This document shows positions 1 to 64,000 of a DNA stretch of 64,000 nt, one piece after another (positions within the stretch are counted from its first letter, which is position 1; every line of letters starts with the position of its first letter). The DNA is taken from contig WLJH01000009.1 in assembly GCA_009701885.1 (NCBI GenBank), forward strand, positions 62,001 to 126,000, given 5' to 3'. Below the pieces are notes generated by a model. It saw only the letters and a list, made by a program, of their open reading frames with translations, had not been told where the DNA came from and made no database searches. A program made the translations under genes and the position numbers. The DNA is from Actinomycetota bacterium. Lineage in GTDB: Bacteria > Actinomycetota > Actinomycetes > Propionibacteriales > Nocardioidaceae.

Positions 1-10
1 CGGCAGTCGC

Positions 11-76
11 CGACTCACGCTCGAATCCGTGCCGAGTCAGCGTCGAACTGGCGACGAGTCACCGTCGACGTGGCCC
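11..76. repeat. three tandem 22-bp repeats downstream of ftsQ
   Basis: Three copies with an exact 22-bp period begin at 11, 33 and 55. The conserved half is CGAGTCANCGTCGA (first copy CGACTCACGCTCGA); the other 8 bases vary. They lie just after the ftsQ stop codon, in what is probably the ftsQ-ftsZ gap. Bases 1-97 hold nothing else that I recognise. Function unknown; a binding site array or a remnant repeat are both possible. Confidence 0.6.
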
Positions 77-97
77 CGGGTCAGCGCGTCCCGCGGG

Positions 98-841
98 TCA
101 CTGGCGGGTGGTGGGGGTGGCAGGCACGGAGACGTCGTACACCCGGGCGTCCTGGGTGAGCAGCACGGCGAGCACCTCGGCCTTGCGCTCGGAGTCCTCC
201 GCGCTCCCCCACACCACGGTGCGGCCGTCGCGCAGGGCGAGCTCGATCCGGTCGATGCTGGCGACCGAGACGAAGTCCACCCGTGGTGCGAGGTCCTCGG
301 GCAGGGCGGAGACGACCGCGGCGGCCTCGCGCAGCGCCTCGGAGCTGGCGCCCGAGGCGGTCTGCACGCGGGGCAGGTCGGGCGGGGCCGTGGCGTAGTC
401 GCGGAAGACCACGCCCTCGGCGTCCAGGCCGCGCAGGGCGGTGCCGATCTGCACGACGGCGACGGCCTGGCGCTCGACGACCGTGATGGCCACGGTGTGG
501 GGCCAGCGGCGCACGACGTCGACCTCGGAGACCATGGCCAGCGAGGCGACCCGGGTGCGGACGGCATCGAGGTCGACACGGGCCAGCGGCTCCCCGAGGG
601 GTACGCCGGCGGCCTGCTCGACCTCGTCGGGGGCCAGCTGCGAGGCGCCGGCCACGGTGACCTGCTCGGCGGCCAGCCAGGAGGAGAACCACACGGCGTA
701 CGCACCGAGGCCGAGCGCGAGCAGCGCCGCGAGCGCAAGGAGCGCCCGCCGCCACGACAGCCACCGCCGGGCCCACCGGCGGCGGGCGAACGCCCGCTGC
801 GCGCGGGCCTGGCTCGCACTCTGGGTCGTGCGCTGGGTCAC
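98..841 (-). CDS. ftsQ: cell division protein FtsQ
   Basis: FtsQ/DivIB of the divisome, linking FtsL/FtsB-type proteins to the septal synthase FtsW-FtsI. The 247-aa protein has a basic cytoplasmic N-terminus rich in Arg, one membrane segment at about residues 34-55, then an extracytoplasmic POTRA domain (about 57-127, beginning VTVAGASQLAPDEV) and the FtsQ beta domain. The GTG start at 841 overlaps the murC stop (GTGA), so it is the last dcw gene visible; ftsZ would be expected just beyond the left edge. Family assignment rests on topology, POTRA pattern and position. Confidence 0.93.
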   Translation of the reverse strand: MTQRTTQSASQARAQRAFARRRWARRWLSWRRALLALAALLALGLGAYAVWFSSWLAAEQVTVAGASQLAPDEVEQAAGVPLGEPLARVDLDAVRTRVASLAMVSEVDVVRRWPHTVAITVVERQAVAVVQIGTALRGLDAEGVVFRDYATAPPDLPRVQTASGASSEALREAAAVVSALPEDLAPRVDFVSVASIDRIELALRDGRTVVWGSAEDSERKAEVLAVLLTQDARVYDVSVPATPTTRQ

Positions 842-2280
842 CCGCTCTCCCCGTCGCGCAGCAGTGCCAGGACCTGGGGGCCGACCTCGGTCACGCTGCC
901 GGCGCCCAGGGTGAGCACGACGTCGCCGGGGCGCGCGCGGCGGACGAGCTCGGCAGCCACGTCGGCCTGGTCGGGGACGAAGGCGACCTGCTCGGCGGGC
1001 AGCGGGACGGCGTCGGCCACCAGCGCGCCGGTCACGGCCGGGTCCGCGTCCTCGCGGGCGAGGTGGACGTCGAGGACGACGACCTCGTCGGCCGCCCCGA
1101 GGGCCTCCCCCATCGCCGCCCCGAAGAGCCGGGTGCGGGAGACCAGGTGCGGCTGGTAGGCCACGACGACCCGTCCGTCGCCGGCCAGGGACCGGGCGGC
1201 CTCGAGGTCGCCGGCGATCTCGATCGGCTGGTGGGCGTAGGAGTCGTAGACCCGCACGCCGGCCGCCTCGCCCTTGGGCTCCATCCGCCGGCCGGTGCCG
1301 GTGAACGACTCCAGGCCGGCGCGCAGGCCGTCGAAGGGCAGGCCGAGCCGCAGCCCGGCCGCCAGGGCGCAGGCCGCGTCCAGGACGTAGTGCCGCCCGG
1401 GGATGCGCAGGGTGACCCGGCCCAGCTCGCGACCGTCGTGGACGACCGTGAAGCCCGAGGTGCTGCCCTCGAGCACGACGTCGCGGACCTCGAGGTCGGC
1501 GCCGGGCCGCTCGCCGACCGTGACCACCTCGGGGGCGTCACCGGCGACCCGAGCGGCCACCTGCGCGGCCAGCGCCCGTGCACCGTCGTCGTCGGTGCAC
1601 AGCACGAGGAAGCCGTCGCGGTCGACGGTGCCGGCGAAGTCGACGAACGCCTGGCGGTAGGCCGTCTCGGTGCCCCACTGGTCGAGGTGGTCGGCACCGA
1701 CGTTGGTGACGATCGCGGCGTGCGGGCGATAGACGAGGAAGGCGCCGTCGGACTCGTCGGCCTCGGCGACGAAGAGCGGCCCGGCGCCGGCGTCGGCGTT
1801 GCGGCCGGTGGCCGAGAGCAGCCCGCCCACGGCGTACGTCGGGTCGGCGTCGCAGGCGAGCAGGGCGCAGGTCAGCAGGGAGGTCGTCGTGGTCTTGCCG
1901 TGCGTGCCGGCGACGGCGACGACCCGGCGACCGGCCATCGTGGCCGCGAGGCCGGCCGAGCGCGGCAGCAGCCGCAGCCCGCGGCGACGGGCCTCGAGCA
2001 CCTCGGGGTTGTCTTCGCGCGCGGCGGTCGTGACGACCACGGAGTCGCCGGGGCCGAGGTCGCCGAGGTGCTCGGCGGCGTACCCGCGGTGCACGGTCAC
2101 GCCGAGCTCGCGCAGGCTCGGCAGGAAGGGCGTCTCGGCGTCGTCGGAGCCGGTGACCTCGACCCCGGACATCGCCATGATCCGGGCGATGGCCGAGAGC
2201 CCGGCGCCGCCGATGCCGACGAAGTGGACGCGACCCAGGCGGTCGGCGGGGAGGATCTCGTCGGGGACGGGCAGCCTCAT
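838..2280 (-). CDS. murC: UDP-N-acetylmuramate--L-alanine ligase MurC
   Basis: Cytoplasmic Mur ligase that adds L-alanine to UDP-MurNAc, the first amino acid of the peptidoglycan stem. 480 aa, usual length. The nucleotide-binding GIGGAG is at residues 22-27 and the ATP P-loop GTHGKTT at about 125-131, followed by the central and C-terminal Mur ligase domains. The ATG at 2280 was chosen because it overlaps the murG stop (ATGA) and because upstream in-frame codons lie inside murG and encode an Arg-rich shadow. The 3' end overlaps ftsQ by 4 bp, implying translational coupling. Confidence 0.96.
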
Positions 2281-3365
2281 CGGGCCCTTCCCCCGACCTC
2301 GAGGACGATCCGGGCCAGCGCCTCGTCGGCGTCGCGGGGCACGAGCGCCACCGCAGCCGCGCCCATGGCGGTCAGCCGCGCCGGGTCGGTCACCAGTGGG
2401 ACGGCGTGCTCGACCACCCACTCGGTGGTGAGGTCGGCGTCCTCGACGAGCAGCGCTCCCCCGGCCTCGACGACGGGTGCGGCGTTGCGGCGCTGCTCGC
2501 CGTTGCCGATCGGCAGCGGCACGAAGACCGCCGGCAGCCCGGTCGCGGCCGCCTCGACCACGCTGTTGGCACCGGCGCGGCAGATCGTGAGGTCCGCGGC
2601 GGCGAGCGCGAGGTCCATCCGGTCGCAGAAGTCGAGGACGACGTACGGCGGCGCACCGGACGTCGCCGGGCCCGGCTCGGCCCCGCCGTGCTTGCCCTGG
2701 ACGTGCAGGACCTGCACGCCCGCGGCGGCCAGCGCTGCGGCCGCACCGGAGACGGAGCGGTTGAGGCTCTGCGCGCCCTGCGAGCCGCCCGTGACCATGA
2801 GCGTCGGACGGTCGGGGTCGAGGCCGAAGAAGGCACGCGCCTCCGCGCGGACGGCCGCACGGTCGAGGGTGGCGATCATCCGGCGGACCGGGAGGCCGAC
2901 GTACTCGGCGTTGCGCAGCGGGGTGTCGGGGAAGCTGGTGCAGACCCGGCGCGCGACGCGGGCGCCGAGCTTGTTGCCGATCCCGGGCAGGGCGTTTTGC
3001 TCGTGCACCACGACCGGGATGCCGCGACGGCGGGCGGCGAGGTAGGCCGGCACCGAGACGTAGCCGCCGTAGCCGACGACGACGTCGGGGCGCACGCGGT
3101 CCAGCACGTCGTACGTCGCCCGCACGGCGGCCCTCAGCCGGCCCGGCACCCGCAGCAGGTCGGCTCCGGGGCGCCGGGGCAGCGGCACGGGCGGCACCAG
3201 CTCGAGGGGGTAGCCGGCGGCCGGGACGACCGTGGTCTCCAGGCCGCGGGCGGTGCCCAGGCAGGTGATCTCGACCTCCGGGTCCAGCCGGCGCAGGGCG
3301 TCGGCGGTCGCGAGCAGGGGCGAGGTGTGGCCGGCGGTGCCGCCGCCGGCGAGCAGGATGCGCAT
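2277..3365 (-). CDS. murG: MurG, lipid II synthase (UDP-GlcNAc transferase)
   Basis: Membrane-associated GT28 glycosyltransferase converting lipid I to lipid II. 362 aa starting [13 protein letters not shown], the family N-terminal motif. The second signature region ([10 protein letters not shown], then [24 protein letters not shown]) is intact. A GTG 9 bp upstream (3374) is an alternative start, but TAGGGT at 3373-3378 looks like a -10 element 7 nt before the ATG, which would make the ATG the leaderless start of an internal promoter. It lies 30 bp after ftsW and overlaps murC by 4 bp. Confidence 0.95.
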
Positions 3366-3372
3366 CGGGGCC

Positions 3373-3378
3373 ACCCTA
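3373..3378 (-). promoter_or_regulatory. predicted -10 element of murG (leaderless)
   Basis: TAGGGT on the minus strand, 7 nt before the murG ATG at 3365. No clear -35. Suggests an internal dcw promoter giving a leaderless mRNA. Prediction only. Confidence 0.4.
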
Positions 3379-3395
3379 GGGAGCGGGGCTCCCCG

Positions 3396-4649
3396 TCAGG
3401 GGAGCCGACCCGCCGAGACGCCGGTCGAGCGTGACCGACGCCGCGCGGCGAGCGCCTTGGCGGCCTCGGGCTCGCGGCGCGCGAAGCCGATGAGCAGGCC
3501 CAGTGCGGTCAGTGACGGCAGCAGGGAGGAGCCGCCGTAGGAGATGAGCGGCAGGGGGACGCCGATGACCGGGAGCAGCGCCAGGACCATGCCGACGTTG
3601 ATCATCATCTGGCCCAGCAGCCAGACCACGATGCCGAAGGTGGCGTAGCGGACGAACGGGTCCCGGGTGCCGAGCGCGACCCGCATCGCGGCGTAGGCGA
3701 TGGTGAGGAAGAGCCCGACGACCAGCAGCGTGCCCACAAGCCCGAGCTCCTCACCGAGCACGGCGAAGATGAAGTCGGTGTGCGCCTCGGGCAGGTCGCC
3801 CCACTTCTGCTGGGAGGCGCCGATGCCCTCGCCGAACCAGCCGCCGCTGGACAGGGCGTACAGGCCGTGGGCGGGCTGCCAGCCGGTGTCGAGGTAGTCC
3901 TCGAAGGGGTTCATGAAGGTGGTCAGGCGCGACCACCGCTCGCCGTCGGTGACCGCGAAGCCCGCGGCGATGGTGCCGACGACACCGAAGGTCATGACGA
4001 AGAAGCGCATCGGGGCGCCGACGACCCACAGCATGCCCATGAGGATCGCGCCGAAGACCAGTGCGGTGCCGAGGTCGCGGCCGGCCACGACCAGGCCGGT
4101 GGCCAGGAACATGCCGGGCACCACGGGCACCACCAGCTGGTGCAGGTTGCCCAGCCGGCGCTCCTTGTTGGCGTACACCGTGGCCGCCCACAGGATGAGG
4201 GCCAGCTTGGCGATCTCGGCCGGCTGGATCGCCACGGGGCCGACGCCGAGCCAGTTGCGGTTGCCGTTGATCTCCTTGCCCAGGAAGATCGTCAGGAAGA
4301 GCAGGACCAGCGATCCGACGTAGGCCCAGACCGAGATCCGCTTGAGGAAGCCCAGCGGCAGCCGCGAGGCCACGAACGCGGCCGGGAGGCCGATCAGCAG
4401 CCACATCAGCTGGCGGCGCACCACGGCGTAGGAGTCGCCGTCGTTGAGGCGGAAGGAGTACACGCTGGAGGCGCTCAGCACCATGATCAGGCCGATGGTG
4501 AGTAGCAGGGCCGACGCCCCGAGCAGCAGGTAGTACGACGTCAGCGGCTTGTCCAGCGCCTCACGGGCGGCAGCCAGGCCCGCGAACCGTGGCTCCCGAC
4601 CACGGGTGGGGCCAGGGACGATCCGGGTCTCGTCGGCGGTGGTGCTCAC
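3396..4649 (-). CDS. ftsW: FtsW, SEDS peptidoglycan polymerase of the septum
   Basis: SEDS glycosyltransferase that polymerises lipid II with its partner FtsI. 417 aa with about ten hydrophobic segments beginning at LLLGASALLLTIGLIMVLSA. SEDS signatures are visible: the large loop ending in EAHTDFIFAVLGEELGLVG, and the C-terminal PVIGVPLPLISYGGSS. The GTG at 4649 was chosen because earlier in-frame codons overlap murD and encode an unrelated Arg/Ser-rich stretch. A short cytoplasmic N-terminus of about 40 residues precedes the first membrane helix. Confidence 0.95.
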   Translation of the reverse strand: MSTTADETRIVPGPTRGREPRFAGLAAAREALDKPLTSYYLLLGASALLLTIGLIMVLSASSVYSFRLNDGDSYAVVRRQLMWLLIGLPAAFVASRLPLGFLKRISVWAYVGSLVLLFLTIFLGKEINGNRNWLGVGPVAIQPAEIAKLALILWAATVYANKERRLGNLHQLVVPVVPGMFLATGLVVAGRDLGTALVFGAILMGMLWVVGAPMRFFVMTFGVVGTIAAGFAVTDGERWSRLTTFMNPFEDYLDTGWQPAHGLYALSSGGWFGEGIGASQQKWGDLPEAHTDFIFAVLGEELGLVGTLLVVGLFLTIAYAAMRVALGTRDPFVRYATFGIVVWLLGQMMINVGMVLALLPVIGVPLPLISYGGSSLLPSLTALGLLIGFARREPEAAKALAARRRSRSTGVSAGRLP

Positions 4650-4695
4650 GCCGGGCCCTCCCGTCCTGTCCCTGGTTGTGGCGCTCCTGCTGGGC

Positions 4696-6183
4696 TCAGC
4701 CGGCGAGGTGCTCCCGCACGGCCCCGGCGAACGCGTCACCGCGGGCGCCGTAGTGGGTGAACTGGTCCATCGAGGCGCATCCCGGGGCCAGCAGGACCGT
4801 GTCGCCCGGTCGGGCGAGCTGTGCTGCGGCCGCGACGACGCGTCCCATCGGACCGTGGTCACCACCTGTCACACCAGTCTCATCGTTCCCGACCCGGATG
4901 ACGGGCACATCCGGGGCGTGTCGTGCGAGCGCCTCGGCGACGACGTCGGCGTCGCGGCCGAGCAGGACGACCCCGCGCAGCCGGTCGCGCACGGCCTGCA
5001 CCAGCTCGTCGAAGCGGGCGCCCTTGGCCAGGCCGCCGGCGACCCAGACGACCGGGTCGTAGGCGCGCAGCGAGGACAGCGCCGCGTGCGGGTTGGTGGC
5101 CTTGGAGTCGTCGACCCAGGTGATGCCGTCGGCCTCGGCCACCACCGCGATGCGGTGGCCGTCGAGCCGGAAGCCGCGCAGCCCGTCGCGCACCGCCTGC
5201 TGCGAGACGCCGTGGGCCCGGGCCAGGGCCGCGGCGGCGAGCGCGTTGGACACGACGTGCGGGGCGTGGCTGGGCAGGTCGGCGACGGTGCAGAGCTCGG
5301 CGGCGCTGGTGCTGCGCTCCTCGATGAAGGCGCGGTCGACCAGGATGTCCTCGACCAGTCCCATCATGCCGACCGAGGGCATGCCGAGGGTGAAACCGAT
5401 CGCGCGGGCTCCCTCGACCACGTCGGCGTCGCGGACCAGCTGCTCGGTGACCGGGTCGGCCACGTTGTAGACGCACGCCCGCTGGGCGCGCTCGTAGACG
5501 CGGCCCTTGTCTGCGGCGTACGCGTCCATGGAGGGGTACCAGTCGAGGTGGTCCTCGGCGACGTTGAGCACCGCCGCCGACTCCGCGCTCATGGAGTCGG
5601 TGTAGTGCAGCTGGAAGCTGGACAGCTCCACGGCCAGCACGTCGTGCGGCACGGGGTCCATCACCGCCTCCACCAGGGGCAGCCCGACGTTGCCCGCGGC
5701 GACGCTGCGCAGCCCGGCGGCGCGCAGGATGGCATCGAGCATCTGCACGGTCGTGGTCTTGCCGTTGGTGCCGGTCACCGCCAGCCACGGGGTGTCGTGG
5801 TCGGGGTGGCGCAGCCGCCACGCCAGCTCGACCTCGCCCCAGACCGGGATGCCGCGCTCGCGGGCCTCGACCAGCAGCGGGCTGTCGGGCCGCCACCCCG
5901 GCGAGGTCACGACCACGTCGACGTGGTCCAGGTCGCTGGGCAGCGCGGCGGTGGTGCCGGGACCCAGGCGTACGTCGGCGCCGAGCACCTCGAGCAGCTC
6001 GGCCTTCTCCTCCTTGCCCTCGGCCTGCTCGTCGAGCGCGGTCACCGCGGCACCGAGGTGGGTCAGGTTGTCGGCCGCGGCGAAGCCGGAGACGCCGAAG
6101 CCGGCGACGACCGCGCGCACGCCGTCCCAGGAGTCGGTCTGGCCGAGGCCGTCGAGGTCGCGGCGGGCCCGGTGGCGGCTCAC
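4696..6183 (-). CDS. murD: UDP-N-acetylmuramoylalanine--D-glutamate ligase MurD
   Basis: Cytoplasmic Mur ligase adding D-glutamate to UDP-MurNAc-L-Ala. 495 aa. The N-terminal Rossmann start (AVVAGFGVSGFAAADNL), P-loop TGTNGKTTTVQ, metal-site segment LNVAEDHLDWYPS and DSKATNPHAALSSL are all present. The GTG at 6183 overlaps the mraY stop (GTGA); further upstream codons are inside mraY. A 46-bp gap separates it from ftsW. Confidence 0.95.
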   Translation of the reverse strand: MSRHRARRDLDGLGQTDSWDGVRAVVAGFGVSGFAAADNLTHLGAAVTALDEQAEGKEEKAELLEVLGADVRLGPGTTAALPSDLDHVDVVVTSPGWRPDSPLLVEARERGIPVWGEVELAWRLRHPDHDTPWLAVTGTNGKTTTVQMLDAILRAAGLRSVAAGNVGLPLVEAVMDPVPHDVLAVELSSFQLHYTDSMSAESAAVLNVAEDHLDWYPSMDAYAADKGRVYERAQRACVYNVADPVTEQLVRDADVVEGARAIGFTLGMPSVGMMGLVEDILVDRAFIEERSTSAAELCTVADLPSHAPHVVSNALAAAALARAHGVSQQAVRDGLRGFRLDGHRIAVVAEADGITWVDDSKATNPHAALSSLRAYDPVVWVAGGLAKGARFDELVQAVRDRLRGVVLLGRDADVVAEALARHAPDVPVIRVGNDETGVTGGDHGPMGRVVAAAAQLARPGDTVLLAPGCASMDQFTHYGARGDAFAGAVREHLAG

Positions 6184-7268
6184 GTGCCCGCGACCCACTC
6201 GGCGTAGAAGATGCCCAGACCACCGGCGACGCAGAGACCCGTGATGATCCAGAACCGGATGACCACCGTGATCTCCTCCCACACCATCTCGAAGTGGTGG
6301 TGGATCGGGGCGATGCGGAAGAGCCGCTTGCCCGTGCCCGTGATCCTGCGGGTCGCCTTGAACCAGGTCACCTGCAGCATCACCGAGACGGTCTCCATGA
6401 CGAACACGCCGCCGAGGACGATCAGCAGCAGCTCGGTGCGGGTCAGGATCGCCAGGCCGGCGAGCGCTGCTCCGAGGGCCAGCGAGCCGGTGTCGCCCAT
6501 GAAGATCTGTGCGGGCGCGGCGTTCCACCACAGGAAGCCGAAGCAGGCACCGGTGATGGCCGCGGCGATGACCGCCAGGTCGAGCGGGTCGCGCACCTCG
6601 TAGCACTTGCCGTAGGCGATGTCGGCCTGGCCGCACCACTGGTTGTTCTGCCAGATGTTGACGATCGTGTAGGCGCCGAAGACCATCACGCTGCACCCGG
6701 TCAGGAGGCCGTCGGCGCCGTCGGTGAGGTTGGTGGCGTTGCTGGTGGCGATGACCATCAGCAGGATCAGCGCGAGCACCACGACCATCGGCAGCACGAA
6801 GCTGTCGAGGTCGCGGATGAACGAGAGCGAGAACGAGGCCGGTCGCTGGCCCCGCTCGTCCTCCAGCGCAGGGCTGAGCGCGAGGATGCCGAAGGTCAGG
6901 CCGACGACGGTCTGCCCGACGATCTTGGCCTTGCTGCGCAGGCCCAGGCTGCGCTGCTTGTAGATCTTGATGAAGTCGTCGAGGAAGCCGACCAGACCGG
7001 TCCCGACGAAGAGCAGCAGCAGCAGCCAGGCCGAGGCGCTCGGCGGGGACATCGTGATGAGCTTGGCCGCGAAGTAGCCCACGACGCTGGCGGCGATCAG
7101 CACGACCCCGCCCATGGTCGGGGTGCCGCGCTTGACGTGGTGGGTCGTCGGCCCGTCGTCGCGGACCTCCTGGCCGTAGCCGAGGCGGGTGAACTGCCGG
7201 ATGGCGTAGCGGGTGCCGAGCAGCGAGATGAGCAGCGAGATGCCGCCTGCCAGCAGGATCGCCCTCAC
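6180..7268 (-). CDS. mraY: MraY, phospho-MurNAc-pentapeptide transferase
   Basis: Integral membrane transferase moving phospho-MurNAc-pentapeptide to undecaprenyl phosphate to make lipid I. 362 aa, about ten membrane segments. Family motifs are intact: GTPTMGG near the N-terminus, FLDDFIK, the NLTDGADGL loop, FMGDTGSLALG, and the HHHFE motif at PIHHHFEMVWEE. The GTG at 7268 gives VRAILLAGGISLL, the normal N-terminus, and overlaps the stop of the small ORF upstream (GTGA). The substrate pentapeptide requires MurF, which is not encoded in this window. Confidence 0.96.
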   Translation of the reverse strand: MRAILLAGGISLLISLLGTRYAIRQFTRLGYGQEVRDDGPTTHHVKRGTPTMGGVVLIAASVVGYFAAKLITMSPPSASAWLLLLLFVGTGLVGFLDDFIKIYKQRSLGLRSKAKIVGQTVVGLTFGILALSPALEDERGQRPASFSLSFIRDLDSFVLPMVVVLALILLMVIATSNATNLTDGADGLLTGCSVMVFGAYTIVNIWQNNQWCGQADIAYGKCYEVRDPLDLAVIAAAITGACFGFLWWNAAPAQIFMGDTGSLALGAALAGLAILTRTELLLIVLGGVFVMETVSVMLQVTWFKATRRITGTGKRLFRIAPIHHHFEMVWEEITVVIRFWIITGLCVAGGLGIFYAEWVAGT

Positions 7269-7423
7269 CGGCCGCCCACCTCCGTCCCTACCTGTGTCCT
7301 GCGGCCCGCTCCCGCGGGCCCGCGCCGCGGTCCGCCGTCGGACCGTCGACCATCTTCGCGCATGCCGGGCCCTCCCGGCCCGCGCCCCGCCGCGGGGGTG
7401 GCCATCCTCACGTGCGCGCTCAC
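7265..7423 (-). CDS. 52-aa ORF occupying the murF position
   Basis: This short frame has a GTG start overlapping the murE stop and a TGA stop overlapping the mraY GTG start (GTGA at both ends), the same coupling used by its neighbours. The 52-residue product is Arg/Gly/Pro-rich and basic, with no hydrophobic segment and no similarity to MurF that I can see (no P-loop, no UDP-substrate region). It may be a real small protein, a scar left by loss or relocation of murF, or a chance frame in GC-rich DNA. Only the overlap geometry argues that it is translated. Confidence 0.4.
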   Translation of the reverse strand: MSAHVRMATPAAGRGPGGPGMREDGRRSDGGPRRGPAGAGRRTQVGTEVGGR

Positions 7424-8973
7424 GTGCCCGCACCCGCGAGCAGGTCGCGCACGACCTCGCGGTCGTCGAAGGGGTGCACGACCCCGTGGACCTCCTGGCC
7501 GGTCTCGTGACCCTTGCCGGCGACGAGCACGATGTCCCCGGGAGCGGCCTGCTCGAGGGCCCAGGCGATGGCGCGACGGCGGTCGCCCTCCTCCCGGACC
7601 TCGGCGCGCTCGACCTCCGGCACCAGCGCGCACCCGGCCAGCACGGCGGCCCGGATCGACGCAGGGTCCTCGGTGCGCGGGTTGTCGTCGGTCACGACCA
7701 CGACGTCGGCGAGCCGGGCCGCGATCTCGCCCATGAGCGGACGCTTGCCGGTGTCGCGGTCCCCGCCGGCCCCGATGACCACCAGCACCCGGCCCGACGT
7801 GAGCGGGCGGAGCGCGGAGACCGCGGCCTCGACCGCGTCCGGCTTGTGCGCGTAGTCGACGACCACCTCGAAGTCCTGCCCGGCACGGATGCTCTCGAGC
7901 CGCCCGGGTACGCCGGCGAGCCCCGCGATCCCCTGCGCGACCGCTGCGGGGTCGAGCCCGGCCTCGCCCGCCGCGGCGATCGCGGCCAGCGCGTTGGAGA
8001 CGTTGTAGGCCCCGGCGAGGGGCACGCCGCCGGCGTACCGGGCCCCGGGGGCGAGGACGGTGAAGTCGGTGCGGCTGGGAGCCGGCTCGAGGTCGGTGAC
8101 CGACCAGGTCGCGCCTTCTCCCCCGCCGGTGGAGAAGGTCGCCAGCGGCAGCGTGGTCTCCCCCGCCAGCCGCCGCCCGTGCTCGTCGTCGACCGAGACG
8201 ACGGCGCGGCGGGCGCGCTCGGGGGTGAAGAGCGAGGCCTTGGCCTCGTAGTACTCCTCCACGGTGTCGTGGAAGTCGAGGTGGTCGCGTCCGAGGTTGA
8301 GGAAGACCGCGACGTCGAAGACGACGCCGTCGACCCGACCGAGCACCAGGGCGTGGCTGGAGACCTCCATGGCGCACACCTCGACGCCGCGCTCGACCAT
8401 GAGGGCGAAGAGCGCGTGCAGGTCGGGGGCCTCGGGGGTGGTCAGGGCGGTCCTGACGTCGGTGCCGGCGATCCGGGTGCCGACCGTCCCCACGACCGCC
8501 GGGACGGTGCCGGCCGCGGCCAGGCCGCCCTCGAGCAGCCGGGTGGTGGTGGTCTTGCCCTGGGTGCCGGTGACGCCGACCATCACCAGCCGACGGGCAG
8601 GGTGGCCGTAGACCTCGGCGCTGACCCGGCCCAGGAGCCGGCGCGGGTCGGGCACGACGACCAGGGGCACGCCGGGGTCGAGCCGCTCGGCACCCGCGGG
8701 GTCGGTCAGCACCGCGACGGCCCCGGCGGCCAGGGCCCGCTCGGCGAAGTCGGCACCGTGGGCCCGGGCGCCCGGCAGTGCGGCGTAGAGGTCGCCGGCC
8801 AGCACGCGCTCGCTGCTCAGCGTGATGCCGGTGAGCGCGGCCTCACCGCTCACCTCGGCACCGACCCCGAGCTCGGCCTCGATCCACGCGGCGAGCGCGC
8901 GCAACGAGGTGGTGGGCGGGTGCGTGGGGCGCGTCGCCGCGGTCTGCCCAGCCGTCCGGTCTGCGGTGGTCAC
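7420..8973 (-). CDS. murE: MurE, UDP-MurNAc-tripeptide synthetase
   Basis: Adds the diamino acid (diaminopimelate type) to UDP-MurNAc-L-Ala-D-Glu. 517 aa, slightly long because of an N-terminal tail of about 20 residues. P-loop GTQGKTT is at 136-142; the central segment LNLGRDHLDFHDTVEEYYEAK is typical; the diamino acid-recognition motif DNPR is at 430-433, followed by GKGHETGQ. These features identify MurE and exclude MurF or a MurE-MurF fusion. GTG start; 37 bp after ftsI. Confidence 0.95.
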   Translation of the reverse strand: MTTADRTAGQTAATRPTHPPTTSLRALAAWIEAELGVGAEVSGEAALTGITLSSERVLAGDLYAALPGARAHGADFAERALAAGAVAVLTDPAGAERLDPGVPLVVVPDPRRLLGRVSAEVYGHPARRLVMVGVTGTQGKTTTTRLLEGGLAAAGTVPAVVGTVGTRIAGTDVRTALTTPEAPDLHALFALMVERGVEVCAMEVSSHALVLGRVDGVVFDVAVFLNLGRDHLDFHDTVEEYYEAKASLFTPERARRAVVSVDDEHGRRLAGETTLPLATFSTGGGEGATWSVTDLEPAPSRTDFTVLAPGARYAGGVPLAGAYNVSNALAAIAAAGEAGLDPAAVAQGIAGLAGVPGRLESIRAGQDFEVVVDYAHKPDAVEAAVSALRPLTSGRVLVVIGAGGDRDTGKRPLMGEIAARLADVVVVTDDNPRTEDPASIRAAVLAGCALVPEVERAEVREEGDRRRAIAWALEQAAPGDIVLVAGKGHETGQEVHGVVHPFDDREVVRDLLAGAGT

Positions 8974-9010
8974 GGACCCAGGACCCTACGCCCGCCGCGG
9001 GCGTCGGACG

Positions 9011-10849
9011 TCACCACTCGACGGGGAGCGAGGACGGCTTCGTGCTGGTGGGCGGGACGGCGTACCGGCGCAGGGCGTAGCCCATGATCTTCGAGAAGGC
9101 CGGACCCGCCACCGAGCCACCGCCCCCGCCGTTGCGCGGGTTCTGGACCACGACGTAGACGGTGAAGCGCGGGTCGTCGGCGGGCGCGAAGCCGGCGAAG
9201 GAGACGGTGAAGGTGCCGTCGTAGCAGCCGCACTCGGAGTTGGCGCGCTGCGCGGTGCCGGTCTTGCCCGCGACGCGGTAGCCCGGGACCTGCGCTCCGG
9301 GGGCGACGCCGGCCTCGGGGTCGACCACGCGCTCCATCATGAGCATGGTCTTGCGGGCAGCGTCCTCGGAGAGCACCCGGCGCGAGGTGACGGTCTCGGT
9401 GCCGACCTCCTCACCGGAGTCGGTGGTGACCCGGCCGCGCACGAGGCTGGGGTCGACGCGGACGCCACCGTTGGCGACGGTGTTGATCGCGGCGGCCATC
9501 TGCAGGGCGTTGACCGAGACCGACTGGCCGAAGGCGACGCGGTCCTGGGTCTGGGAGGTCCACAGCGAGCCGGCGGGCACGATGCCCGGCGACTCGCCGC
9601 GCACGCCGACCCCGGTCGGCTCGCCGAGGCCGAAGGCCGTGAGGTAGTCGCGCAGCTCGTCGCCCTCGAACTTGTCGGCGGCCAGGACGGTGCCGATGTT
9701 GGAGGACTTCGCCAGCACCCCGGCCAGGGTCAGGTTGATGGTGCCGTGGTCGAACCAGTCACCGATGGCACGGTCCTGGCGCTGCAGGCTCGGCGGCACG
9801 GTCAGCCGCGTGCGGGGGGTGACGCGGCCGGCGTCGACGAGGGCGCCGAGGGTCAGCACCTTCTCGACCGAGCCGGGCTCGTAGACGTCGCTCATCGCCC
9901 GCGAGCCGAGGTCGGCCTCGTCGGCCTCGAGCGGGTCGTTGGCGTCGTACGTCGGGAAGTCGGCGAGGCTGAGGACCTCACCGGTGCGCGAGTCCATGAC
10001 CACGGCCACGCCGGAGTCGGCACGGGCGTCGTAGACGGTCTGGCGCAGGACCCGCTGGACGTACCACTGCAGCTCGCGGTCCAGTGTGGTGGTCAGGTCG
10101 CGACCGTCGACGGCCTCGACGACCGTCTGCTCGCCGAGGGGGATCTTCTGGCCCGCGGCCACGGAGTAGCGCGCCGAGCCGTCGGTGCCGGAGAGCTCGG
10201 CGTCGAAGGTGCGCTCGAAGCCGGCCAGCGGCTGGGGGGTGCCGTCGGCCAGCGGGGTGCCGAGGAAGCCGATGATGTTGGCCGCGACGTCACCGGCGGG
10301 GTAGACGCGGATCGGGTCGCGCTGGGTCGTCAGGCCGTCGAAGCCGAGCTCGGCGGCGCGCTCGACGACCGCACGGGCGTCGGCGGCCGGGACCGAGCGC
10401 GCGACGTACTGGAAGCGGGTGTCGGTGCGGCGCAGGCGTTCCAGCGTCGTGACGTAGTCGACGTCGAGCTTGGTGGCCAGGAGCTTGGCCAGCTCCGGGG
10501 CCCGGTCGACCTCGTTGCCGGCCTCGTCGGTGTTCACCAGGGCCGGGTCGGCGATCACCATCAACCCGTCGACCGACTCCGCCAGCGGCTCGCCGTTGCG
10601 GTCGAGGATGTCGCCGCGGGTGGCCGGCAGGACGACGTCCTGCATGCTCTCCGCGGCCGCCATCGCGGCGTAGGAGCCGGGGTCGATCCCCTGCAGCTGC
10701 ACCAGCCGGGCCCCGAAGACCGAGAGCACCATCGCGATCAGCACGAAGCCGATCCGCAACCGCAGGTGCGGAGCGCCGCGGCGCGGGTAGCGACTGGTCC
10801 TCACGGGTGTCCTCGGGGTGCTCGGGTGCTTGATGGTGCCGGTGGTCAC
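9011..10849 (-). CDS. ftsI: FtsI / PBP3-type septal transpeptidase
   Basis: Class B penicillin-binding protein crosslinking septal peptidoglycan with FtsW. 612 aa: short basic cytoplasmic tail, membrane anchor at about 31-49, dimerisation/pedestal domain beginning TRGDILDRNGEPLAES, then the transpeptidase domain. Active-site motifs are complete: S327-V-E-K330, S382-S-N384 and K529-T-G-T532. A Cys-Gly-Cys just after KTGT (residues 540-542) could form a local disulfide. It starts 30 bp after the ftsL-like gene. Confidence 0.95.
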   Translation of the reverse strand: MTTGTIKHPSTPRTPVRTSRYPRRGAPHLRLRIGFVLIAMVLSVFGARLVQLQGIDPGSYAAMAAAESMQDVVLPATRGDILDRNGEPLAESVDGLMVIADPALVNTDEAGNEVDRAPELAKLLATKLDVDYVTTLERLRRTDTRFQYVARSVPAADARAVVERAAELGFDGLTTQRDPIRVYPAGDVAANIIGFLGTPLADGTPQPLAGFERTFDAELSGTDGSARYSVAAGQKIPLGEQTVVEAVDGRDLTTTLDRELQWYVQRVLRQTVYDARADSGVAVVMDSRTGEVLSLADFPTYDANDPLEADEADLGSRAMSDVYEPGSVEKVLTLGALVDAGRVTPRTRLTVPPSLQRQDRAIGDWFDHGTINLTLAGVLAKSSNIGTVLAADKFEGDELRDYLTAFGLGEPTGVGVRGESPGIVPAGSLWTSQTQDRVAFGQSVSVNALQMAAAINTVANGGVRVDPSLVRGRVTTDSGEEVGTETVTSRRVLSEDAARKTMLMMERVVDPEAGVAPGAQVPGYRVAGKTGTAQRANSECGCYDGTFTVSFAGFAPADDPRFTVYVVVQNPRNGGGGGSVAGPAFSKIMGYALRRYAVPPTSTKPSSLPVEW

Positions 10850-10879
10850 TGCGGGTCGGCGGTGGTCCAGGTGGGTGGG

Positions 10880-11586
<707 letters not shown>

Positions 11587-11587
<1 letters not shown>

Positions 11588-12654
11588 CAGGCGACTCCCC
11601 TGTTCGTGGACCTGCTGGTGGGCGTGCCGGTGGGCTTGCCGGCCTTGCTGGTGGACCTCGACGTCGGGCGACCGGTGGGCCGCTCGGCCGGACGGACGCG
11701 CTCGACGGCCCGGAGCCGGACCGAGGCAGCGCGCGGGTTCTCGGCGATCTCCGCGGCGTCGGCCTGCTCGCTGCCGCGGGTGACCAGGCGCAGGGCCGGC
11801 TCGCTCCCCTCGGGCACGAACGGCAGGTCGGGCGGCACCTCGGAGCGCGTGGCGGCGGTGAAGGCCTGCTTGACCAGTCGGTCCTCGAGGGAGTGGTAGG
11901 ACTCCACGACGACCCGGCCGCCGACCCCGATCGCGTCGATGGCCGCCGGGAGCGCGCGGCGCAGCACCGCGAGCTCGTCGTTGACCTCCATGCGCAGCGC
12001 CTGGAAGGTGCGCTTGGCCGGGTGGCCGCCGGTACGACGGGCGGGGGCCGGGATCTCGGCGTACAACAGCTCGACGAGCGGGGCCGAGGTGGTGAACGGC
12101 TCGCTCTCGCGGCGGCGCACGACGGCCTGGGCGATCTTGCGGGCGAACTTCTCCTCGCCGTAGTCGCGCAGCACCCGCGTCAGCTCGCCCACCGAGTAGG
12201 TGTTGAGCACGTCCGCGGCGGTGGGGCCGGTCGAGCCGTCCATCCGCATGTCGAGCGGGGCGTCCTCGGCGTACGCGAAGCCGCGCTCGCGGCGGTCCAG
12301 CTGCATGGAGGAGACGCCGAGGTCGAAGAGGACCGCGTCCACCTCGGGCAGGCCGAGCTCCTCGAGGACGTCGGGGATCTCGTCGTACACCGCGTGGACG
12401 CCGGTGAAGCGGTCGCCGAAGGGGGCCAGCCGCTCGCCGGCGAGGGCTAGGGCCTGCGGGTCGCGGTCGATGCCGACGACCCGGCTGTGCGGGAGGCGGA
12501 CCAGGACCGCCTCGGAGTGTCCGCCGAGGCCGAGGGTGCAGTCGACGAGCACCCGCTGGCGGCCGGCCGAGCCGTCCTCGTCGCGCTCCAGCGCGGGTGC
12601 CAGCAGTGCCACGACCCGGTCCAGCAGCACCGGGACGTGCAGGGGGGCCGGCAC
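11587..12654 (-). CDS. rsmH: RsmH, 16S rRNA (cytosine-1402-N4)-methyltransferase
   Basis: SAM-dependent methylation of C1402 in the ribosomal P site. 355 aa. The N-terminus [16 protein letters not shown] motif [25 protein letters not shown] and the C-terminal [16 protein letters not shown] are diagnostic. The last 30 residues are a low-complexity extension with two copies of a PTGxPTSRST pattern, absent from typical RsmH. GTG start at 12654, one base after the stop of the 50-aa gene upstream; the 3' end overlaps the ftsL-like gene. Confidence 0.95.
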
Positions 12655-12655
12655 G

Positions 12656-12808
12656 TCAGCGGCCCAGGCTCGAGAGCAGCGCCAACGCGGTGGCCGCTCC
12701 CACGGACGTCGCGAGCGAGAAGGCCATGAGCGTCGCCGCGTCGCGGGCCTGGTGGCGGACCCGCCTCTCGGCGGCCGGCGCCGGGGTGGGCGCGTGGGTG
12801 CTGCTCAT
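12656..12808 (-). CDS. small 50-aa membrane protein between mraZ and rsmH
   Basis: A 50-codon frame starting ATG at 12808 and ending one base before the rsmH GTG. The first 25 residues are hydrophilic ([20 protein letters not shown]), the last 24 form one hydrophobic helix ([20 protein letters not shown]). The tight junction with rsmH and the amphipathic composition suggest a real, translationally coupled gene. Role unknown; a small divisome or regulatory membrane peptide is only a guess. No strong ribosome binding site is visible. Confidence 0.6.
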
Positions 12809-13101
12809 GGTCTCGACCCGTTCGTGTGGTTGCTGCTGTGGGGGTTGCGGTGCTGCTCTGCGGTGCTGCGCTGCGGTGCTGCTCTGCTGCGGGATCCCGC
12901 CGGGCCTGGTCCCTGCCCGCTCCGTGTGCTCGTGATCTGGGGCCGGGGAAGGTGTCCCAGAGACGGTCCGTCTGCGGCCGGGGAAGGTGTCGCAGAAGGA
13001 GGGGTGGAGCGGGCCGAGACCAGGCCCTGCGGTGTCCCGCTGTTCAGTTGGTGCTGCCGTGCCGTGCTGCTGGTGGAGCGTGGGTGGAGCGCCGGTGGGG
13101 A
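12809..13101. other. mraZ-downstream spacer with 16-bp direct repeats
   Basis: This 293-bp gap between mraZ and the 50-aa gene has no convincing gene. GGCCGGGGAAGGTGTC occurs twice, at 12941-12956 and 12976-12991 (35 bp apart), and the 5' part is a GCTGC-rich run (12830-12890). It could form a long leader for the rsmH transcript. Confidence 0.5.
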
Positions 13102-13527
13102 CTACTCCGCCGGTGACTCGTCGAGCTCGGCGAACTTGGCCTGGGCGCCGGAGGAGTACTCCTCCCAGCGCTGCGGCGCCCAGATCTCCACGCGGTCCCC
13201 GACCCCGACCACGACCACGTCGCGCTCGAGACCGGCGCTGGCGCGCAGGAAGGTCGGGATGCCGATGCGTCCCTGCTTGTCCGGCGTGCCCTGCTCGGCC
13301 CCCGCGAAGAGCACGCGGCGGTAGTCGCGGGCGTCCTTGTTGGTCATGGGCGTCGCCTGGGCGCGCGCCGCCTCGGCCATGAACGTCTGCTCGGGCCACA
13401 CCGTGAGGCAGTTGTCCTGTCCCTGGGTGATCACGAGGCCCTCCGCAAGCGCGTCCCTGAACTTGGCGGGGAGGAAGAGGCGGCCCTTCTCGTCGAGCTT
13501 CGGCGTGTACGTGCCCATGAAGAACAC
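13102..13527 (-). CDS. mraZ: MraZ, transcriptional regulator of the dcw cluster
   Basis: AbrB-fold DNA-binding protein that represses or modulates its own cell-wall/division operon. 141 aa with the duplicated MraZ domain; both DxxGR signatures are visible (KLDEKGRLFLPAKFR at about 10-24 and DKQGRIGIPTFLR near 83-95). The GTG at 13527 is preferred because GGAGG lies 6 nt upstream; an ATG three codons in is the alternative. First gene of the minus-strand cluster, directly behind its own predicted operator. Confidence 0.95.
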   Translation of the reverse strand: MFFMGTYTPKLDEKGRLFLPAKFRDALAEGLVITQGQDNCLTVWPEQTFMAEAARAQATPMTNKDARDYRRVLFAGAEQGTPDKQGRIGIPTFLRASAGLERDVVVVGVGDRVEIWAPQRWEEYSSGAQAKFAELDESPAE

Positions 13528-13564
13528 GGGGCACCTCCGCTGACGGTCAGGAACCTCCTGGCTC

Positions 13565-13610
13565 CTCCACTTTCCCCCACCCTACTCCACTTCGCTCCAC
13601 CGTCAACCAC
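13565..13610 (-). promoter_or_regulatory. mraZ promoter embedded in MraZ operator repeats
   Basis: On the minus strand GTGGAG-type boxes recur with an exact 10-bp period: 13595-13600, 13585-13590, 13575-13580 (GTGGGG) and 13565-13570, with a degenerate GTGGTT at 13605-13610. MraZ is known to bind such directly repeated boxes upstream of its own gene. The boxes overlap a -35 TTGACG (13601-13606) and a -10 TAGGGT (13579-13584) spaced by 16 bp, so bound MraZ would block RNA polymerase. Confidence 0.8.
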
Positions 13611-13820
13611 CTTTCACCCCCTTTTGCTCCACGTCGCTCCCCCCTCTGCCACCCCGCTCCCCCGCGGCCGCCAGCCGGGGTCGCCAGCACCGGCCCCGGT
13701 CTCCTGCACGGGAGCCCCCGGCGCCGGATCGCAACCAACCCGTGACCCCGCGCGTCACAGCCCTGCGCCGGCCGGCGGCTACGTTGCTTCTTGCCGCGAC
13801 CGCCTACGGTGGAGCGAGGC

Positions 13821-14825
<1,005 letters not shown>

Positions 14826-14852
14826 TGGTCCGGGCGCTCGGGAGCCACTGAG

Positions 14853-16091
14853 GTGCGCGAGGCACTGGCCGGCCTGACCGTGCGCGGACGCGCCTTCCTG
14901 GCGGCCGGGGTGACGGCGGTGGTGTGCGCAGTGCTGCTCGGCCAGCCGGCGCTGACCCGCGTCGGGGTCCTGGTCCTGGCCCTCCCGCTGGTCACCGCGC
15001 TGCTGCTCGGCCGCAGCCGCTACCGGCTCGCACTGGTGCGCACCGTGACCCCGGGGCTGGTCGCGGCCGGGCAGGCCGCCCGGGTCACGCTGTCGCTGAC
15101 CAACGAGGGCCGCACGCCCAGCGGCGTGCTGCTGCTGGAGGACCGGGTGCCGTACGCCCTGGGCAGCCGCCCCCGGTTCGTGCTCGAGGGCGTGCGCAGC
15201 GGGTGGCACCGGCAGGTCTCCTACCAGGTGCGCTCGGACCTGCGCGGCCGCCACGAGATCGGGCCGATGCAGGTGCGCGTGACCGACCCGTTCGGACTGG
15301 TCGAGCTCGGCCGCGCCTTCCAGACCACCACCTTCCTGACCGTCACCCCGCGGACAGTGCCGCTCTCACCGGTGCGGCTCTCCGGGTCCTCCCACGGCTC
15401 GGGCGACCAGCGGCCACGCTCCTTCGGCACCGGCAGCGCCGAGGACGTGACCGTGCGGGAGTACCGCCGGGGCGACGACCTGCGGCGGGTCCACTGGCGC
15501 TCCTCAGCGCGCATGGGCGAGCTCATGGTCCGGCGCGAGGAGCAGCCGTGGCAGGCGCGGGCCACGATCGTGGTCGACAACCGGGCCGAGGCCCACCGGG
15601 GCCAGGGTCCGGCCTCCTCGCTCGAGACCGCGGTGAGCGTCGCCGCCTCGGTCGCCACCCACCTGGCCCACCGCGGCTACCAGGTGCGGCTGGTCACCGC
15701 CGACGCGGCCGAGCACGCGCTCTGGCACGACCGCGACGCCGACCGCAACACCGCTCCCCTGCTGGAGTCCCTCGCCGTCCTCCAGCCCACCACCGTGGCC
15801 CGGCTGGACGCCCGCTGGCTCTCCGAGCCCGGTCACGGCGGCCTGGTGGTCGCCGTCCTCGGCGCGATCGGCGAGGCCGACGCACCCGTGCTGCGCCGGA
15901 TGCAGTCCCACACCGCCACGCCCCTGGCCATCGCCCTGGACGTCGACGCCTGGACCGGCCGTCCCGGCGGCTCGGCGGCCCCGCTGCTGGCCGCCCAGGG
16001 CTGGCGCGCGGTCGCGCTCGGCCCCCAGGACGCCCTCGACCCGGCGTGGCAGGAGCTCGGCAACCGCGTCGGCGCCGGGGTCGGACGATGA
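14853..16091 (+). CDS. DUF58 domain membrane protein
   Basis: 412-aa protein with two adjacent N-terminal hydrophobic segments (about 13-30 and 36-52) followed by a beta-rich region and a DUF58 core containing the signature EDVTVREYRRGDDLRRVHWRSSARMGELMVRREEQP. DUF58 proteins have a von Willebrand A-like fold and are usual partners of MoxR ATPases. GTG start 27 bp after moxR with GGAG upstream; the 3' end overlaps the transglutaminase gene (ATGA). The biochemical role is not established for the family. Confidence 0.9.
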   Translation: MREALAGLTVRGRAFLAAGVTAVVCAVLLGQPALTRVGVLVLALPLVTALLLGRSRYRLALVRTVTPGLVAAGQAARVTLSLTNEGRTPSGVLLLEDRVPYALGSRPRFVLEGVRSGWHRQVSYQVRSDLRGRHEIGPMQVRVTDPFGLVELGRAFQTTTFLTVTPRTVPLSPVRLSGSSHGSGDQRPRSFGTGSAEDVTVREYRRGDDLRRVHWRSSARMGELMVRREEQPWQARATIVVDNRAEAHRGQGPASSLETAVSVAASVATHLAHRGYQVRLVTADAAEHALWHDRDADRNTAPLLESLAVLQPTTVARLDARWLSEPGHGGLVVAVLGAIGEADAPVLRRMQSHTATPLAIALDVDAWTGRPGGSAAPLLAAQGWRAVALGPQDALDPAWQELGNRVGAGVGR

Positions 16092-18427
16092 GCCGGCCCG
16101 CCCCGAGCGCAGGGGCCGCCCTCACCACCGCCGGGTTCGCGGCCGCCACGACGTGGGTGGCGCTCCTCTCCTGGCGCGGCTTCACCGACCGGCCCGCCAC
16201 CTTCCTGGTCCCGCTGGTCGTCCTGGCCGTCGTCGTCGCCGGCGTCGGCGGGCTCGGCCGCGCTGCACGCATCGGCACCGGCGGGGTCCTGCTGCTGCAG
16301 ACCCTGCTCGGCGGCATGGTCGCCAGCTACGCCGTGAGCGGCTCGCCGGTGCCCGTCGGCGGCGCCTGGACCGACCTGCGCGCCGCGGTCGACCTCGCGG
16401 TGGAGGGCGCCCAGGCCTTCGCCCCTCCGGTCCCCGCGTCCGAGGCCGACGTCGCTCCGCTGCTCATCGGCGGCGGTCTGCTGTGCCTGCTGCTCGTGGA
16501 CCTGCTGGCCGCCGGCCTGCGGCGCACCCCGCTCGCCGGCATCCCCCTGCTGACCATCTACAGCCTGCCCGTCGGCCTGGTCGGCACCGAGCTCACGTGG
16601 TGGGTCTTCGCGCTCTCGGCGCTGGGCTTCCTCGTCCTGCTCTTCCGGCAGGAGGCCGCCGCTGTCGGCCGGTGGGGCCGGGCCCTCGACGGCGAGGACC
16701 GCACCGCGAGTGCTCCGGCGCTGCAGAGCGCCGGCGTGCGCCTGGGTGCGGCCACCGTCGGCCTGACCGCGACAGCGCTGGCCGTGCTGGTGCCGCTGGC
16801 GGTCCCGACCCTCGACGTGCAGCTGCTCGACATCGGCCGCGGGACCGGTGGCGGGGACGGCATCGAGATCGAGAACCCCATGGTCGACCTGCGCCGCGAC
16901 CTCAACCGTGGCACGGACGTCCCGCTGCTGCGGATGCGCACCGACGACCCCGACCCTTCGTACCTGCGGATCTCGGTGCTCTCCCGCTTCACGGCCAACG
17001 AGTGGAGCTCCGGGGACCGCGAGATCCCCACGGAGAACCGGCCCGAGGGACGGGTGCCCGACCTGACCGGCGTCGATCCCGACGTGCCGCGCACCACCTT
17101 CGACTACGACGTCGAGGTGCTGGAGGACTTCCGCTCCACCTGGCTGCCGACGATGGCGCCGGTCGTCAACGTGCGCGCCGACGGCGACTGGCGCTACGAC
17201 GTCGAGACGATGGACTTCCTGGCCGCCGACGACGACCTGGACACCTCCGGGCTGCGCTACTCCATGACCGGGGTGCAGCTCGACCTCTCCGCCCAGGAGC
17301 TGGCCGACGCCGGCACCTCGGCCGGCCAGGTCTCCGCGGACTTCACCGAGCTGCCCTCGGACATGCCCTCGATCATCCGGCAGCTGGCCAACGACGTCAC
17401 CGCCTCCGCCCCGACCCGCTTCGAGAAGGCGGTCGCCCTGCAGGACTGGTTCCGCGAGAACTTCACCTACTCCCTGGACCAGGTGCCTCCCGGCAACGGC
17501 ACCGACGATCTGGTCGCCTTCCTCTCCACCGACGAGGGGGGCCGGGTCGGGTACTGCGAGCAGTTCGCCGCGGCCATGGCCGTCATGGCCCGACAGCTCG
17601 GCATCCCCGCGCGGGTCGCGGTCGGCTTCCTCGTCCCCGACGAGGTCGAGCCCGGGGTCTTCGAGTACTCCGCCTACGACCTGCACGCCTGGCCCGAGCT
17701 GTTCATCGCCGGCTCCGGGTGGGTGCGCTTCGAGCCCACCCCAGCCGACCGCGCCAGCGGTGTGCCGACCTACACCCAGCAGAGCGTCGACGGTCCGGCC
17801 GAGGAGCCGATCACCCCCGGCGGACGCCCCCAGGACGACACCGCCGCCCCCGGGGGGCCGGCCGGCGAGGAGCCGAGCGCAGAGCCCACCGAGGCCGCGG
17901 AGGTCGAGACCGGGTCCGACACCGAGACCGGCGGCGTGCCGTCGTGGGTCGGCACCGTGCTGGCCTGGACCGCCGCGTTCCTGCTGCTCGTCGGGATCGC
18001 CGTCAGCCCCCGGGCGTGGCGGACCCGCCGGCGTCGCCAGCGGCTGGCCGGGGGCCCCGAGCACGTGTGGGCCGAGCTGCGCGACAGCGCCCTCGACCTC
18101 GGGGTGCCGTGGCCCGAGGGCCGCTCGCCGCGGGAGACCGCGGGTGGGCTGCAGCCGCACCTGGCCGGGTCGCAGGAGTCCGTCGCGGCGTTGGAGTCCC
18201 TCGTCGTCGCGCTGGAGCGGTCGCGCTACTCCCGCGCCGGGGACACCGCGACCGCCGGCGACTGGGAGCCGCTGGGTGCTGCGGTGCTGGCCGGCCTGCA
18301 GGCCTCGGCCGCTGACGGCGTACGACGCAGGGCGCGGTGGGCACCGCGCACGCTGCTGCGTCCGACCCGGGTCTCGGGGCACGCGACGCCCGCGGTCGAG
18401 CGGGAGCTCGTCGACCACGCCCGCTGA
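16088..18427 (+). CDS. TgpA-like membrane transglutaminase domain protein
   Basis: 779 aa. About six N-terminal membrane helices (residues 10-245, DUF3488-like), a large extracytoplasmic region with a transglutaminase core, a Pro/Glu-rich linker, one more membrane helix at about 618-640 and a cytoplasmic C-terminal domain. The catalytic triad pattern is visible: C490 in GYCEQFAAAM, H533 in DLHAWPEL, and an acidic residue in WVRFEPTP, where Glu replaces the more common Asp. The ATG overlaps the DUF58 stop. Likely acts on cell-envelope proteins; substrate unknown. Confidence 0.9.
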   Translation: MSRPAPSAGAALTTAGFAAATTWVALLSWRGFTDRPATFLVPLVVLAVVVAGVGGLGRAARIGTGGVLLLQTLLGGMVASYAVSGSPVPVGGAWTDLRAAVDLAVEGAQAFAPPVPASEADVAPLLIGGGLLCLLLVDLLAAGLRRTPLAGIPLLTIYSLPVGLVGTELTWWVFALSALGFLVLLFRQEAAAVGRWGRALDGEDRTASAPALQSAGVRLGAATVGLTATALAVLVPLAVPTLDVQLLDIGRGTGGGDGIEIENPMVDLRRDLNRGTDVPLLRMRTDDPDPSYLRISVLSRFTANEWSSGDREIPTENRPEGRVPDLTGVDPDVPRTTFDYDVEVLEDFRSTWLPTMAPVVNVRADGDWRYDVETMDFLAADDDLDTSGLRYSMTGVQLDLSAQELADAGTSAGQVSADFTELPSDMPSIIRQLANDVTASAPTRFEKAVALQDWFRENFTYSLDQVPPGNGTDDLVAFLSTDEGGRVGYCEQFAAAMAVMARQLGIPARVAVGFLVPDEVEPGVFEYSAYDLHAWPELFIAGSGWVRFEPTPADRASGVPTYTQQSVDGPAEEPITPGGRPQDDTAAPGGPAGEEPSAEPTEAAEVETGSDTETGGVPSWVGTVLAWTAAFLLLVGIAVSPRAWRTRRRRQRLAGGPEHVWAELRDSALDLGVPWPEGRSPRETAGGLQPHLAGSQESVAALESLVVALERSRYSRAGDTATAGDWEPLGAAVLAGLQASAADGVRRRARWAPRTLLRPTRVSGHATPAVERELVDHAR

Positions 18428-18453
18428 CCGCAGGCCAGGGCGGCCGGGAACGG

Positions 18454-18509
18454 CTGGTCTCGACACGCGGTCGTGGCGTCGTCCCCCGGCCGCGCGCTCG
18501 CTCGACCAG
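18454..18509. repeat. REP-like inverted-repeat element between convergent genes
   Basis: 56 bp bounded by CTGGTCTCGA and CTCGACCAG, whose outer six bases are perfect inverted repeats. It sits between the convergent ends of the transglutaminase and DUF3040 genes, where it might act as a bidirectional terminator. The pattern resembles dispersed palindromes that I recall from Nocardioidaceae genomes; this was not checked. Confidence 0.5.
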
Positions 18510-18551
18510 ACTCGGTCGCCGGTGATCTCCTACGTCGATCACCAGCGCTCG

Positions 18552-19004
18552 TCAGAAGCCGCCGTTCTCCTCGCGACGACGGCGCCACCGCTCCTCGACG
18601 CGCTCCATGAAGGAACCGCCGGAGCGGGGGCGACCCTTGACCTTGCCGACGCGACCGCGGCGGCCCCCGTCGATGACGGTGAAGCCCGACCCGGCGGCAC
18701 GACCGGCCGGGGCGGCCGGCGCCGAGGCGGCCTGGGCCTGGCCGCGCAGGGCGTTGAGGCCGAGGGTGGCGGAGCCGAGCATGACCACGAAGCCGGCGAG
18801 GCCGACGGGCCACAGGTTGATGACCGCACCGGTCATCAGGAGCACGATGCCGAGGACGAAGACGACCCCGGCGAGCACCGCGCGGCGCCGCGCGGCCTTG
18901 CGCAGCGAGGTGCCGCGCAGGGTGGAGACGAACTTGGGATCCTCCTCGGAGAGGGCGCGCTCCATCTGCTCGAGCAGTCGCAGCTCCTCTTCCGAGAGTG
19001 GCAC
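18552..19004 (-). CDS. DUF3040 domain membrane protein
   Basis: 150 aa. The DUF3040 start VPLSEEELRLLEQMERAL is followed by two closely spaced hydrophobic helices (about residues 46-65 and 68-84) and a basic, Arg-rich C-terminus. The GTG at 19004 was chosen because GGAGG lies 4 nt upstream and because the DUF3040 family begins here. Common in Actinobacteria near dinB and the dcw cluster; function unknown. Confidence 0.88.
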   Translation of the reverse strand: MPLSEEELRLLEQMERALSEEDPKFVSTLRGTSLRKAARRRAVLAGVVFVLGIVLLMTGAVINLWPVGLAGFVVMLGSATLGLNALRGQAQAASAPAAPAGRAAGSGFTVIDGGRRGRVGKVKGRPRSGGSFMERVEERWRRRREENGGF

Positions 19005-19127
19005 GGTTCCTCCAGGTTGCTCGCGTCGCTCCGTGACGGCCCACACAGGCCTGCAGCAAGTCTAGGCAGGCCTCGGCGCGCACGGTAGGGATGCGTCGAA
19101 TTTGGGCCAGAGGTCCCGACCGGCGCC

Positions 19128-20318
19128 TCACCCCAGCAGGCTGGCCGGCCGCACCGCGGCGCTGCCGAAGCGCCGCGTGGCCCGGTCCACGGCGCGGTCG
19201 GCCTCGGGCCAGCCGTGCTCCCGCTCCCCCAGCACCTGCTGGTGGTGGACGGTGCTGCGCGGCACCAGCCCCTCCACCCGGACCCCGACCAGCCGCAGCC
19301 GGGCCCGCTGCAGGCCCAGGGCGTCGTAGAGGCCCACCGCCGTGCGGTAGATCTCCTGGGTGACGTCGGTGGCCTCCGGGCAGGTGCGGGACCGGGTGAG
19401 GGTGGTGAAGTCGGCGAAGCGGACCGTGAGCGTCACCGTGCGCCCCGCGACCCCGGCGACCCGCATCCGGTGGGCGACCTTCGCGGTCAGCGCGAGCAGC
19501 TCGCGCAGCACCACCTCGCGGTCGTCGACGTCGCGGCCGAAGGTCTCCTGGGCCCCCATCGACTTGTCGGGGTCGCCCCCGCCCAGCCCGAAGGCCGGGG
19601 CCCGGCGGGCGACGACCTCGCGCCGGTCCAGCCCCCAGGCGAGCTCGTGCAGGTGCCGGCCCAGCGCCTGGCCGACCGCGCGCTGCAGCGTGCGCGAGGG
19701 GGTGTGGGCGACGTCGCCCACGGTGACCAGGCCCAGGCGGTGCAGCATCGCCCGGGTCTTCTCCCCCACGCCGTACAGCTCCCCCACGTCGAGGGGGTGC
19801 AGGAACGTGGTGACCCGCTCCGGCGGGACCACCACCACGCCGTCGGGCTTGGCCCGGCGGCTGGCCAGCTTCGCCACCGAGATCGAGGCCGCGACCCCGA
19901 CCGAGCAGGTGATGCCCTGCTCGTCGTGGATGGTGGCGCGGAGGTCCTCCGCGATCTGCTCGGGCGGCCCCCAGCGGCGCACGGACCCACGGACGTCGAG
20001 GAAGGCCTCGTCCAGGGAGACCACCTCCACCAGCGGGGTCACCCGACGGAAGGTCTCGACCACGGCGGCCGAGACGGTGCCGAAGACCTCGTGGTCGGGG
20101 CTGATCGTCACCGCCTCCGGGCACAGCCGCCGGGCGCGCGCCGAGGGCATCCCCGAGCGCACCCCGTGCTCGCGGGCCAGGTAGTTGGCCGAGAGCACCA
20201 CGCCCCGGTGGCCGCCGCCGACGATGACGGGGACCTGCTGCAGGTCGGGACGGTCCCGGGTCGCGACGGAGGCGTAGAAGGCGTCCATGTCGACGTGGAG
20301 GATCGGGGTGTCGGTCAT
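19128..20318 (-). CDS. dinB: DNA polymerase IV (Y-family)
   Basis: Translesion polymerase. 396 aa. Catalytic palm motifs are intact: HVDMDAFYASVA near the N-terminus (metal Asp) and SLDEAFLDVRG (Asp-Glu). The finger/thumb region and little-finger domain (VTLTVRFADFTTLTRS) are complete, but no C-terminal beta-clamp motif is obvious. ATG start. No LexA box was found upstream, so it is probably not SOS-controlled here, unlike dnaE2. Confidence 0.94.
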   Translation of the reverse strand: MTDTPILHVDMDAFYASVATRDRPDLQQVPVIVGGGHRGVVLSANYLAREHGVRSGMPSARARRLCPEAVTISPDHEVFGTVSAAVVETFRRVTPLVEVVSLDEAFLDVRGSVRRWGPPEQIAEDLRATIHDEQGITCSVGVAASISVAKLASRRAKPDGVVVVPPERVTTFLHPLDVGELYGVGEKTRAMLHRLGLVTVGDVAHTPSRTLQRAVGQALGRHLHELAWGLDRREVVARRAPAFGLGGGDPDKSMGAQETFGRDVDDREVVLRELLALTAKVAHRMRVAGVAGRTVTLTVRFADFTTLTRSRTCPEATDVTQEIYRTAVGLYDALGLQRARLRLVGVRVEGLVPRSTVHHQQVLGEREHGWPEADRAVDRATRRFGSAAVRPASLLG

Positions 20319-20326
20319 CGTCGACC

Positions 20327-20389
20327 CCGCAGGTGCGGACGTGACGCCTCGAGGGTGCGGAACTGACTGCTCGAGGGTGCGGAACTGAC
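20327..20389. repeat. 22-bp-period direct repeats upstream of dinB
   Basis: CTCGAGGGTGCGGAACTGAC occurs perfectly at 20348-20367 and 20370-20389, a 22-bp period. A degenerate third unit (GCAGGTGCGGACGTGACG) precedes them. The array fills the gap between the methyltransferase stop and the dinB start and has the same period as the unrelated array at 11-76. Confidence 0.7.
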
Positions 20390-20402
20390 GGCTCGGCAGT
20401 CC

Positions 20403-21149
20403 TCAGGCGCGGGCGAGCAGGTGCAGCTGGGTGGCGAGGGGGAGGTACTCCGGGCGGGTCGCCACGGCGGTCTCGAGCTCGAGCAGGGCCGCGGTGGCAC
20501 CGGGCTCGAGGTCGAGCAGGGAGCCGGGGACCAGGTCGGCGAAGACCCGCACCCCGTGCACCGAGAGCAGCTCGAGACCGGCGCCGTCGAGCAGCGCTGC
20601 GAGCTCCTCGTGGGTGAATCGTCGACCGGCGCGGCCGCCGCTCGCCTCGGGTGAGCCGGGGTCGAGCAGGGCGAGCGCCTGGCCGAAGTGGCCGGCCATG
20701 GCCCGGGCCAGCACCGCGGCGTGCCGCTGGGCGACCAGGAGCGAGAGGGTGCCGCCGGGCCGCAGCACCTCGTGCAGGGTGCCGAGCGCGGCGGCGGGGT
20801 CGGCGACGTGCTCCAGCACCCCGTGGCACAGCACCAGGTCGGCGCTGCCGGGAGCGACCGGTCCGTCGGGGGCGAGCAGCGCGGACAGGTCGCCCTGGTG
20901 CGCGACCACCTCCACGCCCTCCTCGCGGGCACGCCGGCCGAGGGAGGCCAGGGCGTCGGGGCTGGGGTCGACCACGGTGACGCGGTGGCCCAGGCCGGCG
21001 ACCCGGACCGCGGAGACGCCGGTGCCGCCGCCGATGTCGAGGACGTCGAGCGGGGCGGACCCTCCGTCCCCACCGAGCACCTCGCGCAGGTCGTCCCACA
21101 CCACCGCGGTGCGGACGTTGCGACGCTGCTCGCTGCTGGCACCAGACAT
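20403..21149 (-). CDS. class I SAM-dependent methyltransferase
   Basis: 248 aa. SAM-binding motif I VLDIGGGTGVSAVRVA (about 35-50), acidic loop VVDPSPDAL, motif II LVLCHGVLEHVADP and post-motif LRPGGTLSLLV are all present. The substrate cannot be inferred; the layout resembles small-molecule or quinone methyltransferases. The ATG at 21149 is preferred to a GTG at 21158 because TAGGGT (21157-21162) looks like a -10 element ending 7 nt before it. Confidence 0.82.
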   Translation of the reverse strand: MSGASSEQRRNVRTAVVWDDLREVLGGDGGSAPLDVLDIGGGTGVSAVRVAGLGHRVTVVDPSPDALASLGRRAREEGVEVVAHQGDLSALLAPDGPVAPGSADLVLCHGVLEHVADPAAALGTLHEVLRPGGTLSLLVAQRHAAVLARAMAGHFGQALALLDPGSPEASGGRAGRRFTHEELAALLDGAGLELLSVHGVRVFADLVPGSLLDLEPGATAALLELETAVATRPEYLPLATQLHLLARA

Positions 21150-21156
21150 GGGGCCC

Positions 21157-21162
21157 ACCCTA
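21157..21162 (-). promoter_or_regulatory. predicted -10 element of the methyltransferase (leaderless)
   Basis: TAGGGT on the minus strand, 7 nt before the ATG at 21149. Confidence 0.45.
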
Positions 21163-21180
21163 GGCCGTCGGGAGCGGGGA

Positions 21181-24100
21181 TCACCCGGGGCTCCCGGGGC
21201 TGCGGTGCCACAGCTTGCGGGCGACGTCGCGGGTGTCGTCGCCGGCCGGCTTGATGTCGGAGTACGGCGACTGCTTGAACCCGCTGGAGTGCACCAGCAC
21301 CCGGCGCTGGCCCATGCCGCCCGCGGTGGGGCGTCCGGCGTCCTCGCCGTCGCCGAAGGTCGGCGGCCGCGCCATCACCGGCCGGCTCGCGCGGCTCTCT
21401 GCAGCCCCCGGCCCGGCCAGCTCGACACCGACTCCGCCGAAGCCCTCGGGCACCACCGCCATCGCCGCCCGGACCGCCTCGACCCCCTCCTCGCGCCAGG
21501 TCCGGTGCAGGACCGGCAGCTCCCAGCAGCCGGTGGCGCGCAGCGAGACCCCCCGGTGACCGGTGCGCCGCAGCTCCCCGCGCACCAGCAGCAGCCAGGA
21601 GTGGAAGACCGTGGCGGCGTACGGGCCCTGGGCGTCCTCGAAGAAGGTCGCGTCGACCGGGCCGGTGCCGTCGTCGAGGGTCAGGAAGACGACCCGCCTG
21701 CCCGAGCGGATCGGCGGGGTCTGGGTGGCGACCTTGACCCCGGCGACCAGCAGCTCGGCCTTGCTGCGCTGCCCCAGCAGGTCGCGGCTGCGGGTCACGC
21801 CGAGCGCGTCGAGGAACGGGCCGTAGGTGTCGACCACGTGCCGGCTGGCGTCGAGGCCGAGGATCTCCAGCTCCGCACGCATCCGCTCCTCGGCACTCAT
21901 CTCCGGCAGCCCGGAGACCTCGCCCTCCCCCGGCGCGTCGCCGAGGTCGAGGGCCAGCTGCACCGACTCCACCGGCTCGGGCACCGGGGCGGTGCGGGCC
22001 TGGGCCAGCGAGCGGCCCCAGATGCCCGTGGGGCCCCCGACCGGACCGGCTGCCGGACCGGCTGCCCCCACGTCGTCGGGGCGCCGGTCGCCGCGCAGGT
22101 CGCGCTCGCCGACCGGCTCGGCCTCCCGCTGCCGGTCCCGTACGTCGGCGTCGGTGCTGTTGCGGGCCGCAGCCGCCTGCGCGACCTGCTGGGCCCGGGT
22201 GCGCCCGCTCGAGCGCGGACGGCCCCGGCCCCGGGCCGCGGCCCGCTCGAGGGCGCGGCCGTGCCGGTCGAGCTCGGCGACCTGGAGCAGCAGGTCGCGC
22301 CGGGTGACGGTGCCGCGGCGGCGTACCTCTCCCCCGTCGGGGGCGGCCCCCAGGCCGTAGGTCGAGTCGAACGCACCGGCCAGCACCAGCCGCTCCACCA
22401 CGGGGCGCGAGACCCGCGCGCGGTGCCAGAAGTCGGTGAGGGAGTGGTAGGGCCGGGCCGCGACGATCCGGTCGACCTCGGCCTCACTGATGCCCTTGAC
22501 CTCCGAGAGCGCCAGCCGGATCCCCCACACACGGGGGGCTCCGCCCCCCGTGGACCCCCCACCAGGGGCTCCGCCCCCGGACCCCCGGTCCCCACGCTCA
22601 CGTCCACCAGGGGCTCCGCCCCCGGACCCCCGGTCCCCGTCGGGATCGCGCCACCACGGCGCGGTCGGACCGGGACCGTCGCCCTCCTCGACCACCTCCA
22701 CGGAGTACTCCTTGCCGCTGGCGGCGACGTCGAGGGGCAGGACCTCGATGCCGCAGTGCCGGGCGTCCTCGAGGATCAGTCGCTTGGGGTACATCCCCGG
22801 GTCGTGGGTGAGCACCCCGGCCAGGAAGTGCGCCGGCCAGTGCGCCTTGAGCCAGGCCGACTGGAAGGTCGGCAGCGCGAAGGCCGCGGCGTGGGCCTTG
22901 CAGAAGCCGAAGGAGGCGAAGGCCTCCAGCACCGACCAGACCTCCTCCACGACGTGGAGCGGGTAGCCGCGACCCAGCGCACGGGGGAAGAACCAGACCT
23001 TGGTGTCGAGCATGCCCTCGCGGCTGCCCAGCGCGCGGCGCCGCTCGTCGGCCTGCGCGAACGTGACGCCGGCGAAGCAGCCGATGATCTCGATGACCTG
23101 CTCGTGGAAGACCACGACACCGTGGGTCGGGCCGAGGATCGGGCGCAGGTCCTCGTGGAGGTAGCGCGCGGGCCGCCAGCCCTGCTTGACCTCGAGGTAG
23201 GGGGTGATCATGTCGCTCTTGACCGGCCCGGGCCGGAAGAGCGAGATGTCGGTGATGACGTCCTCGAAGCTCTCGATGCCGGACTTGCCGACCAGCTCGC
23301 GCTGGCCCGGGGACTCGATCTGGAAGATCCCCAGGGTCCGGGCGGTCGAGACCATCTCGTAGGTCGCGGGGTCGTCGTGCGGGACCTGCGCCTCGTCATC
23401 GAGGTCGACCTCCAGCCCCTCGACCCGGCGGATCTCGGCCACCGCGTGCGCCATCGAGGACTGCATCCGGATGCCGAGCACGTCGAGCTTGAGCAGGCCG
23501 AGGTCCTCGACGTCGTCCTTGTCGAACTGGCTCATCGGGAACCCGGCGTAGGACGCCTCGACCGGGGTGCGGTCCAGCAGCGTGGCGTCGGAGAGCAGCA
23601 CCCCGCAGGGGTGGACCGCGACGTGGCGCGGCAGCCCGTCGAGCCGCTCCACCAGGGAGAACATCAGGTCGAGCCGCTCCTCGCCGAGCCCGCCGGCGCG
23701 CAGCTCGGGCAGCTCGCGCAGGGCGGTGCGGGCGTCGCGGGCGCGGATGTGCGGGAAGGCCTTGGCGATCGCGTCGGTCTCCAGCGGCGGCATGCCCAGC
23801 GCGGCGCCGACGTCGCGGACGGCGTGCCGGACGCGGTAGGTGTCCATCATCGAGACGCACACGCAGCGCTCGCCGCCGTAGCGGTCGAGGATCGCCTCGT
23901 AGACCTCGGTGCGGCGCGCGGACTCCACGTCGACGTCGATGTCGGGCAGCGCCTGGCGCAGCGGGGAGAGGAAGCGCTCCATGAGCAGCTGGTGGCGGAT
24001 CGGGTCGACCCCGGAGATCCCGAGCAGGTAGTTGACCAGGCTGCCCGCGCCCGAGCCGCGCGCGGCCACCCGGACCCCGAGGTCCTTGATCAGGTCGGTG

Positions 24101-25278
24101 ACGTCGCCGACGGTGAGGAAGTACGACGCGTAGCCGAGCTCGCGGATCGTGGCGAGCTCGTCGTCGAGCCGCTTCCACACCACCTGCAGCCCGCTGCTGC
24201 CGTAGCGGCCGCCGATCGCGGCCTCGCAGCGGAGGCGCAGGAGCGCGTCCGCGTCAGTGGCCGGGTCTCGAGACACCTCGCCCGGCGCTCGCGCGAGCTC
24301 GAACTCCGGGAAGTGCACCTCCCCCAGCCCGAGGTCGGAGGCGGGGTCGAGGGCGCAGCGCTCGGCCAGGGCCCGGGTGCGGGCCAGCAGCCGGGCGGCC
24401 TCGGCCGGACCCCCGCCGCCGGCACGGGCCACCTCCTCGGCGACCAGGCGCATCTCGGGGCCGGACTTCAGGTGTCCCTCGGCGTTGGCGCGGTCGACGT
24501 GGCGCCGGTCGAGCGCGACCAGCCGGCGGGCGGCGTCGAGGACGTCGACGGTGAGGGCGTCGCGGCGCTCGGCGTAGCGCACCTGGTTGGTCAGGACCGT
24601 GGGCAGGCCCACCTCCGCGGCGATCGAGGCGAGCCGGGCGGCGTGCGCCGCGCTGCCCGGCGTGCGGTGGGAGACCAGCTCGACCTGCAGGCAGCCCCGG
24701 GGCACGCGGCCGCGCCAGCGGGCCAGCTCGGCCCGGACCAGGTCGTCGCGCCGCTCCACCACCGCCGGGCCCAGCAGGGAGCCCGGGCCCAGCAGGACCA
24801 CCAGGTCGCCGGAGACCAGCAGGCCCGCGACCTCCGGGTCGTCGGGGTCGAGCACCGGCGTGCCGCGCTCACCGGCCAGGTGGGTGGCCGAGACCAGCCG
24901 GCACAGCGCCGCCCAGCCGCCCCGCCCACCGCCGGGCCCGGCGGTGTGCGCCAGGACCGTGACACGGGGCAGCCGCGGGTCGCGGAAGGCACCGCCGCGC
25001 ACCGGCGTACGAGGTCGGGGCGAGGGGGGCGGGACGCCGGGACCCGGGCCTGCTCCCCCGGGCCGGTGGGCCAGGTCGACCCCGAGGACCGGGGCGATGC
25101 CCGCGGAGGCGCAGGCCTTGGCGAACTTGACCGCGCCGTAGACCCCGTCGCGGTCGGTGAGGGCCAGGACGTCCATGCCGTGCTCGACGGCGCGCTCGAC
25201 CAGCCGCGGCGGCAGGGAGGCGCCGTGGCGCAGGGAGTAGCCGGAGGCCACGTGGAGGTGGGGGAAGGGGTCGGGCAC
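21181..25278 (-). CDS. dnaE2: DnaE2 / ImuC error-prone DNA polymerase III alpha subunit
   Basis: SOS mutagenesis polymerase. 1365 aa, longer than the usual 1050-1150. PHP domain at the N-terminus (HLHVASGYSLRHG, ALTDRDGVYGA), polymerase core with the catalytic ARGSGAGSLVNY and LPDIDVDVE motifs, helix-hairpin-helix and OB-fold region at the C-terminus. A Gly-rich insertion of about 40 residues made by DNA repeats interrupts the linker before LALSEVKGISEAEV, and a second non-conserved insertion (LALDLGDAP region) lies further on. The GTG at 25278 has GAGAGGTG upstream; a LexA box lies 93 bp before it. No imuA' or imuB gene is adjacent. Confidence 0.93.
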   Translation of the reverse strand: MPDPFPHLHVASGYSLRHGASLPPRLVERAVEHGMDVLALTDRDGVYGAVKFAKACASAGIAPVLGVDLAHRPGGAGPGPGVPPPSPRPRTPVRGGAFRDPRLPRVTVLAHTAGPGGGRGGWAALCRLVSATHLAGERGTPVLDPDDPEVAGLLVSGDLVVLLGPGSLLGPAVVERRDDLVRAELARWRGRVPRGCLQVELVSHRTPGSAAHAARLASIAAEVGLPTVLTNQVRYAERRDALTVDVLDAARRLVALDRRHVDRANAEGHLKSGPEMRLVAEEVARAGGGGPAEAARLLARTRALAERCALDPASDLGLGEVHFPEFELARAPGEVSRDPATDADALLRLRCEAAIGGRYGSSGLQVVWKRLDDELATIRELGYASYFLTVGDVTDLIKDLGVRVAARGSGAGSLVNYLLGISGVDPIRHQLLMERFLSPLRQALPDIDVDVESARRTEVYEAILDRYGGERCVCVSMMDTYRVRHAVRDVGAALGMPPLETDAIAKAFPHIRARDARTALRELPELRAGGLGEERLDLMFSLVERLDGLPRHVAVHPCGVLLSDATLLDRTPVEASYAGFPMSQFDKDDVEDLGLLKLDVLGIRMQSSMAHAVAEIRRVEGLEVDLDDEAQVPHDDPATYEMVSTARTLGIFQIESPGQRELVGKSGIESFEDVITDISLFRPGPVKSDMITPYLEVKQGWRPARYLHEDLRPILGPTHGVVVFHEQVIEIIGCFAGVTFAQADERRRALGSREGMLDTKVWFFPRALGRGYPLHVVEEVWSVLEAFASFGFCKAHAAAFALPTFQSAWLKAHWPAHFLAGVLTHDPGMYPKRLILEDARHCGIEVLPLDVAASGKEYSVEVVEEGDGPGPTAPWWRDPDGDRGSGGGAPGGRERGDRGSGGGAPGGGSTGGGAPRVWGIRLALSEVKGISEAEVDRIVAARPYHSLTDFWHRARVSRPVVERLVLAGAFDSTYGLGAAPDGGEVRRRGTVTRRDLLLQVAELDRHGRALERAAARGRGRPRSSGRTRAQQVAQAAAARNSTDADVRDRQREAEPVGERDLRGDRRPDDVGAAGPAAGPVGGPTGIWGRSLAQARTAPVPEPVESVQLALDLGDAPGEGEVSGLPEMSAEERMRAELEILGLDASRHVVDTYGPFLDALGVTRSRDLLGQRSKAELLVAGVKVATQTPPIRSGRRVVFLTLDDGTGPVDATFFEDAQGPYAATVFHSWLLLVRGELRRTGHRGVSLRATGCWELPVLHRTWREEGVEAVRAAMAVVPEGFGGVGVELAGPGAAESRASRPVMARPPTFGDGEDAGRPTAGGMGQRRVLVHSSGFKQSPYSDIKPAGDDTRDVARKLWHRSPGSPG
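22530..22638. repeat. palindromic GC repeats inserted in frame in dnaE2
   Basis: A perfect hairpin (CACGGGGGGC, loop TCC, GCCCCCCGTG) at 22530-22552 is followed by two identical 35-bp copies at 22559-22593 and 22604-22638, each with the core GGGGCTCCGCCCC. The copies are offset by 45 bp, exactly 15 codons, and encode repeated GDRGSGGGAPGG. The GGGGGTCCGGGGGCGGAGCC type of palindrome is usually intergenic in Actinobacteria (from memory). Confidence 0.85.
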
Positions 25279-25370
25279 GGCACACCTCTCGCATCGGTCT
25301 CGACCCCGGACACGGCACTCCTCGCACCCGGTCGGCCCGGACCGACCCGGTCCAGCGCCGGCTCGATCCG

Positions 25371-25386
25371 TCGAACACGTGTTCGA
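25371..25386. promoter_or_regulatory. LexA (SOS) box of dnaE2
   Basis: TCGAACACGTGTTCGA is a perfect 16-bp palindrome matching the actinobacterial/Gram-positive LexA consensus (TCGAAC-N4-GTTCGA). It lies 10 bp downstream of the leftward -10 TATGGT (25397-25402), over the expected dnaE2 transcription start. Confidence 0.9.
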
Positions 25387-25396
25387 AGAAGGCGTC

Positions 25397-25462
25397 ACCA
25401 TAGCCCCTCCGCGCGCTCGGCCGTCAAGTGCTTGACGGACTGTCGGAGGTCGGGAGTACCGT
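25397..25462. promoter_or_regulatory. divergent, nearly symmetrical promoters sharing a palindromic -35 region
   Basis: CCGTCAAG-TG-CTTGACGG (25421-25438) is a perfect palindrome carrying a TTGACG -35 on each strand (25422-25427 left, 25432-25437 right). Each has a TANNNT -10 at a 19-bp spacing: TATGGT at 25397-25402 leftward and TACCGT at 25457-25462 rightward. A LexA box follows each -10 by 10 or 11 bp. Confidence 0.7.
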
Positions 25463-25473
25463 CGTCACCATGG

Positions 25474-25489
25474 TCGAACACGTGTTCGA
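25474..25489. promoter_or_regulatory. LexA (SOS) box of the DUF6504 gene
   Basis: A second, identical TCGAACACGTGTTCGA, 11 bp downstream of the rightward -10 TACCGT (25457-25462). It should place the DUF6504 gene, and possibly the HEPN gene behind it, under LexA control. Confidence 0.88.
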
Positions 25490-25535
25490 CTGGCTTGCTC
25501 GATCTGTTCGACCCGAGGTGCGGAGGAGGTGCGTG

Positions 25536-25913
25536 GTGCGACGTTACGACGAGCCCGTGGAGGTGCGGCGCGGACCGATCGCGGACTGGCCCGAGGAGGG
25601 CCCGGCCCAGTTCCTGTGGCGCGGACGGCTGTGGAAGGTGCGCGGCGTGCTCGCGCACTGGGTGGAGACCGGCGCGTGGTGGCAGCACGGCGGGGTCCGG
25701 GCCGTCCTCGGCTCCGAGGACCCCTCCCCACAGCCGAGCCAGCAGCCGGGCCAGCAGCCGGGCGGCACGACCCTCGAGGAGCTGCTCGGTGAGCGGCGGC
25801 TGTGGCGGGTGGAGGCCGGCCGTGGCCCGGCCGGGGGCGTCGGTCCCGGCACCTTCGACCTGTGCCACGACCCCGTCGAGGACCGGTGGCAGCTCGTGGG
25901 CTGCACCGACTGA
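25536..25913 (+). CDS. DUF6504 family protein, predicted SOS-regulated
   Basis: 125 aa beginning MRRYDEPVEVRRGPIADWPEEGPAQFLWRGRLW-like sequence, with the conserved VLAHWVETGAWW and a C-terminal FDLCHDPVEDRWQL. Small proteins of this kind are frequent neighbours of dnaE2/imuB in Actinobacteria. A Gln/Pro-rich low-complexity stretch (about 65-77) splits the domain. The GTG at 25536 was chosen for AGGAGG 6 nt upstream; an ATG at 25470, 7 nt after the -10 and overlapping the LexA box, would give a 22-residue longer leaderless form. Molecular role unknown. Confidence 0.75.
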   Translation: MRRYDEPVEVRRGPIADWPEEGPAQFLWRGRLWKVRGVLAHWVETGAWWQHGGVRAVLGSEDPSPQPSQQPGQQPGGTTLEELLGERRLWRVEAGRGPAGGVGPGTFDLCHDPVEDRWQLVGCTD

Positions 25914-26013
25914 GCGCCCCGACCGAGCCCCGGTCCCGATCCGACCGACCCGACCGGCCCCGCCGACCAGACCCGTCGACCAGACCCACCCCGATCCCAT
26001 CCGAGGAGCCCCG

Positions 26014-26469
26014 ATGACCACGCACCCGACCCACGCACCGCACGTGCTGCCCGCGACGACCCACTCCTACCTCGCCCGCTCCGCAGAGTCCCTGGCCGAG
26101 GCGATGAGCACCCGCGACGTCCCCACCCGTTACGCCTGCGCGCACGTCGCCGCCCTGCGCGCGGCCGCCGCGCTGCTGGCCGCGCGGGCCCGGCCCCAGC
26201 CGACCCGCGGGAAGCGGCAGAAGAACGCCTGGGTCCTGCTGGCCGAGGTCGCGCCCCAGATGGCGGAGTGGGCAGGCTTCTTCTCCGCCGGCGCGGCCAA
26301 GCGTGCCGCAGCCGAGGCGGGATCGCGGCGTGCCGTCACCGAGCGGGAGGCCGACGACCTGGTCCGCGACGCCGACCGCTTCCTCGCGGTGGTCGAACAG
26401 GCCCTCGGCCTCGTGCCGCACCGCGTCGGTGCCCTCGGCGACGGCCTGCTGCAGCACCGCGCCGGCTAG
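26014..26469 (+). CDS. SAV_6107-type HEPN domain protein
   Basis: 151-aa mainly helical protein. The pattern SYLARSAESLAEAMSTRDVPTRYACAHVAALRAAAALLA and KRQKNAWVLLAEVAPQMAEWAGFFSAGAAKRAAAEAG matches the actinobacterial SAV_6107-like HEPN family. HEPN domains occur in RNases and toxins, but the classical RX4-6H nuclease motif is not obvious here, so activity should not be assumed. ATG at 26014 with AGGAG 5 nt upstream. It follows the DUF6504 gene by 100 bp and may share its SOS promoter. Confidence 0.75.
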   Translation: MTTHPTHAPHVLPATTHSYLARSAESLAEAMSTRDVPTRYACAHVAALRAAAALLAARARPQPTRGKRQKNAWVLLAEVAPQMAEWAGFFSAGAAKRAAAEAGSRRAVTEREADDLVRDADRFLAVVEQALGLVPHRVGALGDGLLQHRAG

Positions 26470-26483
26470 GCGCCGCGGGCGCC
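26469..26483. terminator. hairpin between convergent HEPN and membrane-protein genes
   Basis: GGCGCC-GCG-GGCGCC, perfect 6-bp arms with a 3-nt loop, starting on the last base of the HEPN stop codon. No T-run, as is common in Actinobacteria. Confidence 0.45.
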
Positions 26484-26488
26484 TGGGC

Positions 26489-27022
26489 TCAGACCGCGCC
26501 GGAGTCGACCCGGGCGCGCGTGGCGCGCAGGTGGTCCGTGGTGCGCGGGTGCCACATGGCCACGAGCAGCGCCACCACCAGCACGATGCCCAGGACGCTC
26601 AGCACCGAGAAGGTCAGCGGCGGCTCGACCCGCAGGCCCGAGCCGGTCGCGATGACGGTCATGACCAGCAGCACGGTCAGGCAGACCCGGGCCCAGTGGT
26701 GGCCGTTGGCGTAGAACATCGCGAGCACGCCGACGAGGGAGGCCACGGTCAGGTAGAGCACGGCGGAGACCGCGAAGAACTGCGGCACCGCGATGGGTCG
26801 CTCGTCCATGAGGTAGTCCAGGCCGCGCTGGGCGACGATCTCCCGCGCCTGCCGGTGGCCCTCGGCCCAGTTGAGCACCATCTGCTCGCGCAGCAGCCCC
26901 ACCAGGGCGACCGTCAGCAGTCCGAGGGCCAGGACCGCCCCGAGCAACCAGAGGGAGACCCGGTGCGCGGTCGGCGTCCCGGTCGGTGCGTCCTCGACCC
27001 TCGCATCCACGTCGCTGCTCAC
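26489..27022 (-). CDS. four-helix integral membrane protein of unknown function
   Basis: 177 aa with a hydrophilic N-terminus of about 20 residues and four hydrophobic helices: about 23-43 (LWLLGAVLALGLLTVALVGLL), 80-103, 109-127 and 134-156. Between helices 1 and 2 is a loop containing NWAEGHRQAREIVAQRGLDYLMDE. I do not recognise the family. The GTG start at 27022 is 6 nt after a TAGAGT -10 (27029-27034), suggesting a leaderless mRNA divergent from the YbaK gene. Confidence 0.75.
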   Translation of the reverse strand: MSSDVDARVEDAPTGTPTAHRVSLWLLGAVLALGLLTVALVGLLREQMVLNWAEGHRQAREIVAQRGLDYLMDERPIAVPQFFAVSAVLYLTVASLVGVLAMFYANGHHWARVCLTVLLVMTVIATGSGLRVEPPLTFSVLSVLGIVLVVALLVAMWHPRTTDHLRATRARVDSGAV

Positions 27023-27028
27023 GCCCCG

Positions 27029-27034
27029 ACTCTA
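27029..27034 (-). promoter_or_regulatory. predicted -10 of the four-helix membrane protein (leaderless)
   Basis: TAGAGT on the minus strand, 6 nt before the GTG at 27022. Confidence 0.4.
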
Positions 27035-27076
27035 CGACCTCCGCGGACCGCCTGCCCCCTGGGCCGTGGCTCCTCC

Positions 27077-27082
27077 TAGGGT
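27077..27082 (+). promoter_or_regulatory. predicted -10 of the YbaK gene (leaderless)
   Basis: TAGGGT 7 nt before the ATG at 27090. Confidence 0.45.
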
Positions 27083-27089
27083 CTGACCC

Positions 27090-27638
27090 ATGCCTGCCGA
27101 GCCCCTCTCCCCCGAGCCCTCCGACGCGGGGGCCACAGCGGCGGCCACAACGGCCGCCGACCACCCCGGGGTGGCGCGGTTCCGTGCCGAGCACCGCCGG
27201 CTGGGTGGGACGGGCCGGATCGTGGTGCTGCCCGACGCCGTGCACACGGCCGCGCTGGCCGCCGAGGCGCTGGGGTGCGAGGTGGGAGCGATCGCCAACA
27301 GCCTGGTCTTCGACACCGGCGAGGGCCCGGTCCTGGTCCTCACCTCGGGCTCCCACCGCGTCGACACGGCCGCCACCGCCGCGCGGATCGGCGTCCCCCG
27401 GTTGCGTCGAGCCTCGCCCGACTTCGTGCGCGAGCACACCGGCCAGGTGATCGGCGGGGTCTCCCCGCTGGCCCACCCCGCCCCCGTGCCGACCTACCTC
27501 GACCGCGCCCTGGCCGAGCACGCGGTCGTCTGGGCGGCGGCCGGTCACCCGGCCGCGGTCTTCTCCACGACGTACGCCGAGCTGCTGGCCCTCACGGGCG
27601 CCCACGAGGTCGAGGTCGGACCCGAGGCGTCGGCGTGA
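27090..27638 (+). CDS. YbaK/ProX-type aminoacyl-tRNA deacylase domain protein
   Basis: 182 aa. After a disordered Ala/Glu-rich N-terminus (about 30 residues) comes a YbaK/EbsC-like domain: CEVGAIANSLVFDT, PVLVLTSGSHRVD, and GQVIGGVSPLAHPAPVPTYLD, which hold the conserved substrate-pocket segments. The family hydrolyses mischarged aminoacyl-tRNAs such as Cys-tRNA(Pro) in trans. The stop overlaps the GTG of the FAD oxidoreductase gene (GTGA). Confidence 0.88.
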   Translation: MPAEPLSPEPSDAGATAAATTAADHPGVARFRAEHRRLGGTGRIVVLPDAVHTAALAAEALGCEVGAIANSLVFDTGEGPVLVLTSGSHRVDTAATAARIGVPRLRRASPDFVREHTGQVIGGVSPLAHPAPVPTYLDRALAEHAVVWAAAGHPAAVFSTTYAELLALTGAHEVEVGPEASA

Positions 27639-28933
27639 GCCGCGTCGTCGTCCTCGGTGGCGGCTTCGGCGGGATGGCCGTGGCCGCCCGGCTGGCCAAG
27701 ACCGGGCACGAGGTGGTGCTGGTCGAGCGGGCGACCAGCCTCGGCGGCGCGCTCGGCTCCATCAGCGAGGAGGGCTTCACCTGGGACGCCGGACCGACCC
27801 ACACCCTGCTGCCGGCGGTGGTGCGCGACCTGTTCCGCAAGACCGGCCGCCCGCTGGAGCGCGAGCTGGAGCTGGTGCCGCTGGAGCTGCTGCGCGAGCA
27901 CCGCTTCGAGGACGACACCACCCTGTCGCTGCCCTCGGCACGGGCCGGCCAGCTGCGGGCCTGGGACGCCCTCGGGCCCGGCCTGGGCCAGCGGTGGACC
28001 GAGCACGTCGACTCCTTCACCGAGGACTGGGAGGTGCTGCGCCACCACTACTTCGAGCACCCCTGGGACCGCACCGCACTGCCCGCGCAGGTGCGGCAGC
28101 GCCTCGACTCCCGCGAGATGCTGCACAAGCGGCTGCGGCGGACGTTCCGCGACGAGCGGCAGCGCGAGGTGGCGGCCTACCCGTTCCTCGCCGACGGCCA
28201 CGAGCTGCGCAACGTGCCGGCCTGGATGGGCCTGGTCGCGTTCCTCGAGCAGCGCTTCGGGGCCTGGACCGTCCCCGGGGGCATGGCCCGGCTGGGCGAG
28301 GTCCTCGGCGCCCGCCTGACCACCCGCAAGGTGGAGGTGCTGCCGGGCACCCGCGCCCTGGACGTGGTGGTCCGTGAGGGGCGTGCGGTCGGGGTGCGCA
28401 CCTCGGCCGGTGACCTCGACGCCGACGAGGTGGTCTGCGCGATCGACCCGCGGGCCCTGCCGGCGCTGGCCCGGCTGGTGGAGCGGACGATGCCGGCCAT
28501 CCCACCGGTCACCTGCCACCTCGGTCTGGAGGGCGAGGTGCCGCAGCTGCCGCACGAGGTGGTGCTGCACGGGGACCCGATGCTGGTCGTGCGGACCGGC
28601 GGCACGGCGCCCGAGGGCCGGCACGCCTGGACGGTGCACGGGCGCGGCAGGCTCGCCGAGGACGTGCTGCGCGCGCTGGCACGGGCACGTCTGGACCTCC
28701 GCGACCACGTGGTGCACCGGGTCGACCGCTCCCCCCGCCAGCAGGTCGAGGCGTGGTCGGGCTCGCCGCTGGGCGTGCTGTGGCAGGGTCGCGGCACGGT
28801 CCGCGCCCGGCTGGGCCCGGACACGCCGGTCCCCCACCTCCACGCGGTCGGCGCCCACGCGACCCCCGGCTCGGGCCTGCCGTTCGTCGGGCTGTCGGCC
28901 GCGCTGGTGGCCGAGCGGATCGGCCCCGCCTGA
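27635..28933 (+). CDS. FAD-dependent oxidoreductase, phytoene desaturase/amine oxidase type
   Basis: 432 aa. The N-terminal FAD dinucleotide fold VVVLGGGFGGMAVAARLAKTGHEVVLVERATSLGG and the EGFTWDAGPTHTLLP segment are typical of the CrtI/amine oxidase superfamily; the C-terminal GAHATPGSGLPFVGLSAAL closes the FAD site. It lacks neighbouring carotenoid genes apart from the polyprenyl synthase two genes away, so the substrate is uncertain. GTG start overlaps the YbaK stop. Confidence 0.85.
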   Translation: MSRVVVLGGGFGGMAVAARLAKTGHEVVLVERATSLGGALGSISEEGFTWDAGPTHTLLPAVVRDLFRKTGRPLERELELVPLELLREHRFEDDTTLSLPSARAGQLRAWDALGPGLGQRWTEHVDSFTEDWEVLRHHYFEHPWDRTALPAQVRQRLDSREMLHKRLRRTFRDERQREVAAYPFLADGHELRNVPAWMGLVAFLEQRFGAWTVPGGMARLGEVLGARLTTRKVEVLPGTRALDVVVREGRAVGVRTSAGDLDADEVVCAIDPRALPALARLVERTMPAIPPVTCHLGLEGEVPQLPHEVVLHGDPMLVVRTGGTAPEGRHAWTVHGRGRLAEDVLRALARARLDLRDHVVHRVDRSPRQQVEAWSGSPLGVLWQGRGTVRARLGPDTPVPHLHAVGAHATPGSGLPFVGLSAALVAERIGPA

Positions 28934-28958
28934 GAGCACCCGCCGGCGCTCCCGCGGC

Positions 28959-29849
28959 TCAGGGCCTGACGTCGAGCTTCTCGAATATCTCCAGCGTCGC
29001 CTTGGAGCGGTTGAGCGTGTAGAAGTGCAGACCCGGCGCGCCGGCGTCGAGCAGGTCCTGGCACAGCTCGGCGGCCAGGGCGATGCCCTCGGCGCGCATC
29101 GAGACGGCGTCGCCCTCGTGGGCGGCGATCCGCGAGACGACCTCCTCGGGCACGTCGGTGCCGATCAGCTCGCCCTGCCGGCGGATCGCGGCGAGGTTCA
29201 GGATCGGCATAATGCCCGGGAGGATCGGCAGGTCGACGCCGCGCGCCCGGACGCGCTCCACCAGGGAGACGTAGTCCTCGGCCCGGAAGAACATCTGGGT
29301 GACGGCGAACTCGGCACCCGCGCGCGCCTTGGCCGCGAGCACGTCGGCGTCGTGGTCCAGCGACGGCGAGGAGGGGTGGCGCTCGGGGAAGGCGGCGACA
29401 CCGATCCGGAACTCGCCCCGCGCCGCCACCAGCTCGACCAGCTCGGTGGCGTAGGTCAGCCCGCCCTCGGTCGGGGTCCAGTCGGCACGGGGGCCACCCT
29501 CGGGGTCGCCGCGCAGCGCCATCACGTGGTGCACCCCGGCGGCGGCGTACTCGTCGAGCACCGCCTCCAGCTCGGTGCGGGTGTGGCCGACGCACGTGAG
29601 GTGGGCCATCGGCAGCATCGAGGTCTCCTGCGCGATCCGCCGGGTGACCCGCACGGTCGTGCCGCGGCTGGAGCCGCCGGCGCCGTAGGTGACCGAGACG
29701 AAGGTCGGGCGGTAGGGCTCCAGGGCTCGCACGGCGTCCCACAACTGCGCCTCGCCGGCCTCGTCCTTGGGCGGGAAGAACTCGAAGGAGAAGGACTTCT
29801 CCCCCGCCTCCACGACCTCCCGCAGGGAGCGTCCACGCCCGATGCTCAT
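28959..29849 (-). CDS. metF: 5,10-methylenetetrahydrofolate reductase
   Basis: FAD enzyme reducing methylene-THF to methyl-THF for methionine synthesis. 296 aa, single-domain bacterial length. Signatures: FSFEFFPPKDEAGE at the N-terminus with the catalytic Glu, SVTYGAGGSSRGTT, HLTCVGHTR, MALRGDPEGG, TQMFFRAEDYV and a C-terminal GLHFYTLNRSKAT. The ATG at 29849 is 7 nt after a TACGCT -10 (29857-29862), suggesting a leaderless mRNA. Divergent from the polyprenyl synthase gene, as in mycobacteria (Rv2172c-Rv2173). Confidence 0.94.
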   Translation of the reverse strand: MSIGRGRSLREVVEAGEKSFSFEFFPPKDEAGEAQLWDAVRALEPYRPTFVSVTYGAGGSSRGTTVRVTRRIAQETSMLPMAHLTCVGHTRTELEAVLDEYAAAGVHHVMALRGDPEGGPRADWTPTEGGLTYATELVELVAARGEFRIGVAAFPERHPSSPSLDHDADVLAAKARAGAEFAVTQMFFRAEDYVSLVERVRARGVDLPILPGIMPILNLAAIRRQGELIGTDVPEEVVSRIAAHEGDAVSMRAEGIALAAELCQDLLDAGAPGLHFYTLNRSKATLEIFEKLDVRP

Positions 29850-29856
29850 GATGTCG

Positions 29857-29862
29857 AGCGTA
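29857..29862 (-). promoter_or_regulatory. predicted -10 of metF (leaderless)
   Basis: TACGCT on the minus strand, 7 nt before the ATG at 29849. Confidence 0.4.
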
Positions 29863-29924
29863 CGGGGGGCGGCCCCGCCGGACCCGCGCCGTCCACCCAT
29901 CGGCTCCTGGTCGGGCGCGCCGAC

Positions 29925-29930
29925 TAGGGT
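29925..29930 (+). promoter_or_regulatory. predicted -10 of the polyprenyl synthase gene (leaderless)
   Basis: TAGGGT exactly 6 nt before the GTG at 29937. Confidence 0.5.
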
Positions 29931-29936
29931 GCGGGC

Positions 29937-31013
29937 GTGACCTGGGACGCGACGCCCTTCCGGACCCGCGTGCAGCGGGCGCTGGACGACTTCCTCGACA
30001 CCCAGGCCGGGCGGCTGGAGCCCCTGGGGCCCGACGCCGCGCGGCTGCTGGCCGAGGCGCGGGCCAGCGTGTCGGGCGGCAAGCGGCTGCGTGCCGCGTT
30101 CTGCTGGTGGGGCCACCAGGCCGTGTCCCCCGCGCGGGTCGAGGACGAGGACGCCCTCGCCCGGGCGTGCGCGTCGCTGGAGCTGCTGCACGCCAGCGCC
30201 CTGGTGCACGACGACCTCATGGACGCCTCCGACACCCGTCGCGGCCGGCCCGCGACCCACCGGGCGTTCGAGGCCGAGCACCGGGCCGCCGACGGCGGGC
30301 ACGGCTGGCGCGGCGACCCCGAGCAGTACGGCGCCGCCGCGGCGGTCCTGCTGGGCGACCTGCTCCTGGCCTGGGCCGACGAGCTGCTGCGCACGTGCGG
30401 CCTGCCCGCCGAGCGGGTGCTGGCGGCCCTCGACGTGCTGGACCACACGCGCACCGAGGTGATCGCGGGGCAGTTCCTTGACGTCTCGGTGCAGGCGCGC
30501 GGCCGCGCCGACGTCGACGCGGCGATGACCGTGCTGCGCTACAAGTCCGCGAAGTACTCCATCGAGCGGCCGCTGCACACCGGTGCCGCGCTCGCCGGCG
30601 CGGACGCAGCCACGACCGCAGCCCTGCGCGCCTTCGGCCTGCCGCTCGGCGAGGCCTTCCAGCTGCGCGACGACCTGCTCGGGGTCTTCGGCGACCCCAC
30701 GGTGACCGGGAAGCCGGCCGGCGACGACCTCGTGGAGGGCAAGCGCACCGTCCTGGTCGCGCTCGCCCTCGACGCCGCGCCCGACGACGAGGCCGCCCGG
30801 CTCGACGCCGCCCTGGGCCGCCCGCTCTCACCGGCCGAGGTCGACGACCTGCGCGGCATCATCGAGCGCTGCGGTGCCCGTGAGCAGGTCGAGGAGGTCA
30901 TCGCCGCCCTGACCGAGCGCGCCCTGGCCGTGCTCGACGGCGCCGACCTGCGGCCCGACGGCGTCCAGGCCCTGCGCGACCTCGCCGAGGCGGCCACGCA
31001 GCGCTCTGTCTAG
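29937..31013 (+). CDS. idsA: trans-isoprenyl diphosphate synthase (IdsA-like)
   Basis: Chain elongation of isoprenyl diphosphates (farnesyl to geranylgeranyl or longer). 358 aa. First Asp-rich motif HDDLMD with D92, D93 and D96; second motif QLRDDLLGVFGD lacks the full DDxxD but matches the short-chain idsA type; GGKRLR and the KSAKYSIERPLHTGA helix are present. Chain length cannot be set from sequence by eye. Leaderless start 6 nt after TAGGGT. Same position as idsA2 (Rv2173) in M. tuberculosis. Confidence 0.9.
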   Translation: MTWDATPFRTRVQRALDDFLDTQAGRLEPLGPDAARLLAEARASVSGGKRLRAAFCWWGHQAVSPARVEDEDALARACASLELLHASALVHDDLMDASDTRRGRPATHRAFEAEHRAADGGHGWRGDPEQYGAAAAVLLGDLLLAWADELLRTCGLPAERVLAALDVLDHTRTEVIAGQFLDVSVQARGRADVDAAMTVLRYKSAKYSIERPLHTGAALAGADAATTAALRAFGLPLGEAFQLRDDLLGVFGDPTVTGKPAGDDLVEGKRTVLVALALDAAPDDEAARLDAALGRPLSPAEVDDLRGIIERCGAREQVEEVIAALTERALAVLDGADLRPDGVQALRDLAEAATQRSV

Positions 31014-31029
31014 GGCAGGGTCCGTGCGG

Positions 31030-31046
31030 GTCGGTCAGGGACCGAC
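31030..31046. terminator. hairpin between convergent idsA and barnase-like gene
   Basis: GTCGGTC-AGG-GACCGAC, perfect 7-bp arms with a 3-nt loop, overlapping the stop codon of the minus-strand gene. Could end both transcripts. Confidence 0.5.
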
Positions 31047-31502
31047 GCGCGCGAAGGTCGCGCCGCCGTCCCGGCTCCAGTAGATCTCCCCGGCGCCGCC
31101 GACGACCAGCCGGTCCGGCCCGGGCTCCGCGACCGTGGCGGGAGGCACGGGGTAGAGCGTGTAGTAGGCGCCCGGCTGCGGGGGCAGCAGGCCGGCCGGG
31201 TCGTCGAAGGGCGAGCCCTCGGGCGGGTCGGTGTCGTCGAGGGCGACCACGACGTCCAGCGCCGCCTCGGGCAGCAGCGCGGGAGCGACGTACGGCAGTC
31301 CGCTCTCGGGGTCCTGGGTGGGGGGCACCTCGGTCATCGTGGTGCTCACGTCGCCGGGAGAGCCACCGGTGCGCGAGCCCGGGTCCCCACCGGCGAAGGC
31401 CCAGATGCCGACCGCGAAGGCCAGCACCAGGAACATCGCGAGGGCTCCGGAGGGTCCACCGCGCGGCGGCCGGACGTTCTCCGGGGAGAGGCGGTAGACC
31501 AC
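31035..31502 (-). CDS. membrane-anchored RNase Sa/barnase-fold protein lacking catalytic residues
   Basis: 155 aa with an N-terminal membrane anchor (about 20-38) and an extracytoplasmic domain. From SGLPYVAPALLPEAALDVV to the end the spacing follows RNase Sa: LP-EA, PF-D, LLP-QPGAYYTLYPV, DRLVVGGAGEIYW, ATFARV. In RNase Sa the general base Glu54 lies in YYHEYTV and the general acid His85 in DHYATF; here these are YYTLYPV and DGGATF, so both are gone, leaving one Arg of the phosphate pocket. A non-enzymatic, RNA- or ligand-binding role is more likely than nuclease activity. 10 bp after the Rv2175c-like gene. Confidence 0.65.
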   Translation of the reverse strand: MVYRLSPENVRPPRGGPSGALAMFLVLAFAVGIWAFAGGDPGSRTGGSPGDVSTTMTEVPPTQDPESGLPYVAPALLPEAALDVVVALDDTDPPEGSPFDDPAGLLPPQPGAYYTLYPVPPATVAEPGPDRLVVGGAGEIYWSRDGGATFARVGP

Positions 31503-31512
31503 CGTGGCCGCC

Positions 31513-31884
31513 TCAGAAGGCCAGGGCCTGGGCCCGGCGCTTGACCTCCGAGCCGCGGTTCTCGCGCAGCGCGTCGATCGGACGCCCGGGCAGGTCGGCG
31601 TCGAGGAAGATCCAGGCGATGCACTCGCGGTCGTCGAAGCCGGAGTCGTGCAGCAGGGTCAGCAGCCCGGGCAGGCCCTTGACCGGCTCTGCGCCGTCGA
31701 GGAACAGAGCAGGCACCCGCTGCCCCGCGCGCTCCCACGGGACGGCGGCGGCGAGCTGGTGCTCCCGGATCATCGTGCGGACCTTGCCCACGCTGACCCC
31801 GAGCCGCTCGGCGACCTCCGCCCACTCCAGCCACTCGTCGACGAGGGCGGAGAGGTCGTGGTCGGCCAGACGGGTCTCGCTCAT
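31513..31884 (-). CDS. Rv2175c-family DNA-binding protein
   Basis: 123 aa. The winged-helix segment WLEWAEVAERLGVSVGKVRTMIREHQLAA is followed by the conserved C-terminal domain PALFLDGAEPVKGLPGLLTLLHDSGFDDRECIAWIF. In M. tuberculosis Rv2175c is a DNA-binding substrate of the adjacent kinase PknL; the same divergent pairing is found here. The ATG at 31884 is preceded by GGAG; upstream codons look non-coding. No Thr-rich N-terminal phosphoacceptor stretch is obvious beyond Thr4. Confidence 0.9.
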   Translation of the reverse strand: MSETRLADHDLSALVDEWLEWAEVAERLGVSVGKVRTMIREHQLAAAVPWERAGQRVPALFLDGAEPVKGLPGLLTLLHDSGFDDRECIAWIFLDADLPGRPIDALRENRGSEVKRRAQALAF

Positions 31885-32026
31885 GGCTCCAGTCTGGCAC
31901 CCCACCTGCAGCGGCCCACCACCCAGAGGCAGGCAGGGAGCACCCGCCACGCCCGGGCCCAGGGGCAGCCGGGCCGCGCGCCTGCCCGACCGTAGGATGA
32001 GCCCTCCGGAACGCAGGAGGCTCGCT

Positions 32027-34057
32027 GTGACAGACCGGGAGCCGCAGGGCCAGCTCCTCGACGGGCGCTACCTCGTCGGCCCGCGCGTCGCCCGGGGCGG
32101 GATGGCCTCGGTGCACGAGGCCGTCGACCAGCGCCTGCACCGCACCGTCGCGGTCAAGATCATGCACCCCGGGCTCGGGGACGACGGCGACTTCGCCGCG
32201 CGCTTCGTGCGCGAGGCACGGGCCGCGGCCCGGCTGAGCCACCCCAACATCGTTGCGGTCTACGACCAGGGCGACGACGACGGCACCCTCTTCCTGGCGA
32301 TGGAGCTGGTCAGCGGCCACACGCTGCGCGACACCGTCACCAAGGAGGCCCCGATGCCGCCGGCCCGCGCGCTGGCGCTGCTGGAGCCGGTCGTCTCCGC
32401 GCTCGCAGCCGCACACCGCGCCGGCATCATCCACCGCGACGTGAAGCCGGAGAACGTCCTCATCGCCGACGACGGTCGCGTCAAGGTCGCCGACTTCGGC
32501 CTGGCCAAGGCCATCGGCACCGACACCCAGCACACGGCCACGGGCGGGGTGCTCATCGGCACGGTGTCCTACCTCGCCCCCGAGCTCGTCTCCGAGGGCA
32601 CCAGCGACGCGCGCGCCGACGTCTACGCCGTGGGCGTGATGCTCTACGAGCTGCTGACCGGATCCAAGCCGCACGAGGGCGAGACCCCGATCCAGGTGGC
32701 CTACAAGCACGTGCACGAGGACGTCCCGGCGCCGTCGCTGCGGGTCCCCGGCATCCCGGCGTACGTCGATGCGCTGGTGGCCCGCGCCACGGCCCGTGAC
32801 CGGAGCCAGCGTCCCGCCGACGCCGGCGTGCTGCTCCGCCACGTGCACCGGGTCTCGAACGCGCTGACCGCCGGTGTGAGCGAGGACGTCGAGCTCACCC
32901 AGGACCTCACCCCGCTGCTGGCCGCGGTCGCGGCCGCAGGGGTCGACACCGACGAGCCGCCCGCGGCCGACCAGCACCGGCTCGGCGACACCTCCCCCGA
33001 GGTCTGGGAGCCCGAGGAGCTGGCCGACCTGGCCGCCCTCGGCGTGACGCCGGGCAGCGCCAGGGACACCGACGCCGAGCCGACCGCCGTGGTCGCGCCC
33101 GCTACCCGCGCGGCCGCAGGAGCGCCGGCACCGGCCACGGCCACCGGGCCCCGGCCCCCGGCCCGCAGGCGTCGCTGGCGCGGTCCGGTCGCCCTGCTGC
33201 TCGCGCTGCTGCTGGCCGCCGGCGTCGGGCTCGGTGCCTGGTGGTTCGGCTGGGCCCGCTACACCACAGTGCCCACCGTGCTGGGCCAGAGCGAGAGCTC
33301 GGCGGTCACCGAGCTCGAGGCGGCCGGCTTCGAGATCGACCTGGCCGAGGGCGTCTACAGCGAGTCCGTGGACCGCGGCGACGTGGTCAGCAGCTCCCCC
33401 GGCCCCGGCGACCGCGTGCTGCCTGGCGAGACCGTGACCCTGGTGCTGTCCCTGGGCGTGGAGAGGTACCCCGTGCCCTCGCTCGAGGGACTCACCGAGG
33501 GAGAGGCCCGCGACGCCCTGGACGAGGTCTCCCTCGAGGTGGGCCGGGTGAAGGAGAAGTTCTCCGAGACCGTCGAGAGCGGTCGGGTCATCCGCCACGA
33601 CCCGGGCGAGGGACGCCAGCTGCGACCGGGCAGCGCCGTGGACCTCGTGGTCAGCAAGGGTCGCAAGCCCATCAACGTCGGCGACTGGGTCGGCGAGGAC
33701 GCCGACCGTGCGCAGGCCGTGCTGGAGCGCAAGGGCCTGGTCGTCGACCGCGCCCAGGAGCAGTTCGACGACACCGTCCCGGAGGGCGCGATCATCGCCC
33801 AGACCCCGCAGTCGGGCACCCTCTTCCGCGGCGACACGGTCACGCTCGTGGTCTCCCTCGGCCCGGAGCTGGTCGAGGTGCCCAACGTGCGCGCCCAGGG
33901 CGTCGAGTCGGCGCGCCAGGAGCTCGAGGCGCTCGGCTTCGTCGTCCGGACCGTCAACGCCAGCGGCTACCTCGGTCTCGGCTTCGTCTTCAGCCAGGAC
34001 CCCGGCGGCGGCCAGTCGGTCCCCCGCGGCAGCACCATCACGCTGTCCATCATCTGA
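32027..34057 (+). CDS. pknL: PknL-like Ser/Thr protein kinase with four PASTA domains
   Basis: Transmembrane receptor kinase. 676 aa: cytoplasmic kinase domain (about 13-270) with ATP-binding K44 (VAVKIM), HRDVKPEN (D138) and DFG at 156-158; an Ala/Pro-rich juxtamembrane linker; membrane helix at about 387-408; then four PASTA repeats (about 413-479, 480-547, 548-612, 613-676), which in relatives bind peptidoglycan fragments. The GTG at 32027 has AGGAGG 6 nt upstream. Called PknL from its pairing with the Rv2175c homologue, although M. tuberculosis PknL has no PASTA repeats. Confidence 0.92.
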   Translation: MTDREPQGQLLDGRYLVGPRVARGGMASVHEAVDQRLHRTVAVKIMHPGLGDDGDFAARFVREARAAARLSHPNIVAVYDQGDDDGTLFLAMELVSGHTLRDTVTKEAPMPPARALALLEPVVSALAAAHRAGIIHRDVKPENVLIADDGRVKVADFGLAKAIGTDTQHTATGGVLIGTVSYLAPELVSEGTSDARADVYAVGVMLYELLTGSKPHEGETPIQVAYKHVHEDVPAPSLRVPGIPAYVDALVARATARDRSQRPADAGVLLRHVHRVSNALTAGVSEDVELTQDLTPLLAAVAAAGVDTDEPPAADQHRLGDTSPEVWEPEELADLAALGVTPGSARDTDAEPTAVVAPATRAAAGAPAPATATGPRPPARRRRWRGPVALLLALLLAAGVGLGAWWFGWARYTTVPTVLGQSESSAVTELEAAGFEIDLAEGVYSESVDRGDVVSSSPGPGDRVLPGETVTLVLSLGVERYPVPSLEGLTEGEARDALDEVSLEVGRVKEKFSETVESGRVIRHDPGEGRQLRPGSAVDLVVSKGRKPINVGDWVGEDADRAQAVLERKGLVVDRAQEQFDDTVPEGAIIAQTPQSGTLFRGDTVTLVVSLGPELVEVPNVRAQGVESARQELEALGFVVRTVNASGYLGLGFVFSQDPGGGQSVPRGSTITLSII

Positions 34058-34129
34058 CGACGCTCGTCCGACGGCGTGCGGACCGCCCCCGATTCCGCCC
34101 CGCCGACGGACGACGGCGAGGATGCGCCC

Positions 34130-35032
34130 ATGCCCACCGTCCCCGCCCCCCGCAACCCGATCGGGACCCACCTGCTCGTCGGGAAGGGCCTGGTCTCCGG
34201 TGCGCTGGCCGACGCCGAGCGACTGGGCTGCGAGACCCTGCAGGTGTTCGTGGGCAACCCGCGCGGGTGGGCCCTCAGCCCGGGCAAGCCCGCCGAGGAC
34301 GAGGCGTTCCGGGTCGCGGCGGCGGAGCGCGGGATCCGGACCTTCATCCACGCGCCGTACCTGGTGAACCTGGGCTCCCCCACACCGAGCACCTACGACA
34401 ACAGCGTGGCCGTGGTCGCGCACAACCTGCGCCGGGCCGCGGAGATCGGCGCCGAGGGCGTGGTGGTCCACACCGGGTCCTACGTCGACCCCACCCCCGG
34501 TGGCGGGCGCGAGCGGCACGAGGCCGCGATGCGGCAGGTCCGCGAGGGCCTGCTGCCGCTGCTGGAGCTGCTCGGCGACGACCCGTCCGACGGCGGACCG
34601 TGGCTGCTGCTGGAGCCCACCGCCGGCCAGGGCCGGTCGCTGTGCGCGGGGGTCGAGGACCTCGCGGGCTACCTCGACGCGCTCGACCACCACCCGCGCG
34701 CGGGCATCTGCCTGGACACCTGCCACGTCTTCGCCGCCGGTGCCCCGCTCGAGGAACCCGGGGGCGCCACCGCCACCGTCGACCGCGTCGTGGAGATCGG
34801 CGGCCCCGGGCGCCTCCGGCTGGTGCACGCCAACGACTCGAAGGACGTGCGCGGGTCGATGAAGGACCGGCACGAGCGGATCGGGCAGGGCCACATCGGC
34901 ACGGCAGCCTTCCGCGAGATGTTCGACCACCCCGAGCTGGAGGGGGTGCCCTTCGTGCTGGAGACGCCCGGCTCGCGCGACGAGGGCGGCGACCTGGAGG
35001 TGCTCAGGAACCTCAGGGACGAGCGGCCATGA
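34130..35032 (+). CDS. nfo: endonuclease IV (AP endonuclease)
   Basis: Zn-dependent AP endonuclease of base excision repair. 300 aa. Metal-ligand segments are present in order: HAPYLVNLGSP, VVVHTGSYVD, LLLEPTAGQG, CLDTCHVFAAG, VHANDSKD and DRHERIGQGHIG. The ATG at 34130 is chosen over a GTG at 34076 because the family N-terminus (PIGTHLLVGKGL) follows directly and a GAGGA lies upstream. Overlaps the next gene by 4 bp (ATGA). Confidence 0.93.
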   Translation: MPTVPAPRNPIGTHLLVGKGLVSGALADAERLGCETLQVFVGNPRGWALSPGKPAEDEAFRVAAAERGIRTFIHAPYLVNLGSPTPSTYDNSVAVVAHNLRRAAEIGAEGVVVHTGSYVDPTPGGGRERHEAAMRQVREGLLPLLELLGDDPSDGGPWLLLEPTAGQGRSLCAGVEDLAGYLDALDHHPRAGICLDTCHVFAAGAPLEEPGGATATVDRVVEIGGPGRLRLVHANDSKDVRGSMKDRHERIGQGHIGTAAFREMFDHPELEGVPFVLETPGSRDEGGDLEVLRNLRDERP

Positions 35033-36060
35033 CGTCGCGCCGCACCTCCCTGCTCGCGACCCTGGCGCTGCTCGCGATGACCGCCTCCTGGGGCTCGACG
35101 TTCTTCCTCATCCGCGACCTGCTCGACCGGGTGCCGACCCTGGACTTCCTGGCCGTCCGGTTCCTCATCGCCACCGCGGCGATGCTGCTCGTCGCACCGC
35201 AGGCCGTGCGGCGGCTCAGCCCGGAGTCGCGCAAGCACGCCGCGGTCCTCGGCGGGGTCTACGGCGTCGCCCAGGTCCTCCAGACCGCCGGCCTGGCCCA
35301 CACGCCCGCCAGTGTCTCCGGCTTCGTCACCGGGATGTACGTCGTCCTCACCCCGCTCCTGGCCGCGGTGCTGCTCCGCACCCGGATCGGCCCCCTGACG
35401 TGGGCGGCCGTGGCGCTCGCGGCCCTGGGCCTGGGCGTGCTGACCCTGCAGGGCTTCTCGGTCGGCTACGGCGAGGCGATCACCCTGGTGGCGGCCGGTC
35501 TCTACGCGCTGCACATCGTGGGCCTGGGCGCCTGGTCGGACCCGCGGCAGGCGCTCGGGATGTCGATCGTGCAGATCGGCGTGATCGCGGTGCTCTGCTC
35601 GATCGCCACCCTGCCCGACGGCGTGGTGCTGCCCGCGACCGGCGCCGACTGGGCCTCGGTGGTCTACATGGCGCTGGTGGCAGGTGCCGCCGCGATGCTG
35701 GCCCAGACCTGGGCGCAGGCGCACCTGCCGCCCACGCGCAGCGCCATCATCATGTCGATGGAGCCGGTCTTCGCAGCCTCCTTCGCCGTCTGGCTGGGCG
35801 GAGAGGCCGCCACCTCGCGGATGCTGCTGGGCGGTGCCATGGTGCTGACCGCGATGCTCCTGGTGGAGCTGGCGCCGCGTCGCAAGGTCGAGGGTCAGGG
35901 CGTCTCTCCCGACTCCATGGCCTGCTGCGCGCCGCCCTGCGGGCACCTCGCCGCGTTGTCGTCGGTCGTCGATGCTGGCGCATCGCCTCCCTCCTCCGCC
36001 TTGCGAGGCACTCCGCAGGACGACGCTCGCGACGGCCGAGAGTCGAGAGACACGCCCTAG
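35029..36060 (+). CDS. EamA/DMT-family transporter with altered C-terminus
   Basis: 343 aa. Ten hydrophobic helices in two EamA repeats; WGSTFFLIRDLL in helix 1 and IIMSMEPVFAASFAVWLGGE near the end are typical drug/metabolite transporter motifs. The normal domain ends near LVELAPRRK (about residue 290). The last 50 residues are hydrophilic, Cys/Pro-containing and unrelated; they are encoded by an inverted-repeat element (35897-36058) that also supplies the stop codon. ATG overlaps the nfo stop. Substrate unknown. Confidence 0.88.
   Translation: MTSRRTSLLATLALLAMTASWGSTFFLIRDLLDRVPTLDFLAVRFLIATAAMLLVAPQAVRRLSPESRKHAAVLGGVYGVAQVLQTAGLAHTPASVSGFVTGMYVVLTPLLAAVLLRTRIGPLTWAAVALAALGLGVLTLQGFSVGYGEAITLVAAGLYALHIVGLGAWSDPRQALGMSIVQIGVIAVLCSIATLPDGVVLPATGADWASVVYMALVAGAAAMLAQTWAQAHLPPTRSAIIMSMEPVFAASFAVWLGGEAATSRMLLGGAMVLTAMLLVELAPRRKVEGQGVSPDSMACCAPPCGHLAALSSVVDAGASPPSSALRGTPQDDARDGRESRDTP
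35897..36058. mobile_element. MITE-like inverted-repeat element at the 3' end of the EamA gene
   Basis: About 162 bp bounded by 19-bp terminal inverted repeats with two mismatches (AGGGCGTCTCTCCCGACTC at 35897-35915; the other end at 36040-36058). There is no transposase frame inside. Local sequence differs in style from the flanking gene. No clear target-site duplication was found. Confidence 0.55.
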
Positions 36061-36103
36061 GTCCAGCACCTGGTCGTCTGACCGGCTCACCGCGCCGCGG
36101 CAC

Positions 36104-36109
36104 TAGCGT
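36104..36109 (+). promoter_or_regulatory. predicted -10 of the type I DAHP synthase gene (leaderless)
   Basis: TAGCGT 7 nt before the ATG at 36117. Confidence 0.45.
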
Positions 36110-36116
36110 GCGCCGC

Positions 36117-37163
36117 ATGGTCGTCGTGATGGCACCCGACGCCACCGAGGAGGACGTGGCGGCCGTCGTGGCCCGCGTCGAGGCGGTGGGCGGCGAGGCG
36201 AACGTCAGCAAGGGCGTGACCCGCACGATCATCGGCCTGGTCGGCGACATCGAGTCCTTCCACCACCTCAACCTGCGCACGCTGCGCGGCGTCGCCGACG
36301 TGCACCGGATCTCCGACCCCTACAAGCTGGTCAGCCGCCAGCACCACCCCGACCGGTCCACGGTGTGGGTCGGCACCGGCCGCCAGGTGCCGATCGGCCC
36401 CGACACCTTCACGCTCATCGCCGGCCCGTGCGCCGTGGAGACGCCGAGCCAGACCCTCGACGCGGCCCAGATGGCCCTCGCCGCGGGCGCCACGCTGCTG
36501 CGCGGCGGCGCGTTCAAGCCGCGCACCTCGCCGTACGCCTTCCAGGGGCTGGGGGTCCGCGGCCTCGAGATCCTCGCCGACGTGCGCGAGGCCACCGGGC
36601 TGCCGGTCGTGACCGAGGTCGTGGACAGCCGCGACGTGGCGGTCGTGGCCGAGCACGCCGACATGCTCCAGGTCGGCACCCGCAACATGGCGAACTTCGG
36701 GCTGCTGGAGGCGGTCGGCGCGGCCGGCAAGCCGGTGCTGCTCAAGCGCGGCATGACCGCGACCATCGAGGAGTGGCTGATGGCCGCGGAGTACATCGCG
36801 CGCCGCGGCAACCTCGACGTCGTCCTGTGCGAGCGCGGCATCCGCACGTTCGAGCCCTCGACCCGCAACACCCTCGACATCTCCGCGATCCCGGTCGTCC
36901 AGGCCGCCAGCCACCTGCCGGTGATCGTCGACCCCTCGCACGCCGCCGGCCGCAAGGACCTCGTCGTGCCGCTGGCGCGTGCGGCCATGGGGGTCGGCGC
37001 CGACGGCGTCATCGTCGACGTGCACCCCGACCCCGAGTCGGCACTGTGCGACGGCCCGCAGGCACTGCTGGGCAGCGAGCTGCGCGAGCTCGCCTCCGCC
37101 GTACGCCGCCTGCCGGCCGCGCTCGGCCGGGTCGACGCCTCCGAGCGGGCTCGCGAAGGCTGA
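36117..37163 (+). CDS. 3-deoxy-7-phosphoheptulonate synthase, type I-beta with ferredoxin-like domain
   Basis: First step of the shikimate pathway (PEP + erythrose 4-phosphate). 348 aa: an N-terminal ferredoxin-like regulatory domain (MVVVMAPDATEEDVAAVV to about 65) and a TIM barrel with LIAGPCAVE, RGGAFKPRTSPYAFQG, LQVGTRNMANFGLL, LKRGMTATIEEWL and VDPSHAAGRKD. This is the Thermotoga-type enzyme in which the N-domain mediates allosteric inhibition. A second, unrelated class II DAHP synthase lies 1.06 kb downstream. Confidence 0.93.
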   Translation: MVVVMAPDATEEDVAAVVARVEAVGGEANVSKGVTRTIIGLVGDIESFHHLNLRTLRGVADVHRISDPYKLVSRQHHPDRSTVWVGTGRQVPIGPDTFTLIAGPCAVETPSQTLDAAQMALAAGATLLRGGAFKPRTSPYAFQGLGVRGLEILADVREATGLPVVTEVVDSRDVAVVAEHADMLQVGTRNMANFGLLEAVGAAGKPVLLKRGMTATIEEWLMAAEYIARRGNLDVVLCERGIRTFEPSTRNTLDISAIPVVQAASHLPVIVDPSHAAGRKDLVVPLARAAMGVGADGVIVDVHPDPESALCDGPQALLGSELRELASAVRRLPAALGRVDASERAREG

Positions 37164-37193
37164 GCCGCCCGGCCGGGTCGGCGGGACCGGGGC

Positions 37194-38186
37194 CTACAGG
37201 CCGGCGAGCACCGAGGCCGCCTCCTCGGCGTCCGCACGCGTGACGTCGAGGTGGGTGACGAAGCGGACCGTGCGCGGCCCCACCGCCGAGACCAGGACGC
37301 CCGCCTCGCGGGCGCGGGCGACGTAGCCCGGGGCGTCGTCGTGGTCGAGCACCACGATGTTGGTGTGCACGCCAGCGGGGTCCACGCCGACGGCCTCGGC
37401 CAGCAGCCGGGCACGGTCGTGGTCGTCGGCGAGCCGCTCGACGTGGTGGTCCAGCGCGTGCAGGCCGGCCGCGGCCAGGATCCCGACCTGCCGCATCCCG
37501 CCGCCGAGCCGCTTGCGCCGCACCCGCGCCTCGGTCATCGCCTCCGCCGAGCCCACCACGAGAGAGCCGACGGGGGCACCGAGCCCCTTGGACAGGCAGA
37601 CGGCCAAGGAGTCGGCGACCGCGCCGTACGCCGCCAGCGGGGTGCCGGTGGCGACGTGGGCGTTCCAGAGTCGGGCGCCGTCGACGTGGACGGCGACCCC
37701 GGCCTCGTCGGCGAGCCCGCGCAGGGCCTGCAGGTCCTCGATGCCGACGACGGTGCCGCCGGCGAAGTTGTGGGTGTTCTCGACTGCGATGGCAGCGGTC
37801 CGCACGAAGAACGGGCCCATCTCGGGCGCGACGAGCGAGCGCACGACGTCGAGGTCGAAGCCCCCGGTGGGGTGGATCCAGGTGCGCATCGTGACGCCGC
37901 TGACCGCGCCGTGCGCCCCCAGCTCGGCCCGGGCGATGTGCGCCGAGGCCTCGCAGAGGACCTCCTGCCCGGGGGCGACCAGGAGGCCGACCGCCAGCAC
38001 GTTGGCCAGGGAGCCCGTGGGCGTGAAGAGCGCGTCCTCGTGGCCGAACAGCCCTGCGACCCGCTCCTCGAGCGCCCGGACCGTCGGGTCCTCGCCGTAC
38101 ACGTCGTCGCCGACCTCGGCGCGCGCCATCGCGGCGCGCATCGCCTCGGTCGGCTTCGTCAGGGTGTCGGAGCGGAGGTCGATCAC
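37194..38186 (-). CDS. ltaE: low-specificity L-threonine aldolase (PLP)
   Basis: PLP enzyme cleaving threonine/allothreonine to glycine and acetaldehyde. 330 aa. [17 protein letters not shown] at the N-terminus, [36 protein letters not shown] and the PLP-Lys segment [18 protein letters not shown] are intact, followed by [15 protein letters not shown] start 6 nt after TAGGTT (38193-38198), suggesting a leaderless mRNA. Confidence 0.93.
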
Positions 38187-38192
38187 CGAGCC

Positions 38193-38198
38193 AACCTA
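38193..38198 (-). promoter_or_regulatory. predicted -10 of ltaE (leaderless)
   Basis: TAGGTT on the minus strand, 6 nt before the GTG at 38186. Confidence 0.4.
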
Positions 38199-38220
38199 AG
38201 GGCCCGCGACCACCGACCGG

Positions 38221-39573
38221 TCAGGCCGTGCCTGCGCGCAACATCTCCGCGACGTGGAAGGCGAGCTCGAGCGACTGCACGCGGTTGAGGCGCGGGTCGA
38301 CGACCGACTCGTAGCGGTGCGCCAGGCCGTGCTCGTCGAGCTCCTCGCCGCCGCCGATGCACTCGGTGACGTCGTCGCCGGTCATCTCGACCAGGATGCC
38401 GCCGGGCCAGGTGCCCAGGGCGTGGTGGACGTCGAAGAAGCCCTGGACCTCGCCGACGACGTCGTCGAAGCGGCGGGTCTTGTAGCCGGTGGAGGAGGTG
38501 AAGGTGTTGCCGTGCATCGGGTCGCAGACCCAGGCGACCTGCACGCCCTCGGCGGTGACCTTCTCGACCAGGCCGGGCAGGCCGTCACGGACCTTGTCGG
38601 CGCCGAAGCGGGTGATGAAGGTGAGGCGGCCCGGGGTGTTCTCGGGGTTGAGGCGGGCAGCCAGCGCGAGCGCGTCGTCAGCGGTCGCGGTGGGCCCCAG
38701 CTTGACACCGATGGGGTTGGAGATGTGGCGGAAGTACTCCACGTGGGCGCCGTCGAGCTGGCGGGTGCGCTCGCCGATCCACACGAAGTGGCCCGAGACG
38801 TTGTAGGGCTTGTCAGTGCGCGAGTCGATGCGCGTCATCGCGTGCTCGTACTCCATGAGCAGCGCCTCGTGGCTGCTGTGGAAGTCGACGCGGCGCAGCT
38901 CCTCGGGGTCGGCCCCGATCGCCTTCATGAACGACAGCGCCTTGTCGATCTCGCCGGCGAGCTGCTCGTAGCGCTGGCCCGCGGGCGAGCTCTTCACGAA
39001 GTCGGTGTTCCAGGTGTGGACCTGGCGCAGGTCGGCGTACCCACCGGTGACGAAGGCGCGCACGAGGTTCAGCGTCGCGGCCGAGGCGTTGTAGACGTCC
39101 AGCAGCCGCTGCGGGTCGGGGATGCGCGACTCGGGGGTGAAGTCGAAGCCGTTGACGGCGTCGCCGCGGTACGCCGGGAGCGTGACCTCCTGGCCGTCGA
39201 CCACGCGGGTCTCGAGGTCGGAGGAGCGGGGCTTGGCGTACTGCCCCGCGAGCCGGCCGAGCTTCACGACCGGCACGGAGCCGGCGTACGTGAGCACGAC
39301 GGCCATCTGCAGCAGCACGCGCAGCTTGTTGCGCACGTTGTCGGCGGTGACGTCGGCGAAGGTCTCGGCGCAGTCGCCGCCCTGGAGCAGGAACGCCTCG
39401 CCGCGGGTGACCGCGGCCAGCTTGTCGGTGAGGTCGTCGCACTCGCCGGCGAAGACCAGCGGCGGCATCGTGCGCAGGCGGGCCACGGCGTCGTCGAGGG
39501 CCCCGCGGTCGGGGTACGTCGGCTGCTGGAGGGCGCCGATCGCGTGCAGGTCCTCGAGGCTGGGGATGCTCAC
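38221..39573 (-). CDS. aroG: class II DAHP synthase
   Basis: Plant/actinobacterial type DAHP synthase, the usual committed enzyme of aromatic synthesis in mycobacteria (Rv2178c). 450 aa. Motifs: FLLQGGDCAETFAD, KLGRLAGQYAKPRSS, YRGDAVNGFDF, DFHSSHEALLMEYE, FVWIGERTRQLDGAHVEYFR, NPIGVKLGP, WVCDPMHGNT and GGILVEMTGDDVTEC. GTG start; a TACCCT -10-like element and GGAGGG both lie just upstream. No chorismate mutase is visible nearby. Confidence 0.95.
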   Translation of the reverse strand: MSIPSLEDLHAIGALQQPTYPDRGALDDAVARLRTMPPLVFAGECDDLTDKLAAVTRGEAFLLQGGDCAETFADVTADNVRNKLRVLLQMAVVLTYAGSVPVVKLGRLAGQYAKPRSSDLETRVVDGQEVTLPAYRGDAVNGFDFTPESRIPDPQRLLDVYNASAATLNLVRAFVTGGYADLRQVHTWNTDFVKSSPAGQRYEQLAGEIDKALSFMKAIGADPEELRRVDFHSSHEALLMEYEHAMTRIDSRTDKPYNVSGHFVWIGERTRQLDGAHVEYFRHISNPIGVKLGPTATADDALALAARLNPENTPGRLTFITRFGADKVRDGLPGLVEKVTAEGVQVAWVCDPMHGNTFTSSTGYKTRRFDDVVGEVQGFFDVHHALGTWPGGILVEMTGDDVTECIGGGEELDEHGLAHRYESVVDPRLNRVQSLELAFHVAEMLRAGTA

Positions 39574-39579
39574 CCCTCC

Positions 39580-39585
39580 AGGGTA
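39580..39585 (-). promoter_or_regulatory. predicted -10 of aroG (leaderless or SD-led)
   Basis: TACCCT on the minus strand, 6 nt before the GTG at 39573; GGAGGG lies in the same gap, so the signal is ambiguous. Confidence 0.3.
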
Positions 39586-39654
39586 CGTCCGCTCCCCCGC
39601 CCGCTCCGAGTCGGCGAGCAGGCGTGGACCCGGCGCCGGAGCCCGCGGCAGCGG

Positions 39655-41124
39655 CTACTGCTCCAGGTGGTCGATGTCGCGGAAGCCCGTGCGCTTGGCG
39701 CGCACGCCCCGGTTGGTCAGCCAGGTGAGTCCCCACAGGACGACGCCGATCGCGAGCAGGACGCCGGCGATGCGGTACTGGATGTGGTCCTCGGCGGCCC
39801 GGGCCCACGGGCCGACCAGGAAGGCGGCCGAGACCGCACCCAGCCACGGCGTCCACGACGGCGCCCGGAAGACCTCCCGCTCCGAGGCCTCGCCCGGCCG
39901 GCGATCGCGCCGTCGCAGCACCAGGCAGGCGACGTTGACCACGGTGAAGACGGCGAGCAGGAGGAGACCGGTGGTCCCAGCCAGGGCCGTGACGACGTCG
40001 CTCTCCGAGCGGAGCCGCACGAAGGTGATCAGGCCCAGGGCCATCGCGGTGGTGAAGGCGATCGCGGCCCACGGCGTACGACGGCCGGGCAGCACCGCCG
40101 AGAGCGAGCGCGGCAGCACGTCCTGCTTGGCCATGCCGTAGACCAGGCGGCTGGCCATCAGCATGTTGATGAGCGCCGTGTTGCCGACGGCGCAGATCGT
40201 CAGGAACGGGAAGACGTCGTCGATCGGCAGGCCCGGGGCACCCACGCGGACGACGTCGAGCAGGATGCCCGCGTCGGGGTTGACGGGGTCCAGGATGTCG
40301 CCGGGCGGGATCACCACGACCACGGCCAGCGCGACCAGGACGTAGATGCCGGCGCAGATCCCGAGACCGGTCAGCAGCATCCGCGGGAAGGTCCGCGAGG
40401 GCTCCTGCACCTCCTCGACCATGTTGACGGAGTCCTCGAACCCGACCATGGCGAAGAAGGCGACGGTCGTGGCGATCGTGACGGCGATGAACGCCGACTT
40501 CTCCCCCGGCGTCTCGAAGACGACGATCCGGCCCGGGTCGCCCTCGCCGCTCACCGCGGCCCAGGCCCCGATGAGGATGATGACGGCCAGGGCCACCATC
40601 ACCACGCTGGTCAGCACCACGTTGAGCTTCACGCTCTCGCCCACGCCGCGCAGGTTGACCGCCGCGAGCACCAGCATGAAGACGAGCGCCACCGCGAGCG
40701 TGGCGCCGGTACCGGTCGGCACCCCGCCGACCAGGTTGTCCACGCCGAGCAGCAGGTTGCTGGCGACCAGGCCCGAGGACGTCGAGGCGCTGGTGATGCC
40801 GGAGCACACGACCGCGAAGGCCACGATGAAGGTCACGAAGTGGATGCCGAACGCCTTGTGGACGAAGAGCGCCGCCCCCGCGGCCTGCGGGTGCCGGGTG
40901 ACCAGCTCGAGGTAGCTCAGCGCGGTGAGCCCGGCCACCGCGAAGGCGACCAGGAAGGGCAGCCACGCCACGCCGCCCACCTCGGCCGCGACGTCGCCGG
41001 TGATGGCGAAGACGCCGGCGCCGATGATGTCGCCGATCACGAAGAACAGCAGCAGCCGGGGGCTGATGACCCGGCGCAGCTCGCCGTCCTGGGTCTCGGG
41101 CGAGGTCGCGGTGTCGCTGCTCAT
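39655..41124 (-). CDS. APC-superfamily amino acid permease
   Basis: 489 aa with about twelve membrane helices. Helix 1 carries FFVIGDIIGAGVFAITG, the GxGxxF-type substrate site of APC amino acid transporters; helix 6 region FFAMVGFEDSVNMVEEVQEPSRTFPR is also typical. Closest in style to the cationic amino acid/YfnA group; the substrate is not determinable by eye. ATG at 41124 with AGGAG 5 nt upstream; earlier codons are not coding-like. Not obviously in an operon. Confidence 0.9.
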   Translation of the reverse strand: MSSDTATSPETQDGELRRVISPRLLLFFVIGDIIGAGVFAITGDVAAEVGGVAWLPFLVAFAVAGLTALSYLELVTRHPQAAGAALFVHKAFGIHFVTFIVAFAVVCSGITSASTSSGLVASNLLLGVDNLVGGVPTGTGATLAVALVFMLVLAAVNLRGVGESVKLNVVLTSVVMVALAVIILIGAWAAVSGEGDPGRIVVFETPGEKSAFIAVTIATTVAFFAMVGFEDSVNMVEEVQEPSRTFPRMLLTGLGICAGIYVLVALAVVVVIPPGDILDPVNPDAGILLDVVRVGAPGLPIDDVFPFLTICAVGNTALINMLMASRLVYGMAKQDVLPRSLSAVLPGRRTPWAAIAFTTAMALGLITFVRLRSESDVVTALAGTTGLLLLAVFTVVNVACLVLRRRDRRPGEASEREVFRAPSWTPWLGAVSAAFLVGPWARAAEDHIQYRIAGVLLAIGVVLWGLTWLTNRGVRAKRTGFRDIDHLEQ

Positions 41125-41238
41125 GCGCTCTCCTGGGGTCCGGGCGGACCGTGCGGTCCGGGTCGTCGCCGGCAGCGGCGGCCGACCGCTCATCCTGTCC
41201 CCGCCCTCAGGGTGCGGAAACCACCCGGTCGGCCGAGG

Positions 41239-41976
41239 TCAGGCCCCGGTGCGGTGGACGACCCAGACGTTGGGCTCGACGTAGGTCGCCACGCCGTGCT
41301 CGACGTCGCAGTGCACCGGCGCCAGCGCTCCCGGCACGTGCACCGGCCCGGTCCGGTCGAAGGGCAGACCGGTCCAGTCCCGCCACTCATCGACGGTCCC
41401 GGGGATGCACATCGACCGCGGCGCCACCTGCACGATCCGCCCTCCGGCACGCACGTGGACGCGCAGCCAGGGGTCGAGCGGCAGCCCGTCGGCACGGGTG
41501 CGGGCGGCGTACGCCGTCATCGGCTCGTCGGGGTCGGCCTTGCCGTTGGGGCGCACCGGGGCGAGCAGCTCGGCGAAGCCGTGGCGCGCCGCGTTCTCCC
41601 GCATGGCCACCAGGGCCTGGGAGGAGAGCCCGGTCCCCTGGAGGTCAGGGCGCACGGCGATCTCGACGGCGGAGACGGCGTCGGGCCGCTCCCCGGCCAG
41701 GCTGGCGAGCAGTCCCGACCGGATGGCCGCGTCCCAGCCGTGGACCGGCAGGTCCTCGCCGGCGCGGACGAAGGGGACGGAGTACGCGCACGCGGCGACC
41801 TCGCCCTCGGGGTCGCGACCCACCAGCACGAACTCCGCGAACCGCGTCTGGGCGTGTCCGTAGAAGAGACCGCCGATCGGGTCGTGGCGCATGAACTCGG
41901 GCCAGGACGTCGGCATCGCCCACATCGCCTCGGCGAGCCCGGGCTCGTCGGCCAGGACGGTGAAGGTGAGCTGCAC
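41239..41976 (-). CDS. GNAT-family N-acetyltransferase
   Basis: 245 aa. A GNAT core with the acetyl-CoA segment SAVEIAVRPDLQGTGLSSQALVAMRENAARHGF (the usual Q/RxxGxG/A loop appears as QGTGLS) and a long C-terminal part with PWLRVHVRAGGRIVQVAPRSM and EWRDWTGLPF, a layout found in actinobacterial proteins of unknown substrate. The GTG at 41976 (VQLTFTVLADEP) is the best start; no strong ribosome binding site. 50 bp after the ArsN1-like gene, so possibly cotranscribed with it. Confidence 0.8.
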   Translation of the reverse strand: MQLTFTVLADEPGLAEAMWAMPTSWPEFMRHDPIGGLFYGHAQTRFAEFVLVGRDPEGEVAACAYSVPFVRAGEDLPVHGWDAAIRSGLLASLAGERPDAVSAVEIAVRPDLQGTGLSSQALVAMRENAARHGFAELLAPVRPNGKADPDEPMTAYAARTRADGLPLDPWLRVHVRAGGRIVQVAPRSMCIPGTVDEWRDWTGLPFDRTGPVHVPGALAPVHCDVEHGVATYVEPNVWVVHRTGA

Positions 41977-42026
41977 GGGCCGATGGTGCCCCTCGTCGTG
42001 GCCCCCGGGCCACCGGGTTTCGCACC

Positions 42027-42575
42027 TCAACCGCTGGTGGTCGGGGCGGTCTCCTCGTGGCCGTCGAGCCCTGCGTCGCGGCGACGCTCCAGCAGCACCG
42101 TGTCGCGCCACCGTCCGTCGAGACGGGCGATGCGGGCGCGCACCCCCACCGTGCGGAACCCGACGGCGTGGTGCAGGTGCAGCGAGGCGAGGTTCTCGGG
42201 GAAGACCGAGGCCTGCAGGGTCCAGAGCCCGCCGGTGTCCGCCGCGTCCACGAGGTGCTCCAGCAGCGCCCGGCCGACCCCGGACCCCTGGGCGGCGGAG
42301 GTGACGTAGACCGTCGACTCCCCGACCCCGGCGTAGCAGGCGCGGGTGGAGACGGGCGAGACGGCGGCCCAGCCCAGGACCTGCCCGTCGCGCTCGGCCA
42401 CCCAGCGGTGGTCGGGCAGCCAGCGCGCGGCCAGCACCGACTCCTCGGGCACCTCGGTCTCGAAGGTGGCCCCCCGACCGGCCACTCCCTCGGCGTAGAC
42501 CGCGCGCACCTGCCCGAGGTCCTCGGGGCGCATCTCGCGCACCTGCACGTCGCTCGGCACGCGAGCACCGTACAT
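42027..42575 (-). CDS. phosphinothricin acetyltransferase-like GNAT (ArsN1 candidate)
   Basis: 182 aa, divergent from an arsenic operon. The pattern matches the Pat/Bar family: REMRPEDLGQVRAVYAEGV, GATFETEVPEE, the substrate-site ESTVYV, acetyl-CoA loop QGSGVGRALLEHLVD, LHLHHAVGFRTVGV and GRWRDTVLLERR. Family members acetylate phosphinothricin, and the ArsN1 branch linked to ars operons acetylates the arsenical antibiotic arsinothricin. The ars linkage makes the latter attractive, but sequence alone cannot separate them. ATG at 42575 has GAGG 7 nt upstream; a GTG at 42560 is the alternative. Confidence 0.8.
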   Translation of the reverse strand: MYGARVPSDVQVREMRPEDLGQVRAVYAEGVAGRGATFETEVPEESVLAARWLPDHRWVAERDGQVLGWAAVSPVSTRACYAGVGESTVYVTSAAQGSGVGRALLEHLVDAADTGGLWTLQASVFPENLASLHLHHAVGFRTVGVRARIARLDGRWRDTVLLERRRDAGLDGHEETAPTTSG

Positions 42576-42586
42576 CGATGGACCTC

Positions 42587-42653
42587 GATGCTTGCATCCA
42601 TCGACTCTGATCGATATGTTCGGCGCGTCGACCATAGATCGACGCCCGTCTAT
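42587..42653. promoter_or_regulatory. divergent ars control region: promoter and ArsR-type operators
   Basis: Rightward promoter: -35 TTGCAT (42592-42597), 17-bp spacer, -10 TATGTT (42615-42620). An inverted repeat ATCGA-N6-TCGAT (42600-42615) fills the spacer. Two further dyads lie nearby: GATGC-TT-GCATC (42587-42598) and ATAGA-N10-TCTAT (42634-42653). ArsR is the obvious ligand. The region is notably AT-rich for this window. Confidence 0.65.
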
Positions 42654-42669
42654 CTTTTTGGAGCCATCC

Positions 42670-44025
42670 GTGACCACTCCCACCAGCCCCCTGCCGCTCG
42701 CCGTCGTGGGCGCCGGCCCGATCGGGCTCGCTGCCGCCGCGCACGCCCAGTCCCGGGGACTGCCGACCGTCGTGCTGGAGGCCGGGCCCACCGTCGGCTC
42801 GGCCGTGCGCGCCTGGGGGCACGTCCGGCTGTTCTCGTCCTGGGCCGAGCTCGTGGACCCGGCCGCCGAGGTCCTCCTGACCCGCTCGGGGTGGACCCGG
42901 CCGGACGCGGCGACCTACCCGACCGGGGAGGAGTGGGCGACGGCGTACCTCCTGCCGCTCGCGGCTGCGCTCGAGGCGACGGGCGAGGTCGAGGTCCGCA
43001 CGGGCCACCGCGTCGTCGGGCTGACCCGCGAGGGCCGGGACCGGCTGGTCGACGACGGCCGCACGGACGCCGCGTTCGTGGTCCACGTCGAGGGGCCGAG
43101 CGGGGAGGGCGTGCTGCGGGCCGCCGCGGTCGTGGATGCCTCCGGCACCTGGGCCGGCCACGGTCCGCTCGGCGCGGACGGGCTCCCCGCGCAGGGAGAG
43201 CGCACCCACGCAGACCGGATCGCCTACGCCGTGCCGGACCTGGCAGACCCCGCGGTGCGCAGCAGGTACGCCGGTCGGCACGTCGTCGTGGCCGGCACCG
43301 GCGCCTCCGCGCAGAACACCCTGGTCGCCCTCGCCGCACTGGCCGAGGAGGTGCCCTCGACCCGGATCACCTGGCTGGTGCGACGAGGTGGGACCAGCGC
43401 CGCCTTCGGCGGTGGCGACGACGACCAGCTCGTCGCCCGCGGCGCGCTGGGGAGCAGCGCGCGCCGGGCCGTCGAGCAGGGTCCGGTCACCACGGTCACC
43501 GGGTTCCGCGCGGCCACGGTCGAGGACGACCAGGCGCACCCGGGCGCCCTGGTCGTCACCGGGCTCGACGGCCGCCGGGTCGAGGCGGTCGACGAGCTCG
43601 TCGTGGTCACCGGCTTCCGCCCAGACCTCGGCTGGCTCTCCGAGGTGCGGCTGGACCTCGACCCGGTCCTGTCGGCGCCCCGACAGCTGGCCCCCCTCAT
43701 CGACCCCAACGTCCACTCCTGCGGCACCGTCTACCCGCACGGCGCCGCCGAGCTGGCCCAGCCCGAACCCGGGCTCTACCTGGCCGGCATGAAGTCCTAC
43801 GGCCGTGCGCCGTCCTTCCTCGCGCTCACCGGCTTCGAGCAGGTGCGCAGCATCGTCGCGGCGATCGTGGGCGACCACGAGGCGGCGGCCCGGGTCGAGC
43901 TGGTCCTGCCCGAACCGGGCGTCTGCGGCGGGTCCGGGGCCTTGGACGGCGTGCCGGAGGCGGACGACGCCGGCTGCTGCGCACCCTCACCGGCCCTGCT
44001 GACCCTGGGGGGAAGCACGTGCTGA
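42670..44025 (+). CDS. ArsO-like FAD/NAD(P)H flavoprotein of the ars operon
   Basis: 451 aa flavin monooxygenase-like protein. FAD fold PLAVVGAGPIGLAAAAHAQSRGLPTVVLEAG at the N-terminus; WGHVRLFSSWAELVD; NAD(P)H fold HVVVAGTGASAQNTLVALAAL in the middle; VVVTGFRPDLGW and LYLAGMKSYGRAPSFLALTGFEQVR near the end. The C-terminal 40 residues carry a cysteine cluster (VCGG, GCCAPS, terminal Cys) that could bind arsenite. Such flavoproteins recur in actinobacterial ars operons but their reaction is poorly defined. GTG at 42670 with GGAG 6 nt upstream. Confidence 0.85.
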   Translation: MTTPTSPLPLAVVGAGPIGLAAAAHAQSRGLPTVVLEAGPTVGSAVRAWGHVRLFSSWAELVDPAAEVLLTRSGWTRPDAATYPTGEEWATAYLLPLAAALEATGEVEVRTGHRVVGLTREGRDRLVDDGRTDAAFVVHVEGPSGEGVLRAAAVVDASGTWAGHGPLGADGLPAQGERTHADRIAYAVPDLADPAVRSRYAGRHVVVAGTGASAQNTLVALAALAEEVPSTRITWLVRRGGTSAAFGGGDDDQLVARGALGSSARRAVEQGPVTTVTGFRAATVEDDQAHPGALVVTGLDGRRVEAVDELVVVTGFRPDLGWLSEVRLDLDPVLSAPRQLAPLIDPNVHSCGTVYPHGAAELAQPEPGLYLAGMKSYGRAPSFLALTGFEQVRSIVAAIVGDHEAAARVELVLPEPGVCGGSGALDGVPEADDAGCCAPSPALLTLGGSTC

Positions 44026-44077
44026 GCGCCGCCGACCACCGTTCACCCGATGTTCGCCGAGCGGCAGCCGGACCGAG

Positions 44078-44091
44078 ACATCGACGGATGT
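44078..44091. promoter_or_regulatory. possible ArsR operator in front of arsR
   Basis: ACATC-GACG-GATGT, a 14-bp palindrome 12 bp before the arsR ATG. It shares ATCGA/CATCGA half-site character with the dyads at 42587-42615. Confidence 0.5.
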
Positions 44092-44103
44092 GAAGATAGA
44101 CGC

Positions 44104-44469
44104 ATGCCGAAGTCCGCTCCCGCCGTGCTGCCCAGCCCGGCCGAGACCGTCGCCTGCTGCTCCCCCCTGACGGCCGAGCCGCTGGACGCCGCCACCGCCG
44201 ACCGGATCGCCCCGCTGCTCAAGGCACTGGCCGACCCGGTGCGCCTGCGCCTGGTGTCCCTCGTCGCCTCGCACGAGGACGGCGAGGCGTGCGTGTGCGA
44301 CCTCAACGACGCCTTCGAGCTCTCCCAGCCCACCATCAGCCACCACCTCAAGGTGCTGCACCAGGTGGGGCTGCTGGAGCGGTCCAAGCGCGGCGTGTGG
44401 GTCTACTACCGGGTCAGCACGACGGCCCTCGCCGACGTCGCCTCGCTGCTGGGCGGCGTCGCCCGGTGA
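44104..44469 (+). CDS. arsR: ArsR-family arsenite-responsive repressor
   Basis: 121-aa winged-helix repressor. The As(III) site CVCDL (C63, C65) lies at the start of the DNA-recognition region, followed by FELSQPTISHHLKVLHQVGLLERSKRGVWVYYRV. An extra N-terminal cysteine pair (C18-C19) could complete the metal site. ATG at 44104; its stop overlaps the aquaporin GTG (GTGA). Expected to release the operators at 42587-42653 and 44078-44091 on binding arsenite. Confidence 0.93.
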   Translation: MPKSAPAVLPSPAETVACCSPLTAEPLDAATADRIAPLLKALADPVRLRLVSLVASHEDGEACVCDLNDAFELSQPTISHHLKVLHQVGLLERSKRGVWVYYRVSTTALADVASLLGGVAR

Positions 44470-45242
44470 CGCGCCGCTCGAGCCCGCCCATGGGCAGGGA
44501 CCTGCTCCTGCGGAAGGTCGCTGCGGAGGTCGTGGGCACCGCCTTCCTCGTCGCCGCGGTCATCGGCTCCGGCATCGCCGCGACCCGCCTCTCCCCCGAC
44601 GACGTCGGCCTGCAGCTGCTGCAGAACAGCATCGTGACGGGCGCCGCGCTGGTGGCGCTGATCCTGGCGCTGCAGCCGGTCTCGGCCGCGTTCAACCCGC
44701 TGGTCACCCTCGCCGAGGTCGTCCTGGGCCTGCTGCACGTGCGCGACGCCGTCCCCCTGGTGCTCGGCCAGGTCGCCGGCGGCGTCGTGGGCGCGGTCGT
44801 GGCGAACCTGATGTTCGACCTCGACGCGGTCACGATCTCCACCCGGGAGCGCACGGGTGGGGACCTGTGGCTGGCCGAGGTCGTCGCGACGCTGGGCCTG
44901 CTCGTGGTCATCTTCGGGTCGGTGCGCTCCGGGCGCACCGACACCATCGCGTACGCCGTGGGCGGCTACATCACCGCGGCGTACTGGTTCACCAGCTCGA
45001 CCAGCTTCGCCAACCCGGCCGTGACGGTGGCCCGGATGTTCTCCGACACCTTCGCCGGGATCTCCCCCGGCTCGGTCGCACCGTTCCTGGCCTTCCAGCT
45101 CCTCGGGGCCGGGCTCGCCGTGCTGCTCGTGCGGCTGCTCTACCCCGCGGAGTCCCTGCGCAACGCCGCCACCGCCACTGCCACCTCTCCCGCCACCTCT
45201 GCTGACACCGCCCCCGTCGACCAGCCTGGAGACCGATCGTGA
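44466..45242 (+). CDS. MIP/aquaporin-family channel in the ars operon (AqpS-like)
   Basis: 258 aa, six membrane helices with two half-helix loops. Pore motifs: first NPA site is NPL (N77 in SAAFNPLVTLAEVV), second is intact NPA (N183 in SFANPAVTVARMF). In Sinorhizobium meliloti an aquaglyceroporin, AqpS, replaces the arsenite pump and lets arsenite leave down its gradient; the same place in the operon here suggests the same job. GTG overlaps the arsR stop, and its own stop overlaps the next GTG; a start at 44490 is possible. Confidence 0.88.
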   Translation: MTRRSSPPMGRDLLLRKVAAEVVGTAFLVAAVIGSGIAATRLSPDDVGLQLLQNSIVTGAALVALILALQPVSAAFNPLVTLAEVVLGLLHVRDAVPLVLGQVAGGVVGAVVANLMFDLDAVTISTRERTGGDLWLAEVVATLGLLVVIFGSVRSGRTDTIAYAVGGYITAAYWFTSSTSFANPAVTVARMFSDTFAGISPGSVAPFLAFQLLGAGLAVLLVRLLYPAESLRNAATATATSPATSADTAPVDQPGDRS

Positions 45243-45862
45243 CCACCGCCCACGGGCTCGCAGCCCAGTGGACCCGCATCGTCGAGGACCTGACCTACCG
45301 CTACGACCACGTCTTCGACCGTGCCGAGATCAGCGCGGCGGTGGACCTGGCCAGGGCCGACCTGGAGCCGCACGCCCGCTTCACCGACTACCTGCCCGTG
45401 CTCGTGCAGCGCTTCGCCGAGGAGCAGCTGCGAGCGGCCGCCCAGGCCGAGGGCAGGCTCGCCAAGCCGGTGCCCGAGCTGCTCTTCGTCTGCGTCCACA
45501 ACGCCGGCCGCTCGCAGATGGCGGCTGCGCTCGCGGAGCACCTCTCCGGCGGCCGCGTGCACGTGCGGACCGCCGGGTCCGCCCCCGCCGACCGGATCCA
45601 CCCCGTCGTCGTGGACGTGCTGGCCGAGCGCGGCATCGAGCTCACCGAGGCCTATCCCAAGCCCCTCACCGACGACGTCGTACGTGCTGCTGACGTCATC
45701 GTGACGATGGGCTGCGGCGACGCCTGCCCCGTCTACCCCGGCAAGCGCTACGAGGACTGGCCGGTGGCCGATCCCGCCGACGCGACGCTGGACCAGGTCC
45801 GCTCGATCCGCGAGGACCTGCAGACCCGCGTCAGCGCCCTGCTGCGCGAGCTCGGCATCTGA
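45239..45862 (+). CDS. arsC: arsenate reductase, LMW-phosphatase type with N-terminal helical domain
   Basis: 207 aa. An N-terminal three-helix domain (about 1-75, VEDLTYRYDHVFDRAEISAAVDLAR) precedes a low-molecular-weight phosphatase-like ArsC domain with the CX5R loop C85-VHNAG-R91 and two further cysteines C159 and C163 (GCGDACPVYPGKRYEDW). The three-cysteine arrangement resembles thioredoxin-coupled or mycothiol-linked actinobacterial arsenate reductases (Corynebacterium ArsC1'-like). GTG overlaps the aquaporin stop. Confidence 0.9.
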   Translation: MTTAHGLAAQWTRIVEDLTYRYDHVFDRAEISAAVDLARADLEPHARFTDYLPVLVQRFAEEQLRAAAQAEGRLAKPVPELLFVCVHNAGRSQMAAALAEHLSGGRVHVRTAGSAPADRIHPVVVDVLAERGIELTEAYPKPLTDDVVRAADVIVTMGCGDACPVYPGKRYEDWPVADPADATLDQVRSIREDLQTRVSALLRELGI

Positions 45863-45880
45863 CCCCCACCAGGAGGAACC

Positions 45881-46303
45881 ATGACGACCACGCCCGACTC
45901 CCCCCGCACCGACAAGCCGACCGTGCTCTTCGTGTGCGTCCACAACGCCGGCCGCTCGCAGATGGCCGCGGGCTACCTGCAGCACCTGGCCGGCGACCGG
46001 ATCGAGGTGCTCTCGGCCGGCTCGCAACCCGCCGACCAGGTCAACCCGGCCGCCGTGGCCGCGATGGCCGAGGAGGGCATCGACATCGCCGCAGCCCAGC
46101 CCAAGATCCTGACCACCGAGGCCGTGGAGGAGTCGGACGTGGTCATCACGATGGGATGCGGCGACGAGTGCCCGTTCTTCCCGGGCAAGCGCTACGAGGA
46201 CTGGGTGCTCGAGGACCCGGCCGGGCAGAGCATCGAGGCCGTGCGCCCGATCCGCGACGAGATCCGCGGGCGGGTCGAGGAGCTCATCGCCTCGCTGGTG
46301 TGA
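45881..46303 (+). CDS. arsC: arsenate reductase / arsenate-mycothiol transferase
   Basis: 140 aa, the single-domain version of the preceding gene. Catalytic loop C19-VHNAG-R25, additional cysteines C93 and C97 in GCGDECPFFPGKRYEDW. Actinobacterial enzymes of this kind form or resolve arseno-mycothiol adducts with mycoredoxin. ATG 18 bp after the first reductase with AGGAGG just upstream. The two reductases are paralogous and probably arose by duplication. Confidence 0.92.
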   Translation: MTTTPDSPRTDKPTVLFVCVHNAGRSQMAAGYLQHLAGDRIEVLSAGSQPADQVNPAAVAAMAEEGIDIAAAQPKILTTEAVEESDVVITMGCGDECPFFPGKRYEDWVLEDPAGQSIEAVRPIRDEIRGRVEELIASLV

Positions 46304-46309
46304 CCGCTC

Positions 46310-46331
46310 GCCCGGCCGGCCACGGCCGGGC
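46310..46331. terminator. hairpin between convergent ars operon and pfkA
   Basis: GCCCGGCC-GGCCAC-GGCCGGGC, perfect 8-bp arms and 6-nt loop in the 41-bp gap between two convergent genes. No T-run. Confidence 0.65.
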
Positions 46332-46344
46332 ACGCCGAGACGGC

Positions 46345-47373
46345 TCAGCCGAAGAAGACCTCGGCCTCGGCGTACTCCTCGGGGCTGACCGTCTTCAGCA
46401 CGCCGGTGCCCTCGGCGAGCGGGACCCGCTCGATCCGGGTGCCGCGCAGCGCCATCATCGTGCCGAAGTCGCCTTCGGCGACGGCGTCGGCGGCCTGCAG
46501 GCCGAAGCGGGTCGCGAGCCAGCGGTCGAAGGCCGTCGGGGTGCCGCCGCGCTGGATGTGTCCGAGCACGACCGCGCGCGCCTCCTTGCCGGTGCGGTGC
46601 TCGATCTCCGAGGCGAGCCGGTCGCCGATGCCGCCGAGTCGGACGTGGCCGAAGTCGTCCTTCTCCCCGGAGACGAGCGTCATGTCGCCGCCCTCCTTCG
46701 GGACCGCGCCCTCGGAGACGACGATGATCGGGGCGTACTCGGACTCGAAGCGGGCCTCCACGTGGCGGCACACGGCCTCGATGTCGAAGGGCTGCTCGGG
46801 GATGAGCACGGCGCTCGCACCGCCGGCGATGCCGGAGTGCAGGGCGATCCACCCGGCGTGCCGCCCCATGACCTCCACGACGAGCACGCGGTGGTGGGAC
46901 TCGGCCGTCGTGTGCAGCCGGTCGATGGCGTCGGTGGCGATGTTGACCGCGGTGTCGAACCCGAAGGTGAAGTCGGTGCCGGACAGGTCGTTGTCGATCG
47001 TCTTCGGGACGCCGACGACCTTGACGCCGAGGTCGGCGAGCTTGGTGGCGACGCCGAGGGTGTCCTCGCCACCGATCGCGACCAGCGCGTCGACGCCGTC
47101 GCGGGCCAGGTTGTCGGTGATCTGCTGGACGCCGTCCTCGAGCTTGAACGGGTTCGTGCGCGAGGAGCCCAGGATGGTGCCGCCGCGCGGCAGGATCCCG
47201 CGGCACTGCTCGACGCCCAGGGGCATCGTCAGGCCCTCGAGCGGGCCCTTCCAGCCGTCGCGGTACCCCAGGAACTCGAACCCGTGCTGGCGCACGCCCT
47301 TGCGGACCACGGCACGGATGACGGCGTTGAGGCCGGGGCAGTCCCCGCCTCCGGTCAGGACTCCCACTCGCAT
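46345..47373 (-). CDS. pfkA: phosphofructokinase, PPi-dependent signature
   Basis: Group A phosphofructokinase, 342 aa. N-terminal LTGGGDCPGLNAVIR and substrate loops GSSRTNPF, PKTIDNDLSGTDFTFGFDTA and MGRHAGWIA are intact. The residues that separate phosphoryl donors are D104 (GGEDT) and K124 (PKTIDND); ATP enzymes such as E. coli have Gly at both, whereas the PPi-dependent enzyme of Amycolatopsis has Asp and Lys. PPi dependence, and hence a reversible reaction, is therefore predicted. ATG start 6 nt after TAGGGT (47380-47385), leaderless. Confidence 0.93.
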   Translation of the reverse strand: MRVGVLTGGGDCPGLNAVIRAVVRKGVRQHGFEFLGYRDGWKGPLEGLTMPLGVEQCRGILPRGGTILGSSRTNPFKLEDGVQQITDNLARDGVDALVAIGGEDTLGVATKLADLGVKVVGVPKTIDNDLSGTDFTFGFDTAVNIATDAIDRLHTTAESHHRVLVVEVMGRHAGWIALHSGIAGGASAVLIPEQPFDIEAVCRHVEARFESEYAPIIVVSEGAVPKEGGDMTLVSGEKDDFGHVRLGGIGDRLASEIEHRTGKEARAVVLGHIQRGGTPTAFDRWLATRFGLQAADAVAEGDFGTMMALRGTRIERVPLAEGTGVLKTVSPEEYAEAEVFFG

Positions 47374-47379
47374 GCACCG

Positions 47380-47385
47380 ACCCTA
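47380..47385 (-). promoter_or_regulatory. predicted -10 of pfkA (leaderless)
   Basis: TAGGGT on the minus strand, 6 nt before the ATG at 47373. Confidence 0.5.
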
Positions 47386-47432
47386 GCGACACATGACCCG
47401 GGTCACACCCCACCCGGGGTGGCCGGATGTCC

Positions 47433-47438
47433 TAGGGT
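47433..47438 (+). promoter_or_regulatory. predicted -10 of the DUF1028 gene (leaderless)
   Basis: TAGGGT 7 nt before the ATG at 47446. Confidence 0.5.
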
Positions 47439-47445
47439 CCCGCGC

Positions 47446-48291
47446 ATGACCTTCTCGATCGTGGCCAGGTCCGGACACCCCGACCCCGAGGAAGCCGAGT
47501 GGGGGGTGGCGGTCGCGTCGAAGTTCCTGGCGGTCGGCAGCGCCGTGCCCGCTGCGGTCGCCCAGGTCGGGGCGATCGCCACGCAGGCCGACGCGAACGT
47601 CGCCTACAAGGGTCTGGCGCTGGCGCACCTCGACGAGGGCGCGAACGCCTCGATCGCGCTGCAGCGGCTGCTCGAGGAGGACCCGGGCCGCGACCACCGG
47701 CAGGTGGGCATCGTGGACGTCGAGGGCGGGGCGGCCACCCACACCGGCAGCGCCTGCCTGGACTGGGCCGGGGGCGTGACCGGTGAGGGCTACGCGATCC
47801 AGGGCAACATCCTCACCGGCGAGGACGTCGTGCTCGCGATGGAGGCGGCGTTCCTGGCCACCGACGACTCGGTGCCGCTGGCCCACCGGCTGCTCGCGGC
47901 GCTGGCCGCCGGCGACGAGGCGGGCGGCGACAGCCGGGGCCGCCAGTCCGCAGCCCTGCTGGTGGTGCGCGAGGGGGCGGGGTACGGCGGTGGCGACGAC
48001 ATCGCCTGCGACCTGCGCGTGGACGACCACGCCGCGCCGGTCCAGGAGCTCGCGCGGCTGCTCGACCTCAACGACCTCTACCTCACCGCCTCCACCGAGG
48101 AGGAGAAGGTGCCGGTGACCCCCGAGCTGCGCGAGGAGCTCGAGGCGATGGCCCGGGCGGGCGGCCACCGCGACCTGCACGCATGGGTCGGCACCGAGAA
48201 CTACGAGATGCGCGTGGCCGACGACCTGTCGTGGATCGACCGACGGGTGCTCGCCATCGCCCGCGGCGAGGACGGCGGGTCCGCGTCGTGA
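47446..48291 (+). CDS. DUF1028 (Ntn-hydrolase-like) protein
   Basis: 281 aa. The N-terminus MTFSIVARSGHPDPEEAEWGVAVASKFLAVGSAVPAA-type pattern, ATQADANVAYKGLALA, TGSACLDWAGGVTGEGYAIQGNILTG and WVGTENYEMR are DUF1028 hallmarks; the family has a proteasome-subunit-like fold with no established substrate. ATG start behind a leaderless-type promoter, divergent from pfkA. The stop overlaps the glpK GTG (GTGA), so the two are cotranscribed. Confidence 0.88.
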   Translation: MTFSIVARSGHPDPEEAEWGVAVASKFLAVGSAVPAAVAQVGAIATQADANVAYKGLALAHLDEGANASIALQRLLEEDPGRDHRQVGIVDVEGGAATHTGSACLDWAGGVTGEGYAIQGNILTGEDVVLAMEAAFLATDDSVPLAHRLLAALAAGDEAGGDSRGRQSAALLVVREGAGYGGGDDIACDLRVDDHAAPVQELARLLDLNDLYLTASTEEEKVPVTPELREELEAMARAGGHRDLHAWVGTENYEMRVADDLSWIDRRVLAIARGEDGGSAS

Positions 48292-49760
48292 GCGTCCTGG
48301 CGATCGACGCCGGCACGACGGGGGTCACGGCGGTCGTCGTCTCGCCGCAGGGCGACATCGTGGCCAAGGGCTACCAGGAGTTCGCCCAGCACTTCCCGAG
48401 GCCGGGCTGGGTCGAGCACGCGCCGGAGGAGATCTGGCAGGCGACCCTGGAGGCCACGAGGGCGGCGCTGGCGCGGTTCGACGCCTCGCAGCTGCGCGCC
48501 ATCGGCATCACCAACCAGCGCGAGACCGTGCTGCTCTGGGACCGCGAGACCCTCGGCTCGCCACGTCGCGCGATCGTCTGGCAGGACCGTCGCACCGCCG
48601 ACATCTGCACCCGGCTGCGCGACGAGGGCCACGAGGACCGGGTCAGCGAGCTCACCGGGCTGCGCCTGGACCCCTACTTCTCCGGCACCAAGCTGCGCTG
48701 GTTGGCCGAGGAGGAGCCGCGCACCTGGGCCCTGGTCGAGGAGGGCAGGTACGCCGTCGGCACGGTCGACTCCTACCTCATCGCCCGGATGACCCGCGGA
48801 CTGCACCACGTCACGGACGTCTCCAACGCCAGCCGCACGCTGCTCTTCGACCTCGCCGCCGGCGACTGGTCCGAGGAGCTGTGCGGGATCTTCGGCGTGC
48901 CACGCGACGCCTTGCCGGACCTCGTGCCCTCCTGGGGCGAGGTCGCGCTCTCGGACCCGAGGTCCTTCCTCGACCTCGAGCTGCCGATCGCGGGCATCGC
49001 CGGCGACCAGCAGTCGGCGCTCTTCGGGCAGACGTGCTTCGACGAGGGCGACGCGAAGTGCACCTACGGCACCGGGTCCTTCATCCTCACCAACACCGGC
49101 TCGGAGCTGGTGCGCTCCGACGCGGGACTGCTCACCACCGCCGCCTGGCGCTCTCCCTCCGGTGAGCTGACCTACGCCCTCGAGGGCGCGATCTTCGTGA
49201 CCGGGGCGGCGGTGCAGTGGCTGCGCGACGGGCTGCAGATCGTCGGCTCGGCGGCCGAGACCGAGGCGATCGCGGCCACGGTGGACTCCTCCGACGGCGT
49301 GGTCTTCGTCCCCGCCCTCACCGGGCTCGGCGCCCCGCACTGGGACCCGCACGCCCGCGGCACCATCCTGGGCATCACCCGCGGCACGACCCGGTCCCAC
49401 CTCGTGCGCGCCACGCTCGAGGCGATCACCTTCGAGGTGCGCGACGTCATCGAGACGATGCCGGCGCGGACGTCGCTGGCCGTCGACGGCGGGGCCTGCG
49501 CCAACGACCTGCTCTGCCAGCTGCAGGCCGACCAGCTCGGGCTCACCGTCGAGCGACCTCGCCTGACGGAGACCACCGCGCTCGGTGCGGCGTTCCTCGC
49601 CGGGCTCGGCGTCGGCGTGTGGGGCTCCACCGACGAGCTGCGCGAGACCTGGCAGCTGGACCGCTCCTTCGCCCCCTCGCCCGACCGGGCCGCCGCCGAC
49701 GCCGCCCACCGGCGCTGGACCGAGGCGGTCGAGCGCTCGAAGGGCTGGGCGCTGCTCTGA
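48288..49760 (+). CDS. glpK: glycerol kinase
   Basis: FGGY-family kinase phosphorylating glycerol to sn-glycerol 3-phosphate. 490 aa. ATP/phosphate loops AIDAGTTGVTAVVV at the N-terminus; GITNQRETVLLWDRETL; GLRLDPYFSGTKLRWL; GIAGDQQSALFGQTC; TYGTGSFILTNTG; and VDGGACANDLLCQLQAD. GTG overlaps the DUF1028 stop. No glpF or glpD is adjacent; the MIP channel of the ars operon is 3 kb away and on the same strand but in a different operon. Confidence 0.92.
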   Translation: MSVLAIDAGTTGVTAVVVSPQGDIVAKGYQEFAQHFPRPGWVEHAPEEIWQATLEATRAALARFDASQLRAIGITNQRETVLLWDRETLGSPRRAIVWQDRRTADICTRLRDEGHEDRVSELTGLRLDPYFSGTKLRWLAEEEPRTWALVEEGRYAVGTVDSYLIARMTRGLHHVTDVSNASRTLLFDLAAGDWSEELCGIFGVPRDALPDLVPSWGEVALSDPRSFLDLELPIAGIAGDQQSALFGQTCFDEGDAKCTYGTGSFILTNTGSELVRSDAGLLTTAAWRSPSGELTYALEGAIFVTGAAVQWLRDGLQIVGSAAETEAIAATVDSSDGVVFVPALTGLGAPHWDPHARGTILGITRGTTRSHLVRATLEAITFEVRDVIETMPARTSLAVDGGACANDLLCQLQADQLGLTVERPRLTETTALGAAFLAGLGVGVWGSTDELRETWQLDRSFAPSPDRAAADAAHRRWTEAVERSKGWALL

Positions 49761-49880
49761 CGATCGGCCGATCCGTGGCCACGAGGACCGCACGCGCAGG
49801 CGAACGCCCCCTCTCACGCGCAGCACGCAGCTTCTCGGGCTGTTCGGTCCTTGCGGCTACGAGCCGGTCGCGCACGCCGC

Positions 49881-50810
49881 TCAGTGCGACGGCAACCGCT
49901 CCAGCGCCCGTGCCGCCTCGTCCCGGGCCGCGCGGGCCTCGTCCCGGGCGGCCTGCGCCTCGTCGCGAGCGGCCTCGGCCTCCTCGAGCGCGTCGTCGAC
50001 GTCGTCGGCGTCGGACTCCAGCTCGGCGAGCCGGCGCTTGAGCTCGTCGATCTCGGCCTGCAGCTCGAGCGCGCGGGCCTCGAGCTCACCGACCTCGGAC
50101 TGCACCTCGGCCAAGGACTCTTCGGCATCGGCCAGTCCCGAGTCGGCCTCGGCGAGGGCGTCCTCGGCGGCCCGACGGGCCTTGGCGTCCGCCTCGGGGT
50201 CGGGTACGACGGTGAGCGCGGGCCGCCCGGCCGGCTCGGCCTGCGGAGCGGGTGCCGCCTCAAAGCCGAGTGCCTCGGGAAGCGCGACCGCGGCCGCCAC
50301 GTCGACCTCGTCCACGCCCGTGCTGGCCAGCGGCGCGACGAGCAGCCCGCTGCGGACGGCACGGGTGCACTCCGCGTCGACCATGGCGGCCGTGAGCGTG
50401 GCCTCGACCTGGTCGGCGACGGCCTGGGTCACCTTCAACCCGTGGGAGCGCGCCAGCCCCCTCGCCGTCGTCGTGACGGCGGCCGTCAGCTGACGGCGCT
50501 GCTTGGTGAGCGCACGAAGGTCGTCGGCCGACATGGACTCCTGGGCCGACCGCAGCGCCGCACCGACCGCGAGCACCTGCTCGACCTGCTCGGTCTCGTG
50601 CCGCACCAGCAGGTCGACGACCCAGGCAGCGGTAGCGGGCTTGCGCAGCGCCTTCAACCGCGCCGCCAGCGGCGTCCCCCTGTGCCGCTTGACCAGCTCG
50701 TCACGCGCGGGGGTGAAGTCCGGCAACGGGAGCCCGTAGAGCCGCTCGGCGAGGGCGAGCAGCTGCTCGGTCTCCTCGGCGGAGCCGTCCCCGGCGGGGT
50801 CCGGGCTCAC
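49881..50810 (-). CDS. coiled-coil protein of unknown function
   Basis: 309 aa. Helical N-terminal half (ETEQLLALAERLYGLPLPDFTPARDELVKRHRG) with a conserved-looking AWVVDLLVRHETEQVEQVLAVGAALR segment, then from about residue 225 a long Ala/Glu/Asp/Arg coiled coil (SEVGELEARALELQAEIDEL) ending in repeated AARDEAQ units. No membrane segment or enzyme motif. The GTG at 50810 overlaps the LuxR regulator stop. Possibly a structural or scaffold protein linked to the two-component system; family not recognised. Confidence 0.75.
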   Translation of the reverse strand: MSPDPAGDGSAEETEQLLALAERLYGLPLPDFTPARDELVKRHRGTPLAARLKALRKPATAAWVVDLLVRHETEQVEQVLAVGAALRSAQESMSADDLRALTKQRRQLTAAVTTTARGLARSHGLKVTQAVADQVEATLTAAMVDAECTRAVRSGLLVAPLASTGVDEVDVAAAVALPEALGFEAAPAPQAEPAGRPALTVVPDPEADAKARRAAEDALAEADSGLADAEESLAEVQSEVGELEARALELQAEIDELKRRLAELESDADDVDDALEEAEAARDEAQAARDEARAARDEAARALERLPSH

Positions 50811-51460
50811 TCCTCCAGCCCCTGCTCGATCGCCCAGCGGGTCAGCTCGACCCGGTTGTGCAGCTGGAGCTTGCGCAGCGTGTTCTGCACGTGGTTCTGC
50901 ACCGTGCGGTGGGAGAGCACCAACCGCTCGGCGATCTGCTTGTAGGACATGCCGGTGGCGACCATCCGCAGCACCTCGGTCTCCCGCTCGGTCAGCTGCG
51001 GGACCTCCGGGCCCGAGGGGGTCGGGTCGGAGAGCCGGCGGTACTCCCCCAGCACCAGCCCGGCCAGCCCGGGCGTGAAGACGGGGTCGCCCGCGGCGGT
51101 CCGGCGCACGGCGTCGATCAGCTCCTCGCGGGAGGCCGACTTCACGAGGTAGCCGGTCGCGCCGGCCTTGACCGCGGCCAGCACGTCGTCCTGCTCCCCG
51201 CTGGCCGAGAGGATCAGCACCCGTGCCGAGGGGTCGTGGCGCAGCACCCGCTCGGCCACCTCGACCCCGCTGGGACCGGGGATCTGCAGGTCCAGCACGA
51301 CGACCTGCGGCCGGGCGGCGGGGAACCGGGCGATCGCCTGGTCCCCGTCGGCCGCGACCGCCACCACGTCGAAGCCGGCACCGGCGAGGTCGCGCTCCAC
51401 CGCGTCGCGCCACATCGGGTGGTCGTCGACCACCATGACCCGCAGCGGCTGCTCGCTCAC
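50807..51460 (-). CDS. NarL/LuxR-family response regulator
   Basis: 217 aa. REC domain with acidic pocket VVDDH, phosphoacceptor D57 (VVVLDLQIPG) and conserved Lys in GYLVKSAS; C-terminal LuxR HTH (LTERETEVLRMVATGMSYKQIAERLVLSHRTVQNHV). Partner of the sensor kinase two genes upstream. Though its GTG overlaps the flavin reductase stop, TAGGGT at 51468-51473 lies 7 nt before it, suggesting an extra leaderless promoter. Resembles MacR of the MacRS system by context. Confidence 0.92.
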   Translation of the reverse strand: MSEQPLRVMVVDDHPMWRDAVERDLAGAGFDVVAVAADGDQAIARFPAARPQVVVLDLQIPGPSGVEVAERVLRHDPSARVLILSASGEQDDVLAAVKAGATGYLVKSASREELIDAVRRTAAGDPVFTPGLAGLVLGEYRRLSDPTPSGPEVPQLTERETEVLRMVATGMSYKQIAERLVLSHRTVQNHVQNTLRKLQLHNRVELTRWAIEQGLEE

Positions 51461-51990
51461 GCGTCGGACCCTAGGCCATGTCCCAGCGACAGCCACCGAC
51501 CCCGGCGGTGGCCCAGCGCCCCGCTCGGCGGGTCGTCGGCGACCTCGACGTGGGCGATGCGGCACGTCACCTGCGCGGACCAGCCCAGCTCGCGTTCCTC
51601 CACCAGCTCGGCACCCAGCCAGGTGCCGGCAGTGGCGAGCCGCGGCCCCCAGGGTGTCTCCTCCCACTCCACGGCGCGGAAGGGCCCGCCAGGCAGCGGC
51701 GCCTGGCCGGCGAAGACCTCGGCCAACGAGCGGTCGGCCCAGGAGAGCACCTGCATGACCACGCACCCGGTGTCGCGCAGCGCCTCGGTGAGGTCGGCGT
51801 CGGGGTCGAGCAGCCCGACCACGTGGGCCGGTCGCCCCAGCGCCACGACGAGCGAGGAGACGGTCAGACCCGCGCGGTCGGCACCGGACCCCGAGGTCCA
51901 CAACGTGACGGCACCGCCGAGCCGGCCGCGGAAGCGGCGTACGGGATCGGGGTGGGGGTCGGTGAAGGGGTGTTCGGTGTGGATGGTCAC
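51457..51990 (-). CDS. flavin reductase-like (split-barrel FMN) domain protein
   Basis: 177 aa. RFRGRLGGAVTLWTSGSGADRAGLTVSSLVVALGRPAHVVGLLDPDADL and FAGQAPLPGGPFRAVEWEETPWGPRL follow the FMN-binding split-barrel flavin reductase pattern. Placed between a histidine kinase and its response regulator with 4-bp overlaps at both ends (GTGA), so all three are made together. It may supply redox or flavin sensing to the pathway, which is inference. GTG start at 51990. Confidence 0.8.
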   Translation of the reverse strand: MTIHTEHPFTDPHPDPVRRFRGRLGGAVTLWTSGSGADRAGLTVSSLVVALGRPAHVVGLLDPDADLTEALRDTGCVVMQVLSWADRSLAEVFAGQAPLPGGPFRAVEWEETPWGPRLATAGTWLGAELVEERELGWSAQVTCRIAHVEVADDPPSGALGHRRGRWLSLGHGLGSDA

Positions 51991-53195
51991 GACGTGGGCG
52001 CTCCTCCGGGCGAGGTGGCTGGGGAGACGGGCAGCGTGAGGGTCCACTCGGTGCCCCACGACCCGGTGGCGAGGTCGGCGCGGCCGCCGAGGTCGCGCAG
52101 CCGACCCTCGATCGACCCAGTCACCCCGAGCCGTCCCTCCGCGGTGGCGCGCGCCAGGCGCCCGTCGGGGATGCCGGGGCCGTCGTCGCGCACCGAGACC
52201 GTCACGGCCCCGGGCAGGGACTCCAGGAGCACCCAGGCGCGGGCGTCGGGGCCGGCGTGCCGTTCGACGTTGTCCAGGCACGCCGCGACCGCAGCCCGCA
52301 CCTCGAGCACCTGCGCCTCGGGCAGCAGGACCGATCCACCAGGCAGGGACACGACCACCCGCGGCGACTCCAGGGTGGCGAGCGCGGCGGCCAGGTCGGC
52401 CACGGATGCCACGGCGGCGCCCCCGGCGGCAACGGCAACCGGCGGCACCACCCGGTCCTGGGCCCGGATCAGCGCGCGCAACGCCTCCTCCTGCTCCCCG
52501 GCGAGCCGGCCCAGCTCGGCGAGCCGCGGGTCGGTCGCGCCCGCCTCGCCGCCGCGGCGCTGCACCAGCGCCAGGACCTGCAGCACGCCGTCGTGGACGG
52601 CCCGTGCCAGCCGCGCGCGCTCGGCCGCGGCAGCCGCCTCGCGCTCGGCCCGGTCGCGCTGCACGGCCGAGCGCTGCAATGACTCCACGAGGTAGCCCAC
52701 GACCGGCCCACCGATCGCCAGCAGGAAGACGTTGCCGTAGGTGACCTGGGTCAGCTCGTCGCGGATGAGCAGGTCGGCGGCACCGACGGACAGCCCGGCG
52801 GCGAGCCCGCCCCGCCAGCCCCAGCGGGCGGCCCAGGCGAACATCGGCGACATGACCCAGTAGCCCGCAAGCGTCGCGTCGAAGCCGTCGGCCTTGACCA
52901 GCGGCGTCGCGAGCAGGGCCCCCAGGGCGACAGCCAGGTCGGCGGCCAGCATCGGCGGCGTGCGGCGGGCGGCGTCGGCGTACGCCGCGGTGACGGCGAG
53001 CGACCACAGCACGATCGCACCGACCGCCAGCGCACCGACCCAGGGCCGGTCGAGCTCGTCGCGGGTCCACAGCCCGACCCCGACGGTGTTGAGCACCAGG
53101 ACCGCCCGCAGGACAGCGAGCGCCCGGAAGATCCGGTCCTCGACGACGAGGGCGGCGGGCTCGCCGCCCGGGTGGGGCTCCTGGTGCGGCGTCAG
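51987..53195 (-). CDS. MacS-like sensor histidine kinase
   Basis: 402 aa. Five or so N-terminal membrane helices (LRAVLVLNTVGVGLW onward), then a NarL-type HisKA_3 domain with the phospho-His in ERARLARAVHDGVLQVLALV and a HATPase domain with VRDDGPGIPDGRL and a C-terminal GGRADLATGSWGTEWTLTLP. No ATG/GTG/TTG lies near the natural start; the only start-like codon at the plsC junction is CTG at 53195 (overlap CTGA with the plsC stop, GGAAGG 4 nt upstream). The start is therefore uncertain. Confidence 0.85.
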   Translation of the reverse strand: MTPHQEPHPGGEPAALVVEDRIFRALAVLRAVLVLNTVGVGLWTRDELDRPWVGALAVGAIVLWSLAVTAAYADAARRTPPMLAADLAVALGALLATPLVKADGFDATLAGYWVMSPMFAWAARWGWRGGLAAGLSVGAADLLIRDELTQVTYGNVFLLAIGGPVVGYLVESLQRSAVQRDRAEREAAAAAERARLARAVHDGVLQVLALVQRRGGEAGATDPRLAELGRLAGEQEEALRALIRAQDRVVPPVAVAAGGAAVASVADLAAALATLESPRVVVSLPGGSVLLPEAQVLEVRAAVAACLDNVERHAGPDARAWVLLESLPGAVTVSVRDDGPGIPDGRLARATAEGRLGVTGSIEGRLRDLGGRADLATGSWGTEWTLTLPVSPATSPGGAPTS

Positions 53196-53932
53196 GACGC
53201 CTTCCGCTCCCCAGCGGGACCGGTGGAGCCCGCCGCGGCGGCCTCGGCCGCCTCGGTCTTGGAGAGCTCCTTGGCGCGGGTGGCGTACATGTCGACGTAC
53301 TCCTGGCCGGAGAGCCGCATGATCTCGTACATGATCTCGTCGGTGATCGAGCGGAGGATGTAGCGGTCGTTCTCCAGGCCCTCGTAGCGCGAGAAGTCCA
53401 GCGGCGGACCGAAGCGCACGACGGGTCGGGTGAAGGAGCCGAACTTCTTGCCCGGGGGCGCCACGACGTCGGTGCCGACGACGGCGACCGGGATGACCGG
53501 CACACCGGTCTCGAGCGCGAGCCGGGCGACGCCGGTCTTGCCGCGGTAGAGCTTGCCGTCGTGGGAGCGGGTGCCCTCGGGGTAGATCCCGAACAGACCG
53601 CCCTCGCCGAGGACGCGCTTGGCCGAGAGCAGCGCGCCGGCGGCGGCGTCGGCACCGGCGCGGTCGATCGGCACCTGGCCGGAGCCGGAGAAGAACGTGC
53701 GCTGCAGCCAGCCCTTGACGCCCTTGCCGGTGAAGTACTCGGCCTTGGCCACGAACGTGACGCGGCGGTTCAGCGTGAGCGGCATGAACAGCCAGTCGGC
53801 GTACGACAGGTGGTTGCTCGCCAGGATCGCCGGCCCCTCCTCGGGGACGTGCTCGGCGCCCTCGGTCTGGGGACGGAAGACCACGCGCAGCAGCGGCCCG
53901 ATGGCGACCCACTTGAGGAACCAGTAGAACAC
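53192..53932 (-). CDS. plsC: 1-acyl-sn-glycerol-3-phosphate acyltransferase (PlsC)
   Basis: Membrane-associated acyltransferase of phospholipid synthesis. 246 aa. Catalytic H41-x4-D46 (NHLSYADW), and the glycerol-phosphate site PEGTRS at 118-123; PVAVVGTD follows. Ala/Glu-rich C-terminal tail. GTG start 6 nt after TAGGGT (53939-53944), probably leaderless. Its stop overlaps the predicted CTG start of the sensor kinase. Equivalent position to Rv2182c. Confidence 0.93.
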   Translation of the reverse strand: MFYWFLKWVAIGPLLRVVFRPQTEGAEHVPEEGPAILASNHLSYADWLFMPLTLNRRVTFVAKAEYFTGKGVKGWLQRTFFSGSGQVPIDRAGADAAAGALLSAKRVLGEGGLFGIYPEGTRSHDGKLYRGKTGVARLALETGVPVIPVAVVGTDVVAPPGKKFGSFTRPVVRFGPPLDFSRYEGLENDRYILRSITDEIMYEIMRLSGQEYVDMYATRAKELSKTEAAEAAAAGSTGPAGERKAS

Positions 53933-53938
53933 CCGGCC

Positions 53939-53944
53939 ACCCTA
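53939..53944 (-). promoter_or_regulatory. predicted -10 of plsC (leaderless)
   Basis: TAGGGT on the minus strand, 6 nt before the GTG at 53932. Confidence 0.5.
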
Positions 53945-54024
53945 GGGCAGATCCGGCCGATCGAGATACGCGGAGGTTGCCGGGTCGCGCCACGCCGACC
54001 CCCGGCGTGCGGCAGGATCGCGCC

Positions 54025-54810
54025 ATGACCGCGCTGCCGCTGCACCCCCTCGCCGAGCCCCTCGCCACCGACGCCGACCCCGCCGCCACCGGCGGGCGCC
54101 GGATCGGGGTGCTGCTGTGCCACGGGTTCACCGGCCAGCCGGCGTCCATGAAGCCGTGGGCCGAGGCGCTGGCCGCGCAGGGGTACGCCGTGGAGGTGCC
54201 GCGCCTGCCCGGGCACGGCACCACGTGGCAGGAGCTCAACACCAAGCGCTGGTCGGACTGGTACGCCGAGCTCCGGGCCGCCCACGGCCGGCTCGCCGCC
54301 CGCACCGACGTGGTGGTCGCCGCCGGGCTGTCGATGGGCGGTGCCCTCGTGCTGCGGCTGGCCGCCGACGAGCCGTCGATCGCCGGCGTCGTCGTGGTCA
54401 ACCCCGCCGTCGCCACGAAGCGGCTCGACGTGAAGCTGCTGCCCGTGCTCAAGCACGTGGTCCCCTCGTTCCCCGGCATCGCCAACGACATCAAGAAGCC
54501 GGGGGTCGAGGAGCACGGCTACACCCGCACCCCGCTCCGGGCGGTGCACTCGATGATGCAGGCCTGGGGCCCGCTGGTCGCCGACCTGCCGAAGGTGCGG
54601 GTGCCGGTGCTCTACCTGCGCTCGACCGTCGACCACGTCGTCGACGACTCCTCCGAGCCACTCATCACCTCGGGGGTCTCCGGGGAGGTCCGTGTCGTGC
54701 GGCTCCCCGAGAGCTACCACGTCGCGACGCTCGACCACGACCTCGACACCATCGTCGAGGAGTCCGCGGCCTTCGCCCGGCGGGTGGCCGGCGTCGAGGG
54801 CTCGGCGTAG
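54025..54810 (+). CDS. alpha/beta-hydrolase, carboxylesterase/monoacylglycerol lipase type
   Basis: 261 aa. Oxyanion region LLCHGFTGQPASMKPWA, nucleophile elbow GLSMGG (S103), Asp in YLRSTVDHVVDD and His in ESYHVATLDHD complete the triad. Closest in style to Est30-like thermostable esterases acting on short acyl esters. ATG at 54025, divergent from plsC; GGCAGGATC just upstream is a weak -10 candidate. Confidence 0.88.
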   Translation: MTALPLHPLAEPLATDADPAATGGRRIGVLLCHGFTGQPASMKPWAEALAAQGYAVEVPRLPGHGTTWQELNTKRWSDWYAELRAAHGRLAARTDVVVAAGLSMGGALVLRLAADEPSIAGVVVVNPAVATKRLDVKLLPVLKHVVPSFPGIANDIKKPGVEEHGYTRTPLRAVHSMMQAWGPLVADLPKVRVPVLYLRSTVDHVVDDSSEPLITSGVSGEVRVVRLPESYHVATLDHDLDTIVEESAAFARRVAGVEGSA

Positions 54811-54830
54811 GTCGGTTGGCCGTCCCTCGT

Positions 54831-54836
54831 TAGGCT
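54831..54836 (+). promoter_or_regulatory. predicted -10 of the 145-aa protein gene (leaderless)
   Basis: TAGGCT 6 nt before the GTG at 54843. Confidence 0.4.
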
Positions 54837-54842
54837 GGCCGG

Positions 54843-55280
54843 GTGCAGCGCGAGGGAGAGGACGACGCCTGGCGCGCGATCGTGGAGAACTTCGGCGAGC
54901 GCGCCGAGCTCGACGACGACCCGGCCGTGCCACCGGCCGTCCCTCCCACCGCGCCACCGGCAGCCGCTCGCCGCGACGACCCGGCCGCGTGGGTCGAGGA
55001 CGAGCCGGACGAGCCGACCCCGGCGTACGCCGAGGACGCCGACTCCTACGTGCCGCCGCCCCCGCCGCCGCTGCCCATCCCCGAGCCGGACCGCGGCATC
55101 GCCTGGATGGGCGTCATCGGCTCCCCGATCCTCCTGCTGGTCTCGCTCGTGCTGGGCCTCGACCTGCCGGACTGGGTGGGCTACCTGATGATCGCCTGGT
55201 TCGTGGGTGGGTTCTGCTACCTCGTCGCCAGGATGCCCAAGGAGCCGCGAGAGCCCTGGGACGACGGCTCGCGGGTGTAG
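54843..55280 (+). CDS. two-helix membrane protein of unknown function
   Basis: 145 aa. Acidic, Pro/Ala-rich cytoplasmic N-terminus (about 1-85, starting MQREGEDDAWRAIVENFGERAEL) with a polyproline run, then two hydrophobic helices (MGVIGSPILLLVSLVLGL at about 90-107 and YLMIAWFVGGFCYLVARM at about 114-131) and a short charged tail. GTG start. Similar short proteins sit in this syntenic spot in other Actinobacteria, to my recollection; no function known. Confidence 0.75.
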   Translation: MQREGEDDAWRAIVENFGERAELDDDPAVPPAVPPTAPPAAARRDDPAAWVEDEPDEPTPAYAEDADSYVPPPPPPLPIPEPDRGIAWMGVIGSPILLLVSLVLGLDLPDWVGYLMIAWFVGGFCYLVARMPKEPREPWDDGSRV

Positions 55281-55293
55281 TGGCGCCGACGGG

Positions 55294-56355
55294 CTAGCGC
55301 CGGCGACGCGAGCGCCGGGCCCGCCGCGGGCGCAGCCCACGACCGAGCGCGTCGCGGACCATGCTGGCCGCGCCGACGGCGCCGGCCTCGGGGCCGTGGG
55401 CGGCACGCAGCACCGGCGGGACGACGCGATCCTCGGCGCCGACGAGCGAGGCGGCCAGGGCGTGCCGGGCCGGCTCGAGGAGCAGCTCGTCGGCGGCCGA
55501 GACGCCACCGCCGACCACCACGACCTCGGGGTCGAGGGCCGCGACCAGGTTGGCCAGACCCGTGCCGAGCCAGCCGCCGACGCTCGCGAAGGCCGCCAGC
55601 GCGACGGGGTCGCCGGCCCGGGCGGCCTGGGTGACCATCGGGCCGTCGACCAACGCAGGATCGCCCTCGGCCAGGTCGAGCAACGGGCCCACCGCGCCGG
55701 GCTCGGCCAGGACGGCGCGGGCATGCCGGACCAGGGCGTTGCCGGAGGAGTACTGCTCCCAGCAGCCCCGCCCGCCGCACTCGCACGCGCGACCGTCGGG
55801 CACGACCTGCATGTGCCCGAACTCCCCGGCCATGCCGTTGCGCCCGCGGTGCAGCTCGCCGTCGAGGACGACCGCGCCGCCGATGCCGGTGCCGAGCGTG
55901 ACGACCAGCGCGTCGCGCGCGCCGACCGCGGCGCCGTACGCCGCCTCCGCGCGGGCCGCACAGTTGGCGTCGTTGTCGAGCAGGACCGGCACCTGCCAGC
56001 GCTCGGCCAGCCGGGCCCGCACCTGCTGGCCCCGCCAGGGCAGGTGCGGGGCGAACATGACCCGCTCCCCCGCGGCGTCGACGAACCCGGCAGCGGCCAG
56101 GCCGACGCCGGCGAGGCGACGACCCGCGGCGACCTCGCGGACGGCCTCGGTCAGCGCGTCCTCGAGCAGCGCGACGTCGACCCGGCGACCGGGCGTGGCG
56201 CGGTGGGCGACGCGCAGGACGGTGCCGTCGGGCCCGACCTCGGCTGCCATCACCTTGGTCCCGCCCACGTCCACCCCGACGACCGGGGCGCCGCCGACGG
56301 GCGCGCGGAGGGCCGCCCCGGCGGCCTGGACCAGCGACACCGTCGGGCCGCTCAC
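55294..56355 (-). CDS. ROK-family sugar kinase (glucokinase-like)
   Basis: 353 aa. N-terminal phosphate loop VGVDVGGTKVMAAEV, sugar-site segment LLDNDANCAARAEA, TLGTGIGGAVVLDG, EFGHMQV and the ROK zinc motif CECGGRGCWEQY. About 25 extra residues precede the domain and a very Arg-rich tail ends it. GTG start. Only 10 bp after a second ROK gene, from which it appears to be a diverged duplicate. Substrate likely glucose or an amino sugar. Confidence 0.9.
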   Translation of the reverse strand: MSGPTVSLVQAAGAALRAPVGGAPVVGVDVGGTKVMAAEVGPDGTVLRVAHRATPGRRVDVALLEDALTEAVREVAAGRRLAGVGLAAAGFVDAAGERVMFAPHLPWRGQQVRARLAERWQVPVLLDNDANCAARAEAAYGAAVGARDALVVTLGTGIGGAVVLDGELHRGRNGMAGEFGHMQVVPDGRACECGGRGCWEQYSSGNALVRHARAVLAEPGAVGPLLDLAEGDPALVDGPMVTQAARAGDPVALAAFASVGGWLGTGLANLVAALDPEVVVVGGGVSAADELLLEPARHALAASLVGAEDRVVPPVLRAAHGPEAGAVGAASMVRDALGRGLRPRRARRSRRRR

Positions 56356-56365
56356 CGTGGGCCGC

Positions 56366-57307
56366 TCAGCGCCGGGCCAGGTCGGCGGCGCCGATCAGGC
56401 CGGCGCGGTTGCCCAGGCGGGCCTTGCGGATCTCGAGGTTGGGGCGGTGGCCGCGCCCGGTGAGCTGGCCGGCGAAGGCCTGGCGGATCGGCTGGAGCAG
56501 CAGGTCGCCGGCCTCGCTGACGCCCCCGCCGATGACGCAGACGGCGGGGTCCAGGACCGCCGTGAGGGAGGCGATGCCCTCGCCGAGCCAGCGGCCGAGG
56601 GTGGCCAGCTGCTCGGTCGAGAACGGGTCGCCGCCGCGGGCGGCCTCGGTGATGAGCGGCCCGGTGATCCGGTCGGCGTCGCCGCCGGCCAGGTCGAGCA
56701 GGTGCCGGGCCAGCAGCGACCCGCCCCGGGCCTCGGAGCGGGCTTCGCGGACCATCGCCGAGCCGGAGGCGTACTGCTCCCAGCACCCGTGGTTGCCGCA
56801 GCCGCACAGGATGCCGCCGGGGACCACGCGCATGTGGCCGATCTCCGCGCCGACGCCGAAGGCGCCGCGGTAGAGCGAGCCGTCGAGCACCAGGCCGCCG
56901 CCCACGCCGGTGCCGACCGTGACCAGCAGCAGGTCGTCGACGTCGGCGCCCGCGCCGAAGCGGAACTCGCCCCAGGCCGCGACGTTGGCGTCGTTCTCCA
57001 CCACGACCGGCAGGCCGAGGTCGCGCTCGAGCTCGGCACGCAGCGGCACGTCGCGCCACGCGATGTTGGGCGCGAACATCACCGTCGAGCGGGCCTTGTC
57101 GACGTAGCCGGCGGCGCCGACGCCGACCGCCTCCACCGCGTGGTCGGCCGAGAGCCGGCGCACGAGGTCGCAGACGGCGCGCTCGATCGCCTCCTCGTCG
57201 CTGGCCGGGGACTCCACCCGGAGCTCGGCGAGGATCGCGCCGTCCTCGTCGACGACCCCACCGAGGATCTTGGTGCCGCCGATGTCGATGCCGCAGGTCA
57301 GGCTCAC
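56366..57307 (-). CDS. glk: ROK-family glucokinase
   Basis: 313 aa, compact ROK kinase. CGIDIGGTKILGGVVDEDG (ATP/phosphate loop), VENDANVAAWGEF (sugar/catalytic Asp), VTVGTGVGGGLVLDG, EIGHMRVVPGG and zinc motif CGCGNHGCWEQY are intact and match actinobacterial glucokinase. The GTG at 57307 overlaps the stop of the DUF5304-like gene. Confidence 0.92.
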   Translation of the reverse strand: MSLTCGIDIGGTKILGGVVDEDGAILAELRVESPASDEEAIERAVCDLVRRLSADHAVEAVGVGAAGYVDKARSTVMFAPNIAWRDVPLRAELERDLGLPVVVENDANVAAWGEFRFGAGADVDDLLLVTVGTGVGGGLVLDGSLYRGAFGVGAEIGHMRVVPGGILCGCGNHGCWEQYASGSAMVREARSEARGGSLLARHLLDLAGGDADRITGPLITEAARGGDPFSTEQLATLGRWLGEGIASLTAVLDPAVCVIGGGVSEAGDLLLQPIRQAFAGQLTGRGHRPNLEIRKARLGNRAGLIGAADLARR

Positions 57308-57831
57308 GCGTGGGTCTCCGGATCGGGGTCGGTCGGGTCGGTCTGGTCGTGCTGCTCGCTCTGGGACCCCGGGTCCGCCGGGTCGTCGGACCCGTCGTCG
57401 TCGAGATCGATGTGCTCGACGCCCGAGCGCCCGGGCTGAGCGCCCGTCGAGCCGGAGGGCACCTGGGTGGCCATGACGCCGGCGGCCGCCTGCAGCAGCG
57501 AGGTCGCCGCGGTGGTGAGGTGCGCCTTGACCTCGGGGCTCATCTGGCGCACGGCGTGGATGGTGCGGCACACGGGGCAGTAGCGGCACTCCTCGCTGCC
57601 GGTGGCGAGGTTGTCGTCGAGGTGCTCGCGCACCTGGCGGGCCGTCGTGGCGGCGTGGTCGGCGAGGCCGGCTGCGCCCTGGGCCCAGTCGGTGCCCTGG
57701 TCGCGGGCCCAGTCGCCGAGGGCGCCGAGCAGCTTGGCGGCCTCCTCGGCCACGGTGCCGAGGTCCTCGGGGTCGCCCGGTCCCCCGGGAGGCGTGGGAC
57801 GTCCGGGGCCGGTGGGCGGCGGCTGGCTCAT
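57304..57831 (-). CDS. DUF5304-like protein with CxxC motif
   Basis: 175 aa. Gly/Pro-rich N-terminus, a helical core (EEAAKLLGALGDWARDQGTDWAQGAAGLADHAATTARQV) and a conserved CRYCPVCRTIHAVRQMSPEVKAHL segment whose CxxCxxC-like spacing suggests a small metal site or redox pair, then an acidic Asp/Pro-rich tail. The same gene type neighbours the ArsA-like gene in Streptomyces, as I recall. ATG overlaps the ArsA-like stop. Function unknown. Confidence 0.75.
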   Translation of the reverse strand: MSQPPPTGPGRPTPPGGPGDPEDLGTVAEEAAKLLGALGDWARDQGTDWAQGAAGLADHAATTARQVREHLDDNLATGSEECRYCPVCRTIHAVRQMSPEVKAHLTTAATSLLQAAAGVMATQVPSGSTGAQPGRSGVEHIDLDDDGSDDPADPGSQSEQHDQTDPTDPDPETHA

Positions 57832-59054
57832 CGGCGGGCCGCCTGCTGACGGCGTACGGCGGCGGCGGGCGCGGCTGCGGCTGCGGCTGTCGCCGCGGGG
57901 TCGGTGAAGCGGACCTGCAGCCGACCGTCCTCGACCCGCGCGCCCGCGACCCGCAGCCGGGACAGCCCGGAGGGCAGGGTCAGCAGCCGGCGGTAGGACC
58001 CGACGGTCACGACCAGCTCGTCGCCGTTGCGGGCCAGGTCGACCTCGGCGCGCGTCACGAAGGGCAGCGCGAGGCTCAGCACGGCGCCGGCGTCCGTGCG
58101 GGTGACCTGGAAGGGCCCCTCGCCGCGCGGCGCGGCGAGCGGGTCGGAGCCCGCGTACACCTCGGCGGCGAGGGTGCGCAGCGCGTCGACACCCACGGGC
58201 TCGACGGCGCGGTACTCGGAGCGCCAGACCGGCAGACCGGCGAAGGACTGCGCCACCTGGCCGAGCACGGCGTCCTGGGCCGCGACCCAGCCCTCGCGCC
58301 AGGCGTCGCCGCCGGCGGGGAAGACCCGGTTGGCCACGACGCCGTCGACGCGGTAGCCGAAGAGCGAGAGGTTGGTGTAGCTGCGGCGCGCCTCGGCCAG
58401 CACGACGGTCTCCGGGGTCAGGACGAGCCGCACGGAGGCATCGGGCCCGGAGAGCAGCGCGTGCACCTCGTCGAGCTCGGCGTGGAGGCGCTCGATCGCG
58501 TCGAAGACGTCGTCGCCGGGCATGGGGACGCCGGCGGCCCGCTGCAGGACCGGCTTGAGCGCCTTGACGATGCGCCGCTCGGCGGGCAGGACGCGCTGCA
58601 TGTACCACCCCAGCGCCTCGGGCAGTGCGAGCAGCCGCAGGGTCTCGGCGGTGGGGGCGCAGTCGACGACGACGACGTCCCAGGCGCCCGAGAGCACCTG
58701 CAGGCGCAGCTCCAGCAGCGCGAGGACCTCCTCGGCACCGGGGATGACGGTCAGCTCCTCGGCGGCCACGGGGTCGACGCCGGCCACGTCGAGGACCGAG
58801 AGGAGGTAGCGCTGGATGTCGGCCCAGGACTGCTGGAACCGCAGCTGGGCGTCGACCTGCTGGACGAACAGCCGGGGCGCCACCTCGGTGGGCTCCGGCC
58901 CTACCGGCGCCCCGAAGGCGTCGGCCAGCGAGTGGGCAGCGTCGGTCGAGAGCACCAGCGTGCGGTGGCCGTCGGCAGCGGCGAGCGCGGCCGTGCCGGA
59001 CGCCACGGTGGACTTGCCGACACCGCCCTTGCCGGTGAAGAGGAGGATGCGCAC
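57828..59054 (-). CDS. ArsA/Get3-family P-loop ATPase
   Basis: 408 aa, one ATPase unit. Deviant Walker A GKGGVGKS near the N-terminus, switch I STDAAHSLADAFG, switch II VVVVDCAPTAETLRLLALPE, and a C-terminal beta domain ending in an Ala/Arg tail. The Cys residues used for arsenite by true ArsA are not evident, and there is no arsB nearby; it is the backbone gene equivalent to Rv2184c, not part of the ars operon. Such proteins may handle membrane-protein targeting or lipid-linked partners. GTG start. Confidence 0.88.
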   Translation of the reverse strand: MRILLFTGKGGVGKSTVASGTAALAAADGHRTLVLSTDAAHSLADAFGAPVGPEPTEVAPRLFVQQVDAQLRFQQSWADIQRYLLSVLDVAGVDPVAAEELTVIPGAEEVLALLELRLQVLSGAWDVVVVDCAPTAETLRLLALPEALGWYMQRVLPAERRIVKALKPVLQRAAGVPMPGDDVFDAIERLHAELDEVHALLSGPDASVRLVLTPETVVLAEARRSYTNLSLFGYRVDGVVANRVFPAGGDAWREGWVAAQDAVLGQVAQSFAGLPVWRSEYRAVEPVGVDALRTLAAEVYAGSDPLAAPRGEGPFQVTRTDAGAVLSLALPFVTRAEVDLARNGDELVVTVGSYRRLLTLPSGLSRLRVAGARVEDGRLQVRFTDPAATAAAAAAPAAAVRRQQAARR

Positions 59055-59062
59055 CAGCGGGC

Positions 59063-59500
59063 TCAGCCCAGCTGCTCGACGCGCTTCTTGAGCCCCTTGA
59101 GCGCGGTGTCGATGAGGATCTTCTCGCCCTTGCGCTTGAGCATCCCGATCAGCGGGATCGAGACGTCGAGGGCCAGGCGGTAGGTGACCTCGGTCGAGCC
59201 GCCCTTGTCGCGCAGCACGTAGGCGCCGTCGAGGGCGCGCAGCATCTTGCCCTCCACCAGGGTCCAGGTGACCTCGCGGTCGCCGTCCCAGGTGTAGGCG
59301 AGGGTGTACTCGTCCTTGATCGGGGAGACGTCGAGGGCGAAGAAGACCTGCTCGGCCCGACCGTCGGGGCCGGTGGCCCGCACGTCGGCGACGGTGACGC
59401 CCTTCGCCCAGGCGGGGTACGCCGGGAAGTCGGCGATCACGGCCATCACGTCCGACGGTGCGGCGTCGATCACGATCGACGACGTGGTCTGCTCAGCCAC
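59063..59500 (-). CDS. SRPBCC (START-like) lipid-binding fold protein
   Basis: 145 aa. SSIVIDAAPSDVMAVIADFPAYPAWAKGVTVADV and the later TEVTYRLALDVSIPLIGMLKRKGEKILIDTALKGLKKRVE follow the polyketide cyclase/START-like pattern, a hydrophobic ligand cavity closed by a long C-terminal helix. Corresponds to Rv2185c by position. GTG at 59500 with GAGGGAG 5 nt upstream. 8 bp before the ArsA-like gene. Confidence 0.87.
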   Translation of the reverse strand: MAEQTTSSIVIDAAPSDVMAVIADFPAYPAWAKGVTVADVRATGPDGRAEQVFFALDVSPIKDEYTLAYTWDGDREVTWTLVEGKMLRALDGAYVLRDKGGSTEVTYRLALDVSIPLIGMLKRKGEKILIDTALKGLKKRVEQLG

Positions 59501-59684
59501 TGCGACTCCCTCGTTCGGCTCGTCGAGCCCTCGTCCAGCCTCGTCCCGGACCGTGACCGCGGCCACAGCGGTGCGGCCGGAGCGGGCCCGGTCCGGCTGC
59601 GCGAGCGTACCGGATGAGGTGGACGGCGCCGACGGCGGTAACGTGCCCGGGCACGTCCACCAGACCAGGAACGAGGAGCCCGCT

Positions 59685-61475
<1,791 letters not shown>

Positions 61476-61635
61476 GCCCTCCGCGCCCTCTCCACGCCCT
61501 CTCCACCGGTGCACGGCGTCCTCGGACCGGTGCCGTCGGCAATTGGGTGAAAACCCCCCTCACCAGGGCCGTTGGTCCCTAGCATGATCGCGGAGGGGGA
61601 CGCCTCGGTGTCCCTGCATGGCATGGGGCATGGGG

Positions 61636-61656
61636 GTGGGGACCCCTCGTCCCCAC
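61636..61656 (+). promoter_or_regulatory. leader hairpin before cpaB
   Basis: GTGGGGAC-CCCTC-GTCCCCAC, perfect 8-bp arms and a 5-nt loop, ending 4 bp before the GAGAGG ribosome binding site of cpaB. A second, weaker dyad GGGAC-N8-GTCCC lies just upstream. Could tune translation of the pilus operon. The 198-bp gap holds no gene. Confidence 0.45.
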
Positions 61657-61673
61657 GAACGAGAGGCTCACCG

Positions 61674-62429
61674 ATGGACCGACGCAGGGTTCTCCTGGTC
61701 GCGGCCGCCGTGGTCGCCGCGCTGGGGACGGTGCTGGTCTTCCTGTACGTCCGTGGCGCCGACAACCGCGCCGAGGAGCGGTTCGAGACGACCGAGGTCC
61801 TCGTGGCGACCGCCCAGATCGAGCGTGGCGAGCGCATCGCCGACGCCGCGGCCGCGGGCAAGCTGGCGCTGCAGGCCGTGCCGCGCGGCCAGGTGCTGCC
61901 GGGGGCGCTGGTCACCACCGGGGACGTCGCCGAGCAGATCGCGCTGACGGTGATCTACCCCGGCGAGCAGGTCGTGCCCCAGAAGCTCGGTGACACCGCC
62001 GTCGAGGAGACCCGCCTCAACATCCCCGAGGAGGGGGACATGGCGATGTCGATCAACCTCACCGACCCCGCCCGCGTCGCCGGCTTCGTCAACCCCGGCT
62101 CCGAGGTCGCGATCTTCCTCACCGGCTCGGACCCGACGACGGGAGCGCCCTTCTCCAGCGTGCTGCTGACCCGGGTGACGGTGATCGCGGTCGGCTCCAC
62201 CACCCCGGTGACCACGACGACCACCACCGAGGGCCAGGGCCAGGAGGGTGGCCAGCAGGTCGTCGAGTCGCTGCCCCGCACGCTCATCACGCTCTCGGTG
62301 AGCCAGGCCCAGATGCAGCGCGTGCTCCTCGCGCAGCAGCAGGGCGAGCTGTCGTTCGCGCTGCTGACCGACGACTCCAAGGTCACCCTGGCGCCGCCCA
62401 CCACCGTCGACAACCTGCTGCAGAACTAG
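61674..62429 (+). CDS. cpaB: CpaB/RcpC Flp pilus assembly protein
   Basis: 251 aa. N-terminal membrane helix (VLLVAAAVVAALGTVLVFLYV, about 6-26), then an SAF-like domain (VLVATAQIERGERIADAAAAGKLALQAVP) and the RcpC domain (MAMSINLTDPARVAGFVNPGSEVAIFLTG). CpaB stabilises the outer part of Tad pilus machines; in monoderm Actinobacteria it probably acts at the outer face of the membrane. A Thr-rich run interrupts the C-terminal half. ATG with GAGAGG 7 nt upstream. Confidence 0.9.
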   Translation: MDRRRVLLVAAAVVAALGTVLVFLYVRGADNRAEERFETTEVLVATAQIERGERIADAAAAGKLALQAVPRGQVLPGALVTTGDVAEQIALTVIYPGEQVVPQKLGDTAVEETRLNIPEEGDMAMSINLTDPARVAGFVNPGSEVAIFLTGSDPTTGAPFSSVLLTRVTVIAVGSTTPVTTTTTTEGQGQEGGQQVVESLPRTLITLSVSQAQMQRVLLAQQQGELSFALLTDDSKVTLAPPTTVDNLLQN

Positions 62430-62434
62430 AGCCC

Positions 62435-63634
62435 ATGCCTGTCGCCGTCGACTCCGAGACCAGCGCGGTCACCGCGCTGCTGTCCTGCCTGCCCTCGGGG
62501 AGCCAGGGGGTCGACTCCCTCGACCGCATGCGCGCCTGGCTGGACCAGCACCCCGACGAGTTCGTGGCCGTGCTCGGCCCGCACCTCGACCTCGACGACT
62601 GCCTCAAGGTCTGCGAGGACCTGCGCACCGCCCGCCCGACCGTGAGCGTCGTGCTGGTCCGGGACAAGCTCGACACCACCGTGCTGGCCAACGCCATGAA
62701 GGCCGGGGCCCGCGACGTCGTCGACGTCGAGGACACCGTCTCGCTGAGCAGCGCGGTCGAGCGCGCGCGTGAGCTGTGGACCGCCCTGCGCGGACCCAGC
62801 GGCGCCCAGCAGCTCGGCCGGGTCATCACCGTCTTCTCCCCCAAGGGCGGCGTCGGCAAGACCACCATGGCGGTCAACCTGGCGCTGGCGCTGACCGAGC
62901 GCGGTGCGCGGCGCGTCTGCCTGGTCGACCTCGACCTGGCCTTCGGCGATGTCGCGATCACCATGCAGCTCTTCCCGACCCACTCCATCGAGCACGCCAT
63001 CGGCTCCGAGGAGACCCTCGACGCCGCGCAGCTCGACACCCTGCTGACCCGGCACGCCGACTCGATGATGGTCCTCGCCGCACCCGCCCACCCCGACGTG
63101 CGGGAGCGGGTCTCCCCCGCGCTCGTGGGCAAGGTGCTGCGCACGCTGCGGGAGAGCTTCGACTTCGTCGTCGTCGACACGGCCCCGTCCTTCGACGAGC
63201 AGGTCCTCACGGCGCTGGACGAGACCGACGAGTGCGTCATCGTCGCCACCCTCGACGTGCCGACGCTGAAGAACGTCAAGGTCGCCCTGGAGACCCTCGA
63301 CATGCTCGACATCGCCCGGGGCCACCGGCACCTGCTGCTCAACCGCGCCGACGACGCCGTCGGCATCACCCCCGACAAGGTCGAGGGCATCCTCGGCATG
63401 CCGGTCGCGGCCTCGGTGTCCTCCTCGGTCGACGTCGCCGCCGCCACGAACTCCGGCAACCCGATCGTCGTGGCCACCCCCGCGCACCAGAGCAGCCAGG
63501 CCGTCCGCGCGCTCGCCTCCGAGATCGCCGGGGTCCCGCTCGCCGGTCTCGGCGAGCCGGAGGCCCCCGCACCCACCGACGCCGCGGGTGACGAGGCAGC
63601 CCGCGGCCGCACCCGCTTCCGGCTCAGGAGGTAG
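62435..63634 (+). CDS. cpaE: CpaE/TadZ-like pilus localisation ATPase
   Basis: 399 aa. N-terminal receiver-like domain without the phosphoacceptor site (about 1-115), then a ParA/MinD-type ATPase: Walker A FSPKGGVGKTTMAVNLALAL, VDLDLAFGDVAITM, and FDFVVVDTAPSFDEQVLTALD. Pro/Ala-rich tail. Positions the Tad machine in the cell. ATG 5 bp after cpaB and 5 bp before cpaF, so one operon. Confidence 0.92.
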   Translation: MPVAVDSETSAVTALLSCLPSGSQGVDSLDRMRAWLDQHPDEFVAVLGPHLDLDDCLKVCEDLRTARPTVSVVLVRDKLDTTVLANAMKAGARDVVDVEDTVSLSSAVERARELWTALRGPSGAQQLGRVITVFSPKGGVGKTTMAVNLALALTERGARRVCLVDLDLAFGDVAITMQLFPTHSIEHAIGSEETLDAAQLDTLLTRHADSMMVLAAPAHPDVRERVSPALVGKVLRTLRESFDFVVVDTAPSFDEQVLTALDETDECVIVATLDVPTLKNVKVALETLDMLDIARGHRHLLLNRADDAVGITPDKVEGILGMPVAASVSSSVDVAAATNSGNPIVVATPAHQSSQAVRALASEIAGVPLAGLGEPEAPAPTDAAGDEAARGRTRFRLRR

Positions 63635-63639
63635 CACCC

Positions 63640-64000
63640 ATGAGCAGTCTCGCCGACCGACTCGCCGCCGCCCGTCAGGGCTCCGGGGACGCCGCCGCCG
63701 ACCCCGCCGCCCCGGGGACCGCCGACGGTGCCGCTCCCGCCGCGGGCGAGCCCGGCACACCTGCCCCGGGTGCCAGCAGTGCCGCGGCCGTCGCCGCCAA
63801 CCGTCGTACCCCTGCGGCGGAGCCGCGGCGCCGGCTCTCCGCCCAGCAGGGCGACCGCATCGAGGAGCTGAAGAGCAGCGTCCACACCGAGCTGCTCAAG
63901 CAGCTCGGCCCCCACCTGTACGACGCAGACATGGACTCCGACGAGCTCGACCAGCGGGTCCGCGCGGTGCTCGCCGACGTGCTCAGCGCGCAGGACCGAC
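63640..64000 (+). CDS. cpaF: CpaF/TadA secretion ATPase, N-terminal part (cut by window edge)
   Basis: Only 120 codons are visible. After an Ala/Pro/Gly-rich disordered N-terminus of about 65 residues the frame reads DRIEELKSSVHTELLKQLGP, the start of the CpaF/TadA N-terminal domain; the Walker motifs lie beyond the edge. ATG at 63640 with AGGAGG about 8 nt upstream. Identity rests on this segment and on operon position. Confidence 0.8.
   Translation, partial: MSSLADRLAAARQGSGDAAADPAAPGTADGAAPAAGEPGTPAPGASSAAAVAANRRTPAAEPRRRLSAQQGDRIEELKSSVHTELLKQLGPHLYDADMDSDELDQRVRAVLADVLSAQDR

Follow-up and report, generated by a model that had tools for sequence, protein, structure and literature searches.

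We consider it likely that, in part of the genus Nocardioides, a murF-ddl pair of other MurF and Ddl lineages came to occupy the ddl locus, that the murF gene of the dcw cluster was deleted while a putative promoter element of mraY was spared, and that the same MurF lineage was the source of the murF found in vanHAX clusters. Promoter activity, the transfer, and the order of events are what we infer by comparing sequences. The positions of essential dcw genes are commonly taken to be fixed. In several lineages of this one genus, a pair of essential enzymes that act one after the other seem to have been swapped as a unit, and deletion of the old gene seems to have halted at a signal concealed within its reading frame.

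Results

murF is missing between murE and mraY in 12 of 37 Nocardioides genomes

The features at the murE-mraY junction of the window (i.e., the whole 64,000-nt stretch of DNA that was analysed) are as follows:

murE: 7420..8973, minus strand; full length, last gene ahead of the gap (NF001124, 596 bits; cut-off, 476)
Gap: 7269..7419, minus strand; 151 nt at the position that murF holds in 25 of 37 congeners
mraY: 6180..7268, minus strand; first gene past the gap (TIGR00445, 300 bits; cut-off, 192)
52-codon open frame: 7265..7423, minus strand; GTGA at both ends, with no evidence for a gene

The start codon of mraY is GTG (7268-7266, minus strand), and the downstream order murD, ftsW, murG, murC is intact in the window. 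The dcw order murE-murF-mraY does not hold here: murF is missing, and the remaining genes are in order. An earlier, sequence-only reading of this DNA had proposed that murF is absent from the dcw cluster, which is true of the cluster (151 nt between the end of murE at 7420 and the start of mraY at 7268) but not of the genome, and that MurE is complete and unfused, with which the NF001124 score above agrees. A MurE-MurF fusion was considered and ruled out, as the match to PRK11929 (463/1023 bits) covers no more than the MurE part. Scanning the window for known RNA elements gave no match above the gathering scores.

The junction was then compared across sister species, a check that the same reading had suggested. 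Our genus set comprised 37 Nocardioides genomes (G000-G036), the present genome among them. The arrangement murE-murF-mraY was found in 25 of these ("dcw type"), and murF was missing from the dcw cluster in the other 12. All 37 genomes have exactly one MurF above the cut-off, and none has both copies. From the order-level set of 21 relatives, four were viewed gene by gene (G037, G039, G041, and G049), and all four carry murF in the dcw cluster. As a separate observation, G001 has a tandem mraY-like pair between murE and murD (L083:4132-6519), with 70% and 66% identity to the MraY of the window.

The single murF of the genome lies next to ddl

The other suggested check, a search of the genome for a MurF homologue, returned a single match above the cut-off in the 78 contigs (3.96 Mb), and this murF lies beside ddl (C12:104971-106242, 404.5 bits; TIGR01143 cut-off, 288.6). 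The alignment spans positions 1-418 of the 418 in TIGR01143, and the N-terminal, middle, and C-terminal Mur ligase domains are all present (PF01225, PF08245, and PF02875); by family membership, the product is predicted to be a full-length MurF ligase. The ddl gene starts 11 bp after murF, on another contig than the dcw cluster. Specifically, the locus reads plsC-like, gpsA, a gene that we take to encode cystathionine gamma-synthase (CGS, other strand), murF, ddl, a second Ddl-like gene, a DUF3515 gene (other strand), thiL, and yloV. By score, the product of ddl is a D-Ala-D-Ala ligase (NF002528, 466 bits; cut-off, 262) and stays below the cut-off of the D-Ala-D-Lac ligase model (260 bits; cut-off, 550), and a search of the genome for VanX gave no match. 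Since Ddl makes D-Ala-D-Ala and MurF attaches D-Ala-D-Ala, the two genes would work as a single unit.

The CGS-murF-ddl arrangement ("slot type") occurs in 7 of the 12 murF-less genomes (G000, G006, G010, G013, G016, G027, and G031), the present genome included, and all seven are without a dcw murF. At the ddl locus of the dcw-type genomes, we found CGS and ddl with no match to murF or to the second Ddl (25/25). Because the dcw-type genomes hold CGS and ddl without murF at that locus, the native ddl of the seven slot-type genomes was exchanged in place for a murF-ddl pair of other lineages. Among named loci, the best 80 by MurF similarity from a longer list comprised 10 in the ddl slot, 32 in the dcw cluster, 37 linked to vanA or vanHA(X), and 1 in neither setting; the named species with the ddl-slot arrangement include N. 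cremeus, N. insulae, N. lianchengensis, N. acrostichi, and N. nematodiphilus.

In three of the other five murF-less genomes (G001, G011, and G015), murF is of the slot lineage and adjoins a Ddl-like gene. In G001, this neighbour is VanA (561 bits; cut-off, 550), with a VanH ahead of it that scores below its cut-off (480 bits versus 540); in G011, VanX follows (363 bits; cut-off, 320); and the named record matching G015, N. turkmenicus, has VanH, VanA, and VanX. In G018 and G036, murF groups with the dcw lineage and has a long branch. Each of the five genomes has a single Ddl above the cut-off, the one beside murF, and for this reason a wall ending in D-Ala-D-Lac would be expected in the van-type genomes G001, G011, and G015.

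Several further features of these loci were observed. The murF of G018 (L055:5593-9861) adjoins an M15 peptidase, an alanine/serine-racemase-like gene, and a Ddl, a set reminiscent of van sets of the D-Ala-D-Ser type. The ddl slot of all five genomes (L078-L082) holds divergent MurF-like and Ddl-like genes with 32-36% and 28-31% identity, respectively; the MurF-like product in G001 and the Ddl-like products in all five fall under the family cut-offs. An alpha/beta hydrolase is present in the divergent slot of G015 and G018, the two tested. The second Ddl-like gene (L006:10483-11496; 222 bits versus a PRK01372 cut-off of 243) lies beside murF-ddl in five of the seven slot-type genomes and beside the divergent pair in 5/5, and has no match at the ddl locus of the 25 dcw-type genomes.

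A conserved 12-nt element precedes mraY

One further feature of the gap is shared among genomes:

Conserved element TGCGCGAAGATG: 7351..7362, minus strand; 82 nt ahead of the start of mraY, probable -10 region of a promoter for this gene

The murF-less gaps measure 36-187 nt (n = 12). A motif like TRCGSNARRATG reached a score of 97.7 in nine non-redundant gaps, compared with 75.6 +/- 2.9 (largest, 82.8) in 60 shuffles of equal effort. The motif occurs in 11 of the 12 gaps, 43-119 nt ahead of mraY, and is absent from the 36-bp gap of G027. Of the 25 dcw-type genomes, 23 also have it ahead of mraY, inside the 3' end of murF. The same pattern matched 0 of 1,473 other stretches of these loci and 3 of 1,000 shuffles, and none of the four order-level outgroups. 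In the window, 7351-7362 is its sole match, with 0.31 expected and at least one found in 30 of 100 shuffles.

Within the 3' end of murF, the motif encodes [WR]-[VL]-R-x-N, and 24 of the 25 dcw-type genomes spell this Asn as AAT. Across the parts of eight dcw genes that were matched in these genomes, AAT makes up only 49 of 1,538 Asn codons, and 24 of those 49 are the motif site (binomial probability 3e-35, which is overstated because the sequences are related and the calculation ignores kinship). Likewise, the columns of two-codon residues that mostly end in T number 2 of 556, and the motif Asn is one of them. Since AAT is fixed at the motif though rare elsewhere, the nucleotides seem to be held there, and not the residue alone. 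The locus offers a natural experiment, in which promoters inside dcw genes could be found by codon use. Several family members have AAC or another residue at the motif Asn site; together with the absence of the motif from the order-level outgroups, this means that the element is young, which speaks against our reading.

The core of the motif, nAnnAT, is a loose -10 and is conserved at a fixed region upstream of mraY; a by-eye look at a few sequences revealed no evident -35 box. Because a core of this kind 82 nt before mraY reads best as a -10, we consider the element most likely to be a putative mraY promoter. It could instead be another nucleic-acid signal for mraY, such as a protein-binding site or an RNA processing or translation signal, which would fit the conservation of both the T of AAT and the flanking TGCG, as well as the failure to find a -35. 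However, a position 43-119 nt before mraY and the nAnnAT core suit a promoter best, and the element turns up in the settings where the gene upstream of mraY is gone or overlaps it, so that we regard a signal of another kind as somewhat unlikely.

In G010, the gap is a recognisable relic of the 3' part of murF. It aligns to murF 175-115 nt before the stop codon with a score of 56 (best of 40 shuffles, 31), and the motif falls within the aligned stretch. Since the sister species of G010 retain murF, its loss looks the youngest. Homology to murF beyond the motif was shown in none of the other 11 gaps, that of the present genome among them, and for the gap of G000, 11 of 40 shuffles scored equally high against murF. 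The idea that a full-length gene collapsed while its coupling was kept is thus borne out for the collapse, by the relic in G010; what the gaps retain, however, is the 12-nt element and not a reading frame.

A second fixed T-ending codon was observed near the 3' end of murD (window 4909-4911, minus strand), within CGACACGCNCCNGATGT. This Asp codon is GAT in 24 of 24 dcw-type genomes in the survey of columns, and another count gave 32 genomes with GAT versus 2 with GAC; the site is kept in two of the four order relatives. It is perhaps another signal hidden inside a dcw gene.

MurF and Ddl appear to follow lineages other than those of their hosts

The MurF tree separates the slot type, together with G001, G011, and G015 (100/100), from the dcw type, together with G018 and G036 (100/98), and six alignment columns set the slot and van MurFs apart from the dcw MurFs. 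The slot Ddls also form one clade (98), which lies outside the native Ddls of the genus and of three of the four order relatives (89). By comparison, the tree of dcw proteins and the RpoB tree (built without G004, which has only a partial gene) each need four changes of murF state, although several branches that keep the murF-less groups apart in these host trees have weak support (e.g., 83 in the RpoB tree).

The clearest case is G010. Its dcw proteins (100) and RpoB (97) place it with G008 and G032, both of the dcw type; GpsA (91, with G005 also in the group) and ThiL (84) do so less firmly, and in the CGS tree it is unresolved near the same two genomes. Despite these dcw-type neighbours, G010 has a MurF and a Ddl that belong to the slot type. 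A slot-type pair hosted among dcw-type species points to transfer of murF-ddl, probably by recombination at the ddl locus. Of the three explanations offered by the sequence-only reading, "murF has moved" comes nearest, given the full-length murF beside ddl on another contig, but the change is not a plain relocation: the MurF belongs to a lineage other than that of the dcw murF of sister species, and ddl was exchanged too.

The main rival to transfer is an ancient duplication followed by differential loss, in which the ancestor had two murF genes, one in the dcw cluster and one at ddl, and every lineage retained just one of them without any transfer between lineages. An old paralogue would be expected next to the dcw MurFs of Nocardioides and Marmoricola, which is where the slot MurF clade lies, and the weak host-tree branches noted above leave room for it. 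Against this, not one of the 37 genomes retains both copies; native and slot Ddls are two lineages at one position and cannot both be ancestral there; and the dcw genes and RpoB, followed less firmly by GpsA and ThiL, place G010 among dcw-type species. We therefore judge duplication unlikely and prefer transfer of the pair.

The gap frame and the assembly do not explain the missing murF

The small frame with GTGA at both ends, to which the earlier reading had drawn attention, exists, but chance suffices to account for it. At 81% G+C, a run of 52 codons is free of stops in 61% of simulated sequences, and this frame has no NCBIfam or Pfam match. That it is a real small gene that took the place of murF in the operon would agree with the GTGA overlaps at either end and with the 7 of 12 murF-less gaps (length 1 modulo 3) in which a frame joins the murE overlap to the mraY overlap; yet the frame is lost in the five gaps of the wrong length, at least 7 of 12 is not rare at a one-in-three chance, some of the genomes are pairs of close kin, and the gap-frame peptides of murF-less genomes, judged by eye, are alike only at the motif. 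Such a gene is very improbable.

Loss of about 1.4 kb with murF between the two ligase genes during assembly, which the 78 contigs of the present assembly might suggest, can practically be dismissed, since the empty junction is common to 12 of 37 congeners, four of them in single-contig assemblies (G001, G013, G027, and G036), and a complete murF lies elsewhere in the genome.

The slot MurF lineage as a candidate source of vanHAX-cluster murF

Before the 100-row MurF tree was built, 18 dcw rows (L188-L205) and the duplicates L126, L133, and L176 were removed, and the MurF tree was thinned to 77, 92, and 87 rows. In the 77-row tree, for which the bootstrap had not fully settled, the slot MurFs group with the van-linked ones in a single clade (100/99); its neighbours are the dcw MurFs of Nocardioides and Marmoricola, and all of these together receive 98/91. 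The van-linked MurFs of this lineage include those of vanHAX clusters in Streptomyces, Frankia, and Jiangella. The MurF of the present genome is in the clade with them (100/99), outside the van-linked subclade, and the MurF of G027, which lies in the ddl slot, joins the van MurFs (100/99); by RpoB, G027 is sister to the van genomes (96). Among the van MurFs, those of Nocardioides branch first.

AU tests, with clades named after the trees were seen, rejected placing the van MurFs outside Nocardioidaceae (p = 8e-5), as well as placing only the non-Nocardioides van MurFs outside it (p = 5e-70). Grouping all slot MurFs as one clade gave p = 0.024 with 77 rows and p = 0.051 with 87 rows. In addition, we surveyed 394 genomes of the class; the query aligned seven van-linked MurFs with two of the slot type, and the survey is hence biased toward these. 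Among the matches listed, eight from other families scored 777-803 bits, and all eight lie beside vanH and vanA; the next six are Nocardioides MurFs (653-724 bits), all in the ddl slot, followed by matches of at most 586 bits.

Altogether, these results suggest that the slot MurF lineage, nested in Nocardioidaceae, may be the source of the murF of vanHAX clusters, indicating a housekeeping source for this MurF. We are less sure that the van MurFs descend from the ddl-slot copy in particular. Our confidence is evenly balanced on a fuller scenario, in which the vanHAX MurF across Actinobacteria, that of Streptomyces toyocaensis too, would have arisen in Nocardioides within a cassette of two genes, where Ddl was its partner. 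By replacing the native ddl, this cassette would have spread in the genus and let the essential dcw murF shrink to the mraY promoter in its 3' end; in the N. albus/luteus branch, it would have given its murF to vanHAX, with loss of the ordinary D-Ala-D-Ala ligase.

Previous work places murF near vanHAX in several orders, including Propionibacteriales (PMC8698665), and near van loci in Ktedonobacteria (PMC9689679). The accessible part of PMC8698665 does not include MurF among its phylogenies or mention Nocardioides, and the accessible parts of PMC11273654 and PMC7325946 contain no mention of murF or Nocardioides; a MurF phylogeny appears in none of these parts of the van literature, that of PMC9689679 included. 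In a search of mostly open-access literature, we found no report that describes the murF-ddl exchange, places an mraY promoter within murF, or traces the origin of the vanHAX MurF.

Discussion

Our proposed course of events is as follows. The murF-ddl pair would have reached several lineages through recombination at the gpsA-CGS-ddl-thiL locus. Its arrival would have made the dcw murF redundant, and that copy would then have been deleted. The element inside the 3' end of murF would have been spared during the deletion because mraY and the genes that follow would rely on it for their transcription. Finally, the murF lineage nested in Nocardioidaceae would have supplied the murF of vanHAX clusters.

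Several known systems come close to the present one. In Bacillus subtilis, ddl and murF are neighbours outside the dcw cluster. The present genome likewise has murF outside dcw and next to ddl; in contrast to B. subtilis, the order here is murF-ddl, and the state varies inside one genus. Fused MurE-MurF proteins (NCBIfam PRK11929) also depart from separate murE and murF genes, whereas the MurE of the window matches the MurE part only and is not fused.

In the accessible part of its description, the teicoplanin cluster of Actinoplanes teichomyceticus carries murF2-vanHAX (PMC4790382). The likeness is that of a MurF outside dcw, paired with a ligase making its dipeptide, and similar loci of other actinobacteria hold MurFs of the lineage of the present genome, the A. 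teichomyceticus MurF itself being outside our trees. Here, unlike at murF2-vanHAX, the partner scores as a D-Ala-D-Ala ligase, VanX was not found in the genome, and the dcw murF is gone.

A counterpart to the putative promoter is found in Mycobacterium tuberculosis, where, according to the accessible part of PMC3605390, murE is the first gene of the dcw operon and the promoter lies inside the preceding gene, Rv2159c. The two cases share a dcw promoter within the coding sequence of an upstream gene; however, the M. tuberculosis promoter drives murE from Rv2159c, whereas the putative one described here would serve mraY, lies within murF in relatives, and appears to have outlasted the loss of murF.
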